64,000 nt of DNA, taken from positions 62,001 through 126,000 of the forward strand of contig CALXQJ010000002.1 in assembly GCA_944390575.1 (NCBI GenBank), read 5' to 3'. This document shows, in pieces, positions 1 through 64,000 of the stretch (positions are counted from its first letter, which is position 1; each line of letters opens with the position of its first letter). This DNA comes from an uncultured Spirochaetota bacterium (lineage in GTDB: Bacteria > Spirochaetota > Brachyspiria > Brachyspirales > Brachyspiraceae). A program made the position numbers and the translations under genes. The notes beneath the pieces were generated by a model, which was not told the DNA's origin, searched no databases, and saw only the letters and a list, made by a program, of their open reading frames with translations.

Positions 1-763
1 TTATATTTTCTTTTATATTATTTAATTTTTCTTTATTTGGATTTTTTATAAAACTTTCTAAATCTTCTAATATTTGTCTATTTACTAATGTCATTACTTT
101 TGATGGTTCTTTATTTCCATATTTATTCAATGCTGTAAAGAATAGATTTTCTTTTTTTTGATAATGTATTTTTATATTATTATATAGGTTTTTAATATCT
201 TCTATATTATCAAACTCTATATTTTTAATAATATTTTCTATTTCTCTATTTTCTTCTTTAAACAACTTAATAAAAGAGTAATTATCATATACAGATAAAT
301 CTCCACTGTCCATAGAATTATGTAATAATAAGCTTCTCATATAAAAAAATTGCTGTGCCTCATCAATTTCCATACCACTTTCAATAAGTTCATTCATAGC
401 ATTATGAGTTTCAAAGGCAGATACAGTTTTTAACTTTTTATCAAACTCTTTTTTTAATATATCAGCATTTTCTCCACTATGAAGTCTTACTATTATATCT
501 TTTAATATATCATTTCTTGTATTTTCTTTTGTCTTTTCTAAAATAAAATTATTTTCAAAAAATACCTTTTTTACCTCTTCAAAGTTTATATTCTTAAGCT
601 TTATAGCCTTATCAAGTGTCATAACCTTAGCTACAGTGTTAAACATAACTTTATTATTTATTTTATCAAAACCTAAATTAAATAATAAATCTTTAATTTT
701 ATTATGTGCAGTGCATATATTATATACGCTATCATTTAAATCTATTTTAATTATATTATCCAT
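1..763 (-). CDS. DUF1858/DUF438 hemerythrin-type protein, 3' end cut by window edge
   Basis: About 254 codons are open on the minus strand from ATG at 763 to the window edge, so the C-terminus is missing. The first ~60 residues resemble a DUF1858 domain (IDLNDSVYNICTAHNKIKDL followed by LLFNLGF). Next comes a DUF438-like stretch (TRNDILKDIIVRLHSGENAD, then KTVSAFETHNAMNELIESGM) and a hemerythrin-like helical part with LFKEENREIENIIKNI. Family members usually continue into a PAS domain, which would lie outside the window. The role is probably redox or gas sensing, or di-iron binding; this is inferred from family knowledge. A possible promoter and a palindrome lie just upstream. Confidence 0.75.
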   Translation of the reverse strand, partial: MDNIIKIDLNDSVYNICTAHNKIKDLLFNLGFDKINNKVMFNTVAKVMTLDKAIKLKNINFEEVKKVFFENNFILEKTKENTRNDILKDIIVRLHSGENADILKKEFDKKLKTVSAFETHNAMNELIESGMEIDEAQQFFYMRSLLLHNSMDSGDLSVYDNYSFIKLFKEENREIENIIKNIEFDNIEDIKNLYNNIKIHYQKKENLFFTALNKYGNKEPSKVMTLVNRQILEDLESFIKNPNKEKLNNIKENI

Positions 764-782
764 ATTTTTAAAAACCTTTATT

Positions 783-798
783 GTTAGAGTAGTCTAAC
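783..798. promoter_or_regulatory. 16-bp palindrome, possible operator
   Basis: GTTAGAGTAGTCTAAC is a perfect inverted repeat with 6-bp arms and a 4-bp spacer. On the minus strand it lies just downstream of a promoter-like TTGATT-16-TAAAAT, between that promoter and the start at 763. This is a typical repressor position. No regulator is identified and the call is tentative. Confidence 0.3.
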
Positions 799-843
799 TA
801 TTTTATATGTCTATTAAAAATAATCAATATAAAAATATAAAAA

Positions 844-880
844 AAGTTAGATATCTAAAATATTTAGAATCTAACTTTAT
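844..880 (-). terminator. Rho-independent terminator of lon
   Basis: On the minus strand, just after the lon stop, AAGTTAGAT pairs with ATCTAACTT around an AT-rich loop and is followed by a run of T residues. Confidence 0.75.
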
Positions 881-900
881 TATTATTCATTAAAAGAAAT

Positions 901-3360
901 TTAGCTATTTTTTAATGCTTTTTCCTTTAATTTATTCTTTTTGTTTTCATCAAGTTTAAACATAAAGTCAAAAACTTCTTCTACCTGTTTTACAGGATGA
1001 AATGTTATACCTTTTTTTACATTGTCTGGTATCTCATCTAAATCTCTTATATTTTCATAAGGTATTATAATATGCTTTATAAAACCAATTCTTTTAGCTG
1101 CTATAGTTTTTTCTTTAAGACCACCAATAGGAAGAACCTTACCTTGTAGAGATAATTCTCCAGTCATAGCAGTATCATTTCTAATAGACTTATCCATAGC
1201 AAGAGAAAGTAAAGCTGTTGCCATAGTAATACCTGCAGAAGGACCATCCTTAGGAGTTGCTCCCTCTGGAATATGTAGGTGAATTATAGCATCATTAAAA
1301 AAGTCATTTTTTACACCATATTCTAATGCTATACTTCTAACATAAGAATAAGCTATCTGTACACTTTCACTCATTACATCACCAATTTGACCAGTTACAT
1401 TAATGCTACCAGCATCATTTTTCTCAGATACTCTAATAGATTCTATAGTAAGAGTAGTACCACCCATAGAAGTCCAAGCAAGACCTATTGAATATCCTGC
1501 TTTTTCTATTTTTTCTGTAAGATCATTAGTCCATATTGGTTTTTTAAGGTATTTTTCTAAGTCTTTTGTTTCTATAGTATATTGATAACTTTCTTTATTA
1601 TTAGAATTATTTTCTGCTTCCATATTTTCTACAACTTCTGAAGCTATTTTTCTACATATTTTCTCTATTTGTCTTTCGAAATTACGTAGTCCAGATTCTC
1701 TTGCATATCCATCTATTATAGTAGATATTGCATCATTTGAGAATTTAATATTTTTAGCAATAAGACCATGATTTTCTAATTGTTTTGGTATAAGATATTT
1801 TGTAGCTATTTTTATTTTCTCTTCTAAAATATAGCCTGATAATCTTATAACTTCCATTCTGTCTAGTAGGGGAGAAGGTATAGTATCTAATGTATTTGCT
1901 GTTGTAATAAAGAGTATATTAGATAAGTCAAATGGTAAATCTAAATAATGATCTCTAAAAGTAGAGTTTTGTTCTGGGTCTAAAACCTCAAGTAATGCAC
2001 TTGAAGGATCGCCCTGATAGCTCATACCTAATTTATCAATTTCATCAAGCATTAATACAGGATTTTTTACTTTTACTATTTTTAGAGCTTCTATAATTTT
2101 TCCAGGCATAGCACCAATATATGTTCTTCTATGTCCTTTAATTTCTGCCTCATCACGCATACCACCAAGAGAAAATCTAAAGAAAGGTCTATCCAATGCC
2201 TTTGCTATGCTTTTTCCTATAGAAGTTTTACCAACTCCAGGAGGTCCTACAAAACATATAATAGAAGATTTTTTATTGGGATTTAATTTTCTAACAGATA
2301 AAAATTCATATATTCTTGTTTTAATATCTTCAAGACCATAATGATCTTTATCTAATATTTTTTTTGTTTTTGTAAGAGACTCTTGTTCCTTAGCCTCATC
2401 ATTCCAAGGTAGTGCAAATAATGTATCTAAATAGTTTTTGCTCACATTATATTCTGGAGAATGTGTATCTATATTAGATATTTTTTCTATTTCTTTTTCT
2501 AATCTCTCTCTAACTTCATCTACTACTTTTAGATTTTTTAATTTTTCTTTGTAAGTTTCTATATCTTTAGATTTTGAATCTACATCATAGCCTAATTCTT
2601 TTTTTATTTCTTTTAATTGCTCTTTTAAGAAATATTCTCTTTGTTGTTTTTGTACCTTTGCGTTTATACTTCCTTGAATTTTCTGCTGTATTTTTGTTAT
2701 TTCTTTTTCTTTTTGTAGTAATGATAATACTTTTTCTAATCTTTCTTGTACATCAAAAGTTTCTAATATATCTTGTTGACTTGCTCTATCTACATTAATC
2801 ATAGAAGTTACAAAATCAGCTAACTTACCAGGATCATCAACATTTACCATAGTAAGTCTCATTTCTTCTGTGAATATAGGGTTATTTTCACTTAATGATT
2901 TAACTTCAGAGAGTAGTGCCCTTGTATATGCTTTTATCTCTTTATCATACTTTGAGTCTATTTCTATTTCATCTATATAAAGAGGTTCTACTCTCATTTC
3001 TGGATTTGTAGTTAGAAATCTCATTATTTTATATCTTTTAATAGAGTTTATTAATAAATTAAGTCCACCATCCGGTAAATTTAATTTTTTAAAAACCTTA
3101 ACTACAACTCCAACCTGATATATCTCATCAATAGAAGTATGTTCCATATCCTTGTGATTATCAGAAATATATAAATTAAGCCCTAAAAATCCATTATTCT
3201 CTTCTATAGCCTTATTAACAGCCTCAGCATGCATAGGAGGAATTGGAAATGGAGCATATAGTCCAGGAAATAGTGGCTTTCCCATTACTGGTATTATTAT
3301 TAATTTTGATGGTAATTTATCTTCTAATATAGAAATACTACTACTTTCTTCTCTATTCAT
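901..3360 (-). CDS. lon: ATP-dependent protease La (Lon)
   Basis: A full-length 819-aa cytoplasmic AAA+ serine protease that degrades damaged and regulatory proteins. The N-terminal substrate-binding domain begins with LIIIPVMGKPLFPG. Walker A is GPPGVGKT (residues 372-379) and Walker B is PVLMLDEIDKLG. The C-terminal protease domain has the Ser-Lys dyad: Ser708 in PKDGPSAGIT and Lys751 in GGLKEKTIAAKR, the 43-residue spacing of E. coli Lon. The start is supported by AAGGAGA about 9 bases upstream. It is monocistronic, with its own terminator downstream. Length and motifs are ordinary for LonA. Confidence 0.97.
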   Translation of the reverse strand: MNREESSSISILEDKLPSKLIIIPVMGKPLFPGLYAPFPIPPMHAEAVNKAIEENNGFLGLNLYISDNHKDMEHTSIDEIYQVGVVVKVFKKLNLPDGGLNLLINSIKRYKIMRFLTTNPEMRVEPLYIDEIEIDSKYDKEIKAYTRALLSEVKSLSENNPIFTEEMRLTMVNVDDPGKLADFVTSMINVDRASQQDILETFDVQERLEKVLSLLQKEKEITKIQQKIQGSINAKVQKQQREYFLKEQLKEIKKELGYDVDSKSKDIETYKEKLKNLKVVDEVRERLEKEIEKISNIDTHSPEYNVSKNYLDTLFALPWNDEAKEQESLTKTKKILDKDHYGLEDIKTRIYEFLSVRKLNPNKKSSIICFVGPPGVGKTSIGKSIAKALDRPFFRFSLGGMRDEAEIKGHRRTYIGAMPGKIIEALKIVKVKNPVLMLDEIDKLGMSYQGDPSSALLEVLDPEQNSTFRDHYLDLPFDLSNILFITTANTLDTIPSPLLDRMEVIRLSGYILEEKIKIATKYLIPKQLENHGLIAKNIKFSNDAISTIIDGYARESGLRNFERQIEKICRKIASEVVENMEAENNSNNKESYQYTIETKDLEKYLKKPIWTNDLTEKIEKAGYSIGLAWTSMGGTTLTIESIRVSEKNDAGSINVTGQIGDVMSESVQIAYSYVRSIALEYGVKNDFFNDAIIHLHIPEGATPKDGPSAGITMATALLSLAMDKSIRNDTAMTGELSLQGKVLPIGGLKEKTIAAKRIGFIKHIIIPYENIRDLDEIPDNVKKGITFHPVKQVEEVFDFMFKLDENKKNKLKEKALKNS

Positions 3361-3463
3361 TATAATTAAGTCTCCTTATTTTTATAAGTGTCCTTACTTT
3401 CTTTAAGCTTTAATATAAATGTCTTTATTTTATATAACAATATATAATTAATCAATAGAATTA

Positions 3464-4741
3464 TTATAATTTTGCAGTTATAGATATAAAGTATTCTCTA
3501 CTTGATATTGGGTATCCTTGTATAGTTTCATACTTCACGTCTAATATATTGTTTACACCTAATTTTAATGTTGTATGCTTTTTGAAAGTGAGTGAAGATA
3601 CTATATCAAAAGTTGTGTATGCCTTATCTGAAGAAGATTTTGTTTCTTTATTATACTCATCACCTATATATTGTACATTTATTAGTATACTCGATTCAAA
3701 ATTATTATTTTGTTTGTATATATATTCTAATGATGTATTAAATTGATGTTTTGGAAGACCTGGTAGGCTATTATTATTTAATGATACATTATATAAATTT
3801 TCACCGACCAAGTATGAATAGTTCCCTTTTAATTTTATAGTAGAATTAATCTCTCTTATAGGAATATTAAATGATATACTTGTTTTACTACCCTGAGTTG
3901 TATATATTTTATTAGTTTCATTTATTAAATCCTGTTTACTACTTACAAAATATAATGCTTCTACTACTACAAAGTCTATAGGTTTTAATGATATACCAAA
4001 ATTACCACCTTGATATAGATTTTGTTTTTTTATTCTATTAGTATCATCTATATTTAGAAGTGCAATATCTGTTTCTACATCCACAAAATACTTACCAGTA
4101 AAACCCACCTCTTTAATAGGGTTAATCTTAAAATCAACATCACTATTAACAAATGAACGAACATCAGCATCTGTACTTTTTTTTCCAGTGAAAGATCTTT
4201 CTTCCCCTGAAGTATTTACTTTGAAGTTTAATGAATTGTTTTCATCATTTATTTTATATTTTAATACATCTATTTTTGATTTCTTTTTATTTGAATTTGT
4301 TTCTTCTTTTTTATATTTTATAGTTGTTATTGTGTCTGTATATGCATCTTTGCCTAAGTTTACATATAATTGTTCTTCTGCTTCTTTATATTCTTCTGTT
4401 TCTATATTATAAACTATGTTTCCTGTATATACATTATACTTTATATCTATTAATTTAGTTTTATCTTTATTATGAAAAAATAGATATATTCTTTTTTTAT
4501 TATTATCTAATATTTTACCATTAACAATAAATGTAGATTGTATATATGTTTTTTTATTTTTTATATCTATATTTGTATATTCTTTTATTACTTCTGCTAT
4601 ATTTCTTGCTTTTGATTTTTTTATATTATCTTTTGTTATAGTTGTAATTTTTTGATTTAGAATGCTACTTTCTTCTGCTATTAAATTAAAACTATTAATG
4701 ATTATAGCTATTATGGTTATAATTATCTTAGTTTTTTTCAT
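3464..4741 (-). CDS. short TonB-dependent-receptor-like outer-membrane protein
   Basis: 425 aa with an N-terminal signal peptide ending near NLIAEES. Residues ~30-90 look like the end of a receptor plug: ITTITKDNIKKSKARNIAEV recalls the plug motif 'vit.e.I..s.a.nl.dvL'. The C-terminus resembles the last strands of a TonB-dependent receptor barrel (LKLGVNNILDVKYETIQGYP, then SSREYFISITAKL). Known receptors are usually 600-900 aa, so this one has a reduced plug and a shorter barrel. It is probably an outer-membrane uptake or adhesion protein of unknown substrate. An unrelated barrel family that has converged in sequence is possible. Confidence 0.6.
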   Translation of the reverse strand: MKKTKIIITIIAIIINSFNLIAEESSILNQKITTITKDNIKKSKARNIAEVIKEYTNIDIKNKKTYIQSTFIVNGKILDNNKKRIYLFFHNKDKTKLIDIKYNVYTGNIVYNIETEEYKEAEEQLYVNLGKDAYTDTITTIKYKKEETNSNKKKSKIDVLKYKINDENNSLNFKVNTSGEERSFTGKKSTDADVRSFVNSDVDFKINPIKEVGFTGKYFVDVETDIALLNIDDTNRIKKQNLYQGGNFGISLKPIDFVVVEALYFVSSKQDLINETNKIYTTQGSKTSISFNIPIREINSTIKLKGNYSYLVGENLYNVSLNNNSLPGLPKHQFNTSLEYIYKQNNNFESSILINVQYIGDEYNKETKSSSDKAYTTFDIVSSLTFKKHTTLKLGVNNILDVKYETIQGYPISSREYFISITAKL

Positions 4742-4946
4742 AATCTCAGTAAAAAATAACTATTACAATTTAAATTTAGTAAAAAACAAAAAAATTGCAA
4801 TATATAATGCAAAAGCATATCTTCTAATTCTCGGTATTATATTTTCTTAAAAATATTTTATATATAAAGAATTGTACACTTTTACCGTTAATATTAGTAT
4901 TGCTTTTTTATAAAAAATAAATATATTACTTTAAATACTTAGTTAT

Positions 4947-5564
4947 ATGATTATGAAGAATATTGTATTTTTATTAATTTTTAGTATGACTTTATACTGT
5001 AAAGTAAATTATAAAGAGTCTACATTAATAGAAAAAAAAGACTATGGATATATAGTTTATGCTGAAGATTATTATAGACTATATTCTCTTCCATCATATT
5101 ATCAAGAGTATGATCTACTTAAAAATATAGATTTTTTAGAGCGTGCTTTAAATGCTCCTTTTGACTTTGTAAATAGGGCTTTAACTATAATAGAATCAGA
5201 ACAGTCTTACGATAGATATAAAGATCTTATGCATATGCAATTTAATTATCTTATAACTCAAAATTATATTTATATAGCATCACTTTATGATAAGAAAAAA
5301 TATTATTTTTATAATTCTCAATTTAAAGATGATATAGCTAAAAGTTTTGAGTATGCTGTTTTTTATTATAATTTAGCAAAAGAAAGATGGGATATTACAA
5401 AAGAATATGCTACTAAAGTGATGAAAAATAAAGCTAAGTTAGATATGGATAATTTAATAGATAAGGCATATAAGATTGCATTAGGTGAAATAGATTATGC
5501 TAAGACTGCAAATAGACAACTTAATCATATAGAAGAAATATTAAAACAAATAGAAAATGAATAA
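4947..5564 (+). CDS. hypothetical lipoprotein-like helical protein
   Basis: 205 aa, not recognised. A short hydrophobic N-terminus (NIVFLLIFSMTLYC) ends at a cysteine, compatible with the relaxed spirochaete lipobox although Leu-Tyr-Cys is atypical. The rest is rich in Tyr, Lys, Asp and Glu and appears helical, with a TPR-like feel (AVFYYNLAKERW, AYKIALGEIDYAK). The ATG at 4953 could be the true start instead of 4947; neither has a strong ribosome binding site. It is divergent from the TonB-like gene and is followed closely by the HD-GYP-like gene. Confidence 0.75.
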   Translation: MIMKNIVFLLIFSMTLYCKVNYKESTLIEKKDYGYIVYAEDYYRLYSLPSYYQEYDLLKNIDFLERALNAPFDFVNRALTIIESEQSYDRYKDLMHMQFNYLITQNYIYIASLYDKKKYYFYNSQFKDDIAKSFEYAVFYYNLAKERWDITKEYATKVMKNKAKLDMDNLIDKAYKIALGEIDYAKTANRQLNHIEEILKQIENE

Positions 5565-5602
5565 TAATATTGCTATATATTATTTTTTAAGGAGTGTTCC
5601 TA

Positions 5603-7057
5603 ATGTTTAGCCCTACTAGTAAGTATGATGAAGTTACTTTTGAGGATATAAAAAGTAAAATACATATTATAAAAAATGAAGATATAGAAATTCATTGTAC
5701 TCATATTACTGGTATTCACACTATTATACCTCCAAATGCTATAGAACTTTTTATAGAAGAGTATAATAAAGGCAATACATTTTTAATAGATTCTCAATTT
5801 TATGTTTATTCTTCTAAAAAGAAATTTTTTACTTCAGATATAAACAATAATAATAATGAAGCACTTAATAATAAAGAGCTTAGTGAGCTTGATTATTTTC
5901 TTCACATTTATAAAAACTGTTTATTTTCATCAGAATCTTTACAAAATGAAAACTTAAAGTATTTAGAACATATAGTAAAAGAAGATTCTGTTAATAGATT
6001 TTCTGTTGTAAAACCTTATTTAGATAATTTAAAAATTACAAAATCTTCTCAATTAACACCGTCTATCCTTTCAAATATGGAAAGATTAATGACAGGTATT
6101 GGGATTGTTTCTCGGCTTGAGTTTTTGAAGTATATAGAATTAATAAAAAAGAGTAATAATTATAATATAAAAATTAATAATCAAAAAAATGAGCATTTTA
6201 TTTATGCTTCTATGAGTATGCTTATTTCTTTGATAGAGAAGTATCCTAATTTTAATGATATATTTAGTAAGTCTGAGTATTTTAATGATATTAGTATACT
6301 ATCACATACTAATAGAGTTTCTATTATGTTTATTTCTTTTTTGCATTATTATAATAATCTATTTAGAAAAGGTTTAAGTACTAAATTAAGATTAGACTAT
6401 AGAAATCACTATTGGAATACTTATAAAAAAATAGTTTCACATTTGAATATAAAAGCTTATTATGACAAATTAGAGCATATTTTTAAACTTGGTATAAGAG
6501 AGTTTACAAATGTAGAGCTTACTAATTTTGCAGTAGCGTCATTATATCATGATGTTGCACTTTTTGATATGTTGGACTTTATTCCAGTTAAAGAGGTAAT
6601 AGGTTCTCATAGAGGAGTTCATACTACAAGAGCATATCATTTTGCAAAGCATTTATTTCATCAAAAAGATAATGTTTCTATAATAGTGACTTTGCATCAT
6701 GAATGTTATGGATATGGTTTTAGCCCTTCTAAGCACTTAATAAAAAAAGATGCAATTAATAAAAAACTAAATAATACAACAGATATAATAAATCTTTTAT
6801 CATTTGAGGGAGATGATATAGTTTCTGGTGCTGCATATAGTTATTTTCCTGCTAAAATATTTGAGGTTATAGATATATACGATACGTTATCATATATGAA
6901 AGGTAAAAAACAAGATAGTGCAAGTTCTATAATACGCTATATGAAAGATAGTTTTCTTACAGATGAAATAAAAATAGATCCTATAGTATTTGATTTATTT
7001 GTTCAGTTTTTAGCTGATATAGGAAATGAAGATGTTCTTAATTATGCTTTAATATAG
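5603..7057 (+). CDS. divergent HD-GYP-like phosphohydrolase
   Basis: 484 aa. The start is placed at ATG 5603 because AAGGAG at 5589-5594 has correct spacing for it and overlaps the in-frame GTG at 5594. The C-terminal half has an HD-type pattern in the order of HD-GYP proteins: SLYHDVALFD, then SHRGVHTTRAYHF, then HHECYGYGFSP in place of HHE..DG.GYP, then KIFEVIDIYDTLSY. The metal-ligand histidines and aspartates appear retained, while the HDIGK lysine is replaced. The N-terminal ~250 residues are unrecognised. It may be a cyclic-di-nucleotide phosphodiesterase or a non-catalytic binder. Confidence 0.7.
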   Translation: MFSPTSKYDEVTFEDIKSKIHIIKNEDIEIHCTHITGIHTIIPPNAIELFIEEYNKGNTFLIDSQFYVYSSKKKFFTSDINNNNNEALNNKELSELDYFLHIYKNCLFSSESLQNENLKYLEHIVKEDSVNRFSVVKPYLDNLKITKSSQLTPSILSNMERLMTGIGIVSRLEFLKYIELIKKSNNYNIKINNQKNEHFIYASMSMLISLIEKYPNFNDIFSKSEYFNDISILSHTNRVSIMFISFLHYYNNLFRKGLSTKLRLDYRNHYWNTYKKIVSHLNIKAYYDKLEHIFKLGIREFTNVELTNFAVASLYHDVALFDMLDFIPVKEVIGSHRGVHTTRAYHFAKHLFHQKDNVSIIVTLHHECYGYGFSPSKHLIKKDAINKKLNNTTDIINLLSFEGDDIVSGAAYSYFPAKIFEVIDIYDTLSYMKGKKQDSASSIIRYMKDSFLTDEIKIDPIVFDLFVQFLADIGNEDVLNYALI

Positions 7058-7112
7058 TTTAGTATAATAGTTTACAATTTGACTTTTGGGCTTAAAAATA
7101 TATAATGATTAT

Positions 7113-8054
7113 ATGTATAAAGTTATAGTTGCAGGTTCTACTGATTTTACATCTGATTGTATTTTACAATTACTAAAATGTAGCAATGTTAATATTGTTT
7201 CTGTAATAGCACCTATAGATACAAAAAAAGATAGAAAGGGCAATATTATAGAATCAGAAGTTAGTATTGTTGCTAAAGAAAATAATTTAAACATATTAAA
7301 GCCAGAAAATATAAACAGTGATGATTTCTATGATACTTTAGTGTCTTTAGATGCAGATTTTTTTATAATAGTAGCATACGGTAGAATACTTTCAAAAAGA
7401 ACATTATCTATTCCAAAAATAATGCCACTAAATATTCACGGTTCACTTCTACCAATATTGAGAGGAGCAAGCCCTGTAGAGCATGCTTTATTATATAACT
7501 TTAAGGAAACAGGAACTACTCTTCAAAAGATGGACTATAAGCTTGATGAGGGGGATATAATACTTTCTCATAGTTTTACTATAGACCCTTCTTGGCAGTT
7601 TATAGAACTTTATAATGAAATAAAGAAAAGTGGTGTATATATTTTATCTGAGTTTTTTAATAATGTAGATTATTATATATCTAATTTAAAATCACAAGAT
7701 CATAGTATAGCAACATTTTGTTCTAAAATAAAAAAAGAAGATGGTAAATTAGATTTTTCAAAAAGTGCATTAGAACTTCATAATATGACAAGAGCTTTTG
7801 TTCGTTGGCCTACTGCATATTGTTATTATAATAATACTTTTATTAAAGTTTTTATAAGTGATTATAAGGTTATAGATAATAATAGTTCTAAAGATTATGG
7901 TAGGATAGTTGATATTAATAATGATTATATTTCTATTCAAGTATTGGATGGTTTTTATATGATAAAGGAGCTTCAAAGAGAAGGAAAAAAAAGGCAAAGT
8001 GTTCGGGAGTTTCTTACTGGTAATAGACTTTGTATTGGAGAATACTTTAATTAA
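7113..8054 (+). CDS. fmt: methionyl-tRNA formyltransferase
   Basis: 313 aa from ATG 7113 (MYKVIVAGSTDF); an upstream in-frame TTG at 7086 would add nine residues that do not belong to the family. It transfers a formyl group from 10-formyl-THF to Met-tRNA(fMet). The formyltransferase fold shows LNIHGSLLPILRGASPVEHA, the N-H-SLLP-RG-P signature, followed by ETGTTLQKMDYKLDEGDII. The C-terminal domain has DFSKSALELHNMTRAFVRWP. It is followed after 17 bases by a PASTA protein and is probably cotranscribed with it. Confidence 0.93.
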   Translation: MYKVIVAGSTDFTSDCILQLLKCSNVNIVSVIAPIDTKKDRKGNIIESEVSIVAKENNLNILKPENINSDDFYDTLVSLDADFFIIVAYGRILSKRTLSIPKIMPLNIHGSLLPILRGASPVEHALLYNFKETGTTLQKMDYKLDEGDIILSHSFTIDPSWQFIELYNEIKKSGVYILSEFFNNVDYYISNLKSQDHSIATFCSKIKKEDGKLDFSKSALELHNMTRAFVRWPTAYCYYNNTFIKVFISDYKVIDNNSSKDYGRIVDINNDYISIQVLDGFYMIKELQREGKKRQSVREFLTGNRLCIGEYFN

Positions 8055-8071
8055 ATGGAGTTTTATATTTT

Positions 8072-8722
8072 ATGGATAAGGTTAAAGAAATATATAGAAA
8101 AGTGATGTCTATATTAGATAAATATGTTTTTAGGTATATTTATAAGTTTTTAAAGTATGTACTTCCTGATGGAATAATGTCTAATCCTGATTCTGTTTTG
8201 GTTTTTAAACGACTTTTATTGTTTGGTGTTTCTTTATTTGTAGCACAAGCTTTATTTATTATTATTATTGTTTTTATAGTTGTTAAGACTGGTGGAGAAT
8301 CTTTTGTTCTTCCTAATGTTGAGGGGCGTGAATTAGTAGAGGCTTTTAATATTTTAGATAAAGAGGATGTTAATTTGAGTATTAGAGCTCATTATTTTAG
8401 CAATTATCCTCTTGGTACAGTTGTAAGTCAAGAGCCTAAAGCTGGAGTTAAGATAAAAAGAGGTAGAACTGTTTATCTTGTTCTTAACTTACAAGAACAG
8501 GCTACTATTAAAATGCCTAATGTTGTTGGACTTAACTATGAAGAAGCTATGAATATTATAAATAGAGATGTAGTTAGTAAAAAATCTACTGTTAATATAC
8601 TTCCTAAAGTAGAACTTACAGATGATTCTTATGAAAATGATATTGTAATCTCTCAAATACCACCTGCTGGAGAGGTTGTTGGTAGTAATACTGAGATTAT
8701 TTTAACTGTTAATAAAAAATAA
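8072..8722 (+). CDS. PASTA-domain membrane protein
   Basis: 216 aa. A cytoplasmic N-terminus of about 45 residues precedes one membrane segment (about 48-72, LLLFGVSLFVAQALFIIIIV). Two PASTA domains follow outside the membrane: FVLPNVEGRELVEAFNIL with VVSQEPKAGVKIKRGRTVYL, then IKMPNVVGLNYEEAMNII with VISQIPPAGEVVGSNTEI. PASTA modules sense peptidoglycan fragments and normally sit on Ser/Thr kinases or PBPs. Here there is no kinase or transpeptidase domain, so it may be a scaffold or regulator of wall synthesis. TGGAG lies upstream of the start. Confidence 0.88.
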   Translation: MDKVKEIYRKVMSILDKYVFRYIYKFLKYVLPDGIMSNPDSVLVFKRLLLFGVSLFVAQALFIIIIVFIVVKTGGESFVLPNVEGRELVEAFNILDKEDVNLSIRAHYFSNYPLGTVVSQEPKAGVKIKRGRTVYLVLNLQEQATIKMPNVVGLNYEEAMNIINRDVVSKKSTVNILPKVELTDDSYENDIVISQIPPAGEVVGSNTEIILTVNKK

Positions 8723-8781
8723 ATAAAATAAAGATTTTGTTATGTTATTCCGACTTTTTATATCAGGGGAGAGTATATATT

Positions 8782-9573
8782 GTGAAGTGTGAATTTTGTG
8801 GTAGTGAAAAATCTGAAAATTATATTAAAGCTGATTTAGTTAGTTATAATAAATGCTTAGATTGTGGACTAATTTTTCAACATCCTATTATTAGTCAAGA
8901 AGAAATAGATGCTATTTATGATGAAAATTATTTTGAATATGAAGTAACTAATCAAGATAATTTTTTTGATTTGATGAAATTAGCACTTAAAGATATTAAA
9001 TTTGATAGTATCAGAGATAATTTTCCAAATAAAAATGTTCTTGATATAGGTTGTGCTACTGGTAAAATGCTTGGATATTTAAAAAGCGAGGGCTATAATG
9101 CTAAGGGTGTGGAAATATGTCACGCTTCAGCAGAGCATGCCCGTAAAACTTTTGATATAGAAGTTTTTGAGAAGCCTCTTATAGATATAGGCTTTGATAA
9201 TGACTATTTTGGATTTATACATTTCTCTCATGTTATAGAGCATGTTCCAAATCCTGCAGATACATTAAAAGAAGTTTATAGAATATTAGCACCTGGTGGT
9301 TATCTTGCTATTACTACGCCTAATGCAGATGGACTTTTTGCTCATAAGTATGGTGCTAATTGGAGAGCTGTTATGCCTCAGCATTTATGGTTATTTTCTA
9401 AAACTACATTATACAATTATATGACTTCTATTGGATTTAATATACTTAGTGATTATTCTTGGGGAAGTATTCCTGTAGAAAAGAAACCTAATAAGTTTGT
9501 GAAGAAATTTTTTGATAGGTATGTAAAGATTTTTAATAAAGGTGATGTAATGTTATTTTTATGTAGAAAATAA
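8782..9573 (+). CDS. class I SAM-dependent methyltransferase with zinc-ribbon N-terminus
   Basis: 263 aa from GTG 8782, chosen because GGGGAGAG lies 8-10 bases upstream and the protein then starts at its zinc ribbon. The ribbon has two Cys pairs, CEFC and CLDC. The Rossmann core has NVLDIGCATGKMLGYLKSEG, then FIHFSHVIEHVPNPADTLKE, a Methyltransf_23-type pattern. Members of this class modify sugars, lipids or small molecules; the substrate cannot be told. An in-frame TTG at 8737 would extend the protein by 15 residues. Confidence 0.82.
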   Translation: MKCEFCGSEKSENYIKADLVSYNKCLDCGLIFQHPIISQEEIDAIYDENYFEYEVTNQDNFFDLMKLALKDIKFDSIRDNFPNKNVLDIGCATGKMLGYLKSEGYNAKGVEICHASAEHARKTFDIEVFEKPLIDIGFDNDYFGFIHFSHVIEHVPNPADTLKEVYRILAPGGYLAITTPNADGLFAHKYGANWRAVMPQHLWLFSKTTLYNYMTSIGFNILSDYSWGSIPVEKKPNKFVKKFFDRYVKIFNKGDVMLFLCRK

Positions 9574-9611
9574 TATTTATTATTTTTTTGTAATATAAAA
9601 AAGGATAAAAT

Positions 9612-11372
9612 ATGAGTACAGCAAGTAATAACAATAATGGCAAAGAAACTTTAATGTCTATGAATCCTGATAATTATGAGTATTCATTTGACAATACTAT
9701 AGATGTTGTTGGTATTTATAAGAAGATAGTTGATGAACTTTCTACTGATCAAGAGTTGTATCAAGAACTTCTTAAATGTTATGTTACTAATGGAGAACAG
9801 GTATTAAAGTCTATTTCCAAGAGAGATGGTATTAAGGCTGGAAAGAATGTTAAGTTTGATAAGATGACAGGTATTTATAGAAGCAGTGCTTTTGGATTTG
9901 TTGTTTATGATGGTATGAAGAGAGTTTCTGTTATTCCTGTTATTAATGTTGCCGATAAGTGGCGTGGTGTTATGGTGCTTCCTCCTCAGAAGTCTGCAAA
10001 GAAGCAATTGGATGCTGAACAGATACAGGGTCTAATTTCTGAGATACCTATCAAGCTTATGGTCGATTATGATGCTGTTACTGATTTAGCTAATAAAAAT
10101 ATTAATAATAATGAAGGTGTTGTTTGTATCTTTACTCAAGGACAAAAACCTATAGATGGTAATGTACAAAAAGTTATACTTGATTATGATTTATCTATTG
10201 GTAGTGGTAAAACATCTGATGATGGTAGTATAGATTTTAAAGAAAGAAGCTTTGTACATAATATAGAAGCGGATGTAAAAATAGCACATATTATTCCTGC
10301 TAAAGAGGCAGTTAATGGACTTGATATTTATAATGAAGTATTACCTGCACATTTTGATGAGGATCCTTGTTATAAGATGGGGCAGAATCTAAAAGTAGAT
10401 GCTGATGGTATTACTGTTAGAAGTGCTATTAAGGGTATTTTAATTGATAATCATAAGACTTTATCTGTTTCTAATGTTGTTGAGATTGATAAGGTTGATT
10501 TATCTACTGGTAATATTGATGTTGATGGATCTGTTATTATTAAGGAGAATGTTACACCTGGTTTTTCTATTATGGCTGATGGTGATATTCAAGTTAATGG
10601 TAATATTGAGGATTGTAAGATACATTGTTCTGGTAATTTAATAGTATCTGGTGGTATTATTGGTGGACCTGATTCTGATATTAATGTTAGTGGTAAGATT
10701 TATTCTTCTTTTATTAGAAATGCTAAAGTTTTGTGTAAGGGAGATGTTATTGCTAATCAGATTGTAAACTCTGATATTGCTTGTAATGATAGAGTTATTG
10801 CATTAGATGGAAAGGGTGTTATTATTGGTGGTAGTGTTAAAGCTTTAAATGGTATATGGGCTAAGAGTATTGGTGCTGTATCTGAGTCTAAGACTATGGT
10901 TGTTGTAGGTCGTGATGCTGAGGCTGATAATATTCTAAAAAATATTATCAATGAAATTAAATTTAATAATGATGAAATATCAAAAATTAAAGCGATTATA
11001 GGTACTGAGTATTTTAAAAATCCTAAAGCTTTCTTAGAAAAAATACCTGTAGCTAAAAGAGATACTATTAAAGATATATTAAAAAGAATAACAAATCTTA
11101 TTAAAACAACTAAAGAATTAGAATTAAAAAAAGATGAAATGCTTGCTGAGTTTGATAAGTTGGATGATAGTGTAATATCTGCTACTGAGAATGTTTATCC
11201 TGGAATTACAGTATATATTTCAAATCTAAGAAGATATATAGATAAGCAATTATCAGGAACTATGTTTTATTATTCTAAGGAGACTAAAGATATAAGAGAG
11301 AAAGCTCCTAAATCTTTGCCTCCCGAAGATTATGCTTTTCCTGAAAATATTAATAGTGAAAATAATGAATAA
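9612..11372 (+). CDS. fapA: FapA/DUF342 family protein
   Basis: 586 aa. The central and C-terminal part has the repetitive beta-strand pattern of DUF342 (FapA): IIPAKEAVNGLDIYNEVLP, then a right-handed-helix-like series DVDGSVIIKENVTPGFSI, IQVNGNIEDCKIHCSGNLIV and SGGIIGGPDSDINVSG. A coiled-coil segment (about 450-530, ELELKKDEMLAEFDKLDD) follows. In other bacteria FapA-type proteins affect flagellar assembly or polar localisation, but most have no firm role. A GGATAAA-type ribosome binding site precedes the ATG. It converges on galK. Confidence 0.88.
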   Translation: MSTASNNNNGKETLMSMNPDNYEYSFDNTIDVVGIYKKIVDELSTDQELYQELLKCYVTNGEQVLKSISKRDGIKAGKNVKFDKMTGIYRSSAFGFVVYDGMKRVSVIPVINVADKWRGVMVLPPQKSAKKQLDAEQIQGLISEIPIKLMVDYDAVTDLANKNINNNEGVVCIFTQGQKPIDGNVQKVILDYDLSIGSGKTSDDGSIDFKERSFVHNIEADVKIAHIIPAKEAVNGLDIYNEVLPAHFDEDPCYKMGQNLKVDADGITVRSAIKGILIDNHKTLSVSNVVEIDKVDLSTGNIDVDGSVIIKENVTPGFSIMADGDIQVNGNIEDCKIHCSGNLIVSGGIIGGPDSDINVSGKIYSSFIRNAKVLCKGDVIANQIVNSDIACNDRVIALDGKGVIIGGSVKALNGIWAKSIGAVSESKTMVVVGRDAEADNILKNIINEIKFNNDEISKIKAIIGTEYFKNPKAFLEKIPVAKRDTIKDILKRITNLIKTTKELELKKDEMLAEFDKLDDSVISATENVYPGITVYISNLRRYIDKQLSGTMFYYSKETKDIREKAPKSLPPEDYAFPENINSENNE

Positions 11373-11374
11373 AA

Positions 11375-12658
11375 TTATATTTCACATACAGGTGATTGGC
11401 GTACACTCACCTGTATAGCACTATCTTTACCAAAGATATTTTCTATATATTTAGTGTATTCCTCAACCCTTGAAACAGGAATTAATGCTTGTATAGTTCC
11501 TGCAAAACCACCACCATGTACTCTACAAGCTCCATCACCAGATAAAAAGTCTTTTGTTAGACATATAGCTAAAGCAACGCCCATATTTTTACTGCTTCTG
11601 ATAGAATAACAGTTTTGTAAATATGTAAAGCTTGAATTTCCAGATTCATTCATTAAAGAAATATATTTTTTTATATCATTATTCTTTAAAGCTTCTATTT
11701 GTTCTACAACTCTATTATTTTCTGTAATGAAGTGATATGCTCTCATAAATGCCCTATCACCACATTTAGCTCTTACTTTTGATGCATTCTCTATTAATTC
11801 ATTTAAAGTTATATCTCTACAAACTTCTTTTCCAAAGAAATTAGCAACACTATTCATTTCCATTCGTATAGCAGCATACTCATCAGTAAGAGAACTATGA
11901 TCTCCTTTAGCATCTACTATCATAAGTGAATATCCAGCATCTTCAAAAGAATATTCTATCTTCTCCATCTTAGGATCTTTATTATCCTCAAAATCAATAG
12001 ATATAACACCACCTATAGAACATCCCATCTGATCCATAAGTCCACAAGGTTTTCCAAAATACTCATTCTCAGCATACTGTCCTATCATTGCTATTTCTAT
12101 TTTTGGTATTTTATTTTCATTATATAAAGTATTTAAAATATGTCCTATTAATGCTTCAAAACTTGCAGATGAACTTAAACCACTACCAATAAGAACTTTA
12201 TTGCTTAATGATATATTACATCCACCTATTTTATAGCCTCTATTGAGTAATCCAGCACAAACACCTCTAATAAGTGCTGAAGACATACCAAAGTCAGTTC
12301 TTCTAATTTCTAAATCCTGAATACTTACAACATCAGGAGTATCTCCTCTATCAGTATATACTACTATTTTGTCATCATCTCTTTTAGTTACAATAGCAAG
12401 TTTATCTAAATTTATAGATGCAGTTAATACACATCCATTATTATGATCAGTATGATTTCCAGATAATTCAGTTCTACCAGAAGCACTAAATACATAAACA
12501 TCTTCACTATTATCTATTTTTTCAAGATGAAATAGTATATGTTCTAATCGTACATAAAAATCAGATATACATTTCTTATCATTACCATATATAGATACTA
12601 ATTTTTCATCTATATTCTTTAACTCTATTATTTTTTTTAGTTCAGATACATTATACAT
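11375..12658 (-). CDS. galK: galactokinase
   Basis: 427-aa GHMP kinase that phosphorylates alpha-D-galactose at C1 in the Leloir pathway. Motif 1 is the galactokinase signature ASGRTELSGNHTDHNNG; motif 2 is KVLIGSGLSSSASFEALIG, the ATP-binding Gly/Ser loop; motif 3 is CRVHGGGFAGTIQALIP. Length is slightly above the usual 380-400 aa. galM lies 21 kb away at 33.4 kb; galT and galE are not in this window. A possible minus-strand promoter TTGACA-16-TAAACT lies at about 12696-12723. Confidence 0.95.
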   Translation of the reverse strand: MYNVSELKKIIELKNIDEKLVSIYGNDKKCISDFYVRLEHILFHLEKIDNSEDVYVFSASGRTELSGNHTDHNNGCVLTASINLDKLAIVTKRDDDKIVVYTDRGDTPDVVSIQDLEIRRTDFGMSSALIRGVCAGLLNRGYKIGGCNISLSNKVLIGSGLSSSASFEALIGHILNTLYNENKIPKIEIAMIGQYAENEYFGKPCGLMDQMGCSIGGVISIDFEDNKDPKMEKIEYSFEDAGYSLMIVDAKGDHSSLTDEYAAIRMEMNSVANFFGKEVCRDITLNELIENASKVRAKCGDRAFMRAYHFITENNRVVEQIEALKNNDIKKYISLMNESGNSSFTYLQNCYSIRSSKNMGVALAICLTKDFLSGDGACRVHGGGFAGTIQALIPVSRVEEYTKYIENIFGKDSAIQVSVRQSPVCEI

Positions 12659-12727
12659 AAAAATCCCTATACTTATAATAGTTTATATAGCTATAAGTTT
12701 ACACAGAAAAAATAATTTGTCAAAAAA

Positions 12728-12880
12728 CTATTTTACATTTTTAGGCTTTTTACAGCATTTTGCCTCTTTTTCACCACAAGAACAATGATGCTTTCCAAAA
12801 TTTTTGATACTTTTTATAATGTAATTAAGTGCTATAATTATAGATGTTGCTACAATTATTATAACTATGATATTATCCAT
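12728..12880 (-). CDS. 50-aa FeoB-associated-type Cys-rich membrane protein
   Basis: A small ORF on the minus strand. It starts MDNIIVIIIVATSIIIALNY, a single membrane segment, continues with KSIKNFGKHH, and ends with a cytoplasmic Cys/Lys-rich tail containing CSCGEKEAKCCKK. This architecture matches small 'FeoB-associated Cys-rich membrane protein' sequences that accompany ferrous iron transporters. No feoB is visible nearby, so the gene is an orphan here. The ribosome binding site is weak (GGATT). It lies downstream of a promoter-terminator unit that could act as its leader. Confidence 0.6.
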   Translation of the reverse strand: MDNIIVIIIVATSIIIALNYIIKSIKNFGKHHCSCGEKEAKCCKKPKNVK

Positions 12881-12945
12881 AATTTTTTGTAATCCATATA
12901 TATATTTTTTTATTTAATTATATAAGATAAAGTTTTATAGTCAAC

Positions 12946-12978
12946 ATAAAAAAATAAGAGCCACATTTCTGTGGCTCC
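12946..12978 (-). terminator. strong intrinsic terminator
   Basis: GAGCCACA and TGTGGCTC form a perfect 8-bp stem around a 4-base loop. On the minus strand the stem is followed by TTATTTTTTT. It is GC-rich compared with the surrounding sequence. Confidence 0.8.
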
Positions 12979-13054
12979 CAATAAAAAAGGAATTCAAATC
13001 ATAAAAAAATTTATCTATCAATATTGCGTTATTAATCTTTCATCAACTAATGTA
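12948..13054 (-). ncRNA. candidate small RNA or attenuated leader
   Basis: A minus-strand unit of about 105 nt bounded by a TTGACA-16-TACAAT promoter and a GC-rich terminator hairpin. It has no credible reading frame: its ATGs run into stops within a few codons. It resembles no family I can name. It may be a free small RNA, or the leader of the 50-aa Cys-rich gene that starts 68 bases past the terminator stem. Existence and function are inferred from signal placement only. Confidence 0.45.
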
Positions 13055-13059
13055 TTTGT

Positions 13060-13087
13060 ATTGTACATTATTTTTTACTTTTGTCAA
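13060..13087 (-). promoter_or_regulatory. promoter of the candidate small RNA
   Basis: On the minus strand, TTGACA (13082-13087) is separated by 16 bases from TACAAT (13060-13065), a near-consensus sigma-70-type promoter. The predicted start is near 13053. Confidence 0.65.
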
Positions 13088-13222
13088 TATAAAATGTAAT
13101 TTTTTTCTACTTTTTTCTAAAAAAATATCTATTATTTTTAAAAAAGTATTATATAGTGTTTTTTTTATTTATTTTTTTGTTTTGTTTTTTATATATTATT
13201 ACATTTTTATGAAAGAAAATAG

Positions 13223-13284
13223 ATTATATTTCAAATATAATAGCCTTGTGAAGTACTTTATAATGAAATACTTACAAGGCTATT
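13223..13284 (-). terminator. paired inverted repeats after the purine permease gene
   Basis: Two hairpins sit side by side. One has arms near AATAGCCTTGT and ACAAGGCTATT (13239-13284); the other is the palindrome ATTATATTTCAAATATAAT (13223-13241). They directly follow the permease stop codon on the minus strand, so a terminator or mRNA-end role is likely, although the T run is poor. The rest of the 12881-13289 gap holds only the sRNA unit and T-rich sequence. Confidence 0.5.
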
Positions 13285-13289
13285 ATTAT

Positions 13290-14588
13290 TTATACTAGAA
13301 CAGGTAATATAATTTTCATTAATAGTAGTATAGATAATATCCAAGTTAATAAAGAAATTTCTTTAATTCTACCAGAAATTAGCTTTAATAATGTAAAAGA
13401 TAATATTCCAAAAGTAATTCCTTCAGCAATACTATATGCAAAAGGCATAAATAAAATACAAATAAATGCTGGTAATGATTCTGTATAGTCTTCAAAGTCT
13501 ATTTCTAATATAGGAGTCATCATTAAAAGTCCAACTATTATTAATGCAGGAGCAGTAGCTGCTGCTGGTATTGCTAAAAATATATGAGAGAAAAATAAAG
13601 ATAATGCAAATAATATAGCTACAGTGAAAGCTGTTAATCCTGTTCTTCCACCTTCAGATACACCTGCAGCACTTTCTACGTATGTAGTTACAGTAGAAGT
13701 TCCAAGTAATGCTCCAACTATAGTACCTATAGCATCTGCAAATAGTATTTGTTTACATTTTGGAATCTCTCCTTTTTCTGTAAGCATATTAGCTTTAGTA
13801 CATACACCTACTACACTGCCTACTGTATCAAACATATCTACAAAAAGAAAAGTAAATAATACTATAATCATATTTGTAGATAGTAAATTAGAAAAATCTA
13901 ATTTAAATGCTATAGGTGCTAAAGATGGTGGTAATATGCTTAGAGAAGGTGAAAATGTAGTTATACCAAGAGGAATACCTAATATAGTAGTAGCTAATGC
14001 TCCTATTAAGATGGCACCTTTTACATTATGAGATAGAAGAACTGTAGTTAGTATAATACCAAATATTGTACATAATGGAGCGGGACTTATTATATTGCCA
14101 AGTCCAACTAATGTAGAATCATTATTAACTATAATTCCAGAATTTTGAAGACCAATAAATGCGATAAAAAGACCAATACCAACAGATATAGCTCTTTTTA
14201 TATTTATAGGTATACTGTTAATAATAGCTTCTCTAATATTAAAAATAGTTAAAATTAAAAATATTACCCCTTCTATAAAAACAGCAGTTAAAGCAGTTTG
14301 CCAACTATAACCCATACCTAAAACTACAGTGTATGCAAAAAATACATTTAATCCCATTCCAGGTGCTAATGCAAATGGTAAATTAGCTAAAAAAGCCATA
14401 ACCAAAGTTGCTATAATAGATGATACTACAGTAGCTGTAAATACTGCTCCTTTATCCATTCCAGTACTAGATAAAATAGCGGGATTTACTGCAAGTATAT
14501 AGGCTATTGTCATAAATGTGGTAAAGCCTGCTATTATTTCTGTTTTTACTGTTGTACCATTTTCTTTTAGTTTGAAAAGTTTGTTCAT
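13290..14588 (-). CDS. NCS2 family purine permease (AzgA/PbuG type)
   Basis: 432-aa polytopic inner-membrane transporter. The N-terminus (TEIIAGFTTFMTIAYILAVN) and the motif LAPGMGLNVFFAYTVVLGMG are typical of the adenine/hypoxanthine/guanine permease branch. Other family motifs include TVGSVVGVCTKA and LLGTSTVTTYVESAAGV. It probably imports hypoxanthine, guanine or adenine; the nearby apt gene could use imported adenine. AAAAGGAT precedes the start. A promoter-like TTGCAA-18-TATTAT and a hairpin lie upstream. No purine riboswitch is recognisable. Confidence 0.92.
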   Translation of the reverse strand: MNKLFKLKENGTTVKTEIIAGFTTFMTIAYILAVNPAILSSTGMDKGAVFTATVVSSIIATLVMAFLANLPFALAPGMGLNVFFAYTVVLGMGYSWQTALTAVFIEGVIFLILTIFNIREAIINSIPINIKRAISVGIGLFIAFIGLQNSGIIVNNDSTLVGLGNIISPAPLCTIFGIILTTVLLSHNVKGAILIGALATTILGIPLGITTFSPSLSILPPSLAPIAFKLDFSNLLSTNMIIVLFTFLFVDMFDTVGSVVGVCTKANMLTEKGEIPKCKQILFADAIGTIVGALLGTSTVTTYVESAAGVSEGGRTGLTAFTVAILFALSLFFSHIFLAIPAAATAPALIIVGLLMMTPILEIDFEDYTESLPAFICILFMPFAYSIAEGITFGILSFTLLKLISGRIKEISLLTWILSILLLMKIILPVLV

Positions 14589-14615
14589 AAATACATATCC
14601 TTTTATTATTTTTTT

Positions 14616-14649
14616 CTTAAAATATTTCTATATGTAATAATATTTTAAG
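14616..14649 (-). repeat. perfect 11-bp inverted repeat in the permease leader
   Basis: CTTAAAATATT and AATATTTTAAG are perfectly complementary around a 12-base loop. The repeat lies between the likely promoter and the ribosome binding site of the permease gene. On the minus strand it is followed by A residues, so it is not a terminator. Confidence 0.45.
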
Positions 14650-14723
14650 GAAATGAGATAATATTATTAATTAATTTTTTTTGCAAGTATTTTTTGCTTT
14701 AAAATACTGTATAGAGTAGTATT

Positions 14724-17340
14724 TTATTTATTTTTTATATAATCATATAAAAATGTTATAAAAATTATTAATGAAAAAATAGTTATAGGTATTACAGGGT
14801 ATATATATCTATATAGCGGTAAAGGTGTAAAAAATCCAACAATTATTGCTGTTGATACAGCTGAGAAGGATGTTGAAAATGATAATATTAATATTTTATT
14901 TTTATATTCTTTTTTTATAATAATTATTGCTAATGTAGTAATAAATATTATCATAGATGTAATAATAAATATTATAATATTAATTTCTGGTAAATATTTA
15001 TATAGAAAAATATATATTCTTTCTTTAGAATTATTAAATGTTATACCATTATTATCATACTTATATGCCATTCCAAATATATCTGATTTTTCTTGTATCT
15101 TATTTTTATCTAAAATAGGAGTCTTTAATGTAAATATTTTTGTAATATAGTTATAAATATGTTTAATATAGCTTATAGGATGTTTTATTATGCTTTTTAT
15201 CCAAAGTAGTTTTAGATTTTTTATTTCATATAATTTTATTATAATTCCATTGCTACCTTTGTATAGATCAGCATTTATAGGATCTGAGTAATAAACTTCC
15301 TTTAAATTATCAAATGTTTTACCTTCATAATAATAATTTTTATTTATTAAATTTGTGTCATTAGCTATTGTTGATATACCTGCTATTTGTAACATAAATA
15401 AATGATAAGAAGGTCTAGATTCTACATTTGCAGATAATAAATATTTACTATTTTTTATCCATAAATATGGTGTAAACTTATATAAAAAAATAAGCGATAT
15501 GGCAAATATTAACATTATTAGTACAAAACTAACTATATATTTTAAATTGAATATTTTATACTTATTATTTAATATTAAGTATGTAAAGAAAATAAATATA
15601 GGATATATACTCACTATCATAGTATGTCGCCACAAAAGTGATATAGTAATTAATATAGAAATAAAAAAGTATATAATAAATAATATTATTTTATTTTTAA
15701 TTTTAAATGTATTTAAAAATAAAATAATAGATAATACAAGCCAAAATATTAAAATAGCTGTAACATCCTTGTTATGAGTTGTATTCATAAAAAATATATT
15801 TGCTAAAAAACTTATTAAAAGTAATAATAGTATTTTTTTAGACTTATATTTTTTATGCAATGATATATTTATAAGAAATAGCCCTGTATACCAACTTAGT
15901 ATATTGATAAAAAAAACATAAAAAGATTTATATCCAAATAAATTATTTAATACTGAAAGAGTAAATTGTATTATAACAGGAAAGTTATTTACATAATTTT
16001 TTTCTATAGATTTAAACATTACATATTGGTCATCCCAGTAAACAAAATATCCTGGATAAAGTAACCAAAAATGAAAGCTAAATAATAGTATATAAATTAT
16101 TATGTATATTAATAGTATATTATCATTAATAAATTTAGAGTATATAATATATATTTTATTATTTTTTATTTTTAATTCATATATATTATATAATATTTTT
16201 ATTATTATAACTAGTATTATTACTATAATCAAGTTTTTTATGATATTATTATTTAGTTCTAATGTATATTTAATATTATCTATATATTTTTTGTTTATTA
16301 TTTCACTTGTAATAATATTTCCATAGTAATATCCATTATATATATTAAATTTTTGTATAACTTCATTAGTCTTAAATATAGGTTTATATAAAAAGTGACT
16401 TCCATAAATATTGAAATTATATAAGTATTTATCTATATGATTATTTGTTAATATAAAATTACTAATAATTTCTTTTTTTATATTTTCATCATTTATTAAT
16501 ATTAATTGATTTTCTAATATATATTCTACATTATTAATCCTTAATGTTCCATACATATCTAAATTTACACTGTTGATAGAGCTACTTTTTTCTATATTTC
16601 CAAATTTTATTAAAATTAATATTAGAATAGAGAAAAATATAATTATATTTATATAATATTTTATAAAATTTTTATTAATTATAAATATATTTTTATTTTT
16701 TAGAATAAATATAATTATAAAATATATGAAAATAATAATGATGTATATCTTTATTATTAATATTTTTATCTTTAATTTAAATCTAATATTTTCTATTTTT
16801 TTATTTATTGATTGAGTAGATTCTATAATTCCAAAAGGACTACCATTATTTATTGTTATATTTTTTATGAAGTTATAATCTTGTAATATTTTATTTGTAT
16901 TTGGATATACACCATAAATATCACTATGCTTAAATATTTTACTGTAGTATCCTATTTTAAAGTTGTATATATAATTAGTTATTTCTTCATTCTTTAATAT
17001 ATATTTAGATACATCTTCATTTGATAAGAATTCGTTTGTATAGTTTATTATAGTTTTATTTGTAATTTCATTTTTTTTATTAGTATAAATAATATTAGTG
17101 TAGACTATATTATTTATTTCTAATGTTTCTTCATTATTAAGAGTAAGATTATCTAAATATCCTATTCTTTCTTTTCTTCCTAAAATTGATAATATTATTA
17201 TAGTTAATGTTATAGATATAAATATTATTATGAGTATTTTATATAAAAGTTTTTGTCTTGTCTTGTCTTGTCTTGTCTTGTCTTGTCTTGTCTTGTCTTG
17301 TCTTGTCTTGTCTTGTCTTGTCTTTATTATAAATTTCCAT
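14724..17340 (-). CDS. candidate phase-variable polytopic membrane protein (GT-C-like), out of frame in this copy
   Basis: The open frame ending at 14724 continues upstream of its first internal ATG (16556), without a stop, for ~230 codons into a pentanucleotide tract. The only plausible start is ATG 17340, just before that tract (MEIYNK, then repeated DKTRQ). With 13 CAAGA units the start frame hits TAA after ~33 codons; 14 or 11 units would join the frames into ~873 aa. Predicted order: hydrophilic repeat, TM, domain A, two TMs, domain B (similar to A), then 10 or so TMs. The segment YPGYFVYWDDQYVMFKSI recalls GT-C/DUF6020-type glycosyltransferases; the function is inferred weakly. The uninterrupted 610-aa part is 14724-16556, but its ATG has no ribosome binding site. 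Confidence 0.75.
17253..17324 (-). repeat. pentanucleotide simple-sequence repeat (CAAGA)13
   Basis: Thirteen perfect tandem copies occupy 17256-17320 (CAAGA on the minus strand, TCTTG on plus), with partial units on both sides giving 72 bp of perfect 5-bp periodicity. The tract is far more GC-rich than its surroundings. It lies within the first codons of the minus-strand gene, the classic place for slipped-strand phase variation. Confidence 0.97.
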
Positions 17341-17476
17341 ATTATAAACTATATATTAATTCTTATTAAAATTCAATAATAATTTTAATGTATTGATAAT
17401 TATATATATTGTAATTTTTATTTTTTTTGTTATGCTTAAAAGGTTGCGTTTTATTTTACCTAATAAGGATATTATA

Positions 17477-17989
17477 ATGAATTTGAAAAACTATATTAGA
17501 GAAATTCAAAATTACCCTAAAGAAGGAATACTTTTTAGAGACATTACCACTTTACTAAAAGATAAAGAAGCTTTTAAGTTTGCAATTGATGAAATGGCTA
17601 AACAGGTAATAGATAAGAATATAGACTTAATAGTAGGTGCTGAAAGTAGGGGATTTTTAATAGGTTCTGCTTTGGCATATAGACTTAATGTAGGATTTAT
17701 TCCTGTTAGAAAGAAGGGTAAACTACCTTATAAGACTATATCTGAGGAATATGCTTTAGAATATGGTACTGATACTTTATATATGCATGAAGATTCTATA
17801 GCAAAGGGGGATAATGTTTTAATAGTTGATGATTTAATAGCTACTGGTGGTACTGCTAATGCTATGATAAAGATGGTTGAGAGATTAGGTGGTAATGTTG
17901 TTGGAACTTCTTTTTTAATAGAGCTTGAGGATTTGGGTGGAAGAAAAGAGATAGACAAGTATCCTGTTTATGTACTTATTAAGTATTGA
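17477..17989 (+). CDS. apt: adenine phosphoribosyltransferase
   Basis: 170 aa from ATG 17477 (MNLKNYIREIQNYPKEGILF), chosen because TAAGGA lies about 10 bases upstream and the family starts here; the open frame upstream to 17393 is a hydrophobic artefact. It converts adenine and PRPP to AMP in purine salvage. The PRPP-binding loop is VLIVDDLIATGGTA. The substrate-side motif LIVGAESRGFLIGSALAYRL and the flexible-loop region RKKGKLPYKTISEEYALEYG are present. It is divergent from the phase-variable gene and has its own terminator. Confidence 0.96.
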   Translation: MNLKNYIREIQNYPKEGILFRDITTLLKDKEAFKFAIDEMAKQVIDKNIDLIVGAESRGFLIGSALAYRLNVGFIPVRKKGKLPYKTISEEYALEYGTDTLYMHEDSIAKGDNVLIVDDLIATGGTANAMIKMVERLGGNVVGTSFLIELEDLGGRKEIDKYPVYVLIKY

Positions 17990-17996
17990 TTTTTAT

Positions 17997-18046
17997 AATT
18001 ATTATTTGTATATATTTTATTATATATACAAATAATAATTTTTTTA
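17997..18046 (+). terminator. bidirectional intrinsic terminator
   Basis: A perfect 18-bp stem (17997-18014 with 18023-18040) has an 8-base loop and is followed by a T run on the plus strand. It lies between apt and the convergent lipoprotein gene. The A-rich upstream side is weaker, so it acts mainly for apt. Confidence 0.8.
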
Positions 18047-18550
18047 TTATCTATAAGATAAAGATATACTAGATCTTCTTATTGAGATAATAGCTTTACT
18101 TTTCTGAGATAATGATACTTCTATATCTTGACTATCATCACTATCATTTCCAACAGTCCAAGCATTATATTGTGGTTCAAACAGTCCAACTTTAGTTCCA
18201 TTACCAGAACTACTACCTAAAAATATTTTGACATCATAATACGTTATAATAATTCCACGAATTCCTTTTATAGTGTCTTCTTTTACTTTTAAAGGTGCTA
18301 CTATACTCATTTTTTTTATTTCATCTTCAGATAATTTCTCTATATTTTTGCCACCTATAGCATAATAATCCTTACCATTTATAGTTACGGCTTGTATTTC
18401 TTTATTTTTTCCATAAGATTTTACTTTAGAGTCTTCCTTTTTTATTACTTTTTCTTCTTCCTTTTTTTCTGTTGTTTGCATTTGTTCTTTAGTGGTTGTA
18501 CATCCTATAATAAACATTAATAAAATACTGGTTATTGTTTTTTTTATCAT
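18047..18550 (-). CDS. hypothetical lipoprotein
   Basis: 167 aa. A signal peptide ends in the lipobox FIIGC (Cys at about 17), followed by a charged Lys/Glu linker and a small domain (ITYYDVKIFLGSSSGNGTKV, then a strand-rich end SKAIISIRRSSISLSYR). AAGGAGG precedes the ATG with good spacing. No family is recognised. It is probably membrane-anchored in the periplasm or at the surface, and monocistronic. Confidence 0.85.
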   Translation of the reverse strand: MIKKTITSILLMFIIGCTTTKEQMQTTEKKEEEKVIKKEDSKVKSYGKNKEIQAVTINGKDYYAIGGKNIEKLSEDEIKKMSIVAPLKVKEDTIKGIRGIIITYYDVKIFLGSSSGNGTKVGLFEPQYNAWTVGNDSDDSQDIEVSLSQKSKAIISIRRSSISLSYR

Positions 18551-18703
18551 ATATTTTATAGCCTCCTTAAAAAATAATTTACTAATTATATATAATTATA
18601 TAACAATAAGAATTGTAAAAAACTTATTATAATATAATATTTAATTATCGATAAAAATGAATAAATTATAATATAAAAATTTTTTATTGGAGTTTGAAGA
18701 ATT

Positions 18704-19684
18704 ATGAATGAGTATAGATATGAAAATATGATTTATAATAGATGTGGTAATAGTGGATTACTTTTACCTATTATATCTTTGGGTCTTTGGCATGGTTTTG
18801 GGGATAATTATGATTATGATAATATGATAAATTTATGTAGGGTTGCTTTTGAAAATGGTATAACACATTTTGATTTAGCTAATAATTATGGTCCACCTTA
18901 TGGGAGAGCTGAGGAGAATTTTGGTAGAATATTAAAAGATTTATTTTTAGGTTATAGAGATGAGCTTATTATAAGCACTAAAGCTGGTTATGATATGTGG
19001 GCTGGTCCTTATGGTAATTGGGGTAGTAGAAAATATTTGATAGCGAGTATTGATCAGAGTTTAAAAAGACTTGGACTTGAGTATGTTGATATATTTTATC
19101 ATCATAGAATGGACTTAGAAACTCCACTTGAAGAGACTATGTTTGCACTTTCTCATATAGTAAATAGTGGGAAGGCATTATATGTAGGGCTTTCAAATTA
19201 TGATGGTGCTACTATGGAGAGAGCTTGTAAGATATTATCTTCTTTGAATTGTCCTTTTATTATCAATCAAAATAGATATTCTATTTTTGATAGAACTATA
19301 GAAAATAATGGATTAAAATTAAAGTCTAAGAAACTTTCTAAAGGTATTATAGCATATAGTCCATTAGCACAAGGTCTTTTAACTGATAAATATATAGATG
19401 ATATTCCTCTTGATAGCAGAATAAAAAAAGATGGTAGATATTTAAAAGATGATGTTCTCACTCATAATAAAGTATCTCAAATATCAGAATTAAACAAGTT
19501 GGCAAAAGAGAGAGGAGAAACTTTGGCTCAAATGGCTTTAAGATGGGTACTTAGAGATGAAGAGGTTGTTAGCGTTCTTATAGGGGCTTCTAAAGTAGAA
19601 CAGATTTTAGATAATTTAAAAATTATTAATAAAAGTCATATAACAGATAAAGAGCTTGCTATTATAGATAATTTAAGTTTGTAA
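18704..19684 (+). CDS. aldo/keto reductase (YghZ/Gpr type)
   Basis: 326-aa NADPH-dependent TIM-barrel reductase. The active-site tetrad pattern is visible: FDLANNYGPPYGRAEENFG (Asp, Tyr), ISTKAGYDMWAGPYG (Lys) and VDIFYHHRMD (His). The MWAGPYGNWGSRKYL segment is typical of the L-glyceraldehyde 3-phosphate reductase (YghZ/MgrA) branch. It may detoxify aldehydes or methylglyoxal. TTGGAG lies 10 bases before the ATG. Confidence 0.92.
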   Translation: MNEYRYENMIYNRCGNSGLLLPIISLGLWHGFGDNYDYDNMINLCRVAFENGITHFDLANNYGPPYGRAEENFGRILKDLFLGYRDELIISTKAGYDMWAGPYGNWGSRKYLIASIDQSLKRLGLEYVDIFYHHRMDLETPLEETMFALSHIVNSGKALYVGLSNYDGATMERACKILSSLNCPFIINQNRYSIFDRTIENNGLKLKSKKLSKGIIAYSPLAQGLLTDKYIDDIPLDSRIKKDGRYLKDDVLTHNKVSQISELNKLAKERGETLAQMALRWVLRDEEVVSVLIGASKVEQILDNLKIINKSHITDKELAIIDNLSL

Positions 19685-19696
19685 TATTTTATTTTT

Positions 19697-19725
19697 TTGA
19701 CAATTTATTGTTTTAAAAGTATAAT
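19697..19725 (+). promoter_or_regulatory. consensus promoter of the lemA-like gene
   Basis: TTGACA (19697-19702), a 17-base spacer and TATAAT (19720-19725) match the sigma-70 consensus exactly. The promoter lies 55 bases before the start at 19781. Confidence 0.75.
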
Positions 19726-19780
19726 AATTTTATAATTAATACTTTATAAATATAATTTATATACTAACTTAAGGTGACCA

Positions 19781-20389
19781 ATGAAAGGTTTTGCTGTAGC
19801 AATTATTTTTGTAATTATTAATGTAATAGCAGCTACTATTTTTTTGATAGTAACAACAACATCTATTAGTAGTTCCATCTTAGAAGAAGAGAAATTATCT
19901 AAAGAAGCATTAGAAAGAATACTTGAAGTTTATTCTAATAAGAATATAGCAAGTAGAGAATATTATAATGCTATAATAAAAATACCAAGATTGGATGTTT
20001 ATACTGTAAATGCACTTGGTAACTATATTAGTAGAGTAGAGAGAATAGAAAATGACATTTCTCTTATAGATAAACCATTAACCTTTCAAGAATATCAATA
20101 TTTACAAGCAAGAATACAAGAAAACATTAATAAAATAAATTATGTAGCAAGAAATTATCCCACATTAAGAAATAATGTAGGGTATATGAATACATCGAGA
20201 AATTTAACTCCTATTATAGAAGATGAAAGAAATTCTATTAAAACTTATAATAATCATATTATAGAATATAATAAACTCACTTCAAATTTCCCATCAAATA
20301 TAGTAGCAGGTATAATGGGTAAGTTTCCATATCTTACTTTTGAAACTGGTACTAATATCATATCTCAAACTGAGCGTTTATTTAATTAA
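19781..20389 (+). CDS. LemA family protein
   Basis: 202 aa. One N-terminal membrane segment (about 5-27) is followed by a helical domain. The C-terminal signature IEYNKLTSNFPSNIVAGIMG is the LemA hallmark (YN..v..FP.n..A...g). LemA proteins are small membrane-anchored helical-bundle proteins of unclear function. This one lacks the usual partner genes. AAGGTG lies upstream of the ATG. It precedes the flagellar cluster but has its own promoter. Confidence 0.85.
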   Translation: MKGFAVAIIFVIINVIAATIFLIVTTTSISSSILEEEKLSKEALERILEVYSNKNIASREYYNAIIKIPRLDVYTVNALGNYISRVERIENDISLIDKPLTFQEYQYLQARIQENINKINYVARNYPTLRNNVGYMNTSRNLTPIIEDERNSIKTYNNHIIEYNKLTSNFPSNIVAGIMGKFPYLTFETGTNIISQTERLFN

Positions 20390-20405
20390 TACTACTAATT
20401 TTTTT

Positions 20406-20434
20406 GTTTAAGAGAATTTTATCATTTCCGAAGA
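20406..20434 (+). promoter_or_regulatory. candidate flagellar (sigma-28-like) promoter of fliK
   Basis: GTTTAAG begins at 20406 and CCGAAGA at 20428. The same two blocks with identical 21-base offset occur upstream of flgE. They resemble the TAAA...GCCGATAA sigma-28 consensus. The motif lies about 40 bases before the fliK start. Confidence 0.5.
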
Positions 20435-20473
20435 TTATTTATGATAAATAAAAAATTAGGAAGGGTGTAATTT

Positions 20474-21988
20474 ATGATAAACTCAGTAAATAGCTATTCT
20501 TATATTGATAATAACTTTTCTAACAATATAGTAAATGATATAGATAATAGTATTAATGAGAGTAATAGCACTTTTTCTGATATGCTTAATAGATATCAAG
20601 ATAGTGGTGATGATACTACTAATTATGAAAATAAATTAGATGATAATAATACTACATTAGAAGATAGAGTAAATAAAAACCTTTCTGAAGATAATATAAA
20701 AAATACTGAGGATATTATAACATCTGATGAAAAATTAAATATTTCTCAAGGTAATGAAGAAATATCAGAGGAAAATACTTTAGATATTTCAGAAAATATA
20801 GAAAACTTAACAGATAAAGAAAAACTATTAAAAGCTAAAAATAAATTAAAGTCTATAGTTGAAGAAAACAAAGAAGCATTAGAACTTATTAAAAAAGATA
20901 ATAAGCTTGATATTATAAACTCAAAAGAATTAAAACTGAACTCTACAAAAGAGGATGATAATAAATTAAAGCTTTTAAAAATAGAGAAATTAGAAGAAGA
21001 GCTTTCTAATATTAATACAGAAGAGTTATCAGAATCTGATAAAGAATTATTGGCTGATATATTAAACTCTATTAAAGAATTAAAGTCAGAAATAATAGAA
21101 TTATCAGATAATAGTATGGATTCTTTTACTAAAGATGTAAAAGATACTATATTAGAATTAGACAATATAAAAGATAATATAGATGTGTCAGATGTAAAAG
21201 TTGATAATTCTAAAAAGGAAGATAATGATAATATAATAAAACCTGCTGAATTAGAAAGTAAACTTAATACAAAAAATATAGAAGATAATAAAACTTTAGA
21301 TACATCAAATACTATAGATACAATTAATTTAGATGCTATTAATTCTAATAAAGATATTATAGATGAAAGTAGTATAAAAGATATAAAAAGACAAGATAAG
21401 TTAGATAATAACTCATCATTAAATACTAATAATAAAATATCTAATGAAACAGAACTTACTATAGTAACTATGAAAGATTCTTCAGATGGAGTAAATCTAA
21501 AAGGCTATAATAATTATAATAATGTATCAAAGACACATAATAGCAGTTTACTATCAGATAATATAGTTAAGTTTCAAGATTTAATGGGTAAGTTGGTAGA
21601 AAAGGCACAACTTGCTATTAGTAATGGCAAGAGTGAGGTTTTGATGTCATTAAATCCTGAGTATTTGGGGAATGTGAAATTAAAGATTAGTATGGATGGG
21701 GATAATTTAGTTGGTAAGATATTTGTTGATAATGCTGAGATTAAGGATATTTTTACTAAGAATTTAGATACTGTAATTTCTTCTTTAAATGAAGTTGGTA
21801 TCAATATAGAAGGTTTTGATGTTATGCTTAATCAGGATAATACAGAGGGCAATAATTTATTTGAAGAAGATAATAGTAATAATAGACTTTCAAATAATAT
21901 GATTGAAGAGTCTTCATCTGTAGAAGAGACTAAAGTAGATATACAAAGATATATAGTTCCAGAGCAGAGACTTAATATGCTTATATAA
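20474..21988 (+). CDS. fliK: flagellar hook-length control protein FliK
   Basis: 504 aa. The first ~360 residues are low-complexity and rich in Asn, Asp, Ser, Glu and Lys, as expected for the unfolded ruler part. The C-terminal Flg_hook domain has LVEKAQLAISNGKSEVLMSL, then NPEYLGNVKLKISMDGDNLV, and FTKNLDTVISSLNEVGINIE. The domain switches export specificity when the hook is complete. AGGAAGG precedes the ATG. It is first of the fliK-flgD-flgE-flbD-motA-motB cluster. Confidence 0.92.
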   Translation: MINSVNSYSYIDNNFSNNIVNDIDNSINESNSTFSDMLNRYQDSGDDTTNYENKLDDNNTTLEDRVNKNLSEDNIKNTEDIITSDEKLNISQGNEEISEENTLDISENIENLTDKEKLLKAKNKLKSIVEENKEALELIKKDNKLDIINSKELKLNSTKEDDNKLKLLKIEKLEEELSNINTEELSESDKELLADILNSIKELKSEIIELSDNSMDSFTKDVKDTILELDNIKDNIDVSDVKVDNSKKEDNDNIIKPAELESKLNTKNIEDNKTLDTSNTIDTINLDAINSNKDIIDESSIKDIKRQDKLDNNSSLNTNNKISNETELTIVTMKDSSDGVNLKGYNNYNNVSKTHNSSLLSDNIVKFQDLMGKLVEKAQLAISNGKSEVLMSLNPEYLGNVKLKISMDGDNLVGKIFVDNAEIKDIFTKNLDTVISSLNEVGINIEGFDVMLNQDNTEGNNLFEEDNSNNRLSNNMIEESSSVEETKVDIQRYIVPEQRLNMLI

Positions 21989-22008
21989 AATTTTAGGAGG
22001 GTAGTATA

Positions 22009-22860
22009 ATGACAGCAGATTCTTTAAGAATGAGTGATAGAGAGATAAAGAGATTAAAAGATGAGATAGGTGCTTATAATGTACAAAATAAGTATGATAG
22101 AGATCCTGGTAAAAATTCTTTAGGTAAGGATGAGTTTCTAAAATTATTAACAGTACAAATGAGTCATCAAGATCCACTTTCTCCTATGGATAATAAAGAT
22201 ATGATAGCTCAGCTTGCACAATTTTCATCAGTAGAACAAATGACACAAGTAAATCAGAATTTAGATTCTATGAAAAAATATTTCACAAGTCAATCAGGTT
22301 ATTCTATGTTGGGTAAGAGTGTAGAAATAATGGATGAGGCAGGAAATAGATTCTTAGGGCCAGTTGAGATGGTTATGGAAAATGATAAGGGTGTTGCATT
22401 AGCAGTTAGAACACAAAATGGTCTTTTAACAGTAAGTCCAGATGATGTTATGATAGTTCATTCTAATGGAGAGCTTATGGCTAGTGAATCTTCAGAGACA
22501 GCTAATCAACTTATGAAATCTCAAAGTTCAGATGAGGCTAGTCAATTATTTAATAATTCTTTAGCATCAAAAGCAGTAACAAGACCATCTGATAATGATA
22601 ATAATAATGACTCTTTTGAGAATAATATATTAAGAAGTGCAATAACAGAAGAAGTAAATGAGACTGTAAAAAATACTATAGATACTACTGACACTACTTT
22701 AGAAGAAGGTTCATCTATAGATTCTATAAAGTTTAGAAATGATGTGAAGAGTATGATAGATAGTATGAACTTAGATTATGAAGTTTATAATAAAAAGAGT
22801 TTGGGAGAACTAAAGGCTGAAGAAGCTTTAATAGAAAAGCGTCTTAATGAGATGTTTTAA
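22009..22860 (+). CDS. flgD: flagellar hook capping protein FlgD
   Basis: 283-aa hook scaffold that caps the growing hook while FlgE polymerises. The conserved N-terminal capping motif is KNSLGKDEFLKLLTVQMSHQ followed by DPLSPMDNKDMIAQLAQFSS. SMLGKSVEIMD begins the hook-binding domain. The C-terminus is extended and acidic, common in spirochaete FlgD. AGGAGGG is 8 bases before the start. The gene lies 20 bases after fliK, so they are cotranscribed. Confidence 0.95.
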   Translation: MTADSLRMSDREIKRLKDEIGAYNVQNKYDRDPGKNSLGKDEFLKLLTVQMSHQDPLSPMDNKDMIAQLAQFSSVEQMTQVNQNLDSMKKYFTSQSGYSMLGKSVEIMDEAGNRFLGPVEMVMENDKGVALAVRTQNGLLTVSPDDVMIVHSNGELMASESSETANQLMKSQSSDEASQLFNNSLASKAVTRPSDNDNNNDSFENNILRSAITEEVNETVKNTIDTTDTTLEEGSSIDSIKFRNDVKSMIDSMNLDYEVYNKKSLGELKAEEALIEKRLNEMF

Positions 22861-22893
22861 TAAAAAAATAGGGTATAAATGATCAAATATTTT

Positions 22894-22923
22894 GTTTAAG
22901 CAAATTTTGATTATACCGACAAT
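22894..22923 (+). promoter_or_regulatory. candidate flagellar (sigma-28-like) promoter of flgE
   Basis: GTTTAAG (from 22894) and CCGACA (from 22916) repeat the arrangement at fliK, with AATTTT conserved between the blocks. It lies about 50 bases upstream of the flgE start and suggests separate expression of the abundant hook protein. Confidence 0.5.
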
Positions 22924-22971
22924 ATTTTAGAAGATATATATTAAATAATTTTTTTTGGAGGAATACGCCTT

Positions 22972-24294
22972 ATGATGCGTTCATTATTTGCCGGCGTGTC
23001 TGGCTTACAAAATCATCAAACTAGAATGGATGTAGTTGGTAATAACATAGCCAATGTTAACACTTATGGTTTTAAAAAGGGAAGAGTTACTTTTAAAGAT
23101 ATGATAAGCCAATCTTTAGCAGGTGCAGCAAAACCTCAAGAAGATAGAGGTGGTATAAATCCTCAACAAGTAGGTTTGGGTATGCAGGTAGCTACTATAG
23201 ATACTATTCATACTCAAGGAGCTTTACAAGTAACAGGAGTAAGTACAGACTTAGCAATTCAAGGAGAAGGCTTCTTTATAGAAAAAAGAGGTGAGTCTAC
23301 TTACTATACTCGTAATGGTGCTTTTTCAGTAGATAAAGATGGATATTTAGTAAATCCTTCTAATGGTTATAAAGTTCAAGGTTGGAATGCTCAAATGGAT
23401 GAAGAGGGTAATCCTACATTAAATACAGCAAGAACAGCAGAGGATGTGATTATCCCAGTAGGTTCTAAAGATCCAGCAAAAGCTACAGCAAATACTAAGT
23501 ATTTTTGTAACCTTAAAAAAACATCAGATACGCATCAAGCAGATTTAACAATTTATGATTCTACAGGTACAGCTCGTCAATTAAGAGCTACTTGGAATAG
23601 AACAGGTGTAAATACTTGGAATATGACTATAGATATACCAGAAGCTACAGAAGGTAGTGTTAGTGTATCAGCAGGAGATCCTGTAGAGGGTGGTGGTAAT
23701 AATACTTTCCAACTTACATTTAATGATGCAGGTTCTTTAGTATCAGTTTCTGATGGTACAAACACACAAACAGAAGGTGATTTAAATCCTAATGTTTCTT
23801 TTACATATCAAGGTACAGAAGGTGAAGTAAATCAAACTATTAATCTTTTTATGGGTACATCAGGAATGTTTAATGGTATAACTCAGTTTGAATCTCCTTC
23901 ATCTACTAAAGCTATAGAGCAAGATGGTTATACTCTTGGTTTATTAGAGGGATTTAGTTTTGATGATTCTGGAGTTATCACTGGAGTATTTACTAATGGA
24001 AATAGAAAAGATTTAGGTCAGGTTGCTTTAGCAAAATTTAATAATCCTGGCGGTTTAGAAAAAGCAGGAGATTCATTATTTGTAGCAAGCAATAACTCTG
24101 GAGCTGCTAATGTTGGTACTGCTTCTGCTGAGGGACGTGGTTCTATTAAGGCTGGAGTATTAGAGATGTCTAACGTAGATTTATCAGAGCAGTTTACAGA
24201 TATGATTGTAACTCAAAGAGGTTTCCAATCTAATGCTAGAACTATTACTACTGCAGATCAAATGCTTCAGGAAGTATTAGGACTTAAGAGATAA
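22972..24294 (+). CDS. flgE: flagellar hook protein FlgE
   Basis: 440 aa forming the flexible hook of the periplasmic flagellum. The N-terminal rod-type motif is VVGNNIANVNTYGFKKGR and the C-terminal one is QFTDMIVTQRGFQSNARTIT. Lys166 (PVGSKDPAK) and Cys179 (NTKYFCNLKK) match the residues that form lysinoalanine cross-links in the Treponema denticola hook (Lys165, Cys178); numbering matches exactly if translation starts at the second ATG (22975). TGGAGG precedes the two ATGs. A hairpin follows the gene. Confidence 0.96.
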   Translation: MMRSLFAGVSGLQNHQTRMDVVGNNIANVNTYGFKKGRVTFKDMISQSLAGAAKPQEDRGGINPQQVGLGMQVATIDTIHTQGALQVTGVSTDLAIQGEGFFIEKRGESTYYTRNGAFSVDKDGYLVNPSNGYKVQGWNAQMDEEGNPTLNTARTAEDVIIPVGSKDPAKATANTKYFCNLKKTSDTHQADLTIYDSTGTARQLRATWNRTGVNTWNMTIDIPEATEGSVSVSAGDPVEGGGNNTFQLTFNDAGSLVSVSDGTNTQTEGDLNPNVSFTYQGTEGEVNQTINLFMGTSGMFNGITQFESPSSTKAIEQDGYTLGLLEGFSFDDSGVITGVFTNGNRKDLGQVALAKFNNPGGLEKAGDSLFVASNNSGAANVGTASAEGRGSIKAGVLEMSNVDLSEQFTDMIVTQRGFQSNARTITTADQMLQEVLGLKR

Positions 24295-24335
24295 TTTTTT
24301 AAGAAAATAAAAATTAAAATAATATTTTTACTTTT

Positions 24336-24372
24336 AGCATTATATAATGATTATATGTTATTATATAATGCT
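24336..24372. repeat. 13-bp inverted repeat between flgE and flbD
   Basis: AGCATTATATAAT and ATTATATAATGCT are perfect complements around an 11-base loop. The downstream T run is poor (TTAATTAAT). The hairpin could be a partial terminator or an mRNA 3' stabiliser at the flgE end. Confidence 0.55.
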
Positions 24373-24399
24373 TTAATTAATCGTGGAGGTTTTTAGTTT

Positions 24400-24624
24400 A
24401 TGATAGCAGTAAAGAGATTTGATGATAGTATTTTATATGTTAATCCACATCAAATAGAGTTTATGGAAGAGACTCCCGATTTAGTAATAACAATGCTTTC
24501 TGGTCGTAAAATTCTAACTAAGGATAGTTTTGATACAGTAGTAGGTAGAATTATAGATTATCGTAGTAGAATTATAGATGAGAATGCTGTTAGAAAACCA
24601 TCTTTTTATGGACATGAAGAATAA
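24400..24624 (+). CDS. flbD: flagellar protein FlbD
   Basis: 74-aa member of the FlbD family found between flgE and motA in spirochaetes and Firmicutes. The pattern IAVKRFDDSILYVNPHQIEF followed by TPDLVITMLSGRKILTKDSF is characteristic. In Bacillus the homologous SwrD increases motor power by supporting stator function; that role here is inferred. TGGAGG lies 11 bases before the ATG. Confidence 0.92.
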   Translation: MIAVKRFDDSILYVNPHQIEFMEETPDLVITMLSGRKILTKDSFDTVVGRIIDYRSRIIDENAVRKPSFYGHEE

Positions 24625-24635
24625 AGAATATTAAA

Positions 24636-24677
24636 TTTACTTTACATTTATATTATTTTAATGTATTGTAAATTATA
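24636..24677. repeat. imperfect hairpin between flbD and motA
   Basis: TTTACTTTACATT pairs with AATGTATTGTAAA with one mismatch around an AT-rich loop. It lies in the 99-base gap before motA and may set relative expression of hook and stator genes. Confidence 0.45.
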
Positions 24678-24723
24678 AATTATTGAAAAAATAAAAAATA
24701 TTTTATAGAGAGAGTTTAATAAT

Positions 24724-25515
24724 ATGGATATAATAGTACCTATATGTCTTTTTATGCCTATTGCTATTAATTTATACGCCATTATCGGAGGTGGTGGTTC
24801 TGTAGCAAACTTTATTGACGTAGCTTCTATTGTAGTAGTTATCATCGGAGGAGCTAACTCACTTGTAATGGCTAATGATATGTCTACGGTTCTTGGTATA
24901 CCTAAGGCTATGAAAGTTCTTTTAAATAAGCCTGCAGTTGATGAAGCACAAATTATTATTACATTAATAAGCTTCTCAGAAAAGGCAAGAAGAGAAGGTT
25001 TATTGGTTTTAGAAGATGATATTCAGGAAGTACAAGATCCTTTTATGAAAAAGGGTATGCAATTAGTTGTAGATGGTACCGATCCTGAGCTTGTTAGAAA
25101 TATTTTGAATACAGAAATAGATAATATTGAAGCAAGGCACGACTCTGTTAGAAAGGTATTTGATGATGCAGCATCTTTATTCCCTGCTTGGGGTATGGTA
25201 GGTACACTTGTAGGACTTGTAATCATGTTACGATCACTTGGTGGTGGTGGTGGTATTGAGGCTATTGGAGGTGGTATGGCCGTAGCTTTAATTACTACTT
25301 ATTATGGTTCGGTTATTGCCAATGGTTTTGCTTTACCTATTTCTGGTAGATTAGCTGCTCGCAACTCATCTGAGGTTATGGTTAAGAATATTATGGTTGA
25401 GGGTATTTTATCTGTACAGGCTGGTGATAACCCTAGAATTGTTAAAGATAAATTAGTATCTTTCTTACCACCTAATCAACGTCAGAAGGTTAATGATCAA
25501 GTTGGTGATAGATAA
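24724..25515 (+). CDS. motA: flagellar motor stator protein MotA
   Basis: 263-aa inner-membrane stator subunit with four membrane segments and a large cytoplasmic loop. The loop carries the torque-interface helix (FSEKARREGLLVLEDDIQEV) and ARHDSVRKVFDDAASLFPAW; the last is the conserved P-A-W-G entry to TM3 (GMVGTLVGLVIML). A glycine-rich run (LGGGGGIEAIGGG) lies in the TM3-TM4 turn. It pairs with MotB, encoded 54 bases downstream. GAGAGAG precedes the start. Confidence 0.96.
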   Translation: MDIIVPICLFMPIAINLYAIIGGGGSVANFIDVASIVVVIIGGANSLVMANDMSTVLGIPKAMKVLLNKPAVDEAQIIITLISFSEKARREGLLVLEDDIQEVQDPFMKKGMQLVVDGTDPELVRNILNTEIDNIEARHDSVRKVFDDAASLFPAWGMVGTLVGLVIMLRSLGGGGGIEAIGGGMAVALITTYYGSVIANGFALPISGRLAARNSSEVMVKNIMVEGILSVQAGDNPRIVKDKLVSFLPPNQRQKVNDQVGDR

Positions 25516-25569
25516 TAGTTAATAGGTAATAATAAAAAGTATGATTATATTAAATTATGAGGGGTTGAA

Positions 25570-26370
25570 ATGGCTAAAATAAAATTTGGTAAAAAAGCTA
25601 AAAAAGTAGGTGATAAAGCGGAAGTACCAGGTCCTTCAGCTCCGCTATGGCTACAAACTTATGGAGACTTTGTAACTTTAGTATTAACATTCTTCGTATT
25701 ATTATTATCTACTCTTTCTGAAGCTATTAATGATTCTGCTATACAGCTTTTAGCTACTGCTTTTGATGGTGCTTTTGGAGTACAGCCTGGAGGTTCTACT
25801 CTCTCTCAAAGTAGATTAGTTTATGGTGGTGCTAATATAGATACTCTTCCTTCTTCTGATAGAGGATTTTCTATGGGGCGTGCTTTGGATAAGGCTATTA
25901 GTATATTAGAATCTGAAATTAAAAGTCAGAAAGTTAAAGTTGTGGAAAATGAAAAGGGATTTGTTATCACTCTTGGTGCCGATCAGTATTTTGAGTCTGG
26001 TAGTACAAATTTAATAGATAATCAAAGCAATACAGAAACTTTTATTAAATTAGCTTCTATACTTAGTACAGTTCCAAATGATATTAGAATAGAAGGTCAT
26101 ACCGACTCTGGTGCTATTATTCCTGGTTCTATGGCTGAAACTAGATTTGGAAATAACTGGGGGCTTTCTACTGCACGTGCTATTGTTGTATTAGAAAAGA
26201 TATTTGATAATGCTCAAGGGAATGTTCTTGATAGAAGCAAGTATTCTGTTGCTGGATATGCTGATACTCGTCCTATTGCTTCTAATGACTTGCCTGATGG
26301 TAGGGCTTTAAATAGACGTGTAGATATTGTTATTGTACGTAATGATGTTACTTACTATAATCAAAGATAA
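25570..26370 (+). CDS. motB: flagellar motor stator protein MotB
   Basis: 266 aa. The short cytoplasmic N-terminus is followed by the single proton-channel helix with the essential Asp (PLWLQTYGDFVTLVLTFFVL). The periplasmic OmpA/MotB domain binds peptidoglycan (DIRIEGHTDSGAI, GLSTARAIVVLEKI, VAGYADTRPIASNDLPDGRA, NRRVDIVIV). The start has GAGGGG 8-10 bases upstream. It ends the flagellar cluster here; fliL does not follow. Confidence 0.96.
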   Translation: MAKIKFGKKAKKVGDKAEVPGPSAPLWLQTYGDFVTLVLTFFVLLLSTLSEAINDSAIQLLATAFDGAFGVQPGGSTLSQSRLVYGGANIDTLPSSDRGFSMGRALDKAISILESEIKSQKVKVVENEKGFVITLGADQYFESGSTNLIDNQSNTETFIKLASILSTVPNDIRIEGHTDSGAIIPGSMAETRFGNNWGLSTARAIVVLEKIFDNAQGNVLDRSKYSVAGYADTRPIASNDLPDGRALNRRVDIVIVRNDVTYYNQR

Positions 26371-26393
26371 ATAAAAATAGGATTTATAATAAA

Positions 26394-27257
26394 ATGCTAC
26401 TTGCTGATAAGTGGTTAGACTATAAAATATTAGATGCTGGCAATGGTCTTAAATTAGAGAACATTGCTGGCTTTTTAGTATCTCGTCCCGATTCTCAGGT
26501 TATTTGGGAGAAGAGTGTTTTTGAGTGGAAGGATTTAGATGCTATATATCATCGTTCTGATAGGGGTGGTGGTTATTGGCAGTATAATAATAAACCTAGA
26601 GATAATTTTATTATTAATTATGAGGATTTATCTTTTGGAATTGAGTTTACTGCTTTTAAACATATTGGACTTTTTCCTGAACAGGCTGTTAATTGGGAGT
26701 TTATAATTCAAAAAATTAAAGAAAAAAAGAAACAACAAAAAGATATTAAGGCATTGAATTTATTTGCATATACTGGGGGTGCTACTGTAGCTTGTGCTAA
26801 AGCTGGTGCTACTGAAGTTGTTCATGTTGATGCTTCAAAAAAAATAGTAGCTTCTGCAAAAAGGAATATATCTATTAATAATTTGGATAATGTTACTGTA
26901 CGATTTATTATAGAAGATGTTATGAAATTTGTTTTAAGAGAGATTAGACGCGGTCGTAAGTATGATGTTATTATTATGGATCCTCCTGTTTATGGTAGAG
27001 GACCTAATGGTGAGCTTTGGGAAATTGAGACTAGTTTGACTCGATTGGTTGCTGAGTGTGTGAAGTTATTGTCTGATAATCCTATTCTTTTTCTTATTAA
27101 CTGCTATACTGCTAATTTTTCTCATTTTTCTCTAAAAAATGTATTAGCTACAAATATAAAACGTAGTGGTAATTTTTATAGTGATGAAATAGGGCTACCT
27201 ATTGAAAATTCAAATCTTATTTTGCCTTGTGGAATAACAGCAAGATTTTTTACATAA
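26394..27257 (+). CDS. class I SAM-dependent rRNA methyltransferase (RlmK/RlmI-like)
   Basis: 287 aa. The catalytic Rossmann domain has LNLFAYTGGATVACAKAGAT (motif I), VHVDASKKIVASAKRNISIN (motif II) and DVIIMDPPVYGRG, the DPP-type motif IV of the RlmI/RlmK branch. It lacks an N-terminal PUA or THUMP domain, so it is shorter than those enzymes. The probable substrate is 23S rRNA cytosine or guanine; the specific site cannot be told. It starts 23 bases after motB and may be cotranscribed. Confidence 0.88.
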   Translation: MLLADKWLDYKILDAGNGLKLENIAGFLVSRPDSQVIWEKSVFEWKDLDAIYHRSDRGGGYWQYNNKPRDNFIINYEDLSFGIEFTAFKHIGLFPEQAVNWEFIIQKIKEKKKQQKDIKALNLFAYTGGATVACAKAGATEVVHVDASKKIVASAKRNISINNLDNVTVRFIIEDVMKFVLREIRRGRKYDVIIMDPPVYGRGPNGELWEIETSLTRLVAECVKLLSDNPILFLINCYTANFSHFSLKNVLATNIKRSGNFYSDEIGLPIENSNLILPCGITARFFT

Positions 27258-27263
27258 TCATAC

Positions 27264-27292
27264 TTGACTATGTTATATTTTGTAGTTATTAT
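27264..27292 (+). promoter_or_regulatory. promoter of the zinc-uptake locus
   Basis: TTGACT (27264-27269), 17-base spacer, TATTAT (27287-27292). It lies immediately after the methyltransferase stop and 17 bases before the first gene of the locus. An overlapping Zur/Fur-type operator was not recognised. Confidence 0.6.
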
Positions 27293-27309
27293 ATATAGCT
27301 AAAATTACT

Positions 27310-27612
27310 ATGAAAAAAATATTAACATTAATTGCAATATTATTTGTGTTATCTATGCACGTACTTCCTATATCTTATGTGTTTATACATTTAGATCATA
27401 TTTGTGAGGAAGGGCATCATTGTGAGGTTTGTCTTAATATATATGCTATATGTAGTAATGCATTAAGTAAGATAAAGAACTTTATTTTTGTAAAAAACAA
27501 TGCATTATTTAACTTATTCTTTATTCTTATTTTAACTTCTATAACTACTAATAAGAATATATTTACTCATCTGTATACACCTATAAGATTAAAAGTAAAG
27601 TTAATTATTTAA
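27310..27612 (+). CDS. small His/Cys membrane protein of zinc locus
   Basis: 100 aa. Two hydrophobic segments (about 4-25 and 66-80) flank a loop with HLDHICEEGHHCEVC, a cluster of four His and three Cys that could bind a metal. The gene lies 68 bases before znuA and behind a good promoter, so a role in zinc handling is plausible. Small proteins with H-C-x-x-C loops occur next to zinc ABC transporters in Firmicutes (my recollection of genomic context, not a verified match). No named family is claimed. Confidence 0.65.
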   Translation: MKKILTLIAILFVLSMHVLPISYVFIHLDHICEEGHHCEVCLNIYAICSNALSKIKNFIFVKNNALFNLFFILILTSITTNKNIFTHLYTPIRLKVKLII

Positions 27613-27679
27613 TACTTTTTATTATTACATCTAAACAATTTTTTATATGAATTATTAATAATAAAAAGGATTTAATAAA

Positions 27680-28681
27680 ATGAAAAATAATAAAAAATTA
27701 ATTATATTGTTTATTACTATCTTTGCCATATTATCTTGTTCTAAAAAAGAGGTAAAGAATAATAAAGAAGGATTAAATGTTGTATCTACAATATTTCCTA
27801 TTTATGATTTTACGAGGGCTATTGCTAAGGATAAAGTTGATTTAAGTATGCTTGTAAAACCTGGTATAGAGATACACTCTTATAATCCTACACCTGCAGA
27901 TATTATAGCAGTTGAGAACTCTGATGTTTTTATTTATATTGGAGGAGAAGGTGAGGCTTGGGTTGAGAAGATTCTTGATTCTATAGATACAAATAATAAG
28001 AAAATAATAAAATTAATAGATAATGTAGTAGCATTAAATGAAGAGATAGTTGAAGGTATGCAAGAAGATGGTCATAATCATGATGAACATGAAGAAGAAG
28101 TGCATACAGAAGATGAACATAACCATAATGAAGAAGAACATCATCATCATGAGGCCTATGATGAGCATATATGGACTTCACCAAAGAATGCTATTTTAAT
28201 TGTAAATACAATAACAAAAGCTCTTTCAGAATTAGATCCTACAAATGCTGATTATTATAAAGAAAATGCTCTAAGCTATAATAAAGAAATAGCTCAAATA
28301 GATGTAGAACTTAGAGAGGTTGTTGATAATGCTAAGAGAAAGAGAATTGTATTTGGTGATAGATTTCCTTTTAGATATTTAGCTTATGATTATAATTTAG
28401 AGTATAGAGCTCCTTTTAGTGGATGTAGTGCTCAGCTTGATATAGCTCCTAAGACTGTTACTTATCTTTTAGACTATATAAAAAGTAATGATATTCCATA
28501 TTTATATTATATAGAATTAAGTAATGAAAAGATAGCAAATCTCTTAGCAGAGCAAACAGGGGCTAAGAAATTAAAATTACACTCTGGACAAAATGTTAGT
28601 CGTGAAGAGTTTAATTCTGGAGTTACTTATATTTCTATTATGAGAGATAATATAGAAAGTTTAAAGATAGGATTAAATTAA
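27680..28681 (+). CDS. znuA: zinc ABC transporter substrate-binding lipoprotein
   Basis: 333-aa cluster 9 (A-1) binding protein. The signal peptide ends with lipobox ILSC. A His/Glu-rich loop (about residues 131-160, DGHNHDEHEEE through EEHHHHEAYDEH) is the zinc-type hallmark. Metal-site motifs include EIHSYNPTP and DEHIWTSPKNA. The third canonical His region is FGDRFPFRYLAYDYNL, the Asp-Arg-Phe-Pro variant subclass. Zinc rather than manganese is inferred from the His-rich loop. It leads the znuA-znuC-znuB operon (gaps 26 and 2 bases). Confidence 0.93.
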   Translation: MKNNKKLIILFITIFAILSCSKKEVKNNKEGLNVVSTIFPIYDFTRAIAKDKVDLSMLVKPGIEIHSYNPTPADIIAVENSDVFIYIGGEGEAWVEKILDSIDTNNKKIIKLIDNVVALNEEIVEGMQEDGHNHDEHEEEVHTEDEHNHNEEEHHHHEAYDEHIWTSPKNAILIVNTITKALSELDPTNADYYKENALSYNKEIAQIDVELREVVDNAKRKRIVFGDRFPFRYLAYDYNLEYRAPFSGCSAQLDIAPKTVTYLLDYIKSNDIPYLYYIELSNEKIANLLAEQTGAKKLKLHSGQNVSREEFNSGVTYISIMRDNIESLKIGLN

Positions 28682-28707
28682 AAAATATATAAGGGATATA
28701 TTTTAAG

Positions 28708-29403
28708 ATGAAGATTTTAGATATAGAGAAATTATCAGTTAGCTATGATAATAATGAGGTATTATCTGATATAAGTTTTTCATTAGAGAAAAATGATTAC
28801 TTAGCTATTGTAGGGGAAAATGGTTCTGGTAAATCTACTTTAGTAAAAGCTATACTTGGACTATTAAAGCATAAAACTGGAAGTATTAATTTTAGTGGTA
28901 TTAAGAAAAATGAAATAGGATATCTTCCTCAGCAAGGTTTAATACAACAATCTTTTCCAGCTAGTGTTTTTGAAGTTGTAATTTCTGGAAGACTTAATAA
29001 GAGTAAGTTTATACCTTTTTACACTTTAAATGATAGAAAATGTGCTAAAGAGACAATAGATAAATTGGGTATGACTAAGTATATTAAAAAGTCATACAAG
29101 GATTTATCAGGAGGACAACAACAAAGAGTAGCACTTGCAAGAGCTTTATGTTCTGCTAAAGAGCTATTGGTGCTTGATGAACCTTCTACAGGATTAGACC
29201 CTATTGCTACATCTGAGCTTTATAGTTTAATAAAAAAATTAAATGAAGAGCTTACTATAATTATGGTGTCACATGATATAGCTAGTGCTATTAGATTTTC
29301 ATCTAAAATTCTTCATCTTAATAAAAATATCTTATTTTTTGGTAGAACAGAAGATTATATTAAAACAGATATGTATAAGAAAATGATAGGTGAGGGAGAG
29401 TAA
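28708..29403 (+). CDS. znuC: zinc ABC transporter ATP-binding protein
   Basis: 231-aa ABC ATPase. Walker A is GENGSGKST; the Q-loop is GYLPQQGLIQQSFPASV; the signature is DLSGGQQQRVALARAL; Walker B is LLVLDEPSTGLDP; and the switch His is in IMVSHD. The gene lies between the binding protein and permease, with its stop two bases before the permease start. Confidence 0.94.
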   Translation: MKILDIEKLSVSYDNNEVLSDISFSLEKNDYLAIVGENGSGKSTLVKAILGLLKHKTGSINFSGIKKNEIGYLPQQGLIQQSFPASVFEVVISGRLNKSKFIPFYTLNDRKCAKETIDKLGMTKYIKKSYKDLSGGQQQRVALARALCSAKELLVLDEPSTGLDPIATSELYSLIKKLNEELTIIMVSHDIASAIRFSSKILHLNKNILFFGRTEDYIKTDMYKKMIGEGE

Positions 29404-29405
29404 GT

Positions 29406-30221
29406 ATGATAGCTTTATTACAAGAAGTATTTTCATATTCTTTTATAGTTCGTGCTACTATTGTAGGTATGCTTGTATCTTTGTGTGCTGCACTTTTGGG
29501 GGTAAGTCTTGTTCTTAAGAGATATTCTATGATAGGGCTTGGACTTTCTAATGTTGCTTTTGGTTCTCTTGCTATTGCTATAATTTTGAATATGTCTCCT
29601 TTACAAGTATCTTTTCCTGTTGTTGGTATTGCTGCTATATTTCTTTTGAGATTAAGTGAGAATAGTAAGATTAAAGGGGATTCTGCTATTGCTTTGATAT
29701 CTAGTATATCACTTGCTGCTGGTATTATTGGTATTACTATCAAGACTGGTATTAGTTCTGATGTTTGTAATTATATGTTTGGTAGTATTCTTGCTATGAC
29801 TAAGAGTGATGTTTATATTAGTGTTGTTGTTAGTATTGTTATTATTGTTTTATATATTTTATTTTATAATAAGATATTTTTAGTAACATTTGATGAGAAT
29901 TTTGCTCGTGCTGTAGGTGTTAATGCTTCGCTTTATAATATGCTTATTTCTATTTTGACTTCATTTATTATAGTGCTTGGAATGAGGCTTATGGGAGCTA
30001 TGCTTATATCGAGTTTAATTATATTTCCAGCTTTAACTTCTATGAGGGTATTTAATACATTTAAAAGTGTTGTTATATCTTCTGCTATTATTTCTGTGAT
30101 TTGTTTTTTTATTGGTATTGTTTTATCTTTTGAAATAGAGTTGCCTAGCGGGGCTTGTATTGTTGCTGTTAATTTTGCTATGTTTATAATTTTTTCTATT
30201 ATAGGAAAGATAAAAAAATAA
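29406..30221 (+). CDS. znuB: zinc ABC transporter permease
   Basis: 271-aa ABC-3 family permease with about eight membrane segments. VLKRYSMIGLGLSNVAFGSL and MRLMGAMLISSLIIFPALTS are the conserved loops that contact the ATPase and line the pathway. Translation starts two bases after znuC, so coupling is likely. It completes the high-affinity zinc importer. Confidence 0.93.
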   Translation: MIALLQEVFSYSFIVRATIVGMLVSLCAALLGVSLVLKRYSMIGLGLSNVAFGSLAIAIILNMSPLQVSFPVVGIAAIFLLRLSENSKIKGDSAIALISSISLAAGIIGITIKTGISSDVCNYMFGSILAMTKSDVYISVVVSIVIIVLYILFYNKIFLVTFDENFARAVGVNASLYNMLISILTSFIIVLGMRLMGAMLISSLIIFPALTSMRVFNTFKSVVISSAIISVICFFIGIVLSFEIELPSGACIVAVNFAMFIIFSIIGKIKK

Positions 30222-30261
30222 ATTTTTTATTATATTTATAATATTAAAAAGGAGTTTTAAA

Positions 30262-30855
30262 ATGAAACATTTTATATATTTATTGTTGTTTATATTTTTA
30301 TTTAGTTGTTCTTCTAAAGAAAATAAGCAAGATAATCAAGATAATAATGTAGATACTATAAGTAAAAATAATAATAATACAGATATTTCTGCTTCATCTA
30401 ATTCCTCAGATAATAGTGCTGTTAATTATGAGATAGTAGATAATACTAATAATGAAGAGATTAAAGCTGATATAAAAAAAGAATTAGCTAGTGGTAATAT
30501 TATAGAAATACGTGATAGAATGTTTATTAATCAGTGTAATGATATATACTTGAATCCTAATGATTATAAGGGAAAACTTATTAAGATAGAAGGTATTTAT
30601 GATGGGTATGTTGATGATGCTTCTGGGGAGAGGGCTAATTTTGTTTATAGATTTGGACCTGGATGTTGTGGACTTGATGGGGTTGCTGGGTTTGAATTTG
30701 TTTATAATGGTAAGGTTGTTCCTGAGGTTCAAGATTGGGTTGAGGTGATTGGTGCTGTTGAGATTGTTAATAATGATAGCCTTAAAACTGTTAGACTTAA
30801 TGCTATTAGTGTTAATATCAAAGATGAGCGTGGAAAAGAATTTGTAGCTAATTAA
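30262..30855 (+). CDS. lipoprotein with TIGR03943/DUF1980-like C-terminal domain
   Basis: 197 aa. The signal peptide ends in lipobox FLFSC, followed by an Asn/Asp/Ser-rich linker. The C-terminal ~100 residues include FINQCNDIYLNPNDYKGK, IEGIYDG, FVYRFGPGCCGLDGVAGFEF and PEVQDWVEVIGAVEI. The double-Cys strand and 'W..V.G' pattern resemble the C-terminal part of TIGR03943/YcgQ proteins, which are often zinc-associated. This is a moderate resemblance only. The gene is 40 bases after znuB with GGAG before its ATG. Confidence 0.75.
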   Translation: MKHFIYLLLFIFLFSCSSKENKQDNQDNNVDTISKNNNNTDISASSNSSDNSAVNYEIVDNTNNEEIKADIKKELASGNIIEIRDRMFINQCNDIYLNPNDYKGKLIKIEGIYDGYVDDASGERANFVYRFGPGCCGLDGVAGFEFVYNGKVVPEVQDWVEVIGAVEIVNNDSLKTVRLNAISVNIKDERGKEFVAN

Positions 30856-30884
30856 TTGACAATTTTTTTATAAATTAATATAAT
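30856..30884 (+). promoter_or_regulatory. consensus promoter for the TPP-riboswitch transcript
   Basis: TTGACA (30856-30861), 17-base spacer, TATAAT (30879-30884), an exact consensus. The predicted start near 30891 falls just before the riboswitch. Confidence 0.8.
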
Positions 30885-30892
30885 AGTATTAT

Positions 30893-30985
30893 TGATTAGG
30901 GGAGCTTAAATGCTGAGAGGAGATGATTATATATTATCTCGACCCTTATAACCTGTTTGGGTAATGCCAGCGTAGGGAAATTTGA
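30893..30985 (+). promoter_or_regulatory. TPP riboswitch (THI element)
   Basis: The conserved aptamer blocks appear in order: GGGGAGC, ATGCTGAGAGG, a variable P3 arm, GACCCTTATAACCTG, then GGGTAATGCCAGCGTAGGGA. These are the universally conserved thiamine-pyrophosphate-contacting segments. The aptamer lies between a consensus promoter and an OppA-type gene, with a possible terminator at 31037-31058. TPP binding should lower expression of the downstream gene, by family knowledge. Confidence 0.95.
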
Positions 30986-31036
30986 TATTATCTTTCAAAC
31001 AAAAAAAGACTTTTATTTATATTTTCTAAAGTTGTG

Positions 31037-31068
31037 CTTATTTATGTTTATAAATAAGTGTTATATTA
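31037..31068 (+). terminator. possible expression platform of the TPP riboswitch
   Basis: CTTATTTAT and ATAAATAAG pair around GTTT, followed by TGTTATATTAT. The stem is AT-rich and the T run imperfect, so it is a weak terminator candidate. It lies between the aptamer and the start at 31116. Confidence 0.4.
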
Positions 31069-31115
31069 TCTAACGGTTATAAAAATCATCTTAAAAATAT
31101 TAATTAGGAGTTTTT

Positions 31116-32714
31116 ATGACTTATAGAGCTTTTCTTTTACTTTTTATTTTTTCTATATTATTATCTTGTTCTAAGAAAAATGACATCAAAAATGAGATAA
31201 CAGTTAATCTTGGATATGAATTAAAGACTATAGATCCTACATTAAATTATGATACTTATGGATTTATTTATATTAATCATGCCTTTGAAGGATTATTATC
31301 TAAGGATATTAGTAATAAGATAGTAGCTGGTGTTGCTTCTAATTGGACTATATCTGATGATGGGCTTATTTATACTTTTTATATAAGAGATGATGCGAAG
31401 TGGTTTGATGGTAAAAAAGTTTCGGCTAATGATTTTGTTTATTCTTTTAGAAGGGCGGTTAATCCTCAAACTGCTTCTGCTAATTCTTATTTATTTAAAT
31501 ATATAAAAAATGCTGATGATATTATTCGTGGTTTAATAGATGTTAGTGAACTTGGGGTTCGTGCTATTTCTGATAATATTTTAGAGATAGAAATTGAAAA
31601 CCCTACTATTTATTTTTTGGATTTACTATCTTCTGGTGGCGTATTTGTTCCTTTGAGAGAAGATATTATTAATGAGTATGGGGATAATTGGACTTATGGT
31701 CCTAATACTTATATTGGTAATGGTGCTTATAAGATGGTAGATAGAAAAGTAGATGAATATCTTACTTTTGAGCTTAATACTAATTATTGGAATTATAGTA
31801 AGCAGATTGCTAAAAGAATTAATTTTGTCCTTATTGCTGATGAGTATATTTCATTAAATGCTGTTAGAAGTGGGGATGTAGATTTTTCTATTAATGCTCC
31901 TCCTATTGGTGAGATTGAAAGTTTAATAGAGAATGATTTTCTTGATGTATCTGATATTATAGGTATTTATTATCTTGATTTGAATACTAAGATAAAACCT
32001 TTAGATGATAGTAGGGTTAGAAAGGCTTTATCTCTTGCTATAGATAGAAATTATATAGTATCAAATATAGGGTATGGTAAGTTAATACCTGCTGAAGGAT
32101 TTGTTCCTGATGTTGTTTCTGGATTTAGTAATAATTTTAGAAGAGAGACTACTAATTATATGAACTCTTATAATTATTCTAATAATATATTATTAGCACG
32201 GGCTTTACTTGCTGAAGCAGGTTATACTAATGGTGCAAATTTTCCTATTTTAGAAGTTAAAGTATCTTCTGGTTTTTATACTACAGTTTTAGAAGCTATT
32301 AAAGAACAATGGAAAAATGCACTTAATATAGAAGTTATAGTGAGAACTGAAGAATCTAAAATTACATTACCATTTAGACAGTCTGGAAACTATAATATAG
32401 CACGTACAAGCTGGACTTCTGATTATAATGATCCTTTATCTATGCTTGAGATTATGACTAGTGATAGTTATGTTAATTATGGAGGATGGTCTAATAGTAG
32501 ATATGATTATTTAATAGATTTTGCTAAAACTTCTATTGATTCTTATAAAAGAATAGAAGCATTAAAAGAAGCAGAATCTATACTTATGGATAATATGCCT
32601 ATAATACCTCTAATTTATAGAACAGACTTTTTAGTAGTAAATCCAAATCTTAAAAACTATATTAATGATCCATTAGGTAGATATAGATTTAATTATGCAT
32701 ATATAGAAAACTAA
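31116..32714 (+). CDS. family 5 ABC solute-binding lipoprotein (OppA-like), TPP-riboswitch controlled
   Basis: 532 aa. Lipobox LLSC is followed by a family 5 (SBP_bac_5) binding protein: SNWTISDDGLIYTFYIRDDA, KWFDGKKVSANDFVYSFRRA and VRKALSLAIDRNYIVSN. Family members bind oligopeptides, nickel or other small molecules and feed ABC permeases; no permease gene is adjacent. Control by a TPP riboswitch points to a thiamine-related substrate or a nutrient whose uptake follows thiamine status (inference). AGGAG lies 7 bases before the ATG. A second paralogue is at 57 kb. Confidence 0.92.
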   Translation: MTYRAFLLLFIFSILLSCSKKNDIKNEITVNLGYELKTIDPTLNYDTYGFIYINHAFEGLLSKDISNKIVAGVASNWTISDDGLIYTFYIRDDAKWFDGKKVSANDFVYSFRRAVNPQTASANSYLFKYIKNADDIIRGLIDVSELGVRAISDNILEIEIENPTIYFLDLLSSGGVFVPLREDIINEYGDNWTYGPNTYIGNGAYKMVDRKVDEYLTFELNTNYWNYSKQIAKRINFVLIADEYISLNAVRSGDVDFSINAPPIGEIESLIENDFLDVSDIIGIYYLDLNTKIKPLDDSRVRKALSLAIDRNYIVSNIGYGKLIPAEGFVPDVVSGFSNNFRRETTNYMNSYNYSNNILLARALLAEAGYTNGANFPILEVKVSSGFYTTVLEAIKEQWKNALNIEVIVRTEESKITLPFRQSGNYNIARTSWTSDYNDPLSMLEIMTSDSYVNYGGWSNSRYDYLIDFAKTSIDSYKRIEALKEAESILMDNMPIIPLIYRTDFLVVNPNLKNYINDPLGRYRFNYAYIEN

Positions 32715-32723
32715 TAAATATTA

Positions 32724-32766
32724 TTTCTAATTTGATGATAGTTTTTAATTATTATCAAATTAGAAA
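32724..32766. terminator. bidirectional terminator between convergent genes
   Basis: TTTCTAATTTGATGATA faces TATTATCAAATTAGAAA, giving a long near-perfect stem. It overlaps the stop codon of the convergent methyltransferase gene. A-rich and T-rich flanks allow function in both directions. Confidence 0.65.
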
Positions 32767-33392
32767 AATATAAATACAGAAAAATCATTACTCAAGTATT
32801 CATCTACTATTTTTATATTATATTTTTTATTTTGCTTTTCTAATATATTATTTGTTTTTTCTAAAATATTATTTTTATTATAGTAATAATATTTGTTTCC
32901 ATATTTTTCTCTACAAGATTCATCGAGTAAGTTAAAACATACACCCTTCCTTGCAGATAGTGTAAATATTTTTATAGCATCTTCTAAAAACTTTTCATTA
33001 TTACCAAGATTAAGATTAAAAATACCAGATGTATATATATAATCAAAATCATCTTCTATACTATTTTTAAAGAAGTCTATAGTCATAAATTGTGGTATAA
33101 TATTTTTAAAAGTTTTATTATTAGCACGATTTATCATCTCCGGTATTATATCAACACCAGTATAATAAAGCTTTAAGTTTTGATTATCAATATACTCAGC
33201 TAAATGCCCAAGACCACAACCCACATCAAGTAGTGTAGAGTTTTGCATATCAAAATTATTAATTAATGCACTAAATCTTAGCTTTTGTGCTTCTTCCGAT
33301 TCCCAGTCTAATACTTGATATTCAGGTATATTAAAATCTTTTACTTTATCTATATAATGTTCTATTATTAATTTTGTTTTATCGTTTATCAT
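32760..33392 (-). CDS. class I SAM-dependent methyltransferase
   Basis: 210 aa. SAM-binding motif I is STLLDVGCGLGHLAEYI, followed by YTGVDIIPEMINRANN. Later ISARKGVCFNLLDE-like sequence (SARKGVCFNLLDES) is seen. The substrate is not recognisable. It starts only five bases after the galM stop, so the two are probably one operon with galM first. Confidence 0.82.
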   Translation of the reverse strand: MINDKTKLIIEHYIDKVKDFNIPEYQVLDWESEEAQKLRFSALINNFDMQNSTLLDVGCGLGHLAEYIDNQNLKLYYTGVDIIPEMINRANNKTFKNIIPQFMTIDFFKNSIEDDFDYIYTSGIFNLNLGNNEKFLEDAIKIFTLSARKGVCFNLLDESCREKYGNKYYYYNKNNILEKTNNILEKQNKKYNIKIVDEYLSNDFSVFIFF

Positions 33393-33397
33393 AATTA

Positions 33398-34381
33398 TTA
33401 TATCTTCAACTTATAAATAGTAATTTCATTGTATTCTTTTTTCTCATCAAAAATAATACTTGGAAAATGATTAAAATTAACAGAAGCAGGTAAATACTCA
33501 GTTTCAAAGCAAAATGCATTATGCTTATTTAATATTGTATTTCTAACTTCTCTATTATCTAAAAAATTCCCAGTATAAAAGTGCATAGCAGGTTTTGTTG
33601 TATATAATTCTAATGTAATACCAGTAATACTACTATATGCACTTGCTCTTAATTTATTTATATTAGAGCTTTCAAAAATAAAACAATGATCATATAAATC
33701 TTTATTTTCTATATTTTTTAAATCTTTTTTAATTGTAAAATCAAATTCTGTATTCTTAGTTTTTAATACTTCACCATTTGGTACATACTCATTTGTTGTT
33801 GGAAGAAAGTAATTAGCATCTATAAATATATTATGACTATATATATTTCCTTCTCCATTTAAATTCCAATATGTATGATTTGTTAGATTAATTGGAGTTT
33901 TAGAGTCTGCTTTTGCATTATATTTAATAATAATATCATTTTCATCTGTTAGAGTATATTCTATACTTATATTTATATTAGCAGGATATTCTCCTTTTTC
34001 TGATAAATATGTAAATAGTATAGAGTTTTCATTTATTTTTTTATAATCAAATATTTTATTAGATATACCATCTACTCCACCGTGAAGATGATGTTTATTA
34101 TTATCATTTTTTGATAGAGTGTATTTTTTATTTTCTATTTCAAACTCAGCATTAATAATTCTGTTTGCAACTATTCCAACAGAAGCACCTATATAGTCGT
34201 GAGGATTAAGATAAAAGTTAATATCATCACTTCCAAATGATACTTGTATTTGATTATTATTTTTATCATTAAAAAAAACTCCAGCAATAGAAGCCCCTAT
34301 ATTTGTGAGTTTTAATATCATGTTGTTTTTATTTTTTATTTCAAAGAAGAAGTATTTATCATTTAATTTATCTATAATCAT
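33398..34381 (-). CDS. galM: aldose 1-epimerase (mutarotase)
   Basis: 327 aa. It interconverts alpha and beta anomers of galactose and glucose, feeding galactokinase. Family motifs: ILKLTNIGASIAGVF, GASVGIVANRI (the G..gR.aNRi pattern), KHHLHGGVDGISNK, and NLTNHTYWNLNGEGN with the catalytic His, then the C-terminal FETEYLPASVNFNHFPS with the catalytic Glu. A promoter TTGACT-18-TATAAT lies 35-60 bases upstream. It is cotranscribed with a methyltransferase and not with galK. Confidence 0.93.
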   Translation of the reverse strand: MIIDKLNDKYFFFEIKNKNNMILKLTNIGASIAGVFFNDKNNNQIQVSFGSDDINFYLNPHDYIGASVGIVANRIINAEFEIENKKYTLSKNDNNKHHLHGGVDGISNKIFDYKKINENSILFTYLSEKGEYPANINISIEYTLTDENDIIIKYNAKADSKTPINLTNHTYWNLNGEGNIYSHNIFIDANYFLPTTNEYVPNGEVLKTKNTEFDFTIKKDLKNIENKDLYDHCFIFESSNINKLRASAYSSITGITLELYTTKPAMHFYTGNFLDNREVRNTILNKHNAFCFETEYLPASVNFNHFPSIIFDEKKEYNEITIYKLKI

Positions 34382-34414
34382 AAATATTATATCCTAACAT
34401 ATCTTATAACTATG

Positions 34415-34444
34415 ATTATATCATTAATGAGTAGTATTAGTCAA
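34415..34444 (-). promoter_or_regulatory. promoter of galM
   Basis: On the minus strand, TTGACT (34439-34444), 18-base spacer, TATAAT (34415-34420). It is divergent from and close to the ftsY promoter. Confidence 0.65.
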
Positions 34445-34453
34445 TTATTCATC

Positions 34454-34482
34454 TTGAAAAAATAAGGTATAGCTTATATAAT
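34454..34482 (+). promoter_or_regulatory. promoter of ftsY-aroA
   Basis: TTGAAA (34454-34459), 17-base spacer, TATAAT (34477-34482). The predicted start near 34489 leaves about 40 bases of leader before the preferred ftsY start. Confidence 0.7.
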
Positions 34483-34530
34483 GATATACGTTTATGTTTG
34501 TTTATTTTGTTTATGGAGAATAATATTATT

Positions 34531-35493
34531 ATGATGATGAAGTTAATTATTGGAGTATCAATATTAATTATTTTATTAGTTATTATTTTATTAATAGCTA
34601 AGAAAAAAAATAAAAAACAAAGAGTTTCTTTTACTTCTTCTAAGTCTAAGTTTTCACTTTCAAGTCTTTTTAGTACATCATCTATAAATGATGAGTTTTT
34701 TGCAAGCTTAGAGGAAATATTAATAAAGTCTGATGCTGGTGTTGAGACTACAAAAGATATTATAACGAAGTTAAGAGAAGTAGTAGAAAAGAATAATATC
34801 AAAGATACAGCAGAAGTAAAAAAACATTTAAGAGAAATTTTAATATCTAAATTTATTATTAAGAAAATAGAATTAAAAGAAAAAAATATATTATTTATAA
34901 TAGGTGTTAATGGTGTAGGTAAAACAACATCTATAGCAAAATTAACTAATCTATTAAAAAATAATCATAAAGTTATACTATCAGCATCAGATACTTTTAG
35001 AGCAGCAGCTATAGAGCAATTAGAAGAATGGGCTAATAGACTTTCTGTACCTATTGTAAAAGGGCAACAGGCTGGTGATCCTGCTTCTGTATTATTTTCT
35101 GCTTTAGATAAGGCTAATGCTACTAATGCTGATATTGTTATAGTAGATACTGCTGGTAGATTTCACAATCAAGATAATTTAGTAAAACAACTTGAGAAAA
35201 TGAAAAAAATTGCTGCAGAAAGATTTACAGATTTTAATTTTATACCTATTTTGGTTTTGGATGCTAATGTTGGTCATAATGGTATAGAACAGGCTCGAGT
35301 ATTTACTGAAGTTTTAAATGTTCATGGAGCTATTGTATCTAAACTTGATAGTTCTGCTAAGGGGGGAGTGGCTATTAGTATTGCTCATTATTTATCTCTT
35401 CCTATATTTTATGGTGGATATGGTGAAAAAGTAGATGATTTTAGAGAGTTTGATGCTTATAGTTTTGTTGATTCTATTTTAGAAAATAAATAA
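34531..35493 (+). CDS. ftsY: signal recognition particle receptor FtsY
   Basis: 320 aa from ATG 34531; three consecutive ATGs and upstream TTG/ATG codons (34498, 34513) make the exact start uncertain. SRP GTPase that docks ribosome-nascent chains at the membrane. The N-domain (DEFFASLEEILIKSDAGVET) is followed by the G-domain: GVNGVGKTTSIAKL, ASDTFRAAAIEQLEEWANRL, IVDTAGRFHNQDNLVKQLEK, SKLDSSAKGGVAI and YGGYGEKVDDFREFD. In place of the usual acidic A-domain there is a transmembrane segment (about 4-22, IIGVSILIILLVIILLI). It lies two bases before aroA. Confidence 0.95.
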   Translation: MMMKLIIGVSILIILLVIILLIAKKKNKKQRVSFTSSKSKFSLSSLFSTSSINDEFFASLEEILIKSDAGVETTKDIITKLREVVEKNNIKDTAEVKKHLREILISKFIIKKIELKEKNILFIIGVNGVGKTTSIAKLTNLLKNNHKVILSASDTFRAAAIEQLEEWANRLSVPIVKGQQAGDPASVLFSALDKANATNADIVIVDTAGRFHNQDNLVKQLEKMKKIAAERFTDFNFIPILVLDANVGHNGIEQARVFTEVLNVHGAIVSKLDSSAKGGVAISIAHYLSLPIFYGGYGEKVDDFREFDAYSFVDSILENK

Positions 35494-35495
35494 TT

Positions 35496-36776
35496 ATGAC
35501 TTTAACTGTAGAAAAATCAAAAATTTTTGGTAGCGTTTATATTCAAATTAGTAAAAGTGATGCTCATAGGGCTTTAATAGCAAGTTCATTATCTAATGAT
35601 ATTAGTATATTAAAGCCTTGGATGAATGATGTTAGTCTTGATATAAATGCTACTTTAAATGCTATGGCTAATTTTGTAGATTTTGAATATGATGCTAAAG
35701 ATTGTATATTAAAAGTTATACCTAAAAAGAATAAAAATACTATTAAAGATTTAACTATAAATGTAGAAGAATCTGGAACAAGCTTAAGACTATTAGTTCC
35801 AATTATGTCTGCACTTGGTATTAATACTACATTTGTAGGTGGTGAAAAATTATTTTCTCGACCTATGTCTGTATATAGGGATATATTTAAAAAACAAGGT
35901 TTATTATTTGATTTACAAAAATCATCTCTTATAATAGAAGGTAAACTACAAGCTGATGAGTTTCATATTAGTGGTGACATAAGTAGTCAATTTTTTAGTG
36001 GTCTTTTATTTGCACTTCCACTTTTAGATGGAGATTCTAAGATTATTGTAGATACTAATTTAGAGTCACGTTCTTATGTTATGATGACTTTAAAAACTTT
36101 AAAAGAGGCTAAAATAGAAGTATTTAAACATAGTGATAACTTTGTAGAGGTATCTGGAAGGCAGTATTATAATCCACTATCTTATACTATAGAATCTGAT
36201 TGGTCTCACTGTGCTTTTTTTGCTGTTGCTGCTGCTTTAGCTGGAGAGGTTACTCTTTATGGTCTTGATAAATATTCTATACAGTCGGATAAATATATAT
36301 TAAATATACTTAAATATATAGGTACTTCAATTAATTATAATGATGATAATTCTATTACTATAAAAAAACAAGGTAAAATTAATTCTTTAGATATTGATAT
36401 TTCTAATATAGTAGATTTAGCTCCTATACTTGTAGTTCTTGGTGCTACTGCAAGTGGTGGAACTACTAAGCTTTATAATGCTCATAGATTAAAATATAAA
36501 GAAAGTGATAGAATAAAAGACTTAGAAGATAGCTTTAGTAGAATAGGGGTAAATATTAGAACAACAGATAATGAAATTATTGTTGAAGGTTCTGGCTTTA
36601 TTAAGGGAGGTAGAACAATATCTCATAATGATCATAGAATTGCTATGGCACTTGCTGTTGCTGGTATTATTTCTGAAGAGGCTGTTATTATAGATGATGC
36701 TGAGTCTATTAGTAAATCATCATTTAGTTTTATTAATGATTTTAAGAGTATAGGTGCTAATGTTATTCTTAATTAA
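35496..36776 (+). CDS. aroA: 3-phosphoshikimate 1-carboxyvinyltransferase (EPSP synthase)
   Basis: 426 aa, sixth step of the shikimate pathway. Motifs: ISKSDAHRALIASSL, EESGTSLRLLVPIMSALG, GDISSQFFSGLLFALPL, RLKYKESDRIKDLE and NDHRIAMALAVAG. The SKS and GT..R motifs carry substitutions (Asp-Ala before His-Arg; Glu-Ser for Asn-Ala), as in divergent anaerobe AroA. The start is two bases after ftsY. The 3' end overlaps the convergent glycosyltransferase by 8 bases. Confidence 0.93.
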   Translation: MTLTVEKSKIFGSVYIQISKSDAHRALIASSLSNDISILKPWMNDVSLDINATLNAMANFVDFEYDAKDCILKVIPKKNKNTIKDLTINVEESGTSLRLLVPIMSALGINTTFVGGEKLFSRPMSVYRDIFKKQGLLFDLQKSSLIIEGKLQADEFHISGDISSQFFSGLLFALPLLDGDSKIIVDTNLESRSYVMMTLKTLKEAKIEVFKHSDNFVEVSGRQYYNPLSYTIESDWSHCAFFAVAAALAGEVTLYGLDKYSIQSDKYILNILKYIGTSINYNDDNSITIKKQGKINSLDIDISNIVDLAPILVVLGATASGGTTKLYNAHRLKYKESDRIKDLEDSFSRIGVNIRTTDNEIIVEGSGFIKGGRTISHNDHRIAMALAVAGIISEEAVIIDDAESISKSSFSFINDFKSIGANVILN

Positions 36777-37488
36777 AATATTTTTCTTTATTTCTAAATT
36801 TTAACTTAATTACTCTAAATAATGCTTCAGCAATTATATTTTTAGACATCTTAGAAGCTCCACTTCTTCTTTCATAAAATATAATAGGCTCTTCTGCTAT
36901 TCTTTTTCCAGTACTTTCAAAAGAATAATTCATTTCTATTTGAAAAGAATATCCTGTAGATAAAACATAGTCAAAGTTCATAGTTTTAAGTACAGAAGCT
37001 CTAAAACATTTAAACCCACCAGTAATATCCATAATTTTAGAACCAAGCACAAAAGAAGCATATCTATTACCATAATATGAAAGAAATAATCTTCTCAAAG
37101 GCCAATTTACTACACTAATACCATTGCAGTATCTTGAGCCTATTACTAAGTCTAATTTTTCATTTTCCATTCTTTCTAAAAATTTTAATACAAAGTTTGG
37201 GTCGTGAGAAAAGTCGGCATCCATTTCTATAATATAGTCTGGATTATACTGAAAAGAATGTTTAAACCCAGCTAAATATGCAGGACCAAGTCCTTCTTTT
37301 TTTTCTCTCTTATATAAATGTATTCTATTATTGTCTAAGTATTTTTCTACAACAGATGCAGTACCATCAGGACTATTATCATCAACTACTAATAATTCTA
37401 TATACTCAGGTAGCTCTAATATAGTATTAATCATTTTTTCTATATTATCTATTTCATTATATGTGGGTAGAACTATTATTGCTTTCAT
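36769..37488 (-). CDS. polyprenol-phosphate glycosyltransferase (DPM1-type, GT2)
   Basis: 239 aa. The GT2 fold begins IIVLPTYNEIDNIEKMINTI, followed by LLVVDDNSPDGTASVVEKYL, the DxD motif in IIEMDADFSHDP, and DLVIGSRYCNG. This is typical of dolichol-phosphate mannosyltransferase catalytic subunits without the C-terminal membrane domain. It probably makes a lipid-linked sugar donor for GT-C enzymes. The large membrane protein at 14.7-17.3 kb could be a user of such donors; that is speculation. Confidence 0.92.
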   Translation of the reverse strand: MKAIIVLPTYNEIDNIEKMINTILELPEYIELLVVDDNSPDGTASVVEKYLDNNRIHLYKREKKEGLGPAYLAGFKHSFQYNPDYIIEMDADFSHDPNFVLKFLERMENEKLDLVIGSRYCNGISVVNWPLRRLFLSYYGNRYASFVLGSKIMDITGGFKCFRASVLKTMNFDYVLSTGYSFQIEMNYSFESTGKRIAEEPIIFYERRSGASKMSKNIIAEALFRVIKLKFRNKEKYFN

Positions 37489-37611
37489 GATGGTAGTATT
37501 TTCCTTAAAAAATCTAAAAATTATGCGGGTATTACATTATATTATATTAATGAGTTAAAGTCAAAAGTATTATAGATAAAAATTATTTTTATGTTTATAA
37601 TATTTTTTATT

Positions 37612-38781
37612 ATGAAAGTAAGAATTGTTGATACTGCATACGGTGGATATGGTGTTGCTAAACTTGATAATTATAAGAATGTTATATTTATACCTCATTG
37701 TGTTGAGGGTGATATTTTAGATGTTGATATCATAAAAGAAAAGAAAAATATTTCATTTGCATATATTAAGAATATTTTAGAACCATCTACTTATAGAGTA
37801 GTTCCAGAATGTAAATATGCTTCTGTTTGTGGTGGATGCTCTTTTAATCATATTGATTATAATAAGCAAATAGATATAAAAAAATCTATATTAAGTTCTT
37901 CTATTAGAAATATTAATTATAATAACACTATTAATACTATAGTTCGAAAAGAAAATAGCAAGGATTATAGACTTAGAGTTAATATTTTAGCAAGAGAGGG
38001 TAGAATAGGTTTTTATAAGTTTAACACCAATGAGTTTGTAGAGATTGATGATTGTGTTGTTTTAAAAAAAAGTTTATTAGAAAAAATAAAACAATTTGTT
38101 TATAAAAATAATATAAGTGCAAATATATATATAATAGAGAATGATAAAAATGAAAGTTTAGCTTTTGTAGATTTACTTAAAAATACTAATAGCATAGATT
38201 ATACATTTTTTGACGGATGTACTATCAAGTATAAAAATAGTATAAAAAATTATGGCTTAGAAAATATTTTATATACTACTAAGTATGGAGAAATATCTAT
38301 ATCAAATGATAGTTTTTTTCAGTCTAATAGATTTTTACTTAACTTGTTTCAGGATGAGGCTATAAAGTATATAGAAAATAATAATTCTGTAGTAGAACTT
38401 TATGCTGGAAGTGGTTTTTTTACTTCTGCGATTTATAGTAAAACTAATAATGTTGTATCATCAGAAATAAGTAATTCTGCAAAGCTTTGTAGAAAGTATA
38501 ACATTATAAAAGAAAGTGCATTTGATACTTTAAGAAAGTGTAGCGATAATATAGATGTATTATTTTTAGATCCTCCAAGAGCAGGATTAGATAAAAATGT
38601 TATAGAAGAGATTTTAAGGATAAAACCAAAATCTATTATATATGTATCTTGCAATCCTATGACATTTTCAAGAGATATAGAAAGACTTAAACATTATTAT
38701 AACTTAGTAGATTTAAAGCTTATAGATATGTTTGTAGATACTTATCATATAGAAATAATTTCTTTTTTAAGTATTATATAG
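37612..38781 (+). CDS. 23S rRNA m5U methyltransferase, RlmD/TrmA family
   Basis: 389 aa from ATG 37612 (MKVRIVDTAYGGYGVAKLDN, TRAM domain); an in-frame ATG at 37591 adds a hydrophobic heptapeptide that does not fit. A CX5CX2C iron-sulfur motif (Cys67, Cys73, Cys76 in PECKYASVCGGCSF) is followed by the SAM domain: SFFQSNRF, VVELYAGSGFFTSAI, DVLFLDPPRAGLDKNVIEEI and the catalytic IYVSCNPMTFSRDI. Whether it modifies rRNA or tRNA is not certain. Confidence 0.9.
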   Translation: MKVRIVDTAYGGYGVAKLDNYKNVIFIPHCVEGDILDVDIIKEKKNISFAYIKNILEPSTYRVVPECKYASVCGGCSFNHIDYNKQIDIKKSILSSSIRNINYNNTINTIVRKENSKDYRLRVNILAREGRIGFYKFNTNEFVEIDDCVVLKKSLLEKIKQFVYKNNISANIYIIENDKNESLAFVDLLKNTNSIDYTFFDGCTIKYKNSIKNYGLENILYTTKYGEISISNDSFFQSNRFLLNLFQDEAIKYIENNNSVVELYAGSGFFTSAIYSKTNNVVSSEISNSAKLCRKYNIIKESAFDTLRKCSDNIDVLFLDPPRAGLDKNVIEEILRIKPKSIIYVSCNPMTFSRDIERLKHYYNLVDLKLIDMFVDTYHIEIISFLSII

Positions 38782-38784
38782 GTT

Positions 38785-39498
38785 TTAAGAAGTAGTGTAA
38801 TCAGGTGCAAATCTAAATCCAAGTTTTAGTCCTATGTTCCATATAAAAAATTGAGCTTTACTTCTAGGAGTTGCAATAGATTCTAAATCACCATAAATGT
38901 CTATTCCAGTATATGCTCCTACAGTTAATGCTATTTGTTTTGTGAAGAATACAGAATAATCAAAAGAAAAGTCAGAATATAGTCCAAAAGGTAATATACC
39001 GCCTCTCTCTACTCTATATAAATATTCATCATTATCAATACTTCTTTTTTCTACAATATAAAGTGGCAGTATGATTCCAAGTCCTATAGTATATGAAAAA
39101 TCATTATGATTAAATTTAGGAGCTATTCCTATTTTCATATTGTCTAAATAGTATACTACATTTGTTAAGCTAGGATATGGATTTGTAGTGTCTTTTCCCT
39201 CACTATCATAAACGGGATTTTCTATATTAACTATACTATAAGAGTATGCAATATTTCCTAAAAAACTAAAACTAAAACTATTATTAATTTTATGTAAATA
39301 TCCAAGCTGTATACCCACACCTGTATCAAAGCCCATTTTTATATATCCAGAATATTTATTAACACTATCACTTTTTAATTCATAAAGAGGATTAACATTT
39401 AAATTTCCTCCAACAGGTACATTAAGTATAAATTCAAAGCCATTTTCATTGGCATATAAAATAGAACTAAGTATTAATATAGATAATATCTTTTTCAT
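38785..39498 (-). CDS. outer-membrane beta-barrel protein
   Basis: 237 aa. A signal peptide ends near SSILYANENG. Alternating hydrophobic and polar stretches with aromatic ends suggest an 8-10 strand barrel (GYIKMGFDTGVGIQLGYLHK, SFSFLGNIAYSYSI, FSYTIGLGIILPLYI, QIALTVGAYTGIDIY, FIWNIGLKLGFRF). No named family is recognised; such proteins are common in Brachyspira. It converges on the RlmD-like gene with a 3-base gap. Confidence 0.8.
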   Translation of the reverse strand: MKKILSILILSSILYANENGFEFILNVPVGGNLNVNPLYELKSDSVNKYSGYIKMGFDTGVGIQLGYLHKINNSFSFSFLGNIAYSYSIVNIENPVYDSEGKDTTNPYPSLTNVVYYLDNMKIGIAPKFNHNDFSYTIGLGIILPLYIVEKRSIDNDEYLYRVERGGILPFGLYSDFSFDYSVFFTKQIALTVGAYTGIDIYGDLESIATPRSKAQFFIWNIGLKLGFRFAPDYTTS

Positions 39499-39630
39499 AA
39501 TTTTTATTATTCCTTGATTTTATTTATTCTATTTAAAGAAAAAATTCTATTATATTTTATATATTGAGATTTTGACGTATGTATTATATACTATTAGCAA
39601 TAATTTAATATAGTTATAAATAAAAATATA

Positions 39631-40593
39631 ATGATTTCTGTCAAAAATTTAACAAAATATTATAAAAACACCCAAGCTCTTAAAAGCATTAGTTTTGATA
39701 TAAATAATAAAGAGATAGTTGGTATCTTAGGACCTAATGGTGCTGGTAAATCTACTACATTAAGGATACTCACTTCTTATCTTAATGCTACTAATGGGGA
39801 TGTTATAATAAATGGAGAGAACATACTATTTAATAATAGAGAAATAAAAAAGTTAATAGGATATCTTCCTGAATCTACTCCTATTTATAATGATATGTGT
39901 GTTTTTGATTATTTAGTTTATATGGCAGATATTCAAGAAGTAGATAGAGCTATTTTGAGAGATAGATTATACTATGTAATAGATGCTTGTTCTCTTAGAG
40001 AAGTTATATCAAAGACTATATCCGAACTTTCTAAAGGATATAAGCAAAGAGTTGGTATTGCTGGGGCTATTATTCATGATCCTAAAATTTTAATACTTGA
40101 TGAACCTACAAATGGTTTAGATCCAAATCAAATACTTGAAATTAGAGATCTTATAAGAGAATTAGGAAAGGAAAAAACAGTTTTAATTTCTACTCATATA
40201 CTTAGTGAAGTTGAGGCTATTTGCAGTCGTGTTATTATTATAAAAGATGGGGTTATAGTTGCTGATGATACTCCTCATAACTTATATAATATTTACTCTT
40301 CTAAGAATGATAATTTAAGTAAAGTAAGAATTAAAATTAAAACAGATGAAAAAATAGATTCTATAAAATTAAAATTAAAGTCTATGAAAAATATAGAAAG
40401 CTTTGATGTTTTTGATTCTGATATAGATAATATTAAAAATATAATATTATATTCTAAAGACATTATAGATAATATTTATTTATTTATAAAAGACACAAAT
40501 TGGATTATATATGAAATGATAGAAGAGAAGTATAATTTAGAAAAAGCATTTCATAATCTTACAACTTCTAATAGGGAGTATATTAATGAGTAA
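39631..40593 (+). CDS. ABC-2 exporter ATP-binding protein (GldA-like)
   Basis: 320 aa. ABC ATPase with LGPNGAGKST (Walker A), the Q-loop region GYLPESTPIYNDMCVFDYL, ELSKGYKQRVGIAGAI (signature variant LSKGYKQR), LILDEPTNGLDPNQI and LISTHILSE. The C-terminal ~90 residues are an accessory domain. The overlap of 8 bases with the downstream permease shows an obligate pair. The LSKGYKQRVGIAGA signature and order resemble GldA of Bacteroidetes. Confidence 0.92.
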   Translation: MISVKNLTKYYKNTQALKSISFDINNKEIVGILGPNGAGKSTTLRILTSYLNATNGDVIINGENILFNNREIKKLIGYLPESTPIYNDMCVFDYLVYMADIQEVDRAILRDRLYYVIDACSLREVISKTISELSKGYKQRVGIAGAIIHDPKILILDEPTNGLDPNQILEIRDLIRELGKEKTVLISTHILSEVEAICSRVIIIKDGVIVADDTPHNLYNIYSSKNDNLSKVRIKIKTDEKIDSIKLKLKSMKNIESFDVFDSDIDNIKNIILYSKDIIDNIYLFIKDTNWIIYEMIEEKYNLEKAFHNLTTSNREYINE

Positions 40594-41308
40594 TGTATTT
40601 TCTTTTAGAAAGATAATGATTATCTTAAAAAAAGAGTTAAGATCTATATTTTTGTCTTTAGTTGGATATATATTTTCTATTGCTTTTTTAATAGCTTCTG
40701 GAATATACTTTTTTTCTCGATTTTTTGTAGTTAATCAAAATGATATGAGTGATTACTTTAGCATACTGCCTATTATACTATCTTTAATAATTCCTCCTAT
40801 TACTATGGGATTATTTTCTAATGAGTTTAATACAGGTTCGTATGAGTTAATATCTACTCAAGCAGTATCTACTATAGAACTTATTTTAGCAAAGTTTTTA
40901 TCATCAGCTATATTTGTTATTTTTGCATTATCTCCTACTTTATTTTATTCTGTTTCTTTATTATTTTTAGGTAGAATAGATTTTGGTATGATTGTGGCAG
41001 GTTATATAGGTAGTATTTTTTTGATTAGCTCATTATGTGCTATTGGTGTTTTTGCTTCTACTACTACGAATAATCAAATAGTATCATTAATAATTTCTCT
41101 TAGTATTATGATTTTTCTTAATTTATTTTTAAAGTTTTTATCTATAATCTTTCCTTATAGTGTTAATTTTATAGAGTTTATAAGTGGGGATTATCATTTT
41201 GCAAATATTGCCCGTGGAGTATTAGATTTAAGAGATATAGTATATTTTTTATCTATAACTTTTATTTTTTTATATTTATCAAATATAATGCTTTTAAGCA
41301 GAAAATAA
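40586..41308 (+). CDS. ABC-2 exporter permease (GldF-like)
   Basis: 240 aa, six membrane segments. The N-terminus has KKELRSIFLSLVGYIFSIAF, a pattern typical of GldF/NosY-type ABC-2 permeases, and TGSYELISTQAVSTIELILA is the conserved coupling helix. It overlaps the ATPase gene by 8 bases. The substrate is unknown. Confidence 0.9.
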   Translation: MSNVFSFRKIMIILKKELRSIFLSLVGYIFSIAFLIASGIYFFSRFFVVNQNDMSDYFSILPIILSLIIPPITMGLFSNEFNTGSYELISTQAVSTIELILAKFLSSAIFVIFALSPTLFYSVSLLFLGRIDFGMIVAGYIGSIFLISSLCAIGVFASTTTNNQIVSLIISLSIMIFLNLFLKFLSIIFPYSVNFIEFISGDYHFANIARGVLDLRDIVYFLSITFIFLYLSNIMLLSRK

Positions 41309-41333
41309 ATTACTAAAAAATAGGATATATAAA

Positions 41334-42320
41334 ATGAACAAAAATGTAAAAAAAATAATTATACTTCTTTTAGTTCTTACTATTATAAGTGCATTAGCTT
41401 TTTTCACTACTAAAAAGAGAGCTAAGGATATTGTATCAAATAAACCTAGAACTCAGATATTTGAACTTAATGAGACTAATGTTACTAAGTATCAGCTTAA
41501 TTTTTTAGAAGAACCTATTATTTTAGAAAAGATTAATGATGAGTGGAAAATTACTTCTCCTAAAAATGATTATAAGATTGATCAATTAGAAGCTTTTGCT
41601 AATGTAAAAAACTTTAATACTTTAAATATAGATTCTATTATTACAAATCTTTCTGAGGTAGATTCTTTTGGATTTGATAGGGCTTCTAATGAGTTTACAG
41701 TTTGGGAGGGAAATAAGGCTTATAAGGTGATAGTTGGTGATAAAACTCCTGATGATGAAAGATATTATGTTAAATATAATGATGAATATTTTAGTGTAGA
41801 ATATATTTATATTGATGCTTTGAAAAAGACTATTGATATGCTTAGAGATAAAACTATATTTCAATCTCCTGTTGTACTTGATGCTGTTAGTAGTGTTGTT
41901 GTTACTACTAGAGACTATACTAATACTCTTAAAAAAGAAAATAGAACTAACTGGATTATAGTCGGAGTTGATGGAGATACTGATGTAGATAAGATTTATA
42001 GAGATTTTTCTACGCTTTCTCTTGTAAAAGCTAGTGATTTTGTTTATGATCAAGATAGAAAGATTAGGTATTTTAATTATCCTGATGCTACTATTGTTAT
42101 TAATTTTGAGGATAATACACATTATAAATATGAGTTAGTTTATTCTGATGATAGTAGAGTTTATGTTCGTACTGATGATGGTATTATATATGAAGTTGAC
42201 TATTCTGTTTATGATGCTGTTACAAGAAGTATAGATTATTACCTTAAAAAAGAAGAACATCAAGAAGATGATTTAGAAGAATTATCTACAGATAAGTTTG
42301 ATTTAGCACCACAAAAGTAA
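41334..42320 (+). CDS. DUF4340 membrane-anchored protein
   Basis: 328 aa. One N-terminal membrane anchor (about 8-24) is followed by a periplasmic DUF4340 domain: ITSPKNDYKIDQLEAFANVK, ADNFGFD-like SEVDSFGFDRASNEFTVWEG and KVIVGDKTPDDERYYVKYND. In many bacteria DUF4340 genes follow GldA/GldF/GldG-type ABC-2 genes. Here the GldG-like component is absent. It lies 25 bases after the permease, so they form one operon. Confidence 0.88.
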   Translation: MNKNVKKIIILLLVLTIISALAFFTTKKRAKDIVSNKPRTQIFELNETNVTKYQLNFLEEPIILEKINDEWKITSPKNDYKIDQLEAFANVKNFNTLNIDSIITNLSEVDSFGFDRASNEFTVWEGNKAYKVIVGDKTPDDERYYVKYNDEYFSVEYIYIDALKKTIDMLRDKTIFQSPVVLDAVSSVVVTTRDYTNTLKKENRTNWIIVGVDGDTDVDKIYRDFSTLSLVKASDFVYDQDRKIRYFNYPDATIVINFEDNTHYKYELVYSDDSRVYVRTDDGIIYEVDYSVYDAVTRSIDYYLKKEEHQEDDLEELSTDKFDLAPQK

Positions 42321-42361
42321 AATATTTAATATAAATTAATTATTAAAGGAGATATTTATTT

Positions 42362-42916
42362 ATGATAAAACATATACCTAATTTATTAAGTTTAAGTAGA
42401 ATAGTATTGTCTCCTTTAGTAATATTTTTATATCTTTATAATTCATATACTACAGTTATTATAGCTTTTATTATGCTTATTCTACTTGAGATAACAGATG
42501 CTCTTGATGGTGCTATGGCAAGAAAGCTTAATATAGTTAGTGATATGGGTAAGGTTTTAGATCCTTATGCTGATACTATTTTACATTTAGTATTATTTAC
42601 CATATTTTTATATGAAGGTAGTATGCCTATTTGGATGTTTTTAGTTGCTTTGTATAGGGATATGCTTTCTATATTTATACGTATATTGTCTGGTTTAAGT
42701 GGATTAGCTGTTGCTGCTAAGTTTAGTGGCAAATTAAAGACTTTTTCACGTGCTTTTGCTGTTATTTTAGTTTTCTTTATTAAGATATTAAAGTATACTT
42801 CTATAGAGCTGCCTTATGATAGTATTATTTATTATACATTTCTTGTTGTAACTATTATTACTATTTATTCATTTTTCGATTATTTACCACTTATATTTAA
42901 AAAAAATAAAAATTAA
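42362..42916 (+). CDS. pgsA: CDP-alcohol phosphatidyltransferase, probably PGP synthase
   Basis: 184-aa inner-membrane enzyme. The CDP-alcohol signature is exact: D-G-x2-A-R-x8-G-x3-D-x3-D, seen as DALDGAMARKLNIV then SDMGKVLDPYADTI. It probably makes phosphatidylglycerol-phosphate from CDP-diacylglycerol. N-terminal HIPNLLSLSRIVLSPLVI is the family entry. AAGGAG lies upstream. It is followed by the obg fusion after 18 bases. Confidence 0.9.
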   Translation: MIKHIPNLLSLSRIVLSPLVIFLYLYNSYTTVIIAFIMLILLEITDALDGAMARKLNIVSDMGKVLDPYADTILHLVLFTIFLYEGSMPIWMFLVALYRDMLSIFIRILSGLSGLAVAAKFSGKLKTFSRAFAVILVFFIKILKYTSIELPYDSIIYYTFLVVTIITIYSFFDYLPLIFKKNKN

Positions 42917-42934
42917 AAAAATAATAGGATATTT

Positions 42935-44761
42935 ATGAATCAGTTTATTGATGTTGTTAGTTTTGAGATTGAGGCGGGTCATGGTGGAGCTGGGTGTGTA
43001 AGTTTTAGAAAAGAGGCACATGTACCTATGGGTGGACCTGATGGTGGTAATGGTGGTGAAGGTGGCGATGTTTATGTTGTTGTTGATGCAAGGATTAATA
43101 GTTTTGGGAAGATTAAGTCTCGTCGCAAGTTTAGGGCTAGAGATGGAGAACCTGGACGAGCAAGGCTTTGTGATGGTAAGAAGGGAGATAATGTTATAAT
43201 AAAGGTTCCTGTTGGTACTGTTATTTATGATGATGATACTAATAATATACTTGCAGATTTGGTTTCTGATGGAGATTCATTTTTACTTGCCCGTGGAGGA
43301 AAGGGTGGAAAAGGAAATAAGTTTTATGCTACAGCAACCAATCAGGCCCCAGACTATGCTCAACACGGGATTGAGGGTGAAAGTTTAAATATACGACTTG
43401 AAGTAAAGTTAATAGCTGATATTGGTTTAGTAGGTATGCCTAATGCAGGAAAATCAAGTTTACTTGCAAGACTAACAAGAGCAAATCCTAAAATAGCATC
43501 ATATCCATTTACAACTCTTACTCCCAATTTAGGTGTTTGTTATTTAGATTATGAGAGAAGTTTTGTTATAGCAGATATACCTGGTATTATTGAAGGAGCT
43601 TCTGATGGGGCTGGTCTTGGTCTTACTTTTTTGAGGCATATTGAGCGTACTGGTGCTTTAGTTTTTGTACTTGATATTACTGAGGATATTATTGATACTT
43701 ATCAGAAACTTAGAAATGAACTTAAACTTTATAGTAGTGAGTTAATTAAAAAGAAATCTATAATAGTATTAAATAAAATAGATATGATAGAAGATGATGC
43801 TATCATTAAAGAAAAAATTGATAGTATAAAAAAGCTTGTAGAAAAAGAGTATAAAGAAAATAAAGATACTTATTATGAAATACCAGAAGTATTTGCTATA
43901 TCAGTATTTACTTTAGATGGTGATAGCTTAGATAGTGTTATATCTACTTTTTATAAAGCAAATGAAGAGCGTTATACAGAGATTAAAAAGAATTTAGTAG
44001 AGCCACTATTATTAGATAGTCATAGAAAAATTAATTTAGATAAAAGAATATCTACAGAAGTATTAACTTCTTCTTTATTTGGTAAATATTTAGAAATAAG
44101 TCCTATACCTTATAAAACTTGTTCTTATGATTGTATATATTGTGAACTTGGAAAAGAGCCTAATACTAAAACTTCTATTTTGAATTATTATTCTGTAGAT
44201 GAAATTATATATGAATTAAAAGAACAATTAATTGTATATAAAAATATAGATAATTTAATTATATCAGGAAATGGTGAACCTACTTTATATAAAGATTTAA
44301 AAAAGCTTGTTAATGAGATAAAAGATATAGTTCCTATACCGGTTACTCTTCTTACAAATGCTTCACTTTTTTATATACAGAATATGCGTTCATCTCTTCT
44401 TAATTTTGATACTGTTATTGCTACTGTTAATTCTTATGATTATTATTCTTTTAGGTTTATAAATAATAATAATGAAAATATAGATTTTGATAATGTTATA
44501 AATGGTCTAATAGAGTTTAGAAGAATTTATAAAAATGATTTTTATATAGAGATATTTTTACTTAAAGGTATTAATGATTCTAATGATAATCTTGATAGTA
44601 TTATAAAAATAGTTAATAAAATTAATCCAGATAAAATATTGCTTAGAACTGCTATAAAAGAAGTAGCTTATGATAATGCTATAGCTGTAGATGACATTAT
44701 AAAAATAAAAAGTTATTTAGAGACTAAAACTAAAATAGAAATATTGATACATAATGATTAA
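42935..44761 (+). CDS. obg: Obg GTPase fused to a radical-SAM domain
   Basis: 608 aa in one uninterrupted frame. Residues 1-158 are the glycine-rich Obg fold (FRKEAHVPMGGPDGGNGGEG). Residues ~160-345 are the G domain: GMPNAGKSSL, DIPGIIEGASDGAGLGLTFL and LNKIDM; G5 is altered (ISVFTL). Residues ~365-608 are a radical-SAM domain of the COG0731 type: IPYKTCSYDCIYCELGK with the CX3CX2C cluster (Cys396, Cys400, Cys403), ISGNGEPTLY, TLLTNASLFY and LLKGINDSNDN. No ATG, GTG or TTG in frame lies near the junction, so a separate start is unlikely. Obg supports ribosome assembly; the radical-SAM part may modify RNA. Confidence 0.93.
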   Translation: MNQFIDVVSFEIEAGHGGAGCVSFRKEAHVPMGGPDGGNGGEGGDVYVVVDARINSFGKIKSRRKFRARDGEPGRARLCDGKKGDNVIIKVPVGTVIYDDDTNNILADLVSDGDSFLLARGGKGGKGNKFYATATNQAPDYAQHGIEGESLNIRLEVKLIADIGLVGMPNAGKSSLLARLTRANPKIASYPFTTLTPNLGVCYLDYERSFVIADIPGIIEGASDGAGLGLTFLRHIERTGALVFVLDITEDIIDTYQKLRNELKLYSSELIKKKSIIVLNKIDMIEDDAIIKEKIDSIKKLVEKEYKENKDTYYEIPEVFAISVFTLDGDSLDSVISTFYKANEERYTEIKKNLVEPLLLDSHRKINLDKRISTEVLTSSLFGKYLEISPIPYKTCSYDCIYCELGKEPNTKTSILNYYSVDEIIYELKEQLIVYKNIDNLIISGNGEPTLYKDLKKLVNEIKDIVPIPVTLLTNASLFYIQNMRSSLLNFDTVIATVNSYDYYSFRFINNNNENIDFDNVINGLIEFRRIYKNDFYIEIFLLKGINDSNDNLDSIIKIVNKINPDKILLRTAIKEVAYDNAIAVDDIIKIKSYLETKTKIEILIHND

Positions 44762-44777
44762 TATAAAATCATTATAC

Positions 44778-44805
44778 TTGACTTATAAGTATAATATATT
44801 ATAAT
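44778..44805 (+). promoter_or_regulatory. promoter of cheW
   Basis: TTGACT (44778-44783), 16-base spacer, TATAAT (44800-44805), located 30 bases before the cheW start. Confidence 0.65.
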
Positions 44806-44836
44806 TTACTTTGTCTAATTTTAAGGAGTGCGAACA

Positions 44837-45316
44837 ATGAATAGTTCTATATCAAATCAAATACTTGTTTTTAAGATAAATAATGAATTATACGGAATAG
44901 ATATTCTAAAAGTACAAGAAATATTAAATTATATGCCTCCAACTCCTATACCTAATTGTCCAGATTATCTTAAAGGTATTATAAACTTAAGAGGTACTAT
45001 TATTCTTGTTATAGATTTAAGAACGAGATTTCGTTTTGATGAACCTATGAATGCTGATAATTGTGTTATAGTTGTTGTTGCTATTGGAAACAAGAAATAT
45101 GGTTTAGTTGTAGATTCTGTTTCTGATGTTCTTACTATTAATACAGAAAATATTCAAGAAGATATAGATATACATGCTGGTGTTGATAGTAGATATATTA
45201 TGGGATTAGTTAAGTCTAATGAACAGATGATTATATTAGTTGATATTGACAAAGTATTCTATCAAGATGAGTTAGACGATTTAAATAATGCTGTTAATAA
45301 TTCTATTATAAACTAA
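44837..45316 (+). CDS. cheW: chemotaxis coupling protein CheW
   Basis: 159 aa from ATG 44837, preceded by AAGGAG at 44823-44828; the in-frame GTG at 44828 overlaps the ribosome binding site. It links receptors to CheA. The CheW fold shows VFKINNELYGIDILKVQEIL, PDYLKGIINLRGTIILVIDL (the R-G-x-I-x-x-V-ID core) and YGLVVDSVSDVLTI. It stands alone in a housekeeping run, not in a che operon. Confidence 0.94.
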   Translation: MNSSISNQILVFKINNELYGIDILKVQEILNYMPPTPIPNCPDYLKGIINLRGTIILVIDLRTRFRFDEPMNADNCVIVVVAIGNKKYGLVVDSVSDVLTINTENIQEDIDIHAGVDSRYIMGLVKSNEQMIILVDIDKVFYQDELDDLNNAVNNSIIN

Positions 45317-45319
45317 TAT

Positions 45320-45685
45320 ATGTCTTCTCATAAAATTTTAAGAATTAATGAAAATATTAAGCAAACTTTATCTGCTATTTTAATGAGAGATATAGAAGAT
45401 CCTCGTATAAAAAATAATTTAGTAACTATTAGCAATGTAGATACATCCAAAGATCTAAAAGAGGCTAGAGTTTATTTTGTTTGTTTAGATCCTAAAAAAC
45501 AGAATGAAGTTTTAAGTGGGCTTAATAGTGCTAAGGGTGTTATTTTCTCTTTTCTAAAAAAACAACTTAAAATTAGATATGTTCCTAATCTCACTTTTTA
45601 TTATGATAAGAAGTTAATAGAAGTAAATAAGGTTCTTACTGATATTAGAAATTTAAATATACCAGAAGAAGATGGTATAGAGTAA
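45320..45685 (+). CDS. rbfA: ribosome-binding factor A
   Basis: 121 aa; a 30S maturation factor with a KH-type fold. RINENIKQTLSAILMRDIED and PRIKNNLVTISNVDTSKDLK are characteristic, and RYVPNLTFYYDKKL is the C-terminal signature. It starts three bases after cheW and lies before a DHH phosphoesterase, the common rbfA-nrnA order. Confidence 0.94.
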   Translation: MSSHKILRINENIKQTLSAILMRDIEDPRIKNNLVTISNVDTSKDLKEARVYFVCLDPKKQNEVLSGLNSAKGVIFSFLKKQLKIRYVPNLTFYYDKKLIEVNKVLTDIRNLNIPEEDGIE

Positions 45686-45703
45686 AATATAACTTACTAT
45701 ATT

Positions 45704-46681
45704 ATGATGAAACATACAGATAAAAATGAAATTTTAGATATTATTAAAAAGTCAAACTATATCGCTATAATAGGGCATAGAAATCCTGATGTTGATTGTA
45801 TTGCTTCTTGCTTGGGTTTATCTTTTTTGATTAAAAATGTTTTTAATAAAGAATCTACTGTTATTAATACTGATAAAAAGAGTATTTTTCTTGATAATGT
45901 TTTACATATAGATAAAGTATTATTTGAAGTAGATTATGATTCTTTACCTAAAAAAGACTTGCTTATAGTATTAGATTCTGGTGATATTGATAGGATTGGA
46001 TTTATTGCTGATATTTTAGATGAGTATAATGATGTTATTTTTATAGATCATCATAAGTGTAGAAACTTAAAGGGTGTTACTAAATTTTTTAATAATACAA
46101 AATCTGCAGCAACTTGTGAGATGATTTTTGATATATTTGAAGATTATATAGAGAAAATAGACTCTACAATATCTACACTTTTATATTCTGGAATGATGAC
46201 TGATACTGGTTCTTTTTCTTTTAGTAATACTACAGAGCATACTTTATATGTTGCATATAAGCTTATGTCTTGTAATGTAGATATGAGTTTGATTTCTAAT
46301 ATAGTGAGAAAAAGATATAGAAAAATAGATATAGATGCTTTATCTGAGCTTTATAGTAGAATAGTAATAGATGACCCTACTAATATAGGCTATATATGTG
46401 TAGAGGAAACTTTAAATGGCTATGACCTTAAAGACTTACAAGTTAGTGTATCTGATACTCTTATGCAAATGAATAATGTGCATATTGGTTTTATTATTTA
46501 TGAGAGTGAAAATAGTTTTAGAGGAAGTATTAGAAGTAGATGTGAAAAGGATATTAGAGAGGTTGCCGAGCATTTTGGTGGTGGTGGGCATTTAAAGGCT
46601 TCTGGTTTTACAGTGTCTAAAAATGATTATGATAAAGATACGTTAGTAAGTGAAATTATAAATAGACTAAAGAGTATATAA
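45704..46681 (+). CDS. nrnA: DHH/DHHA1 phosphoesterase (NrnA-like)
   Basis: 325 aa. It probably degrades nanoRNA and pAp. DHH motifs: IGHRNPDVDCIASCLGLSF, LLIVLDSGD, VIFIDHHKC and GMMTDTGSFSFSNTT. The DHHA1 RNA-binding end is VAEHFGGGGHLKASGFTV. It follows rbfA after 18 bases and precedes rnhA by 9, so this is an RNA-processing sub-operon. Confidence 0.93.
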   Translation: MMKHTDKNEILDIIKKSNYIAIIGHRNPDVDCIASCLGLSFLIKNVFNKESTVINTDKKSIFLDNVLHIDKVLFEVDYDSLPKKDLLIVLDSGDIDRIGFIADILDEYNDVIFIDHHKCRNLKGVTKFFNNTKSAATCEMIFDIFEDYIEKIDSTISTLLYSGMMTDTGSFSFSNTTEHTLYVAYKLMSCNVDMSLISNIVRKRYRKIDIDALSELYSRIVIDDPTNIGYICVEETLNGYDLKDLQVSVSDTLMQMNNVHIGFIIYESENSFRGSIRSRCEKDIREVAEHFGGGGHLKASGFTVSKNDYDKDTLVSEIINRLKSI

Positions 46682-46690
46682 TAAATAATT

Positions 46691-47173
46691 ATGAGTGATA
46701 TAATAATTTATACTGATGGTGGTTGTAGAGGAAATCCTGGTCCTGGTGCTTGGGGAGCTATTATTATTACTGATGAGTATAGACTTGAAATTGGAGAAAG
46801 TGAGCTTCATACTACAAATAATAAGATGGAGTTATCGGCTGCTATAAAATCCATAGAACAGATTGATATTCCTTCAAATATTACCTTATATAGCGATAGT
46901 GCCTACTTAGTAAATGGTATGAATAGTTGGATACATTCTTGGGTAAAAAATAATTGGATTAAATCTTCTGATAAAAAGCCTGTGGAAAATAGAGAATATT
47001 GGGAGAGTTTAATAGCACTTACTAAAAAGCATTCTATTAAGTTTGTTAAGGTAAAAGGGCATTCTGATAATGAAGAGAATAATCGTGCTGATGCTATTGT
47101 AAATGATCTTATGAATAAGCAATCAAATAGCAGTAGTAAAATTTATTATTATGAAAAAATAGAAAATAAATAA
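46691..47173 (+). CDS. rnhA: ribonuclease HI
   Basis: 160 aa. It removes RNA from RNA-DNA hybrids. Catalytic carboxylates are in IIYTDGGCRGNPGPGAWGAI (Asp8), TTNNKMELSAAI (Glu), TLYSDSAYLVNGM (Asp) and NEENNRADAIVNDL (Asp). The length is typical of bacterial RNase HI. It ends the long rightward run, converging on the Xer gene. Confidence 0.95.
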   Translation: MSDIIIYTDGGCRGNPGPGAWGAIIITDEYRLEIGESELHTTNNKMELSAAIKSIEQIDIPSNITLYSDSAYLVNGMNSWIHSWVKNNWIKSSDKKPVENREYWESLIALTKKHSIKFVKVKGHSDNEENNRADAIVNDLMNKQSNSSSKIYYYEKIENK

Positions 47174-47181
47174 TATTATTC

Positions 47182-48111
47182 TTACTGCCTTGAACGTGGA
47201 TGAAACTTATTATATACTTCAAATAATCTTGAGTTTGTAACATGAGTATATCTTTGAGTAGTTGCAATAGTTTCATGTCCTAATAGTTCTTGTACGCCTC
47301 TTATTTCTGCATCATTGTTGAGAAGGTGTGTTGCAAATGTATGTCTTAAAGTATGTGGAGAGAAATCTATATTTATATTTGCTTCTCTCATTAATCTTTT
47401 CATTGATGTTCTAATACTTCTATCACTTATTGCTTTTCCAAATCTATTTATAAATAAATAATCATTTTGCTGTGAATATTCTTTTTGAATCATTGCTCTT
47501 TTTTGTATATAAATATCCCAATTATCATATATAATAGGAAGTAGTGGTATATCTCTATATTTAGAGCCTTTTCCACATATTCTTAATGTTTTATAGTTTT
47601 TTTCTATCATACCAAGTTTCAATGATGCTAACTCTGATACTCTAAGTCCTATAGAATACATAAATAATGCCATCATTTTATCTCTAATTAAAGTAAAGTC
47701 TCCATTATCTTCTATTGCTATTATCTTATCTATATCATTTACAGATAAAAACTTTGCAATATGTTCTTCTCTCTTTGGAGTTTTCATATTTATGATTTTA
47801 TTTTTTTCTGAGTAATTATTTCTAACTAAATATTTATATAATTTTTTTATAGAAGATAAATGCCTCGACATAGTTGCATTTGTAAGTTTTTTGTTTTTTA
47901 AATATTTTAAGTACTCTCTTACATCATAATGATCTGCTTCTAAAATATAAATGTTTTTAGAGTTTATAAATTTTATATACTCTCTTATATCTTTATTATA
48001 ACTATTAATAGTATGAGCTGCAAAATTTAGAGTGTGCAAGTAATCACTAAATTCATTTAATATTAAATTAAACTCTTCATTTTTATTTATTTTTTCTACA
48101 CTACAGTTCAT
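47182..48111 (-). CDS. xerC: tyrosine recombinase XerC/XerD-like
   Basis: 309 aa. It probably resolves chromosome dimers at dif. The N-terminal SAM-like domain (FSDYLHTLNFAAHTINSYNK) is followed by the catalytic domain: YSIGLRVSELASLKL (Arg), CGKGSKYRDIPLLP (Lys), DFSPHTLRHTFATHLLNN (His-x-x-Arg), VQELLGHETIATTQRYTHV (His and Tyr nucleophile). Only one Xer gene is visible, and XerC versus XerD cannot be told. A hairpin ends just before the start codon. Confidence 0.92.
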   Translation of the reverse strand: MNCSVEKINKNEEFNLILNEFSDYLHTLNFAAHTINSYNKDIREYIKFINSKNIYILEADHYDVREYLKYLKNKKLTNATMSRHLSSIKKLYKYLVRNNYSEKNKIINMKTPKREEHIAKFLSVNDIDKIIAIEDNGDFTLIRDKMMALFMYSIGLRVSELASLKLGMIEKNYKTLRICGKGSKYRDIPLLPIIYDNWDIYIQKRAMIQKEYSQQNDYLFINRFGKAISDRSIRTSMKRLMREANINIDFSPHTLRHTFATHLLNNDAEIRGVQELLGHETIATTQRYTHVTNSRLFEVYNKFHPRSRQ

Positions 48112-48116
48112 ATTAA

Positions 48117-48154
48117 AATAGCCTTATATTATTTATTATTAATATAAAGCTATT
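48117..48154 (-). repeat. hairpin overlapping the Xer gene leader
   Basis: AATAGC and TTATATT pair with AATATAA and GCTATT, with one mismatch, around an AT loop. On the minus strand the stem ends about five bases before the start codon and covers the place where the ribosome binding site should be (AAGGC). It also lies after murC, so it might be a weak terminator. Confidence 0.5.
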
Positions 48155-48209
48155 ATCGAACCTTTGTATTCTTAAATTTATGAAGTATGTTAACCTAAAT
48201 AAAAAAATA

Positions 48210-49604
48210 TCATCTTTTATTTAAAATATTATCTACATACTCATGAGAATATTTAGATATATTCCCAGCTCCTAATGTAATAATAATATCATTATCTTTT
48301 TTTATTTCTTCTAATTTTGTATATATATTTTCTATTTTTTCAACAAAATGTACATTGTTAATATTTAGTTTTTTTATCATATTTGCAAGAATTTCTCCAT
48401 TAATTCCAGCTATAGCTTTCTCCCCAGCAGAATATATCTCTGTAATAATAATTTCATCAACATTATCAAATGAATGTATAAAATCATTAAATAATATTTC
48501 CGTTCTTGAATATCTATGAGGTTGAAATACTGCTACTATTCTTCTATCCTTATAAGCATTTTTTATAGACTTTAATGTAGCTTTAATTTCTGTTGGATGA
48601 TGTGCATAGTCATCAAATACTATAACTTCTTTATCGTATAATTTATTTAATCTTCTTCCAACTCCCTCAAAAGTTTTAAGTCCTTCTTTTATAGTATTTA
48701 CATCTATATTAAGATAAACTGCTATACCAATAGAAGCTGTAGCATTTAATATATTATGTTCGCCTATAAGTGGTATTGCAAACTCATCTAATAATTGTTT
48801 ATTATGATATACCTTAAAATATGTATTATTTTTATCAAAATAAATAGAGTCTCTATCTAAATAAAAATCATACTCTTCATCAAATCCATAAGAATAATAT
48901 TTTTTATGTACACTCTGAGCCAAATCTTTAATAGTAGAATCTTCAAAACATAAAAAAGAACATCCATAAAAAGGTACTTTATTAATAAAATTTAAAAAAG
49001 CAACTCTTAGATTTTCTAAATTATCATAATAATCTAAATGATCATTATCTATATTAGTAACAACATTAATAACAGGAGAAAGTCTTAAAAAGCTACCATC
49101 ACTCTCATCAGCCTCACAAACCATATACTCACTCTGACAATCATCACAACAAGCATTACTCTTTAAGTTAAAGTGATTGCCACCAATAATACAAATAGGA
49201 TTTAAATTAGCATACAATAAAATCTGACTAATTAAAGAAGTAGTGGTAGTCTTACCATGAGAGCCAGATACAGCAATACCATATTTTAACCTCATAAGCT
49301 CAGCAAGCATTTCGCCTCTCGATATTATAGTAATTTTCTTTTCCTTTGCAGCTATTATCTCTTCATTTGTAGCACTTATTGCAGAAGAGTTTACAACAAC
49401 TGTAACATCATCTTCTATATTTTCAGCTTTATGTCCATAATATACTTTTATTCCATTTTCTTCTAAACACTCAGTCTTTTGTGTTTTACTTAAATCACTT
49501 CCAGATACCTCAAATCCTATAGCCTTTACAACACTAGCTATAGCACTCATTCCAATTCCACCTATTCCTATAAAATGTATTTTCTCTTTATTTCTTGTAA
49601 ACAT
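48210..49604 (-). CDS. murC: UDP-N-acetylmuramate--L-alanine ligase
   Basis: 464 aa; adds the first amino acid of the peptidoglycan stem. Motifs: FIGIGGIGMSAIASV (UDP-binding), GSHGKTTTTSLI (ATP P-loop), CEADESDGSFLRLSP, VTNIDNDHLDYY and VFDDYAHHPTEIKA. Length is normal. It is third in the ftsW-murG-murC run, 57 bases after murG. Confidence 0.96.
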   Translation of the reverse strand: MFTRNKEKIHFIGIGGIGMSAIASVVKAIGFEVSGSDLSKTQKTECLEENGIKVYYGHKAENIEDDVTVVVNSSAISATNEEIIAAKEKKITIISRGEMLAELMRLKYGIAVSGSHGKTTTTSLISQILLYANLNPICIIGGNHFNLKSNACCDDCQSEYMVCEADESDGSFLRLSPVINVVTNIDNDHLDYYDNLENLRVAFLNFINKVPFYGCSFLCFEDSTIKDLAQSVHKKYYSYGFDEEYDFYLDRDSIYFDKNNTYFKVYHNKQLLDEFAIPLIGEHNILNATASIGIAVYLNIDVNTIKEGLKTFEGVGRRLNKLYDKEVIVFDDYAHHPTEIKATLKSIKNAYKDRRIVAVFQPHRYSRTEILFNDFIHSFDNVDEIIITEIYSAGEKAIAGINGEILANMIKKLNINNVHFVEKIENIYTKLEEIKKDNDIIITLGAGNISKYSHEYVDNILNKR

Positions 49605-49661
49605 ATTTTAAAATCCATTATTAATATATTTTTTAATAAAACATTTTTTATGATACTAATG

Positions 49662-50723
49662 TTAAATATTTTTTAATATATCATTACTTATTAGCTCTGT
49701 AGCATATATTTTATTATTATTACTTATGTTATTTCTTATATCATTTAATCTACTATTATTTTTTATATTATTAACTATAATAGTAGTTAGAGTATTTTTA
49801 TTTAAATCTTTTTCTTCTACTAAATAAGCTATATCTTTATTAAATAAATCAAGAGCATTATAGTATTGATGATTGTCTGTAGCATATGGAAATGGTATTA
49901 AAAGTGAAGGAGTATTAACTGCTATTATTTCACTAATAGAACTACTTCCAGCTCTTGATACAATAAAATCAGCAGCATATAGTATAGTTGGCATATCAGT
50001 ATAAAAACTATGAACAGTTAAATTATCTATACCCTTTGTTTTTTCAATAATACTATCAGCCCAGCTATTTCCAGTAAGCCATACTATATGAAGATTATTT
50101 ATTTCTTTTTTTATATCCCCTATAGATTCTAAAAATAATTGATTAATTTTTAAAGCCCCCTGTGAACCGCCCATAACAACAAGTAGTTTATCATTATCAT
50201 TTAATGACATTTTTTTTCTTGCTTCTTCTCTATTTGTAGAAAAAAATTCTTTTCTAACAGGATTACCAAATACCTTGCCATTAGGAAAGAACTCTAATGT
50301 TTTGTCAAAAGTTAAATATGTACTTTTTGCACTTTTATAGAATATTTTATTTACTTTTCCAGGTATAGAGTTTTGTTCACATAAAAATATAGGTATTTTA
50401 AATATCTTAGCTACATATAATATAGGCATAGAAATAAATCCACCCATACCAATTACACATTTAGGTTTTGTATTTTTAATAATCTTATATGCACTTATTA
50501 TAGCTGGTAAGAAATTTATTATAAATAATATATTTTTTTTTATATTTCCAGGTGATGATATAGATAGAGCTTCATAACTATATTCTTTTGGAATTAGACT
50601 TATATCTCTTTTTGCTATAACCAACTTAGGATTGTATCCTTTTTTCTTAAAAAAATCATATATTGAAATAGCAGGAGTAATATGTCCCGCAGTTCCACCA
50701 CCACATAAAATTATATTATTCAT
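49662..50723 (-). CDS. murG: UDP-GlcNAc:undecaprenyl-PP-MurNAc-pentapeptide transferase
   Basis: 353 aa; converts lipid I to lipid II at the inner face of the membrane. The N-terminal motif is LCGGGTAGHITPAISIY and the C-terminal half has LLVVMGGSQGALKINQLFLE and SRAGSSSISEIIAVNTPSLL. AAAGGAG precedes the ATG, and the start overlaps the ftsW stop by four bases, so translation is coupled. Confidence 0.96.
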   Translation of the reverse strand: MNNIILCGGGTAGHITPAISIYDFFKKKGYNPKLVIAKRDISLIPKEYSYEALSISSPGNIKKNILFIINFLPAIISAYKIIKNTKPKCVIGMGGFISMPILYVAKIFKIPIFLCEQNSIPGKVNKIFYKSAKSTYLTFDKTLEFFPNGKVFGNPVRKEFFSTNREEARKKMSLNDNDKLLVVMGGSQGALKINQLFLESIGDIKKEINNLHIVWLTGNSWADSIIEKTKGIDNLTVHSFYTDMPTILYAADFIVSRAGSSSISEIIAVNTPSLLIPFPYATDNHQYYNALDLFNKDIAYLVEEKDLNKNTLTTIIVNNIKNNSRLNDIRNNISNNNKIYATELISNDILKNI

Positions 50724-51820
50724 AGCTCTCTCCTTTGAGTTATCTTTAATAAAATAGTAAACATAATCATATTGATAACTAATGCATTTCTACCATAACT
50801 TATAAATGGTAGAGGAAGTCCTGTAGTTGGTATTATTAAAGTCGCTACCATCATATTTAAAAATGCTTGAAAACTAATAAATATTGTTATACCAAAAGCT
50901 AAATTTTTTAGAAATATATTTTCTTTAATTCTTGATGAAATAATAAAACCTCTTGCAGTAAAAGATATAAATAATATTAAAATCAGTAAGTTTCCAATAA
51001 GTCCATATCTCTGAGCAATAGAAGCAAATATAAAATCTGTGATAGCAGCAGGTAGGTGAGTGCTAACATCTCTTATTTCTTCATCTGGTATACCTGTAAC
51101 TCCACCATAATTAAATGCAAGAGTTGCTCTTTTCATTTGATAAGTATCTTCTTCTGATTGTTGTTCTGGTGACAAATATACATCAACTCTACTTTTCATA
51201 TAAGGTACATTAAGAACAAAAATAATAAATATAGCAAGTAAAAATATCCAAGAAATAATAAGAGATCTTAGAGGAATTCCTCCATAAAAAAACATAGAAA
51301 AACCAACCATTGCAAATAATAATGAAGTTCCAGAATCTGGCTCTATTGCAATTAGTATTGATACTAATATTAATATTATAAGTGGTGGTACTAATCCTTT
51401 TTTTATATTATTTAATTTTTCACCTTTTTTGGCAAGCACTGATGCTATATAGATTGTTATTGTTATTTTTGCTATTTCTGATGGTTGTATAGTAAATCCT
51501 GGTGGTATATATATCCATCTTTTAGCAAAACTACCTGTAACTGTAATACCAAATATTAATACGTATATAAGTAGTAGTATTGTAAGAATTAAAAGTAGTG
51601 GTACATTTCTATCTATTAAGTCAAAAAAGTCTGGTATTATTAATATTATAATACTAAATACAAACATTGATAATAGAAGATTTAAATGATTAGAAAAATA
51701 CTCCGTACCAGGCTCATGAACAGTTTGAGCTCCATAAATAGCAACTAATCCTGCTATTAATAATGCTATGTATATTATTAATAAATATTTATCTGGTAGT
51801 AATTTTCTTTTAATTTTCAT
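50720..51820 (-). CDS. ftsW: FtsW/RodA-family lipid II polymerase
   Basis: 366 aa, about ten membrane segments (SEDS family). Conserved motifs: IYIPPGFTIQPSEIAKITIT (W.R..PFGFQPSE-like), LIAIEPDSGTSLLFAMVGF with the catalytic Asp, and TTGLPLPFISYGRNALV. Its place directly before murG favours FtsW over RodA. It is followed by murG with a 4-base overlap. Confidence 0.93.
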   Translation of the reverse strand: MKIKRKLLPDKYLLIIYIALLIAGLVAIYGAQTVHEPGTEYFSNHLNLLLSMFVFSIIILIIPDFFDLIDRNVPLLLILTILLLIYVLIFGITVTGSFAKRWIYIPPGFTIQPSEIAKITITIYIASVLAKKGEKLNNIKKGLVPPLIILILVSILIAIEPDSGTSLLFAMVGFSMFFYGGIPLRSLIISWIFLLAIFIIFVLNVPYMKSRVDVYLSPEQQSEEDTYQMKRATLAFNYGGVTGIPDEEIRDVSTHLPAAITDFIFASIAQRYGLIGNLLILILFISFTARGFIISSRIKENIFLKNLAFGITIFISFQAFLNMMVATLIIPTTGLPLPFISYGRNALVINMIMFTILLKITQRREL

Positions 51821-51834
51821 AATCCTTATATACC

Positions 51835-52758
51835 TTATAATATTTTATAAGAGAGTTCTGTTTTCATTTCTATATATGTTAAGCTACTATAATTTGGTAT
51901 TCCAATATTTAATCCTCCTGACACTAATAAGTCTAAATTAAGAGTATTTTCTATCCAAGAAAAATTAAAAACAGTAGCAACACCTATTCTATGCGATAGT
52001 TTATTAACATTTACTAAGTATGTTAAGCTATGATTCATTCCTATATTAAAAGAATTAATATTTGCAAGTAGGAATATATCATTAAATATTTCTATTTCAT
52101 TTTGACTATGTAGTATAGCTGTTCTTGGATCATAATAGTAGTTTCTATCTCCTAAGAAAATATAATTTATGTGTGTATAATTTATAATTGTAAAACTTTT
52201 AAATTTAAATACAAAGTATGGTGCTATACCAGCCATAATTCCAATAGAGTTTTCTTTAGTTCTACTATTTAACTCTCCAGGAGAATAATTATCATCCTTA
52301 CTATCAAAACCAACATATCCACCACTAGCAAAATTAAACATAGCTATAAAATTAGCATTAATCCTAACTCCAAAAAAGGATAAAGGTTTAATATCTGCAA
52401 AAATACCTATAATATCAGAGTCTAGAGAAAAATTATTTTCAATGCCAATATCAACTTTATTATCTTCCCACATCCAGCCAGCTCTATTTGTATATAATAT
52501 AGTTCTATAGTATAGTCTTGTTTCTAAATTGAGTTTAAAGAAATTAAATCCTGCAAGTGCTGATTGTTCTACAAATAGTTGATGTTTATTACTTGCAATA
52601 GAGTTTAATGTATTTGTATTTGATATTATAGTTGTTTTATTGCTTATATCTATTTCTTTTAATTCATTTAAGTTTAAATTTAGAAGTATGCCTAAATCTG
52701 CATATATGATTTTTATATTAAATAGAAATATAATGACAACTACTTTAACTACTTTCAT
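51835..52758 (-). CDS. hypothetical outer-membrane beta-barrel protein
   Basis: 307 aa. A signal peptide (VVVIIFLFNIKIIYA) is followed by alternating strands: KLNLETRLYYRTILYT, FFGVRINANFIAMFNFA, SIGIMAGIAPYFVFKF, FTIINYTHINYIFLGD, FNIGMNHSLTYLVNV and the strand-like terminus YIEMKTELSYKIL. No family is recognised. It lies 14 bases upstream of ftsW and may share its transcript, which is unusual for an OM protein. Confidence 0.75.
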   Translation of the reverse strand: MKVVKVVVIIFLFNIKIIYADLGILLNLNLNELKEIDISNKTTIISNTNTLNSIASNKHQLFVEQSALAGFNFFKLNLETRLYYRTILYTNRAGWMWEDNKVDIGIENNFSLDSDIIGIFADIKPLSFFGVRINANFIAMFNFASGGYVGFDSKDDNYSPGELNSRTKENSIGIMAGIAPYFVFKFKSFTIINYTHINYIFLGDRNYYYDPRTAILHSQNEIEIFNDIFLLANINSFNIGMNHSLTYLVNVNKLSHRIGVATVFNFSWIENTLNLDLLVSGGLNIGIPNYSSLTYIEMKTELSYKIL

Positions 52759-52934
52759 ACTAAATTTTTTATAAAATATGCTCTGTAAACATAATAACTT
52801 TATATGTGTAAAAAATCAAGCAAGTTTTTATTTAGCCTTTTATAAAAATAATATGTTCTTATATATATTGTTTTTAAGTAAATAAAAAATATTTTATTAT
52901 ATGAAGTATAATTTTTAAAATGGTTTTTTGTGTA

Positions 52935-52963
52935 TTGATATAAGGTTTAATTATTGTTATAAT
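52935..52963 (+). promoter_or_regulatory. promoter of the MBL hydrolase gene
   Basis: TTGATA (52935-52940), 17-base spacer, TATAAT (52958-52963), 52 bases before the start at 53015. Confidence 0.65.
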
Positions 52964-53014
52964 GATATATTATTTTATACAGTAATTATTGTATTTTTTA
53001 TATGAAGGTGAAAA

Positions 53015-53773
53015 ATGAAAATAACTTTTTTGGGAACAGGTACTTCTGATGGTGTTCCTGTACTTGGTTGTAATTGTGAGGTTTGTACAAGTAAGGATAG
53101 ACGTGATAAAAGAACTAGAACTTCTATTGTGATTAATCATAATAATAAAAATTATATAGTAGATACTTCTTTAGATTTTAGATATCAATTATTAAGAGAA
53201 AAAATAAAAAACATAGAATGCGTTTTTTATACTCATCATCATGCAGATCATTCTTCTGGAATTGTAGATTTAAGAGCATTAAACTTTACAATGCGTAAAT
53301 CTATAGATTGTTATGGTAATAAATCTACAATGGAAATATTAGCAGATAAATATGATTATTTTTTTAATCCAGTTCAAAAGGGTGGGGGACTACCTCAAGT
53401 TCATTTTTATCATATATCTGAACCTTTTGAATTAGATGGACTTAAAATTACTCCAATACCTGTTAAGCATGGTATTCTTAGTATATTAGGTTATAGATTT
53501 AATGATTTTAGCTATATTACAGATTCAAGTTATATTAGTGAGAGTAGTCTTAATATTATAAAAGGATCAAAGGTATTAGTACTTAATGCACTTAGATATA
53601 GAGGGCATTCTACACATTTATCTCTACAAGAGGCTGTTAATATAGCAGATAGTCTACAAATAAAGAAAGTATATTTCACACATATGACTCATGATATTTT
53701 ACATAGAAGATTATTAAAAGAATTACCTAAAAATATGCAACCTGCTTATGATGGACTTTCTTTTGTAGTTTAG
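53015..53773 (+). CDS. metallo-beta-lactamase-fold hydrolase (PhnP-like)
   Basis: 252 aa. The N-terminal MKITFLGTGTSDGVPVLGCN is followed by a Cys cluster (GCNCEVCTSKDRR) typical of the PhnP group. The zinc site is FYTHHHADHSSG, with PVKHG, YITDSS and THMTHDI completing the ligands. PhnP-type enzymes hydrolyse cyclic phosphates; the substrate here is unknown. AAGGTG precedes the ATG. The 3' end overlaps mlaE by 4 bases. Confidence 0.9.
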   Translation: MKITFLGTGTSDGVPVLGCNCEVCTSKDRRDKRTRTSIVINHNNKNYIVDTSLDFRYQLLREKIKNIECVFYTHHHADHSSGIVDLRALNFTMRKSIDCYGNKSTMEILADKYDYFFNPVQKGGGLPQVHFYHISEPFELDGLKITPIPVKHGILSILGYRFNDFSYITDSSYISESSLNIIKGSKVLVLNALRYRGHSTHLSLQEAVNIADSLQIKKVYFTHMTHDILHRRLLKELPKNMQPAYDGLSFVV

Positions 53774-54570
53774 GCAAATAATTCAAATATAGATACTAAT
53801 AAATAGTCTGTAATTAGTATTGCAGTAAAACTATATACAACAGAAGTAGTTGTATATTTACCAACACCTTCAGCACCACCATCAGTTTTAAATCCAAAAT
53901 AACAAGATATTAATATAACTTCCGCACCAAATATCAGTGCCTTTATTAAAGAGCTAATAAAATCCCACAAAGATATAACAGCAATAGCACGAGAAAAGTA
54001 TATTACAGGATCGCTATTAAGTACAAATACAGTAACAACAGCACCACCCAAAACACCAATAAGGTCAGCAGCAACAGTAAGCATAGGAAGTGATATAACA
54101 GCAGCCCAAAAACGAGGAACAGCAACATACTCAATAGGGTTAGTATAAAGAGTCTTAAGAGCATCCAATTGCTCACTTACTTTCATAGTTCCTATTTCAG
54201 CAGTAACAGAAGAGCCAACACGTCCAGCAAATATCAAAGCAAGTAGCATAGGTGATAATTCCTTAACCATAGCCTTACCAACTAAGTTTCCAACAAACTG
54301 TGATATACCCTTAAGTACACTGTCAAGTACAACAGCTATTTGTAAAGACATAACCATCCCAGTACATAATACTGTAACAGAAGCTACTAAAAAAGTCTCT
54401 ACTCCCATTCTTATAATCTGTTCTGATAATAACTTGAAAGAAAAATTACCTCTAAATGTATTTTTGAATACATCTATGATTAAACTATAAAAATCCCCAA
54501 GCTCAGCTAACATATTAGATACTTTATTTGTTATACTAGATACTATATTAAATTTTGAAGTGGAACTCAT
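53770..54570 (-). CDS. mlaE: MlaE-type lipid ABC permease
   Basis: 266 aa from ATG 54570; an in-frame TTG at 54576 abuts the AAGG ribosome binding site and is less likely. Five or six membrane segments. Family core: VTVLCTGMVMSLQIAVVLDS, LSPMLLALIFAGRVGSSVTA and EIGTMKVSEQLDALKTLYTN, then PIEYVAVPRFWAAVISLPML. It moves phospholipids between membranes with an MlaF ATPase and an MCE protein, neither in the window. It follows dnaB by a few bases. Confidence 0.93.
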   Translation of the reverse strand: MSSTSKFNIVSSITNKVSNMLAELGDFYSLIIDVFKNTFRGNFSFKLLSEQIIRMGVETFLVASVTVLCTGMVMSLQIAVVLDSVLKGISQFVGNLVGKAMVKELSPMLLALIFAGRVGSSVTAEIGTMKVSEQLDALKTLYTNPIEYVAVPRFWAAVISLPMLTVAADLIGVLGGAVVTVFVLNSDPVIYFSRAIAVISLWDFISSLIKALIFGAEVILISCYFGFKTDGGAEGVGKYTTTSVVYSFTAILITDYLLVSIFELFA

Positions 54571-54578
54571 ATACAACC

Positions 54579-56000
54579 TTAATTATTATAAATATCACTA
54601 TTATTGTTAAATATATTCTCAAATCTTGTTTGTTCTGCTATGAAGTTCAATGGTAGTCCATCAATTATAGCACCGTTTCTATGTTTTGCAAGTATAACTT
54701 CTACTTGATTAGTTTTAGAATCTATTACTTCTTCGTCTTTATCTTCTCTATTTGGTCTTTGTCTATGTAGAAACATTACAATATCTGCATCTTGCTCTAT
54801 AGATCCAGATTCTCTTAAGTCTGACAATCTTGGTTTATCTTGTCTTTGTTCTACTGCTCTTGATAACTGTGCTAATGCTATAACAGGTACATTAAGTTCT
54901 TTTGCTAATGCTTTTAATCCTCTTGAAATTTCTGCTATTTCTTGTTCTCTTGTACCATTTTTTCTAGCACCTGTAGTAGAGTGTATTAACTGCAAATAGT
55001 CTACAATAATAAGCTTTAAGTCTACAGGAGGTTTATCTTTATCTCTTACTTTGTTCATTTCTGCAAACTTATATTTCATTTGTCTTGCTTTACCACGTAT
55101 TTCCATTATTGTAAGCTGACTTGCATCATCTATAAGTAAATTAGACTGAGCTAAGCTATTAAATGTTTGTCCAAGTTTAGCCCATTCATTTTTTTCTAAG
55201 TCACCAGTTCTTATTCTTCCAAGGCTAATTCTTGCTTTACTTGCTATTAATCTTTCTACTAATTGCATTCTACTCATTTCTAATGAGAAAAAACCTATTC
55301 CAAAATTAATAGTTTCTGCATTTGTAAGTACATACTCTACTATATTTAGAGCAAATGAAGTTTTACCTACTGATGGACGTGCTGCTAATATTATTAGATC
55401 AGAAGGTTGAAAGCCATGTGTTACTTTATCAAGCCCTATAAATCCAGAAGGTACACCTGTTACAGTACCTTTATGTTTTTTTCTACTTTCTATAGTAGTT
55501 AGAGCTTCGTATAATAAATCTCTTATATGTATGAAGTCATTATCTAGTCTTCTTTGTGTTACTTCAAAAATCTTTTTTTCTGCTAAATCTACTATCTCTC
55601 TTGTTTCATTATCTTTAGCTTCAAATGCTGATTTTTGTATATCTTGCGATACTGTTATTAAATCTCTAAGTAGTGATTTTTCAGCTATAATTTCAGAATA
55701 ATATCTCGCATTTTGATGAAAAGGTGTTCCATCAATAATACGCATTAAGTATGCTTCATCATTTTGAAAAACTTTTTCAAATAATCCATTTTCTTTTAAG
55801 TATCTTAAAGCAGTTTCAGCATTTACCTCTATATTTCTACTATGCATTTCTAATATACTTTCATATAAAAGCTTGTTTCTTTCAGAGTAGAAATCATTTG
55901 ATGAAATTTTTGATATTGATATTGATATTGCTTGAGGATTTTGTAACATCGCACCCAATAGAGACTCTTCAGCCTCTATTGAGCTTGGAATATTATTCAT
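54579..56000 (-). CDS. dnaB: replicative DNA helicase
   Basis: 473-aa hexameric helicase. The N-terminal domain (IPSSIEAEESLLGAMLQNPQ) is followed by the RecA-like domain: LIILAARPSVGKTSFALNIV (Walker A), LIIVDYLQLIHS (Walker B), LAKELNVPVIALAQLSRAVE and SDLRESGSIEQDADIVMFLH. It follows rplI, the common rplI-dnaB pair. A small in-frame repeat (ISISISKISS, residues ~25-35) is a local coding repeat. Confidence 0.96.
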   Translation of the reverse strand: MNNIPSSIEAEESLLGAMLQNPQAISISISKISSNDFYSERNKLLYESILEMHSRNIEVNAETALRYLKENGLFEKVFQNDEAYLMRIIDGTPFHQNARYYSEIIAEKSLLRDLITVSQDIQKSAFEAKDNETREIVDLAEKKIFEVTQRRLDNDFIHIRDLLYEALTTIESRKKHKGTVTGVPSGFIGLDKVTHGFQPSDLIILAARPSVGKTSFALNIVEYVLTNAETINFGIGFFSLEMSRMQLVERLIASKARISLGRIRTGDLEKNEWAKLGQTFNSLAQSNLLIDDASQLTIMEIRGKARQMKYKFAEMNKVRDKDKPPVDLKLIIVDYLQLIHSTTGARKNGTREQEIAEISRGLKALAKELNVPVIALAQLSRAVEQRQDKPRLSDLRESGSIEQDADIVMFLHRQRPNREDKDEEVIDSKTNQVEVILAKHRNGAIIDGLPLNFIAEQTRFENIFNNNSDIYNN

Positions 56001-56031
56001 TTTTAAGTATACCTATAGATAGAATGTTATA

Positions 56032-56499
56032 TTATTGATTCTCTTCAGTATTATTGTTTATATTAACAACATTAACCTTGATTTTAGCATTAACACTATG
56101 ATAAAGTTTAATCTCAACTTCATAGTTTCCAAGTTCTTTAATATGCTTGTCCATATGTACATCACGCTTGCTAATTTCTATTTCTTTTTCTTTTAAAGCA
56201 TCTACTATAGACTGCTGACTTACAGAACCGTATAATTTTCCATTTTCAGCTACTTTTACAGGTATATCAATAGTAATATCTACTATTTTTCCTTTTAGAA
56301 TTTCAGCTTCTTGTATTCTCTTTTGTCTTTTCTTTTCAAGACTTTTTTGCATTTGCTCTAAAGTTTTTAGGTTCGCAGCATTTTTTACAACAGCTATATT
56401 ACGAGGTATAAGATAATTTCTAGCAAAACCATCTTTTACTTTACATATATCACCTTCATAACCTAATGAGATAAAATCTTTTTTTAAAATAACTTCCAT
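56032..56499 (-). CDS. rplI: 50S ribosomal protein L9
   Basis: 155 aa. The N-terminal signature is VILKKDFISLGYEGDICKVK followed by GFARNYLIPRNIAV. A central helix and C-terminal domain follow (KLYGSVSQQSIVDALKEKEI). GGAGTTT lies before the start. It is first of the rplI-dnaB-mlaE run. Confidence 0.95.
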   Translation of the reverse strand: MEVILKKDFISLGYEGDICKVKDGFARNYLIPRNIAVVKNAANLKTLEQMQKSLEKKRQKRIQEAEILKGKIVDITIDIPVKVAENGKLYGSVSQQSIVDALKEKEIEISKRDVHMDKHIKELGNYEVEIKLYHSVNAKIKVNVVNINNNTEENQ

Positions 56500-56661
56500 A
56501 TTAGATAAACTCCTTCATTTACTATTCACAAAAGACTTGAACATAATTTATAACATAAAACTTATATAATAGCAAGTAAAAAAATAGTAAGTAAAAAATA
56601 TAAATACTTCAATTTATATTTTTTTTATTTATATTCTATGATTATTATCTATCATTATCTA

Positions 56662-56690
56662 TTGCAAATTAATTAGTTATATAATATAAT
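56662..56690 (+). promoter_or_regulatory. promoter of rpmE
   Basis: TTGCAA (56662-56667), 17-base spacer, TATAAT (56685-56690), 50 bases before the rpmE start. Confidence 0.6.
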
Positions 56691-56739
56691 CTTTTTTGAA
56701 TTGTTGAATTAAATTAATTTATCCTTTTGGAGTTATAAA

Positions 56740-56943
56740 ATGAAAAAGAATCTGCATCCTGAGTATTATGAAACAGATGTAAATTGTGCTTGTGGAGCTA
56801 AGTTTAAAATTCACTCAGTACAAAAATCATTACACGTAGATATTTGTCACAATTGTCACCCTTTCTACACTGGAAAACAAAAGATTTTAGACACTGCTGG
56901 TAGAGTAGATAAGTTTAATAAACGTTATGGATTAAAGAAATAA
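56740..56943 (+). CDS. rpmE: 50S ribosomal protein L31, zinc-binding type
   Basis: 67 aa. [20 protein letters not shown] opens the L31 family. Cysteines in VNCACG and [14 protein letters not shown] form the C+ zinc site, so this is the zinc-containing form that is usually repressed or replaced under zinc limitation. TTGGAG precedes the ATG. It is monocistronic with its own terminator. Confidence 0.96.
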
Positions 56944-56970
56944 TATTTATTATTAAGAGTTTTTACTTTA

Positions 56971-57014
56971 ATAAAGTCTATATATTTGAAATATAGACTT
57001 TATTTTTTTTATTT
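56971..57014 (+). terminator. intrinsic terminator of rpmE
   Basis: AAAGTCTATAT and ATATAGACTTT form a perfect 11-bp stem with a 7-base loop, followed by TATTTTTTTT. It lies between rpmE and the convergent OppA gene. Confidence 0.85.
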
Positions 57015-57019
57015 ATATT

Positions 57020-58630
57020 TTATTCTAAATAAGCATTTCTAAAATCATAAATACCAAATATATCGTATTTTACGCCTTTTAACTTTGTATTTTGCATAAT
57101 AGTTGATTTATCATAATATAAAGGAATAATAGCCATATCCTCTTCTATTAATATTCTTTCAGCATCAAAGCTTGCTTTTTCTCTTATATTTTTATTTGCA
57201 TTTGTTATAGCAATATCTACTAAGTAATCGTATATTTCATTGGTATATCCACCAACGTTACCTAGTCCATTAATTTGAAATAGTCTTAAGTATCCTGTAG
57301 CTTGATTGTATGCTACACTTGTAGAAGCTGTAATCATTTGAAAGTTTCCGCTTTTGATAGACTGTGAATATGTTGCACTTTCTTCATATCTTATTTTTAA
57401 ATCTACTCCAAGCATAGTTTTATACATATTTTGAATAGCTTCAGCTACAAATGTATGAGTTGGGTTTGTAGTTGTTATTAATTCTATTATAGGGAAGTCT
57501 TTTATATTATTAAAACCTGCTTTTATTAATAATTCTTTAGCTAATGCAATATTTTTATTATAGTCTCTTTTATCAAGAGAAAAATATTGACTTGCATTTT
57601 TTCTAAAATCAATATCTCCATTTTTTACATTAATAGGTACAAATCCATTAGCTGGAACTCTACCACCTCTAAGTACATTATCAGTAATATAGTTTCTATC
57701 AATTGCAAGAGATAATGCTTTTCTAACTAATTTATTATTAAATGGGTATTTGTTTAAGTTTATTAGGTAGTATGATACTGCTGTAGTATCTACTTCTTTA
57801 GCTATATTTTTTTCTATAAGGTTTTGTTTATCATTTTCTGGTACATCTGGATAGAATAATATATTGTCTGTATATATAGCAGCAACAGCAGTATTAACAT
57901 CTTCCAAAAACTCAAATGTAATGCTATTAGCCTTGACATTGTTTTTATCCCAATAATATGGATTTTTTATCATTACTATTCTAAAGTTTTCATCATACTC
58001 TTTAATTATATAAGGACCATTTCCAACTAAATGCTTTTTCCACCAATCATCCCCATATTCTTCTATAATATCTTCTCTAACAGGTGAAGCTATATCACTA
58101 CTCATAGCCTCTTCAAAATATGGTAAAGGTACTTCTAATTCTATTTGTAGAGTATATTCATCTAATGCCTTTATACCAAGACTGTCTAAGTCTAATTCTC
58201 CTTTCATAATTTTCTTTGCATTTTTTATAACATCAAACCCTAAAGAAAATGGAGATGCTATTTTTGGATCTATTATCCTTTTTATTGCATATACAAAGTC
58301 ATAAGCAGTAACTTCCTTACCATCAGACCATTTTGCATTATCTCTTAACTTAAAAGTATATAAAGTATTATTATTAGTGCTACTCCACTCATAAGCCAAT
58401 GCTGGTATAATATTTCCTTTTTCATCTCTTTGAGTTAAAGTTTCAAAGGTGTGAGTTAAGTATGTAGCTGTTGGTATTCCTTTTGCAAATGCAGGATCTA
58501 AATTAGATGGTGCACCACCTACTGATACTATTAAACTATCTATTTTTTTATTATTACTATTTTTAGAACAAGATATTATACTAATACATTCTATTATTAA
58601 TATAAGAGTTATTATAATTCTTTTTATCAT
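57020..58630 (-). CDS. family 5 ABC solute-binding lipoprotein (OppA-like)
   Basis: 536 aa. Lipobox IISC is followed by the SBP_bac_5 fold: SVGGAPSNLDPAFAKGIPTA, YTFKLRDNAKWSDGKEVTAY and VRKALSLAIDRNYITDNVLR. It is a paralogue of the riboswitch-controlled gene at 31.1 kb. No permease genes are nearby, and no riboswitch is seen upstream. It starts 15 bases after the UbiB-like gene, so they may share a transcript. Confidence 0.92.
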   Translation of the reverse strand: MIKRIIITLILIIECISIISCSKNSNNKKIDSLIVSVGGAPSNLDPAFAKGIPTATYLTHTFETLTQRDEKGNIIPALAYEWSSTNNNTLYTFKLRDNAKWSDGKEVTAYDFVYAIKRIIDPKIASPFSLGFDVIKNAKKIMKGELDLDSLGIKALDEYTLQIELEVPLPYFEEAMSSDIASPVREDIIEEYGDDWWKKHLVGNGPYIIKEYDENFRIVMIKNPYYWDKNNVKANSITFEFLEDVNTAVAAIYTDNILFYPDVPENDKQNLIEKNIAKEVDTTAVSYYLINLNKYPFNNKLVRKALSLAIDRNYITDNVLRGGRVPANGFVPINVKNGDIDFRKNASQYFSLDKRDYNKNIALAKELLIKAGFNNIKDFPIIELITTTNPTHTFVAEAIQNMYKTMLGVDLKIRYEESATYSQSIKSGNFQMITASTSVAYNQATGYLRLFQINGLGNVGGYTNEIYDYLVDIAITNANKNIREKASFDAERILIEEDMAIIPLYYDKSTIMQNTKLKGVKYDIFGIYDFRNAYLE

Positions 58631-58645
58631 ACTTTTTTATTATAC

Positions 58646-60316
58646 CTATTTTTTATATTTCTTTATAATTCTACTTATTATCATAATAAAGCCCATAATT
58701 CCAGATATTAAAAAACCTGTTATACCTATTAAAGAAAAATTATGATATAGTGGAGGGATTTTTGTTGTTGTAATTAAGGAGCTTGCGAGTATTAAAGAAG
58801 CTAATACTATAGAATAGCTTAATCTATTACCAAGATCATCTAATATTTTTGAGATATCATCTAATTTTTTATGTTCTAATTGTACTTTAAAATTTCCATT
58901 TTTTATCATAGAAACAATGTCTGCAATATCTGACGGCATTGTTTTTATTATCTTTGAATAATTAGATATTATAGTCTTAGATCTTTTTATTATATTCTCT
59001 ATTTTCATTTGATCTTTTAAATATTTTAAAGCAAAGACTTTTATATGCTCCATTAACTTTATTTTTTTATCTAAGTTTAATGCAACGCCTTCAAGTACAA
59101 TTAAAGACTTAATTAAAAGCATAATGTTGCTTGAGAAACTAAGCTTAAACTCTCTTATTATATAAATAAGTTCATTTAAAGCTTCTGTAATATCTATACT
59201 TTCTAATGGTATATCATTATATTTATTTACAAATATAAATATAGCTAAGTTAAAATCTTCTATATTTTCTATTTCTTTTGAATCACATAATTCTAATATA
59301 TTTTCAGCTAAAGCTAAATGATTACCTTCACTTAAATTCATTATTAATGATGTAAATGATTCTTTAGAGCTTGGTGATATAAATCCTATCATTCCAAAAT
59401 CCAAAAAGCATAAAACATTATTTTCTAATGCCATTAAATTTCCAGGATGTGGATCTGCATGAAAAAATCCAAGCATAAAAATCTGTTCTAATACAGCATC
59501 TATACCTATAGATACTAATTTACTTCTATTTAAAGTAGAATCATTTTTAGATATATCAGATATTTTTTTTCCTTCTATATACTCTAATGTTAGAATATTT
59601 TTTGTACTATATTCCTCATATACTTTAGGTATTTTAATATTCTTATTTTTTTGAAAATAATTATAAAATTTTAGAGTATTATTTTTTTCATAATTTAGAT
59701 CTAATTCTTGTAATAATTGAGTTTTAAATGCCTTTATTAGCTTTTTGGGTTGTAAAAATGCAAAGTCATTATTATATTTTTCTATTATATTTGCAAGCCA
59801 CTCTATAATATCTAAGTCCATTAATATATTTTCTTCTAAATTTGGTCTTTTTACCTTAACGGCTACTTTCTCTCCAGTATGTAATGTGGCAAGATGAACT
59901 TGTGATATAGATGCACTTGCTAAATGTTTTCTACTAAAATCTTTAAATGCTATATTTATACTTTTATCTAATTCTTTTTCTATTATACTAATGGCTATAT
60001 TTTCATTAAAAGGTTTAACATGATCTTGAAGCTTACTAAGCTCGGTTGTAATATCATTAGGTAGTATATCTGTTCTATTTGAGAGTATTTGTCCTAATTT
60101 TACAAAAGTAACGCCAAGTTCTTCTAATGCCATTCTCACTCTTTGAGCTCTTGTATATTGGCTTAGATCTATTCCTTTATATCTAAAATTAAATTTATTA
60201 ATAGGAGTTTTTATTAATTTTAATATAGGAGTAGCAGATACTATATCTTTAAATCCATAGGCTATAATTATAGATATAATTTCTCTTGTTCTGTTTATCG
60301 ATTGTATATTAGTCAT
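58646..60316 (-). CDS. UbiB/ABC1 (AarF) family atypical kinase
   Basis: 556 aa. Family signature motifs: LGVTFVKLGQILSNRTDILP (the KxGQ motif), VAVKVKRPNLEE, FHADPHPGNLMALENN and VLCFLDFGMIGFI. Two C-terminal membrane segments (LASLILASSLITTT, LIGITGFLISGIMGFIMII) anchor it. UbiB/COQ8 proteins support quinone or lipid-intermediate homeostasis by ATP hydrolysis; no ubiquinone pathway is visible here. It is immediately downstream of a phasin-like gene. Confidence 0.92.
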   Translation of the reverse strand: MTNIQSINRTREIISIIIAYGFKDIVSATPILKLIKTPINKFNFRYKGIDLSQYTRAQRVRMALEELGVTFVKLGQILSNRTDILPNDITTELSKLQDHVKPFNENIAISIIEKELDKSINIAFKDFSRKHLASASISQVHLATLHTGEKVAVKVKRPNLEENILMDLDIIEWLANIIEKYNNDFAFLQPKKLIKAFKTQLLQELDLNYEKNNTLKFYNYFQKNKNIKIPKVYEEYSTKNILTLEYIEGKKISDISKNDSTLNRSKLVSIGIDAVLEQIFMLGFFHADPHPGNLMALENNVLCFLDFGMIGFISPSSKESFTSLIMNLSEGNHLALAENILELCDSKEIENIEDFNLAIFIFVNKYNDIPLESIDITEALNELIYIIREFKLSFSSNIMLLIKSLIVLEGVALNLDKKIKLMEHIKVFALKYLKDQMKIENIIKRSKTIISNYSKIIKTMPSDIADIVSMIKNGNFKVQLEHKKLDDISKILDDLGNRLSYSIVLASLILASSLITTTKIPPLYHNFSLIGITGFLISGIMGFIMIISRIIKKYKK

Positions 60317-60343
60317 AAATACTCTTCAAATATAAAACTTTTA

Positions 60344-60655
60344 TTATTGTTGTTGTTTATTTATAGATGCTTTTAATTCATCTAATTCTTTTTTGAGACT
60401 ATCATATTCTTCTTTTTTTACGAAACCAACTTTGTCTATAATTTGTTTTACTCTTTCATCTACATATTTTGTAATTTCATCTTTAGTTTCATTAGCTTTT
60501 TCTACTACTTCTTTAACAAATTTTTCTCCCTCTTCTTTATTTAGGTTTTTATCTTTTATAAACTCTTTAGCCATTTCTTCTACTTTTTCTTTTCCCTTTA
60601 TCATAGCACCAATTCCAGCATATAATCCAGATTTAATATTTTCTTTAATATCCAT
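60344..60655 (-). CDS. phasin-like coiled-coil protein
   Basis: 103 aa. It starts MDIKENIKSGLYAGIGAMIK and continues with charged helices (KEKVEEMAKEFIKDKNLNKE, GEKFVKEVVEKANETKDEIT) and a C-terminal heptad-like coil (YDSLKKELDELKASI). This is the PhaF/phasin-superfamily pattern. Such proteins often neighbour UbiB-family genes, as here (28 bases). No PHA synthesis genes are seen, so PHA granules are not implied. AAGGAG lies upstream. Confidence 0.82.
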   Translation of the reverse strand: MDIKENIKSGLYAGIGAMIKGKEKVEEMAKEFIKDKNLNKEEGEKFVKEVVEKANETKDEITKYVDERVKQIIDKVGFVKKEEYDSLKKELDELKASINKQQQ

Positions 60656-60745
60656 AATTTTACTCCTTAAATATTATGATAATTATGTTATAATTAAATA
60701 ATAAAAAGTCAATGAATTATAATTAAAAAGTTATGGGGTTTTATT

Positions 60746-61207
60746 ATGTTTAGAGAATTTAGGAATTTTATTATACGTGGTAATATTATAGATATGCTTG
60801 TAGGAATTATTATAGGTAGTGCTTTTACAAGTATAGTAAATTCTTTAGTTTCAGACATTATACTTCCTATTATTGGAGTATTATTAACAGATGTTGATTT
60901 TTCTGACTTATTTATTGTATTAAAAAAAGGTGTTACTGATAATGCTAATTATACTACAGTAGAGATGGCAAAAAATGATGGTGCTATTGTTGTTAGTATA
61001 GGTTTATTTCTTAATAGTATTATTAGCTTTTTTATTACTTCTGTTTCTGTATTTATCTTATTAAAAACAGTATCTAAGTTAAAAGATAGATTTATTAAAG
61101 ATAAAAAAGAAGAAGAGCAAAAAGATATTAAAGTATGCCCTTATTGTTTTACTAATATTAATATTAATGCTATAAAGTGTCCTAATTGTACTTCCTCTCT
61201 AAATTAG
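60746..61207 (+). CDS. mscL: large-conductance mechanosensitive channel MscL with zinc-ribbon tail
   Basis: 153 aa. N-terminal FREFRNFIIRGNIIDMLVGI (amphipathic helix and TM1) and SLVSDIILPIIGVLL are MscL signatures; TM2 is about 87-110. The usual C-terminal helix is followed by two Cys pairs, VCPYCFTN and KCPNCTSSLN, a zinc-ribbon-like knuckle. The channel opens under hypo-osmotic shock. The start has ATGGGG 8 bases upstream. It is divergent from the phasin gene. Confidence 0.94.
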   Translation: MFREFRNFIIRGNIIDMLVGIIIGSAFTSIVNSLVSDIILPIIGVLLTDVDFSDLFIVLKKGVTDNANYTTVEMAKNDGAIVVSIGLFLNSIISFFITSVSVFILLKTVSKLKDRFIKDKKEEEQKDIKVCPYCFTNININAIKCPNCTSSLN

Positions 61208-61254
61208 AATAATATTTTTTTATTAATATTTACTTATTAAATATTTTATAAAAC

Positions 61255-61282
61255 TTGAAATTCTTTATATATAGTATATACT
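61255..61282 (+). promoter_or_regulatory. promoter of rnfEAB
   Basis: TTGAAA (61255-61260), 16-base spacer, TATACT (61277-61282), 42 bases before rnfE. Confidence 0.55.
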
Positions 61283-61324
61283 TAAAATACTTTGGTTTAA
61301 ATTACAATTCTAAGGCAGTATATT

Positions 61325-61978
61325 ATGAAAAATTCAGAAGCATTTTTATCAGGTATTTGGAAAAATAATCCAACATTTGTTCAAGTATTAGGATTATGTC
61401 CTAGTTTAGCTGTTACAAGCAATGTAATGAACTCACTTGGTATGTCTGTAGCTACTATATTTGTACTTGTTTGTTCATCTACCTTGATTTCTATTATAAA
61501 AAAAGTATATGCTCGTGAAGTTAGGATTATGGGTTATATTGTTGTTATAGCTGCTTTTGTAACATTAACTGATATAGTTATGAAAGCTAAGTTTTATACA
61601 TTATCATTGGCATTAGGTCCTTATATTCCTCTTATAGTTGTAAACTGTATTATTTTAGGTAGAGCAGAGGGTTTTGCTAGTAAAAATGGTGTAGTTGCAA
61701 GTATTTGTGATGCACTTGGTAATGGTCTTGGTTTTCTTATTTCTTTAGTATTACTTGGTTCTATTCGTGAGATTTTAGGTAATGGTTCTTGGCTTGGTTT
61801 TGATATTACTGGATTTTTTAGAAATATTGTAGAGTCTAGTATGCCTTTTGCATTAAATGTATATAATGAAATAACTACTCCTTGGATAGTAATGATTTTA
61901 GCTCCGGGTGCTTTCTTTACACTTGGCGTTTTAATTGCTATTAAGAGAGCTTTAGATAATAAAAAAGGAGTTAATTAA
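61325..61978 (+). CDS. rnfE: Rnf electron transport complex subunit E
   Basis: 217 aa, six membrane segments. SGIWKNNPTFVQVLGLCPSL and AVTSNVMNSLGMSVATIFVL are RnfE/NqrD signatures, as is IPLIVVNCIILGRAEGFASK. The Rnf complex couples ferredoxin:NAD+ oxidoreduction to ion pumping. The last base of its stop is the first base of the rnfA start, so translation is coupled. Confidence 0.95.
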   Translation: MKNSEAFLSGIWKNNPTFVQVLGLCPSLAVTSNVMNSLGMSVATIFVLVCSSTLISIIKKVYAREVRIMGYIVVIAAFVTLTDIVMKAKFYTLSLALGPYIPLIVVNCIILGRAEGFASKNGVVASICDALGNGLGFLISLVLLGSIREILGNGSWLGFDITGFFRNIVESSMPFALNVYNEITTPWIVMILAPGAFFTLGVLIAIKRALDNKKGVN

Positions 61979-62559
61979 TGACTAATCTTGTTCTTCTTTT
62001 CATTGCTACTATTTTAGTAAATAATTTTGTACTTACTAAGTTTTTGGGTATTTGTCCTTTCTTAGGAGTTTCTAATAAGTTAGATTCTGCAGTTAGTATG
62101 GGTATAGCTGTAACTTTTGTTCTTGTTCTTACTGCTGCTATTAGTTGGATGATTCAGTATTATATTTTAGTTCCTTTTAAGATAGAGTATTTACAAACTA
62201 TACTATTTATTATTGTTATTGCTTCTTTAGTACAGTTTGTAGAGATGGTAGTTCGTAAAACAAGTGAAAGTTTATACTTAGCTTTGGGTATTTACTTACC
62301 ACTTATTACTACTAATTGTTGTGTACTTGGACTTGCTATTTTTGGTATATTATATAAATATAATTTTATACAAAATATAGTTTTTGCATTAGGTGCAGGT
62401 GTAGGTTTTACATTAGCTCTTGTTATTATGGCTTCTATTAGAGAGCGTTTATCTACAGCAGATATTCCAGAAGCATTTAAAGGACCTGCTATGCCATTTA
62501 TTACAGCTGGTATATTGGCATTAATTTTCTATGGTTTCTCTGGGCTTATCAAGATTTGA
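61978..62559 (+). CDS. rnfA: Rnf electron transport complex subunit A
   Basis: 193 aa, six membrane segments. NNFVLTKFLGICPFLGVSNK and LYLALGIYLPLITTNCCVLG are conserved RnfA/NqrE motifs; the Cys residues in the half-helices hold the intramembrane Fe-S cluster with RnfE. The ATG overlaps the rnfE stop by one base. Confidence 0.95.
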   Translation: MTNLVLLFIATILVNNFVLTKFLGICPFLGVSNKLDSAVSMGIAVTFVLVLTAAISWMIQYYILVPFKIEYLQTILFIIVIASLVQFVEMVVRKTSESLYLALGIYLPLITTNCCVLGLAIFGILYKYNFIQNIVFALGAGVGFTLALVIMASIRERLSTADIPEAFKGPAMPFITAGILALIFYGFSGLIKI

Positions 62560-62589
62560 TAATTATATTTATATAGGAGGTTTTTGATT

Positions 62590-63402
62590 ATGTCTATTCT
62601 TATAGCTTCTGTATCTTCTGGCTTAATAGCTTTGATACTTGCTTTATTGCTTATATATTCTTCTAAGATATTTAGAGTAGATACTGATGAGAGGGTAACA
62701 GAACTTACTGATATGTTGCCTGGTGCTAATTGTGGTGGTTGTGGTTTTCCTGGTTGTGCACAATTTGCTAAGGCTTTGGTTGATGATAAGGCTCCTGTTG
62801 ATGGTTGTACGGTTGGAGGTGCTGCTACTACTGAGATAGTTGCTAATTATTTGGGTAAAGTTGCTCCAGCCCCTAAAGAGAAGACAAGAGCTTATATATT
62901 TTGTCATGGTCATGCTGGTATTGTAAAATCTAATAAAACATATACTGGTGCTCAAACTTGTGTTTCTGCTGTACAGGCTGGTGGAAATAGGGATTGTTCT
63001 TATGGGTGTGTTGGTTTTTATGATTGTATGAGAGCTTGTCCTTTTGATGCTATTATAGAAAGTGATACTGGGGTACCTATTATTGTAGAAGAAAAATGTA
63101 CTTCTTGTAATGCTTGTGTTATTGCTTGTCCTCAGAAATTAATAGAAATACATCCTGTGTCTCAGAAGTTTCATGTTTATTGTAAGTCTTTAGATAAAGG
63201 ACCTGTTGCTAAGAAGGCTTGTGATAGAGCTTGTATTGGTTGTAGTCTTTGTGTTAAGGGTACTGCTGAGGGTGGTATGTATATGAAAGATAATTTAGCT
63301 GTTGTTAATTATAATGATTATAAACTTACTGAAGAGAGTATTGCTAAGTGTCCTACTAAAGCTATTACTGATGAGAGAGTGAATTCTGTTATTAATGTTT
63401 AA
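62590..63402 (+). CDS. rnfB: Rnf electron transport complex subunit B
   Basis: 270 aa from ATG 62590, preceded by GGAGG; the in-frame TTG at 62584 is less likely. The N-terminal anchor is followed by a 4Fe-4S domain (MLPGANCGGCGFPGCAQFAK) and ferredoxin-type motifs (CVGFYDCMRACPFDAI, KCTSCNACVIACPQKLI, RACIGCSLCVKG). It receives electrons from ferredoxin. rnfC, rnfD and rnfG are not in the window. It ends at a strong terminator. Confidence 0.95.
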   Translation: MSILIASVSSGLIALILALLLIYSSKIFRVDTDERVTELTDMLPGANCGGCGFPGCAQFAKALVDDKAPVDGCTVGGAATTEIVANYLGKVAPAPKEKTRAYIFCHGHAGIVKSNKTYTGAQTCVSAVQAGGNRDCSYGCVGFYDCMRACPFDAIIESDTGVPIIVEEKCTSCNACVIACPQKLIEIHPVSQKFHVYCKSLDKGPVAKKACDRACIGCSLCVKGTAEGGMYMKDNLAVVNYNDYKLTEESIAKCPTKAITDERVNSVINV

Positions 63403-63426
63403 GTTTATTTTTATATTATAAATAAT

Positions 63427-63472
63427 AATGTACTTCTTAGAATATATTTTCTTAAAGAAGTACATTTTTTTA
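63427..63472 (+). terminator. intrinsic terminator of rnfEAB
   Basis: AATGTACTTCTT and AAGAAGTACATT form a perfect 12-bp stem, followed by TTTTTT. It lies between rnfB and the convergent small gene. Confidence 0.85.
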
Positions 63473-63895
63473 TTAATTATTATCTATATATATTAAACTT
63501 AGTATACATATATATGCTATATCTAATAATTCTTTAGTTATAATTTTTGTATTTTCAAGATTATTTTTTAGTGATATAACTTTTAGATTTAGTTGTTTTT
63601 TGATATTTTCTATATTACCTAAGTCTATGTATTTATTATAATCTTTTATCAGATTAGATCTTATTTGTGTAATAAGCTGTCTTACTTTTATATAGTTGCA
63701 AAGAACCATTAAATGTTTCATTGATTTATATAGAATATATTTTATATTATCTTCTATATTGTTTGGAATATCATTTATTATATCTGTAAAAGTCTTTACT
63801 TTTATATTATTTTTTATTAAATGTACTTCCATTGCATTTATAGAATTATATATAAGAAATAGTTGTTTGCATTTAAGTTCTATTTTTCTCTTCAT
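63473..63895 (-). CDS. hypothetical helical protein
   Basis: 140 aa, no signal peptide, entirely helix-favouring and rich in Ile, Asn and Lys (CKQLFLIYNSINAMEVHLIK; LVLCNYIKVRQLITQIRSNL-like MVLCNYIKVRQLITQIRSNL). It may be a small four-helix bundle. No family is recognised. TAGGAAT lies about 10 bases before the ATG. To its right, 63896-64000 is AT-rich leader sequence with nothing else recognisable. Confidence 0.65.
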   Translation of the reverse strand: MKRKIELKCKQLFLIYNSINAMEVHLIKNNIKVKTFTDIINDIPNNIEDNIKYILYKSMKHLMVLCNYIKVRQLITQIRSNLIKDYNKYIDLGNIENIKKQLNLKVISLKNNLENTKIITKELLDIAYICILSLIYIDNN

Positions 63896-64000
63896 TATTG
63901 AATATTCCTATGATTATTATTTTTTATAAAATATGAATTTTTATTCTTTATTTTTTTATAATTTTTAGTATATTATTTCAATAAAAATTTTATAGGTTAT

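Follow-up and report, generated by a model that had tools for sequence, protein, structure and literature searches.

Can a short repeat placed directly behind a start codon decide whether a large membrane protein is made? This question is raised by a locus on the minus strand of the stretch of DNA analysed here (the window, 64 kb in length, part of a 2.0-Mb draft genome in 19 contigs from a gut spirochaete of the genus Brachyspira), in which an array of CAAGA units stands between an ATG and a reading frame that is open for hundreds of codons. Frame-based ON/OFF switching by intragenic repeats near the start is well established for Neisseria opa, with its (CTCTT)n tract, and for the tetranucleotides of Haemophilus influenzae lic and lgtC, genes which act on surface glycans. 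We conclude, with a probability of roughly 0.8, that the window locus is a classical contingency gene of this intragenic simple-sequence-repeat type, encoding a GT-C-type glycosyltransferase.

The repeat tract and the reading frames around it

The tract occupies 72 bp (17253–17324, minus strand; period 5, 100% matches), with 16 nt between ATG 17340 and its beginning, and is the sole long array of a short unit in the window. The motif (CAAGA)4 occurs there 10 times, overlaps included, compared with 0 in 100 dinucleotide shuffles. Re-reading the tract gave the same 13 perfect units as the first-pass annotation, which had however omitted a 14th unit decayed to CAAAA (17251–17255); the number was read from a draft assembly, in one genome of the species. 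On the minus strand the tract reads AAGA-(CAAGA)13-CAA and is followed by AAACTTTT; read from ATG 17340, the sequence 3′ of AAGA(CAAGA)13CAA is AAACTTTTATATAAAATACTC.

The ATG at 17338–17340 is the sole canonical start upstream of the main frame. Its own frame translates as MEIYNKDKTRQ...TKTFI* and closes with the codons ACT TTT ATA TAA, the stop (17239–17241) lying 14 nt past the tract; hence the earlier reading of this copy as OFF stands. Past the tract the third frame is shut immediately, and the remaining one, the main frame, is open as far as 14724 (871 codons, ~840 of them after the tract, at 14724–17250) and would form the body of the putative phase-variable polytopic protein. The earliest ATG, GTG or TTG in it is ATG 16556, 696 nt past the tract, which leaves ~232 codons without a start, as had been described. 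An ORF caller would give a 610-aa ORF from this internal ATG (14724–16556), lacking the first 261 residues and without an evident ribosome-binding site. In short, a long perfect repeat near the 5′ end of the ORF, whose 5-nt unit is not divisible by 3, separates a start from its body, and the number of units sets the frame between them.

An in-frame paralogue with the same 5′ cassette

A natural control for the frame logic is found in the same genome. The paralogue at G000:C3:85181–87250 has 18 CAAGA units and its ATG in frame, and encodes 689 aa. Promoter region, ATG, leader codons, CAAGA tract and the first ~140 codons are common to the two genes, forming a cassette that extends from 16831 to 17383 of the window (minus strand); across the 424 nt past the tract the copies are 97% identical, and they diverge abruptly after a GSPFG motif. 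The pair formed by window positions 16831–17383 and L009 positions ~9138–9715, with promoter, tract and first domain in common at 97% identity, has the appearance of a swapped 5′ cassette.

From the ATG to the junction with the main frame there are 90 nt (frame 0) in the window copy versus 110 nt (frame 2, open) in the C3 paralogue, so that one unit more or two units fewer would bring the body of the window gene in frame, in agreement with the 14 or 11 units proposed earlier. Judged from these frames, the window copy is OFF and its sister ON. In the main frame past the tract, the two copies differ by 9 synonymous and 4 nonsynonymous changes (dN/dS 0.10, P = 1e-4), while the two other frames of the same stretch contain 20 and 24 stops. 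The body of the window gene is under coding selection although it is out of frame. Translation in the main frame has thus probably been the rule over much of the history of both copies, an argument against a pseudogene.

Promoter and initiation

A promoter-like element, TTGAAT-17-TATAGT, is located at 17348–17376 (minus strand), its −10 box ending 7 nt before ATG 17340; the hexamers are identical in the C3 copy, and the assignment consists of consensus matches in a very AT-rich region. An alternative element, TTAATA-17-TATAAT (17341–17369, minus strand), abuts the ATG and would place the transcription start within the ORF. No Shine-Dalgarno sequence was found at ATG 17340. The other Brachyspira tract loci fall mostly into two classes, one with a Shine-Dalgarno sequence and 15–39 nt from the −10 box to the ATG, the other with none and a distance of 6–8 nt; in the latter, the promoter is often near-perfect, for example TTGACA-16-TATAAT (L078, L079, L081, L144, L059). 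The window and C3 copies apparently belong to the second class, and initiation at ATG 17340 would be leaderless. Alternatively, translation may start at an ATA in the main frame, with a GGA a few bases upstream, in which case the ON and OFF states would be exchanged between the window and C3 copies.

A membrane protein with a GT-C-like core

Within its own genome, the window protein (P0001) finds ~26 matches, partial or full, and it has matches in 26 of the 26 genomes of the genus. In the alignment, paralogues show ordinary starts (M-K-N-K-K...KIY) where P0001 has the end of the tract. The domain encoded upstream of ATG 16556 is conserved in these paralogues, many of them with an ordinary ATG at that position, and therefore the 610-aa ORF is headless, as the first-pass annotation had supposed; homologues beginning reliably at ATG 16556, which it had named as evidence against switching, are not what the family shows.

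Neither Pfam nor NCBIfam contains a family that matches P0001, nor a credible one for 21 of its relatives, and the Pfam matches of single family members were rejected as chance. Likewise, a profile search of PDB sequences gave chance matches only, no relatives of the window protein were found in PLSDB, and the search for close relatives among genome contigs yielded one distant match in a Brachyspira MAG. Modelled as a whole, P0001 comprises a multi-helix core and, set among its helices, one or two domains rich in beta structure. Domain 1 (residues 58–191; 16767–17168, minus strand), predicted to be beta-rich and located between membrane helices, is conserved in the paralogues; a second, diverged beta-rich domain between membrane helices (residues 250–362; 16254–16592, minus strand) comes from a low-confidence part of the model; the GT-C-like C-terminal core spans residues 399–871 (14727–16145, minus strand). 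When the core was modelled alone, pLDDT was 87.9 and pTM 0.90. Its best PDB matches with Foldseek were ArnT (probability 1.00), ALG9 (0.94), Pmt4 (0.90), an archaeal oligosaccharyltransferase and DPY19, and every match of high probability (from about 0.5 upwards) is a GT-C enzyme, at E-values > 1e-3 and TM-scores of 0.3–0.4 for the core alone.

Two aspartates, Asp436 in the first loop past the first core helix and Asp525 (in HNKD), are invariant in 22 family members; by the topology of the model, the former is the conserved acidic position of the core's first extracytoplasmic loop. The window protein thus resembles ArnT and other GT-C enzymes (PDB 5f15, 9s6s, 9i5k) in its multi-helix membrane core and in the conserved Asp of the first external loop, and differs from them in that identity is ~10%, TM-scores are weak, and its N-terminal membrane helices enclose one or two additional beta-rich domains. 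Overall, the fold comparison supports the GT-C-like polytopic protein proposed from the sequence, and it is likely that the C-terminal core folds like a GT-C enzyme; given that no curated family matches, naming is less precise, and our claim is limited to this wording. The protein would presumably be an active enzyme with a surface glycan as its target. The gene 3′ of the C3 copy encodes a GT2 protein similar to AglJ and to polyprenyl-phosphate hexose transferases; a donor linked to polyprenyl would be consistent with this. The window gene itself has as neighbours a galactokinase gene, a xanthine/uracil-type permease gene and apt; the permease is present in 26/26 genus genomes, and in the flank parts compared no positional orthologue of the repeat gene was found between permease and apt in other species.

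Proposed mechanism and alternative explanations

In the mechanism that we propose, slippage of (CAAGA)n directly after the probably leaderless ATG would shift the reading frame, and each 5-nt step would toggle translation of the ~870-aa membrane glycosyltransferase of GT-C type, two out of three unit numbers being OFF. Whatever the frame, the tract encodes DKTRQ repeats, which form a charged and probably cytoplasmic tail ahead of the first membrane helix, so that a change in tract length should have little effect on the ON protein. The window copy, as sequenced, is OFF, and the paralogue, which shares its 5′ cassette but differs in the catalytic part, is ON; independent switching of several such paralogues would vary the sugars on a lipid- or protein-linked surface glycan. 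The layout of a contingency locus, already recognised in the first-pass annotation, gains support from the in-frame 18-unit paralogue, from the coding selection in the post-tract frame and from the varying tracts of B. hyodysenteriae described below; slippage at the window tract itself we infer. The pair of OFF and ON copies makes the switching prediction directly testable.

Most of the other tracts in the genus sit in leader ORFs 30–130 nt upstream of a normal start, and this, together with the lack of a Shine-Dalgarno sequence at ATG 17340, could mean that the tract is an untranslated or short leader element (for spacing, attenuation or coupling) and that translation of the main frame begins farther downstream, at a codon that is not a canonical start. 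We give this little credence for the window gene: its N-terminal domain is conserved despite the long interval free of canonical starts, neither a hairpin nor a stop/start junction was found past the window tract, and in the C3 copy the corresponding ATG leads in frame into the gene. A pure 5′-UTR or promoter-spacing role of the tract was rejected, because the interval between tract and conserved domain lacks a start codon. Equally, the broken frame of the present assembly and the extreme AT-richness of the gene (16.7% GC over its whole length) might point to a decaying pseudogene that carries the repeat by chance. This is extremely improbable, since no further lesion interrupts the 840 open codons, the main frame has been under purifying selection from the time the copies split, an in-frame paralogue exists and dozens of related loci carry tracts.

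Rather than the mechanism, it is the state of the gene that would be altered if the unit number, and with it the OFF assignment, were a sequencing or assembly artefact and the gene were ON or mixed in the culture or sample. Several such tracts coincide with contig breaks (e.g., G000:C8, C9, C18, G008:C39, G019:C42), an indication that assemblers struggle with them; however, a typical read exceeds the 72 bp of the window tract, and such an artefact appears unlikely. Finally, the tract could act mainly as a recombination hot spot that swaps 5′ cassettes between paralogues, as might be expected of two genes that are 97% identical over promoter, ATG, tract and domain 1 and then abruptly different. 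Yet the breakpoint lies ~425 nt past the tract and not inside it, the frame logic and the mixture of ON and OFF states are better suited to slippage, and on B. hyodysenteriae plasmids tract length changes without exchange of the flanks; we consider a main role in recombination very improbable. An intragenic frame switch driven by slippage remains the preferred reading.

Repeat tracts across the genus Brachyspira

The bacterium that causes swine dysentery is a member of Brachyspira. Among the 26 genomes of the genus analysed, 14 contain (CAAGA)4, and further tracts in the genus are made of AGAAC, AGACC, ACAAGCA, AACA, AATC and other units. Repeats were sampled in 20 stretches per genome; most of the tract loci came from searches for repeats or for members of the protein family, and one pattern, anchored on the first unit, missed tracts that open with a different partial unit. 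In 400 kb of evenly spaced sequence, G010 has 8 long tracts of 4–7-nt units. The window's own genome has none of comparable length in 20 × 20-kb samples (400 kb; the best is AATT × 4.8), and about eleven long tracts are found in loci around the family of the window protein.

At 66 distinct tracts, many of them in homologous loci and hence not independent counts, a stop is soon reached in two of the frames, and the third is open over a median of 91.5 nt, compared with 51.7 nt in shuffles; the observed number of tracts with one long frame was reached in 0 of 300 shuffles. The open frame is the gene itself at the window locus, L009, L092, L093 and L028. It reaches its stop at the following start codon or shortly ahead of it, for example in ATGA overlaps, at L014, L015, L022, L038, L039 and L071, a layout in which the overlap of the leader ORF with the main start suggests phase-variable translational coupling. 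At L072, L074, L075, L085, L087 and L089 it ends in or near a terminator-like hairpin; L076 and L084 are exceptions to the layout. Hairpins were called by a simple script, and a stricter terminator scan left the L085 hairpin unscored, since the loop exceeds the maximum length set in that scan. At four of these loci (L085:4011–4140; L072:4038–4165; L074, minus strand; L075:3977–4075) the tract in a short leader ORF is followed by the hairpin directly upstream of the next gene, and one of the frames carries the leader into the hairpin or past it. Of 43 scorable loci, 12 have their leader in the long frame (28%; binomial versus 1/3, p = 0.52), a mixture that would be expected of unbiased switching and equally of no relation at all, the homology among loci applying here too.

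Direct evidence of instability comes from nine B. hyodysenteriae plasmids, whose rfb/radical-SAM/amidoligase clusters carry AGACC, AACAG and ACAGA tracts at gene ends (L098–L106). The AACAG tract at an acetyltransferase gene has 7, 13, 11, 7, 12 and 9 units among strains with identical near flanks; other tracts with identical near flanks range from 6.8 to 13 and from 4 to 10 units, and AGACC from 8 to 13. Pentanucleotide tracts of Brachyspira are unstable, as observed at orthologous tracts of these plasmid sister loci rather than at the window tract. Since the 3′-end tracts of glycan and radical-SAM genes vary between 4 and 13 units, the annotated protein ends differ by strain.

Relation to known switches

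Frame switching by intragenic repeats being already known from opa and lic, the window locus joins an established class of contingency genes. It has in common with them a short intragenic repeat near the start with a unit not divisible by 3. It differs in being spirochaetal and probably leaderless, in the charged DKTRQ tail that CAAGA encodes before the first membrane helix, and in specifying a GT-C-like enzyme without a Pfam family. A different use of pentanucleotides has been described in Streptococcus gallolyticus pil1 and pil3, where GCAGA repeats in a leader peptide set the end of the leader relative to a terminator hairpin, which is reached in one frame (PMC3894217). The leader-ORF tracts with hairpins at L072, L074, L075, L085, L087 and L089 resemble this arrangement. 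On the other hand, the window tract is fused to its gene, with no leader or attenuator, and no pil1-type terminator hairpin was found between tract and gene; moreover, the Brachyspira layout recurs at many loci, also at the 3′ ends of upstream operon genes.

In the open-access literature searched we found no report of repeat-based phase variation in Brachyspira, and open-access papers dealing with both Brachyspira and phase variation do not mention repeats. Repeat switches are apparently widespread in the genus and undescribed so far. With some reserve, we lean towards the view that Brachyspira has a large and so far undescribed phasome built on repeats of 4, 5 and 7 nt. A single design (a strong promoter, an ATG and a tract with one open frame of three) would have three read-outs, namely direct gene fusion as in the window, stop/start coupling to the next gene and ribosomes running into a terminator hairpin, and the phasome would act largely on glycan genes. 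In that case, the surface sugars of a population would form a combinatorial mixture. Random switching of many glycan genes would help to explain variable surface antigens, and would also be a warning that gene callers miss or truncate such genes.

Some further observations concern the repeats themselves. Draft contigs end in or beside tracts at G000:C8, C9 and C18, G008:C39, G013:C395, and G019:C8 and C42, so that such genes are under-represented in assemblies. Homopolymers seem to be avoided in the genomes sampled: in 800 kb (L133–L172) of these very AT-rich genomes there is 1 run of 10 or more, although the 4–7-nt repeats are long. The longest tract met is a 44-copy TTGAT/AATCA array in G010 (L138:10695–10915).
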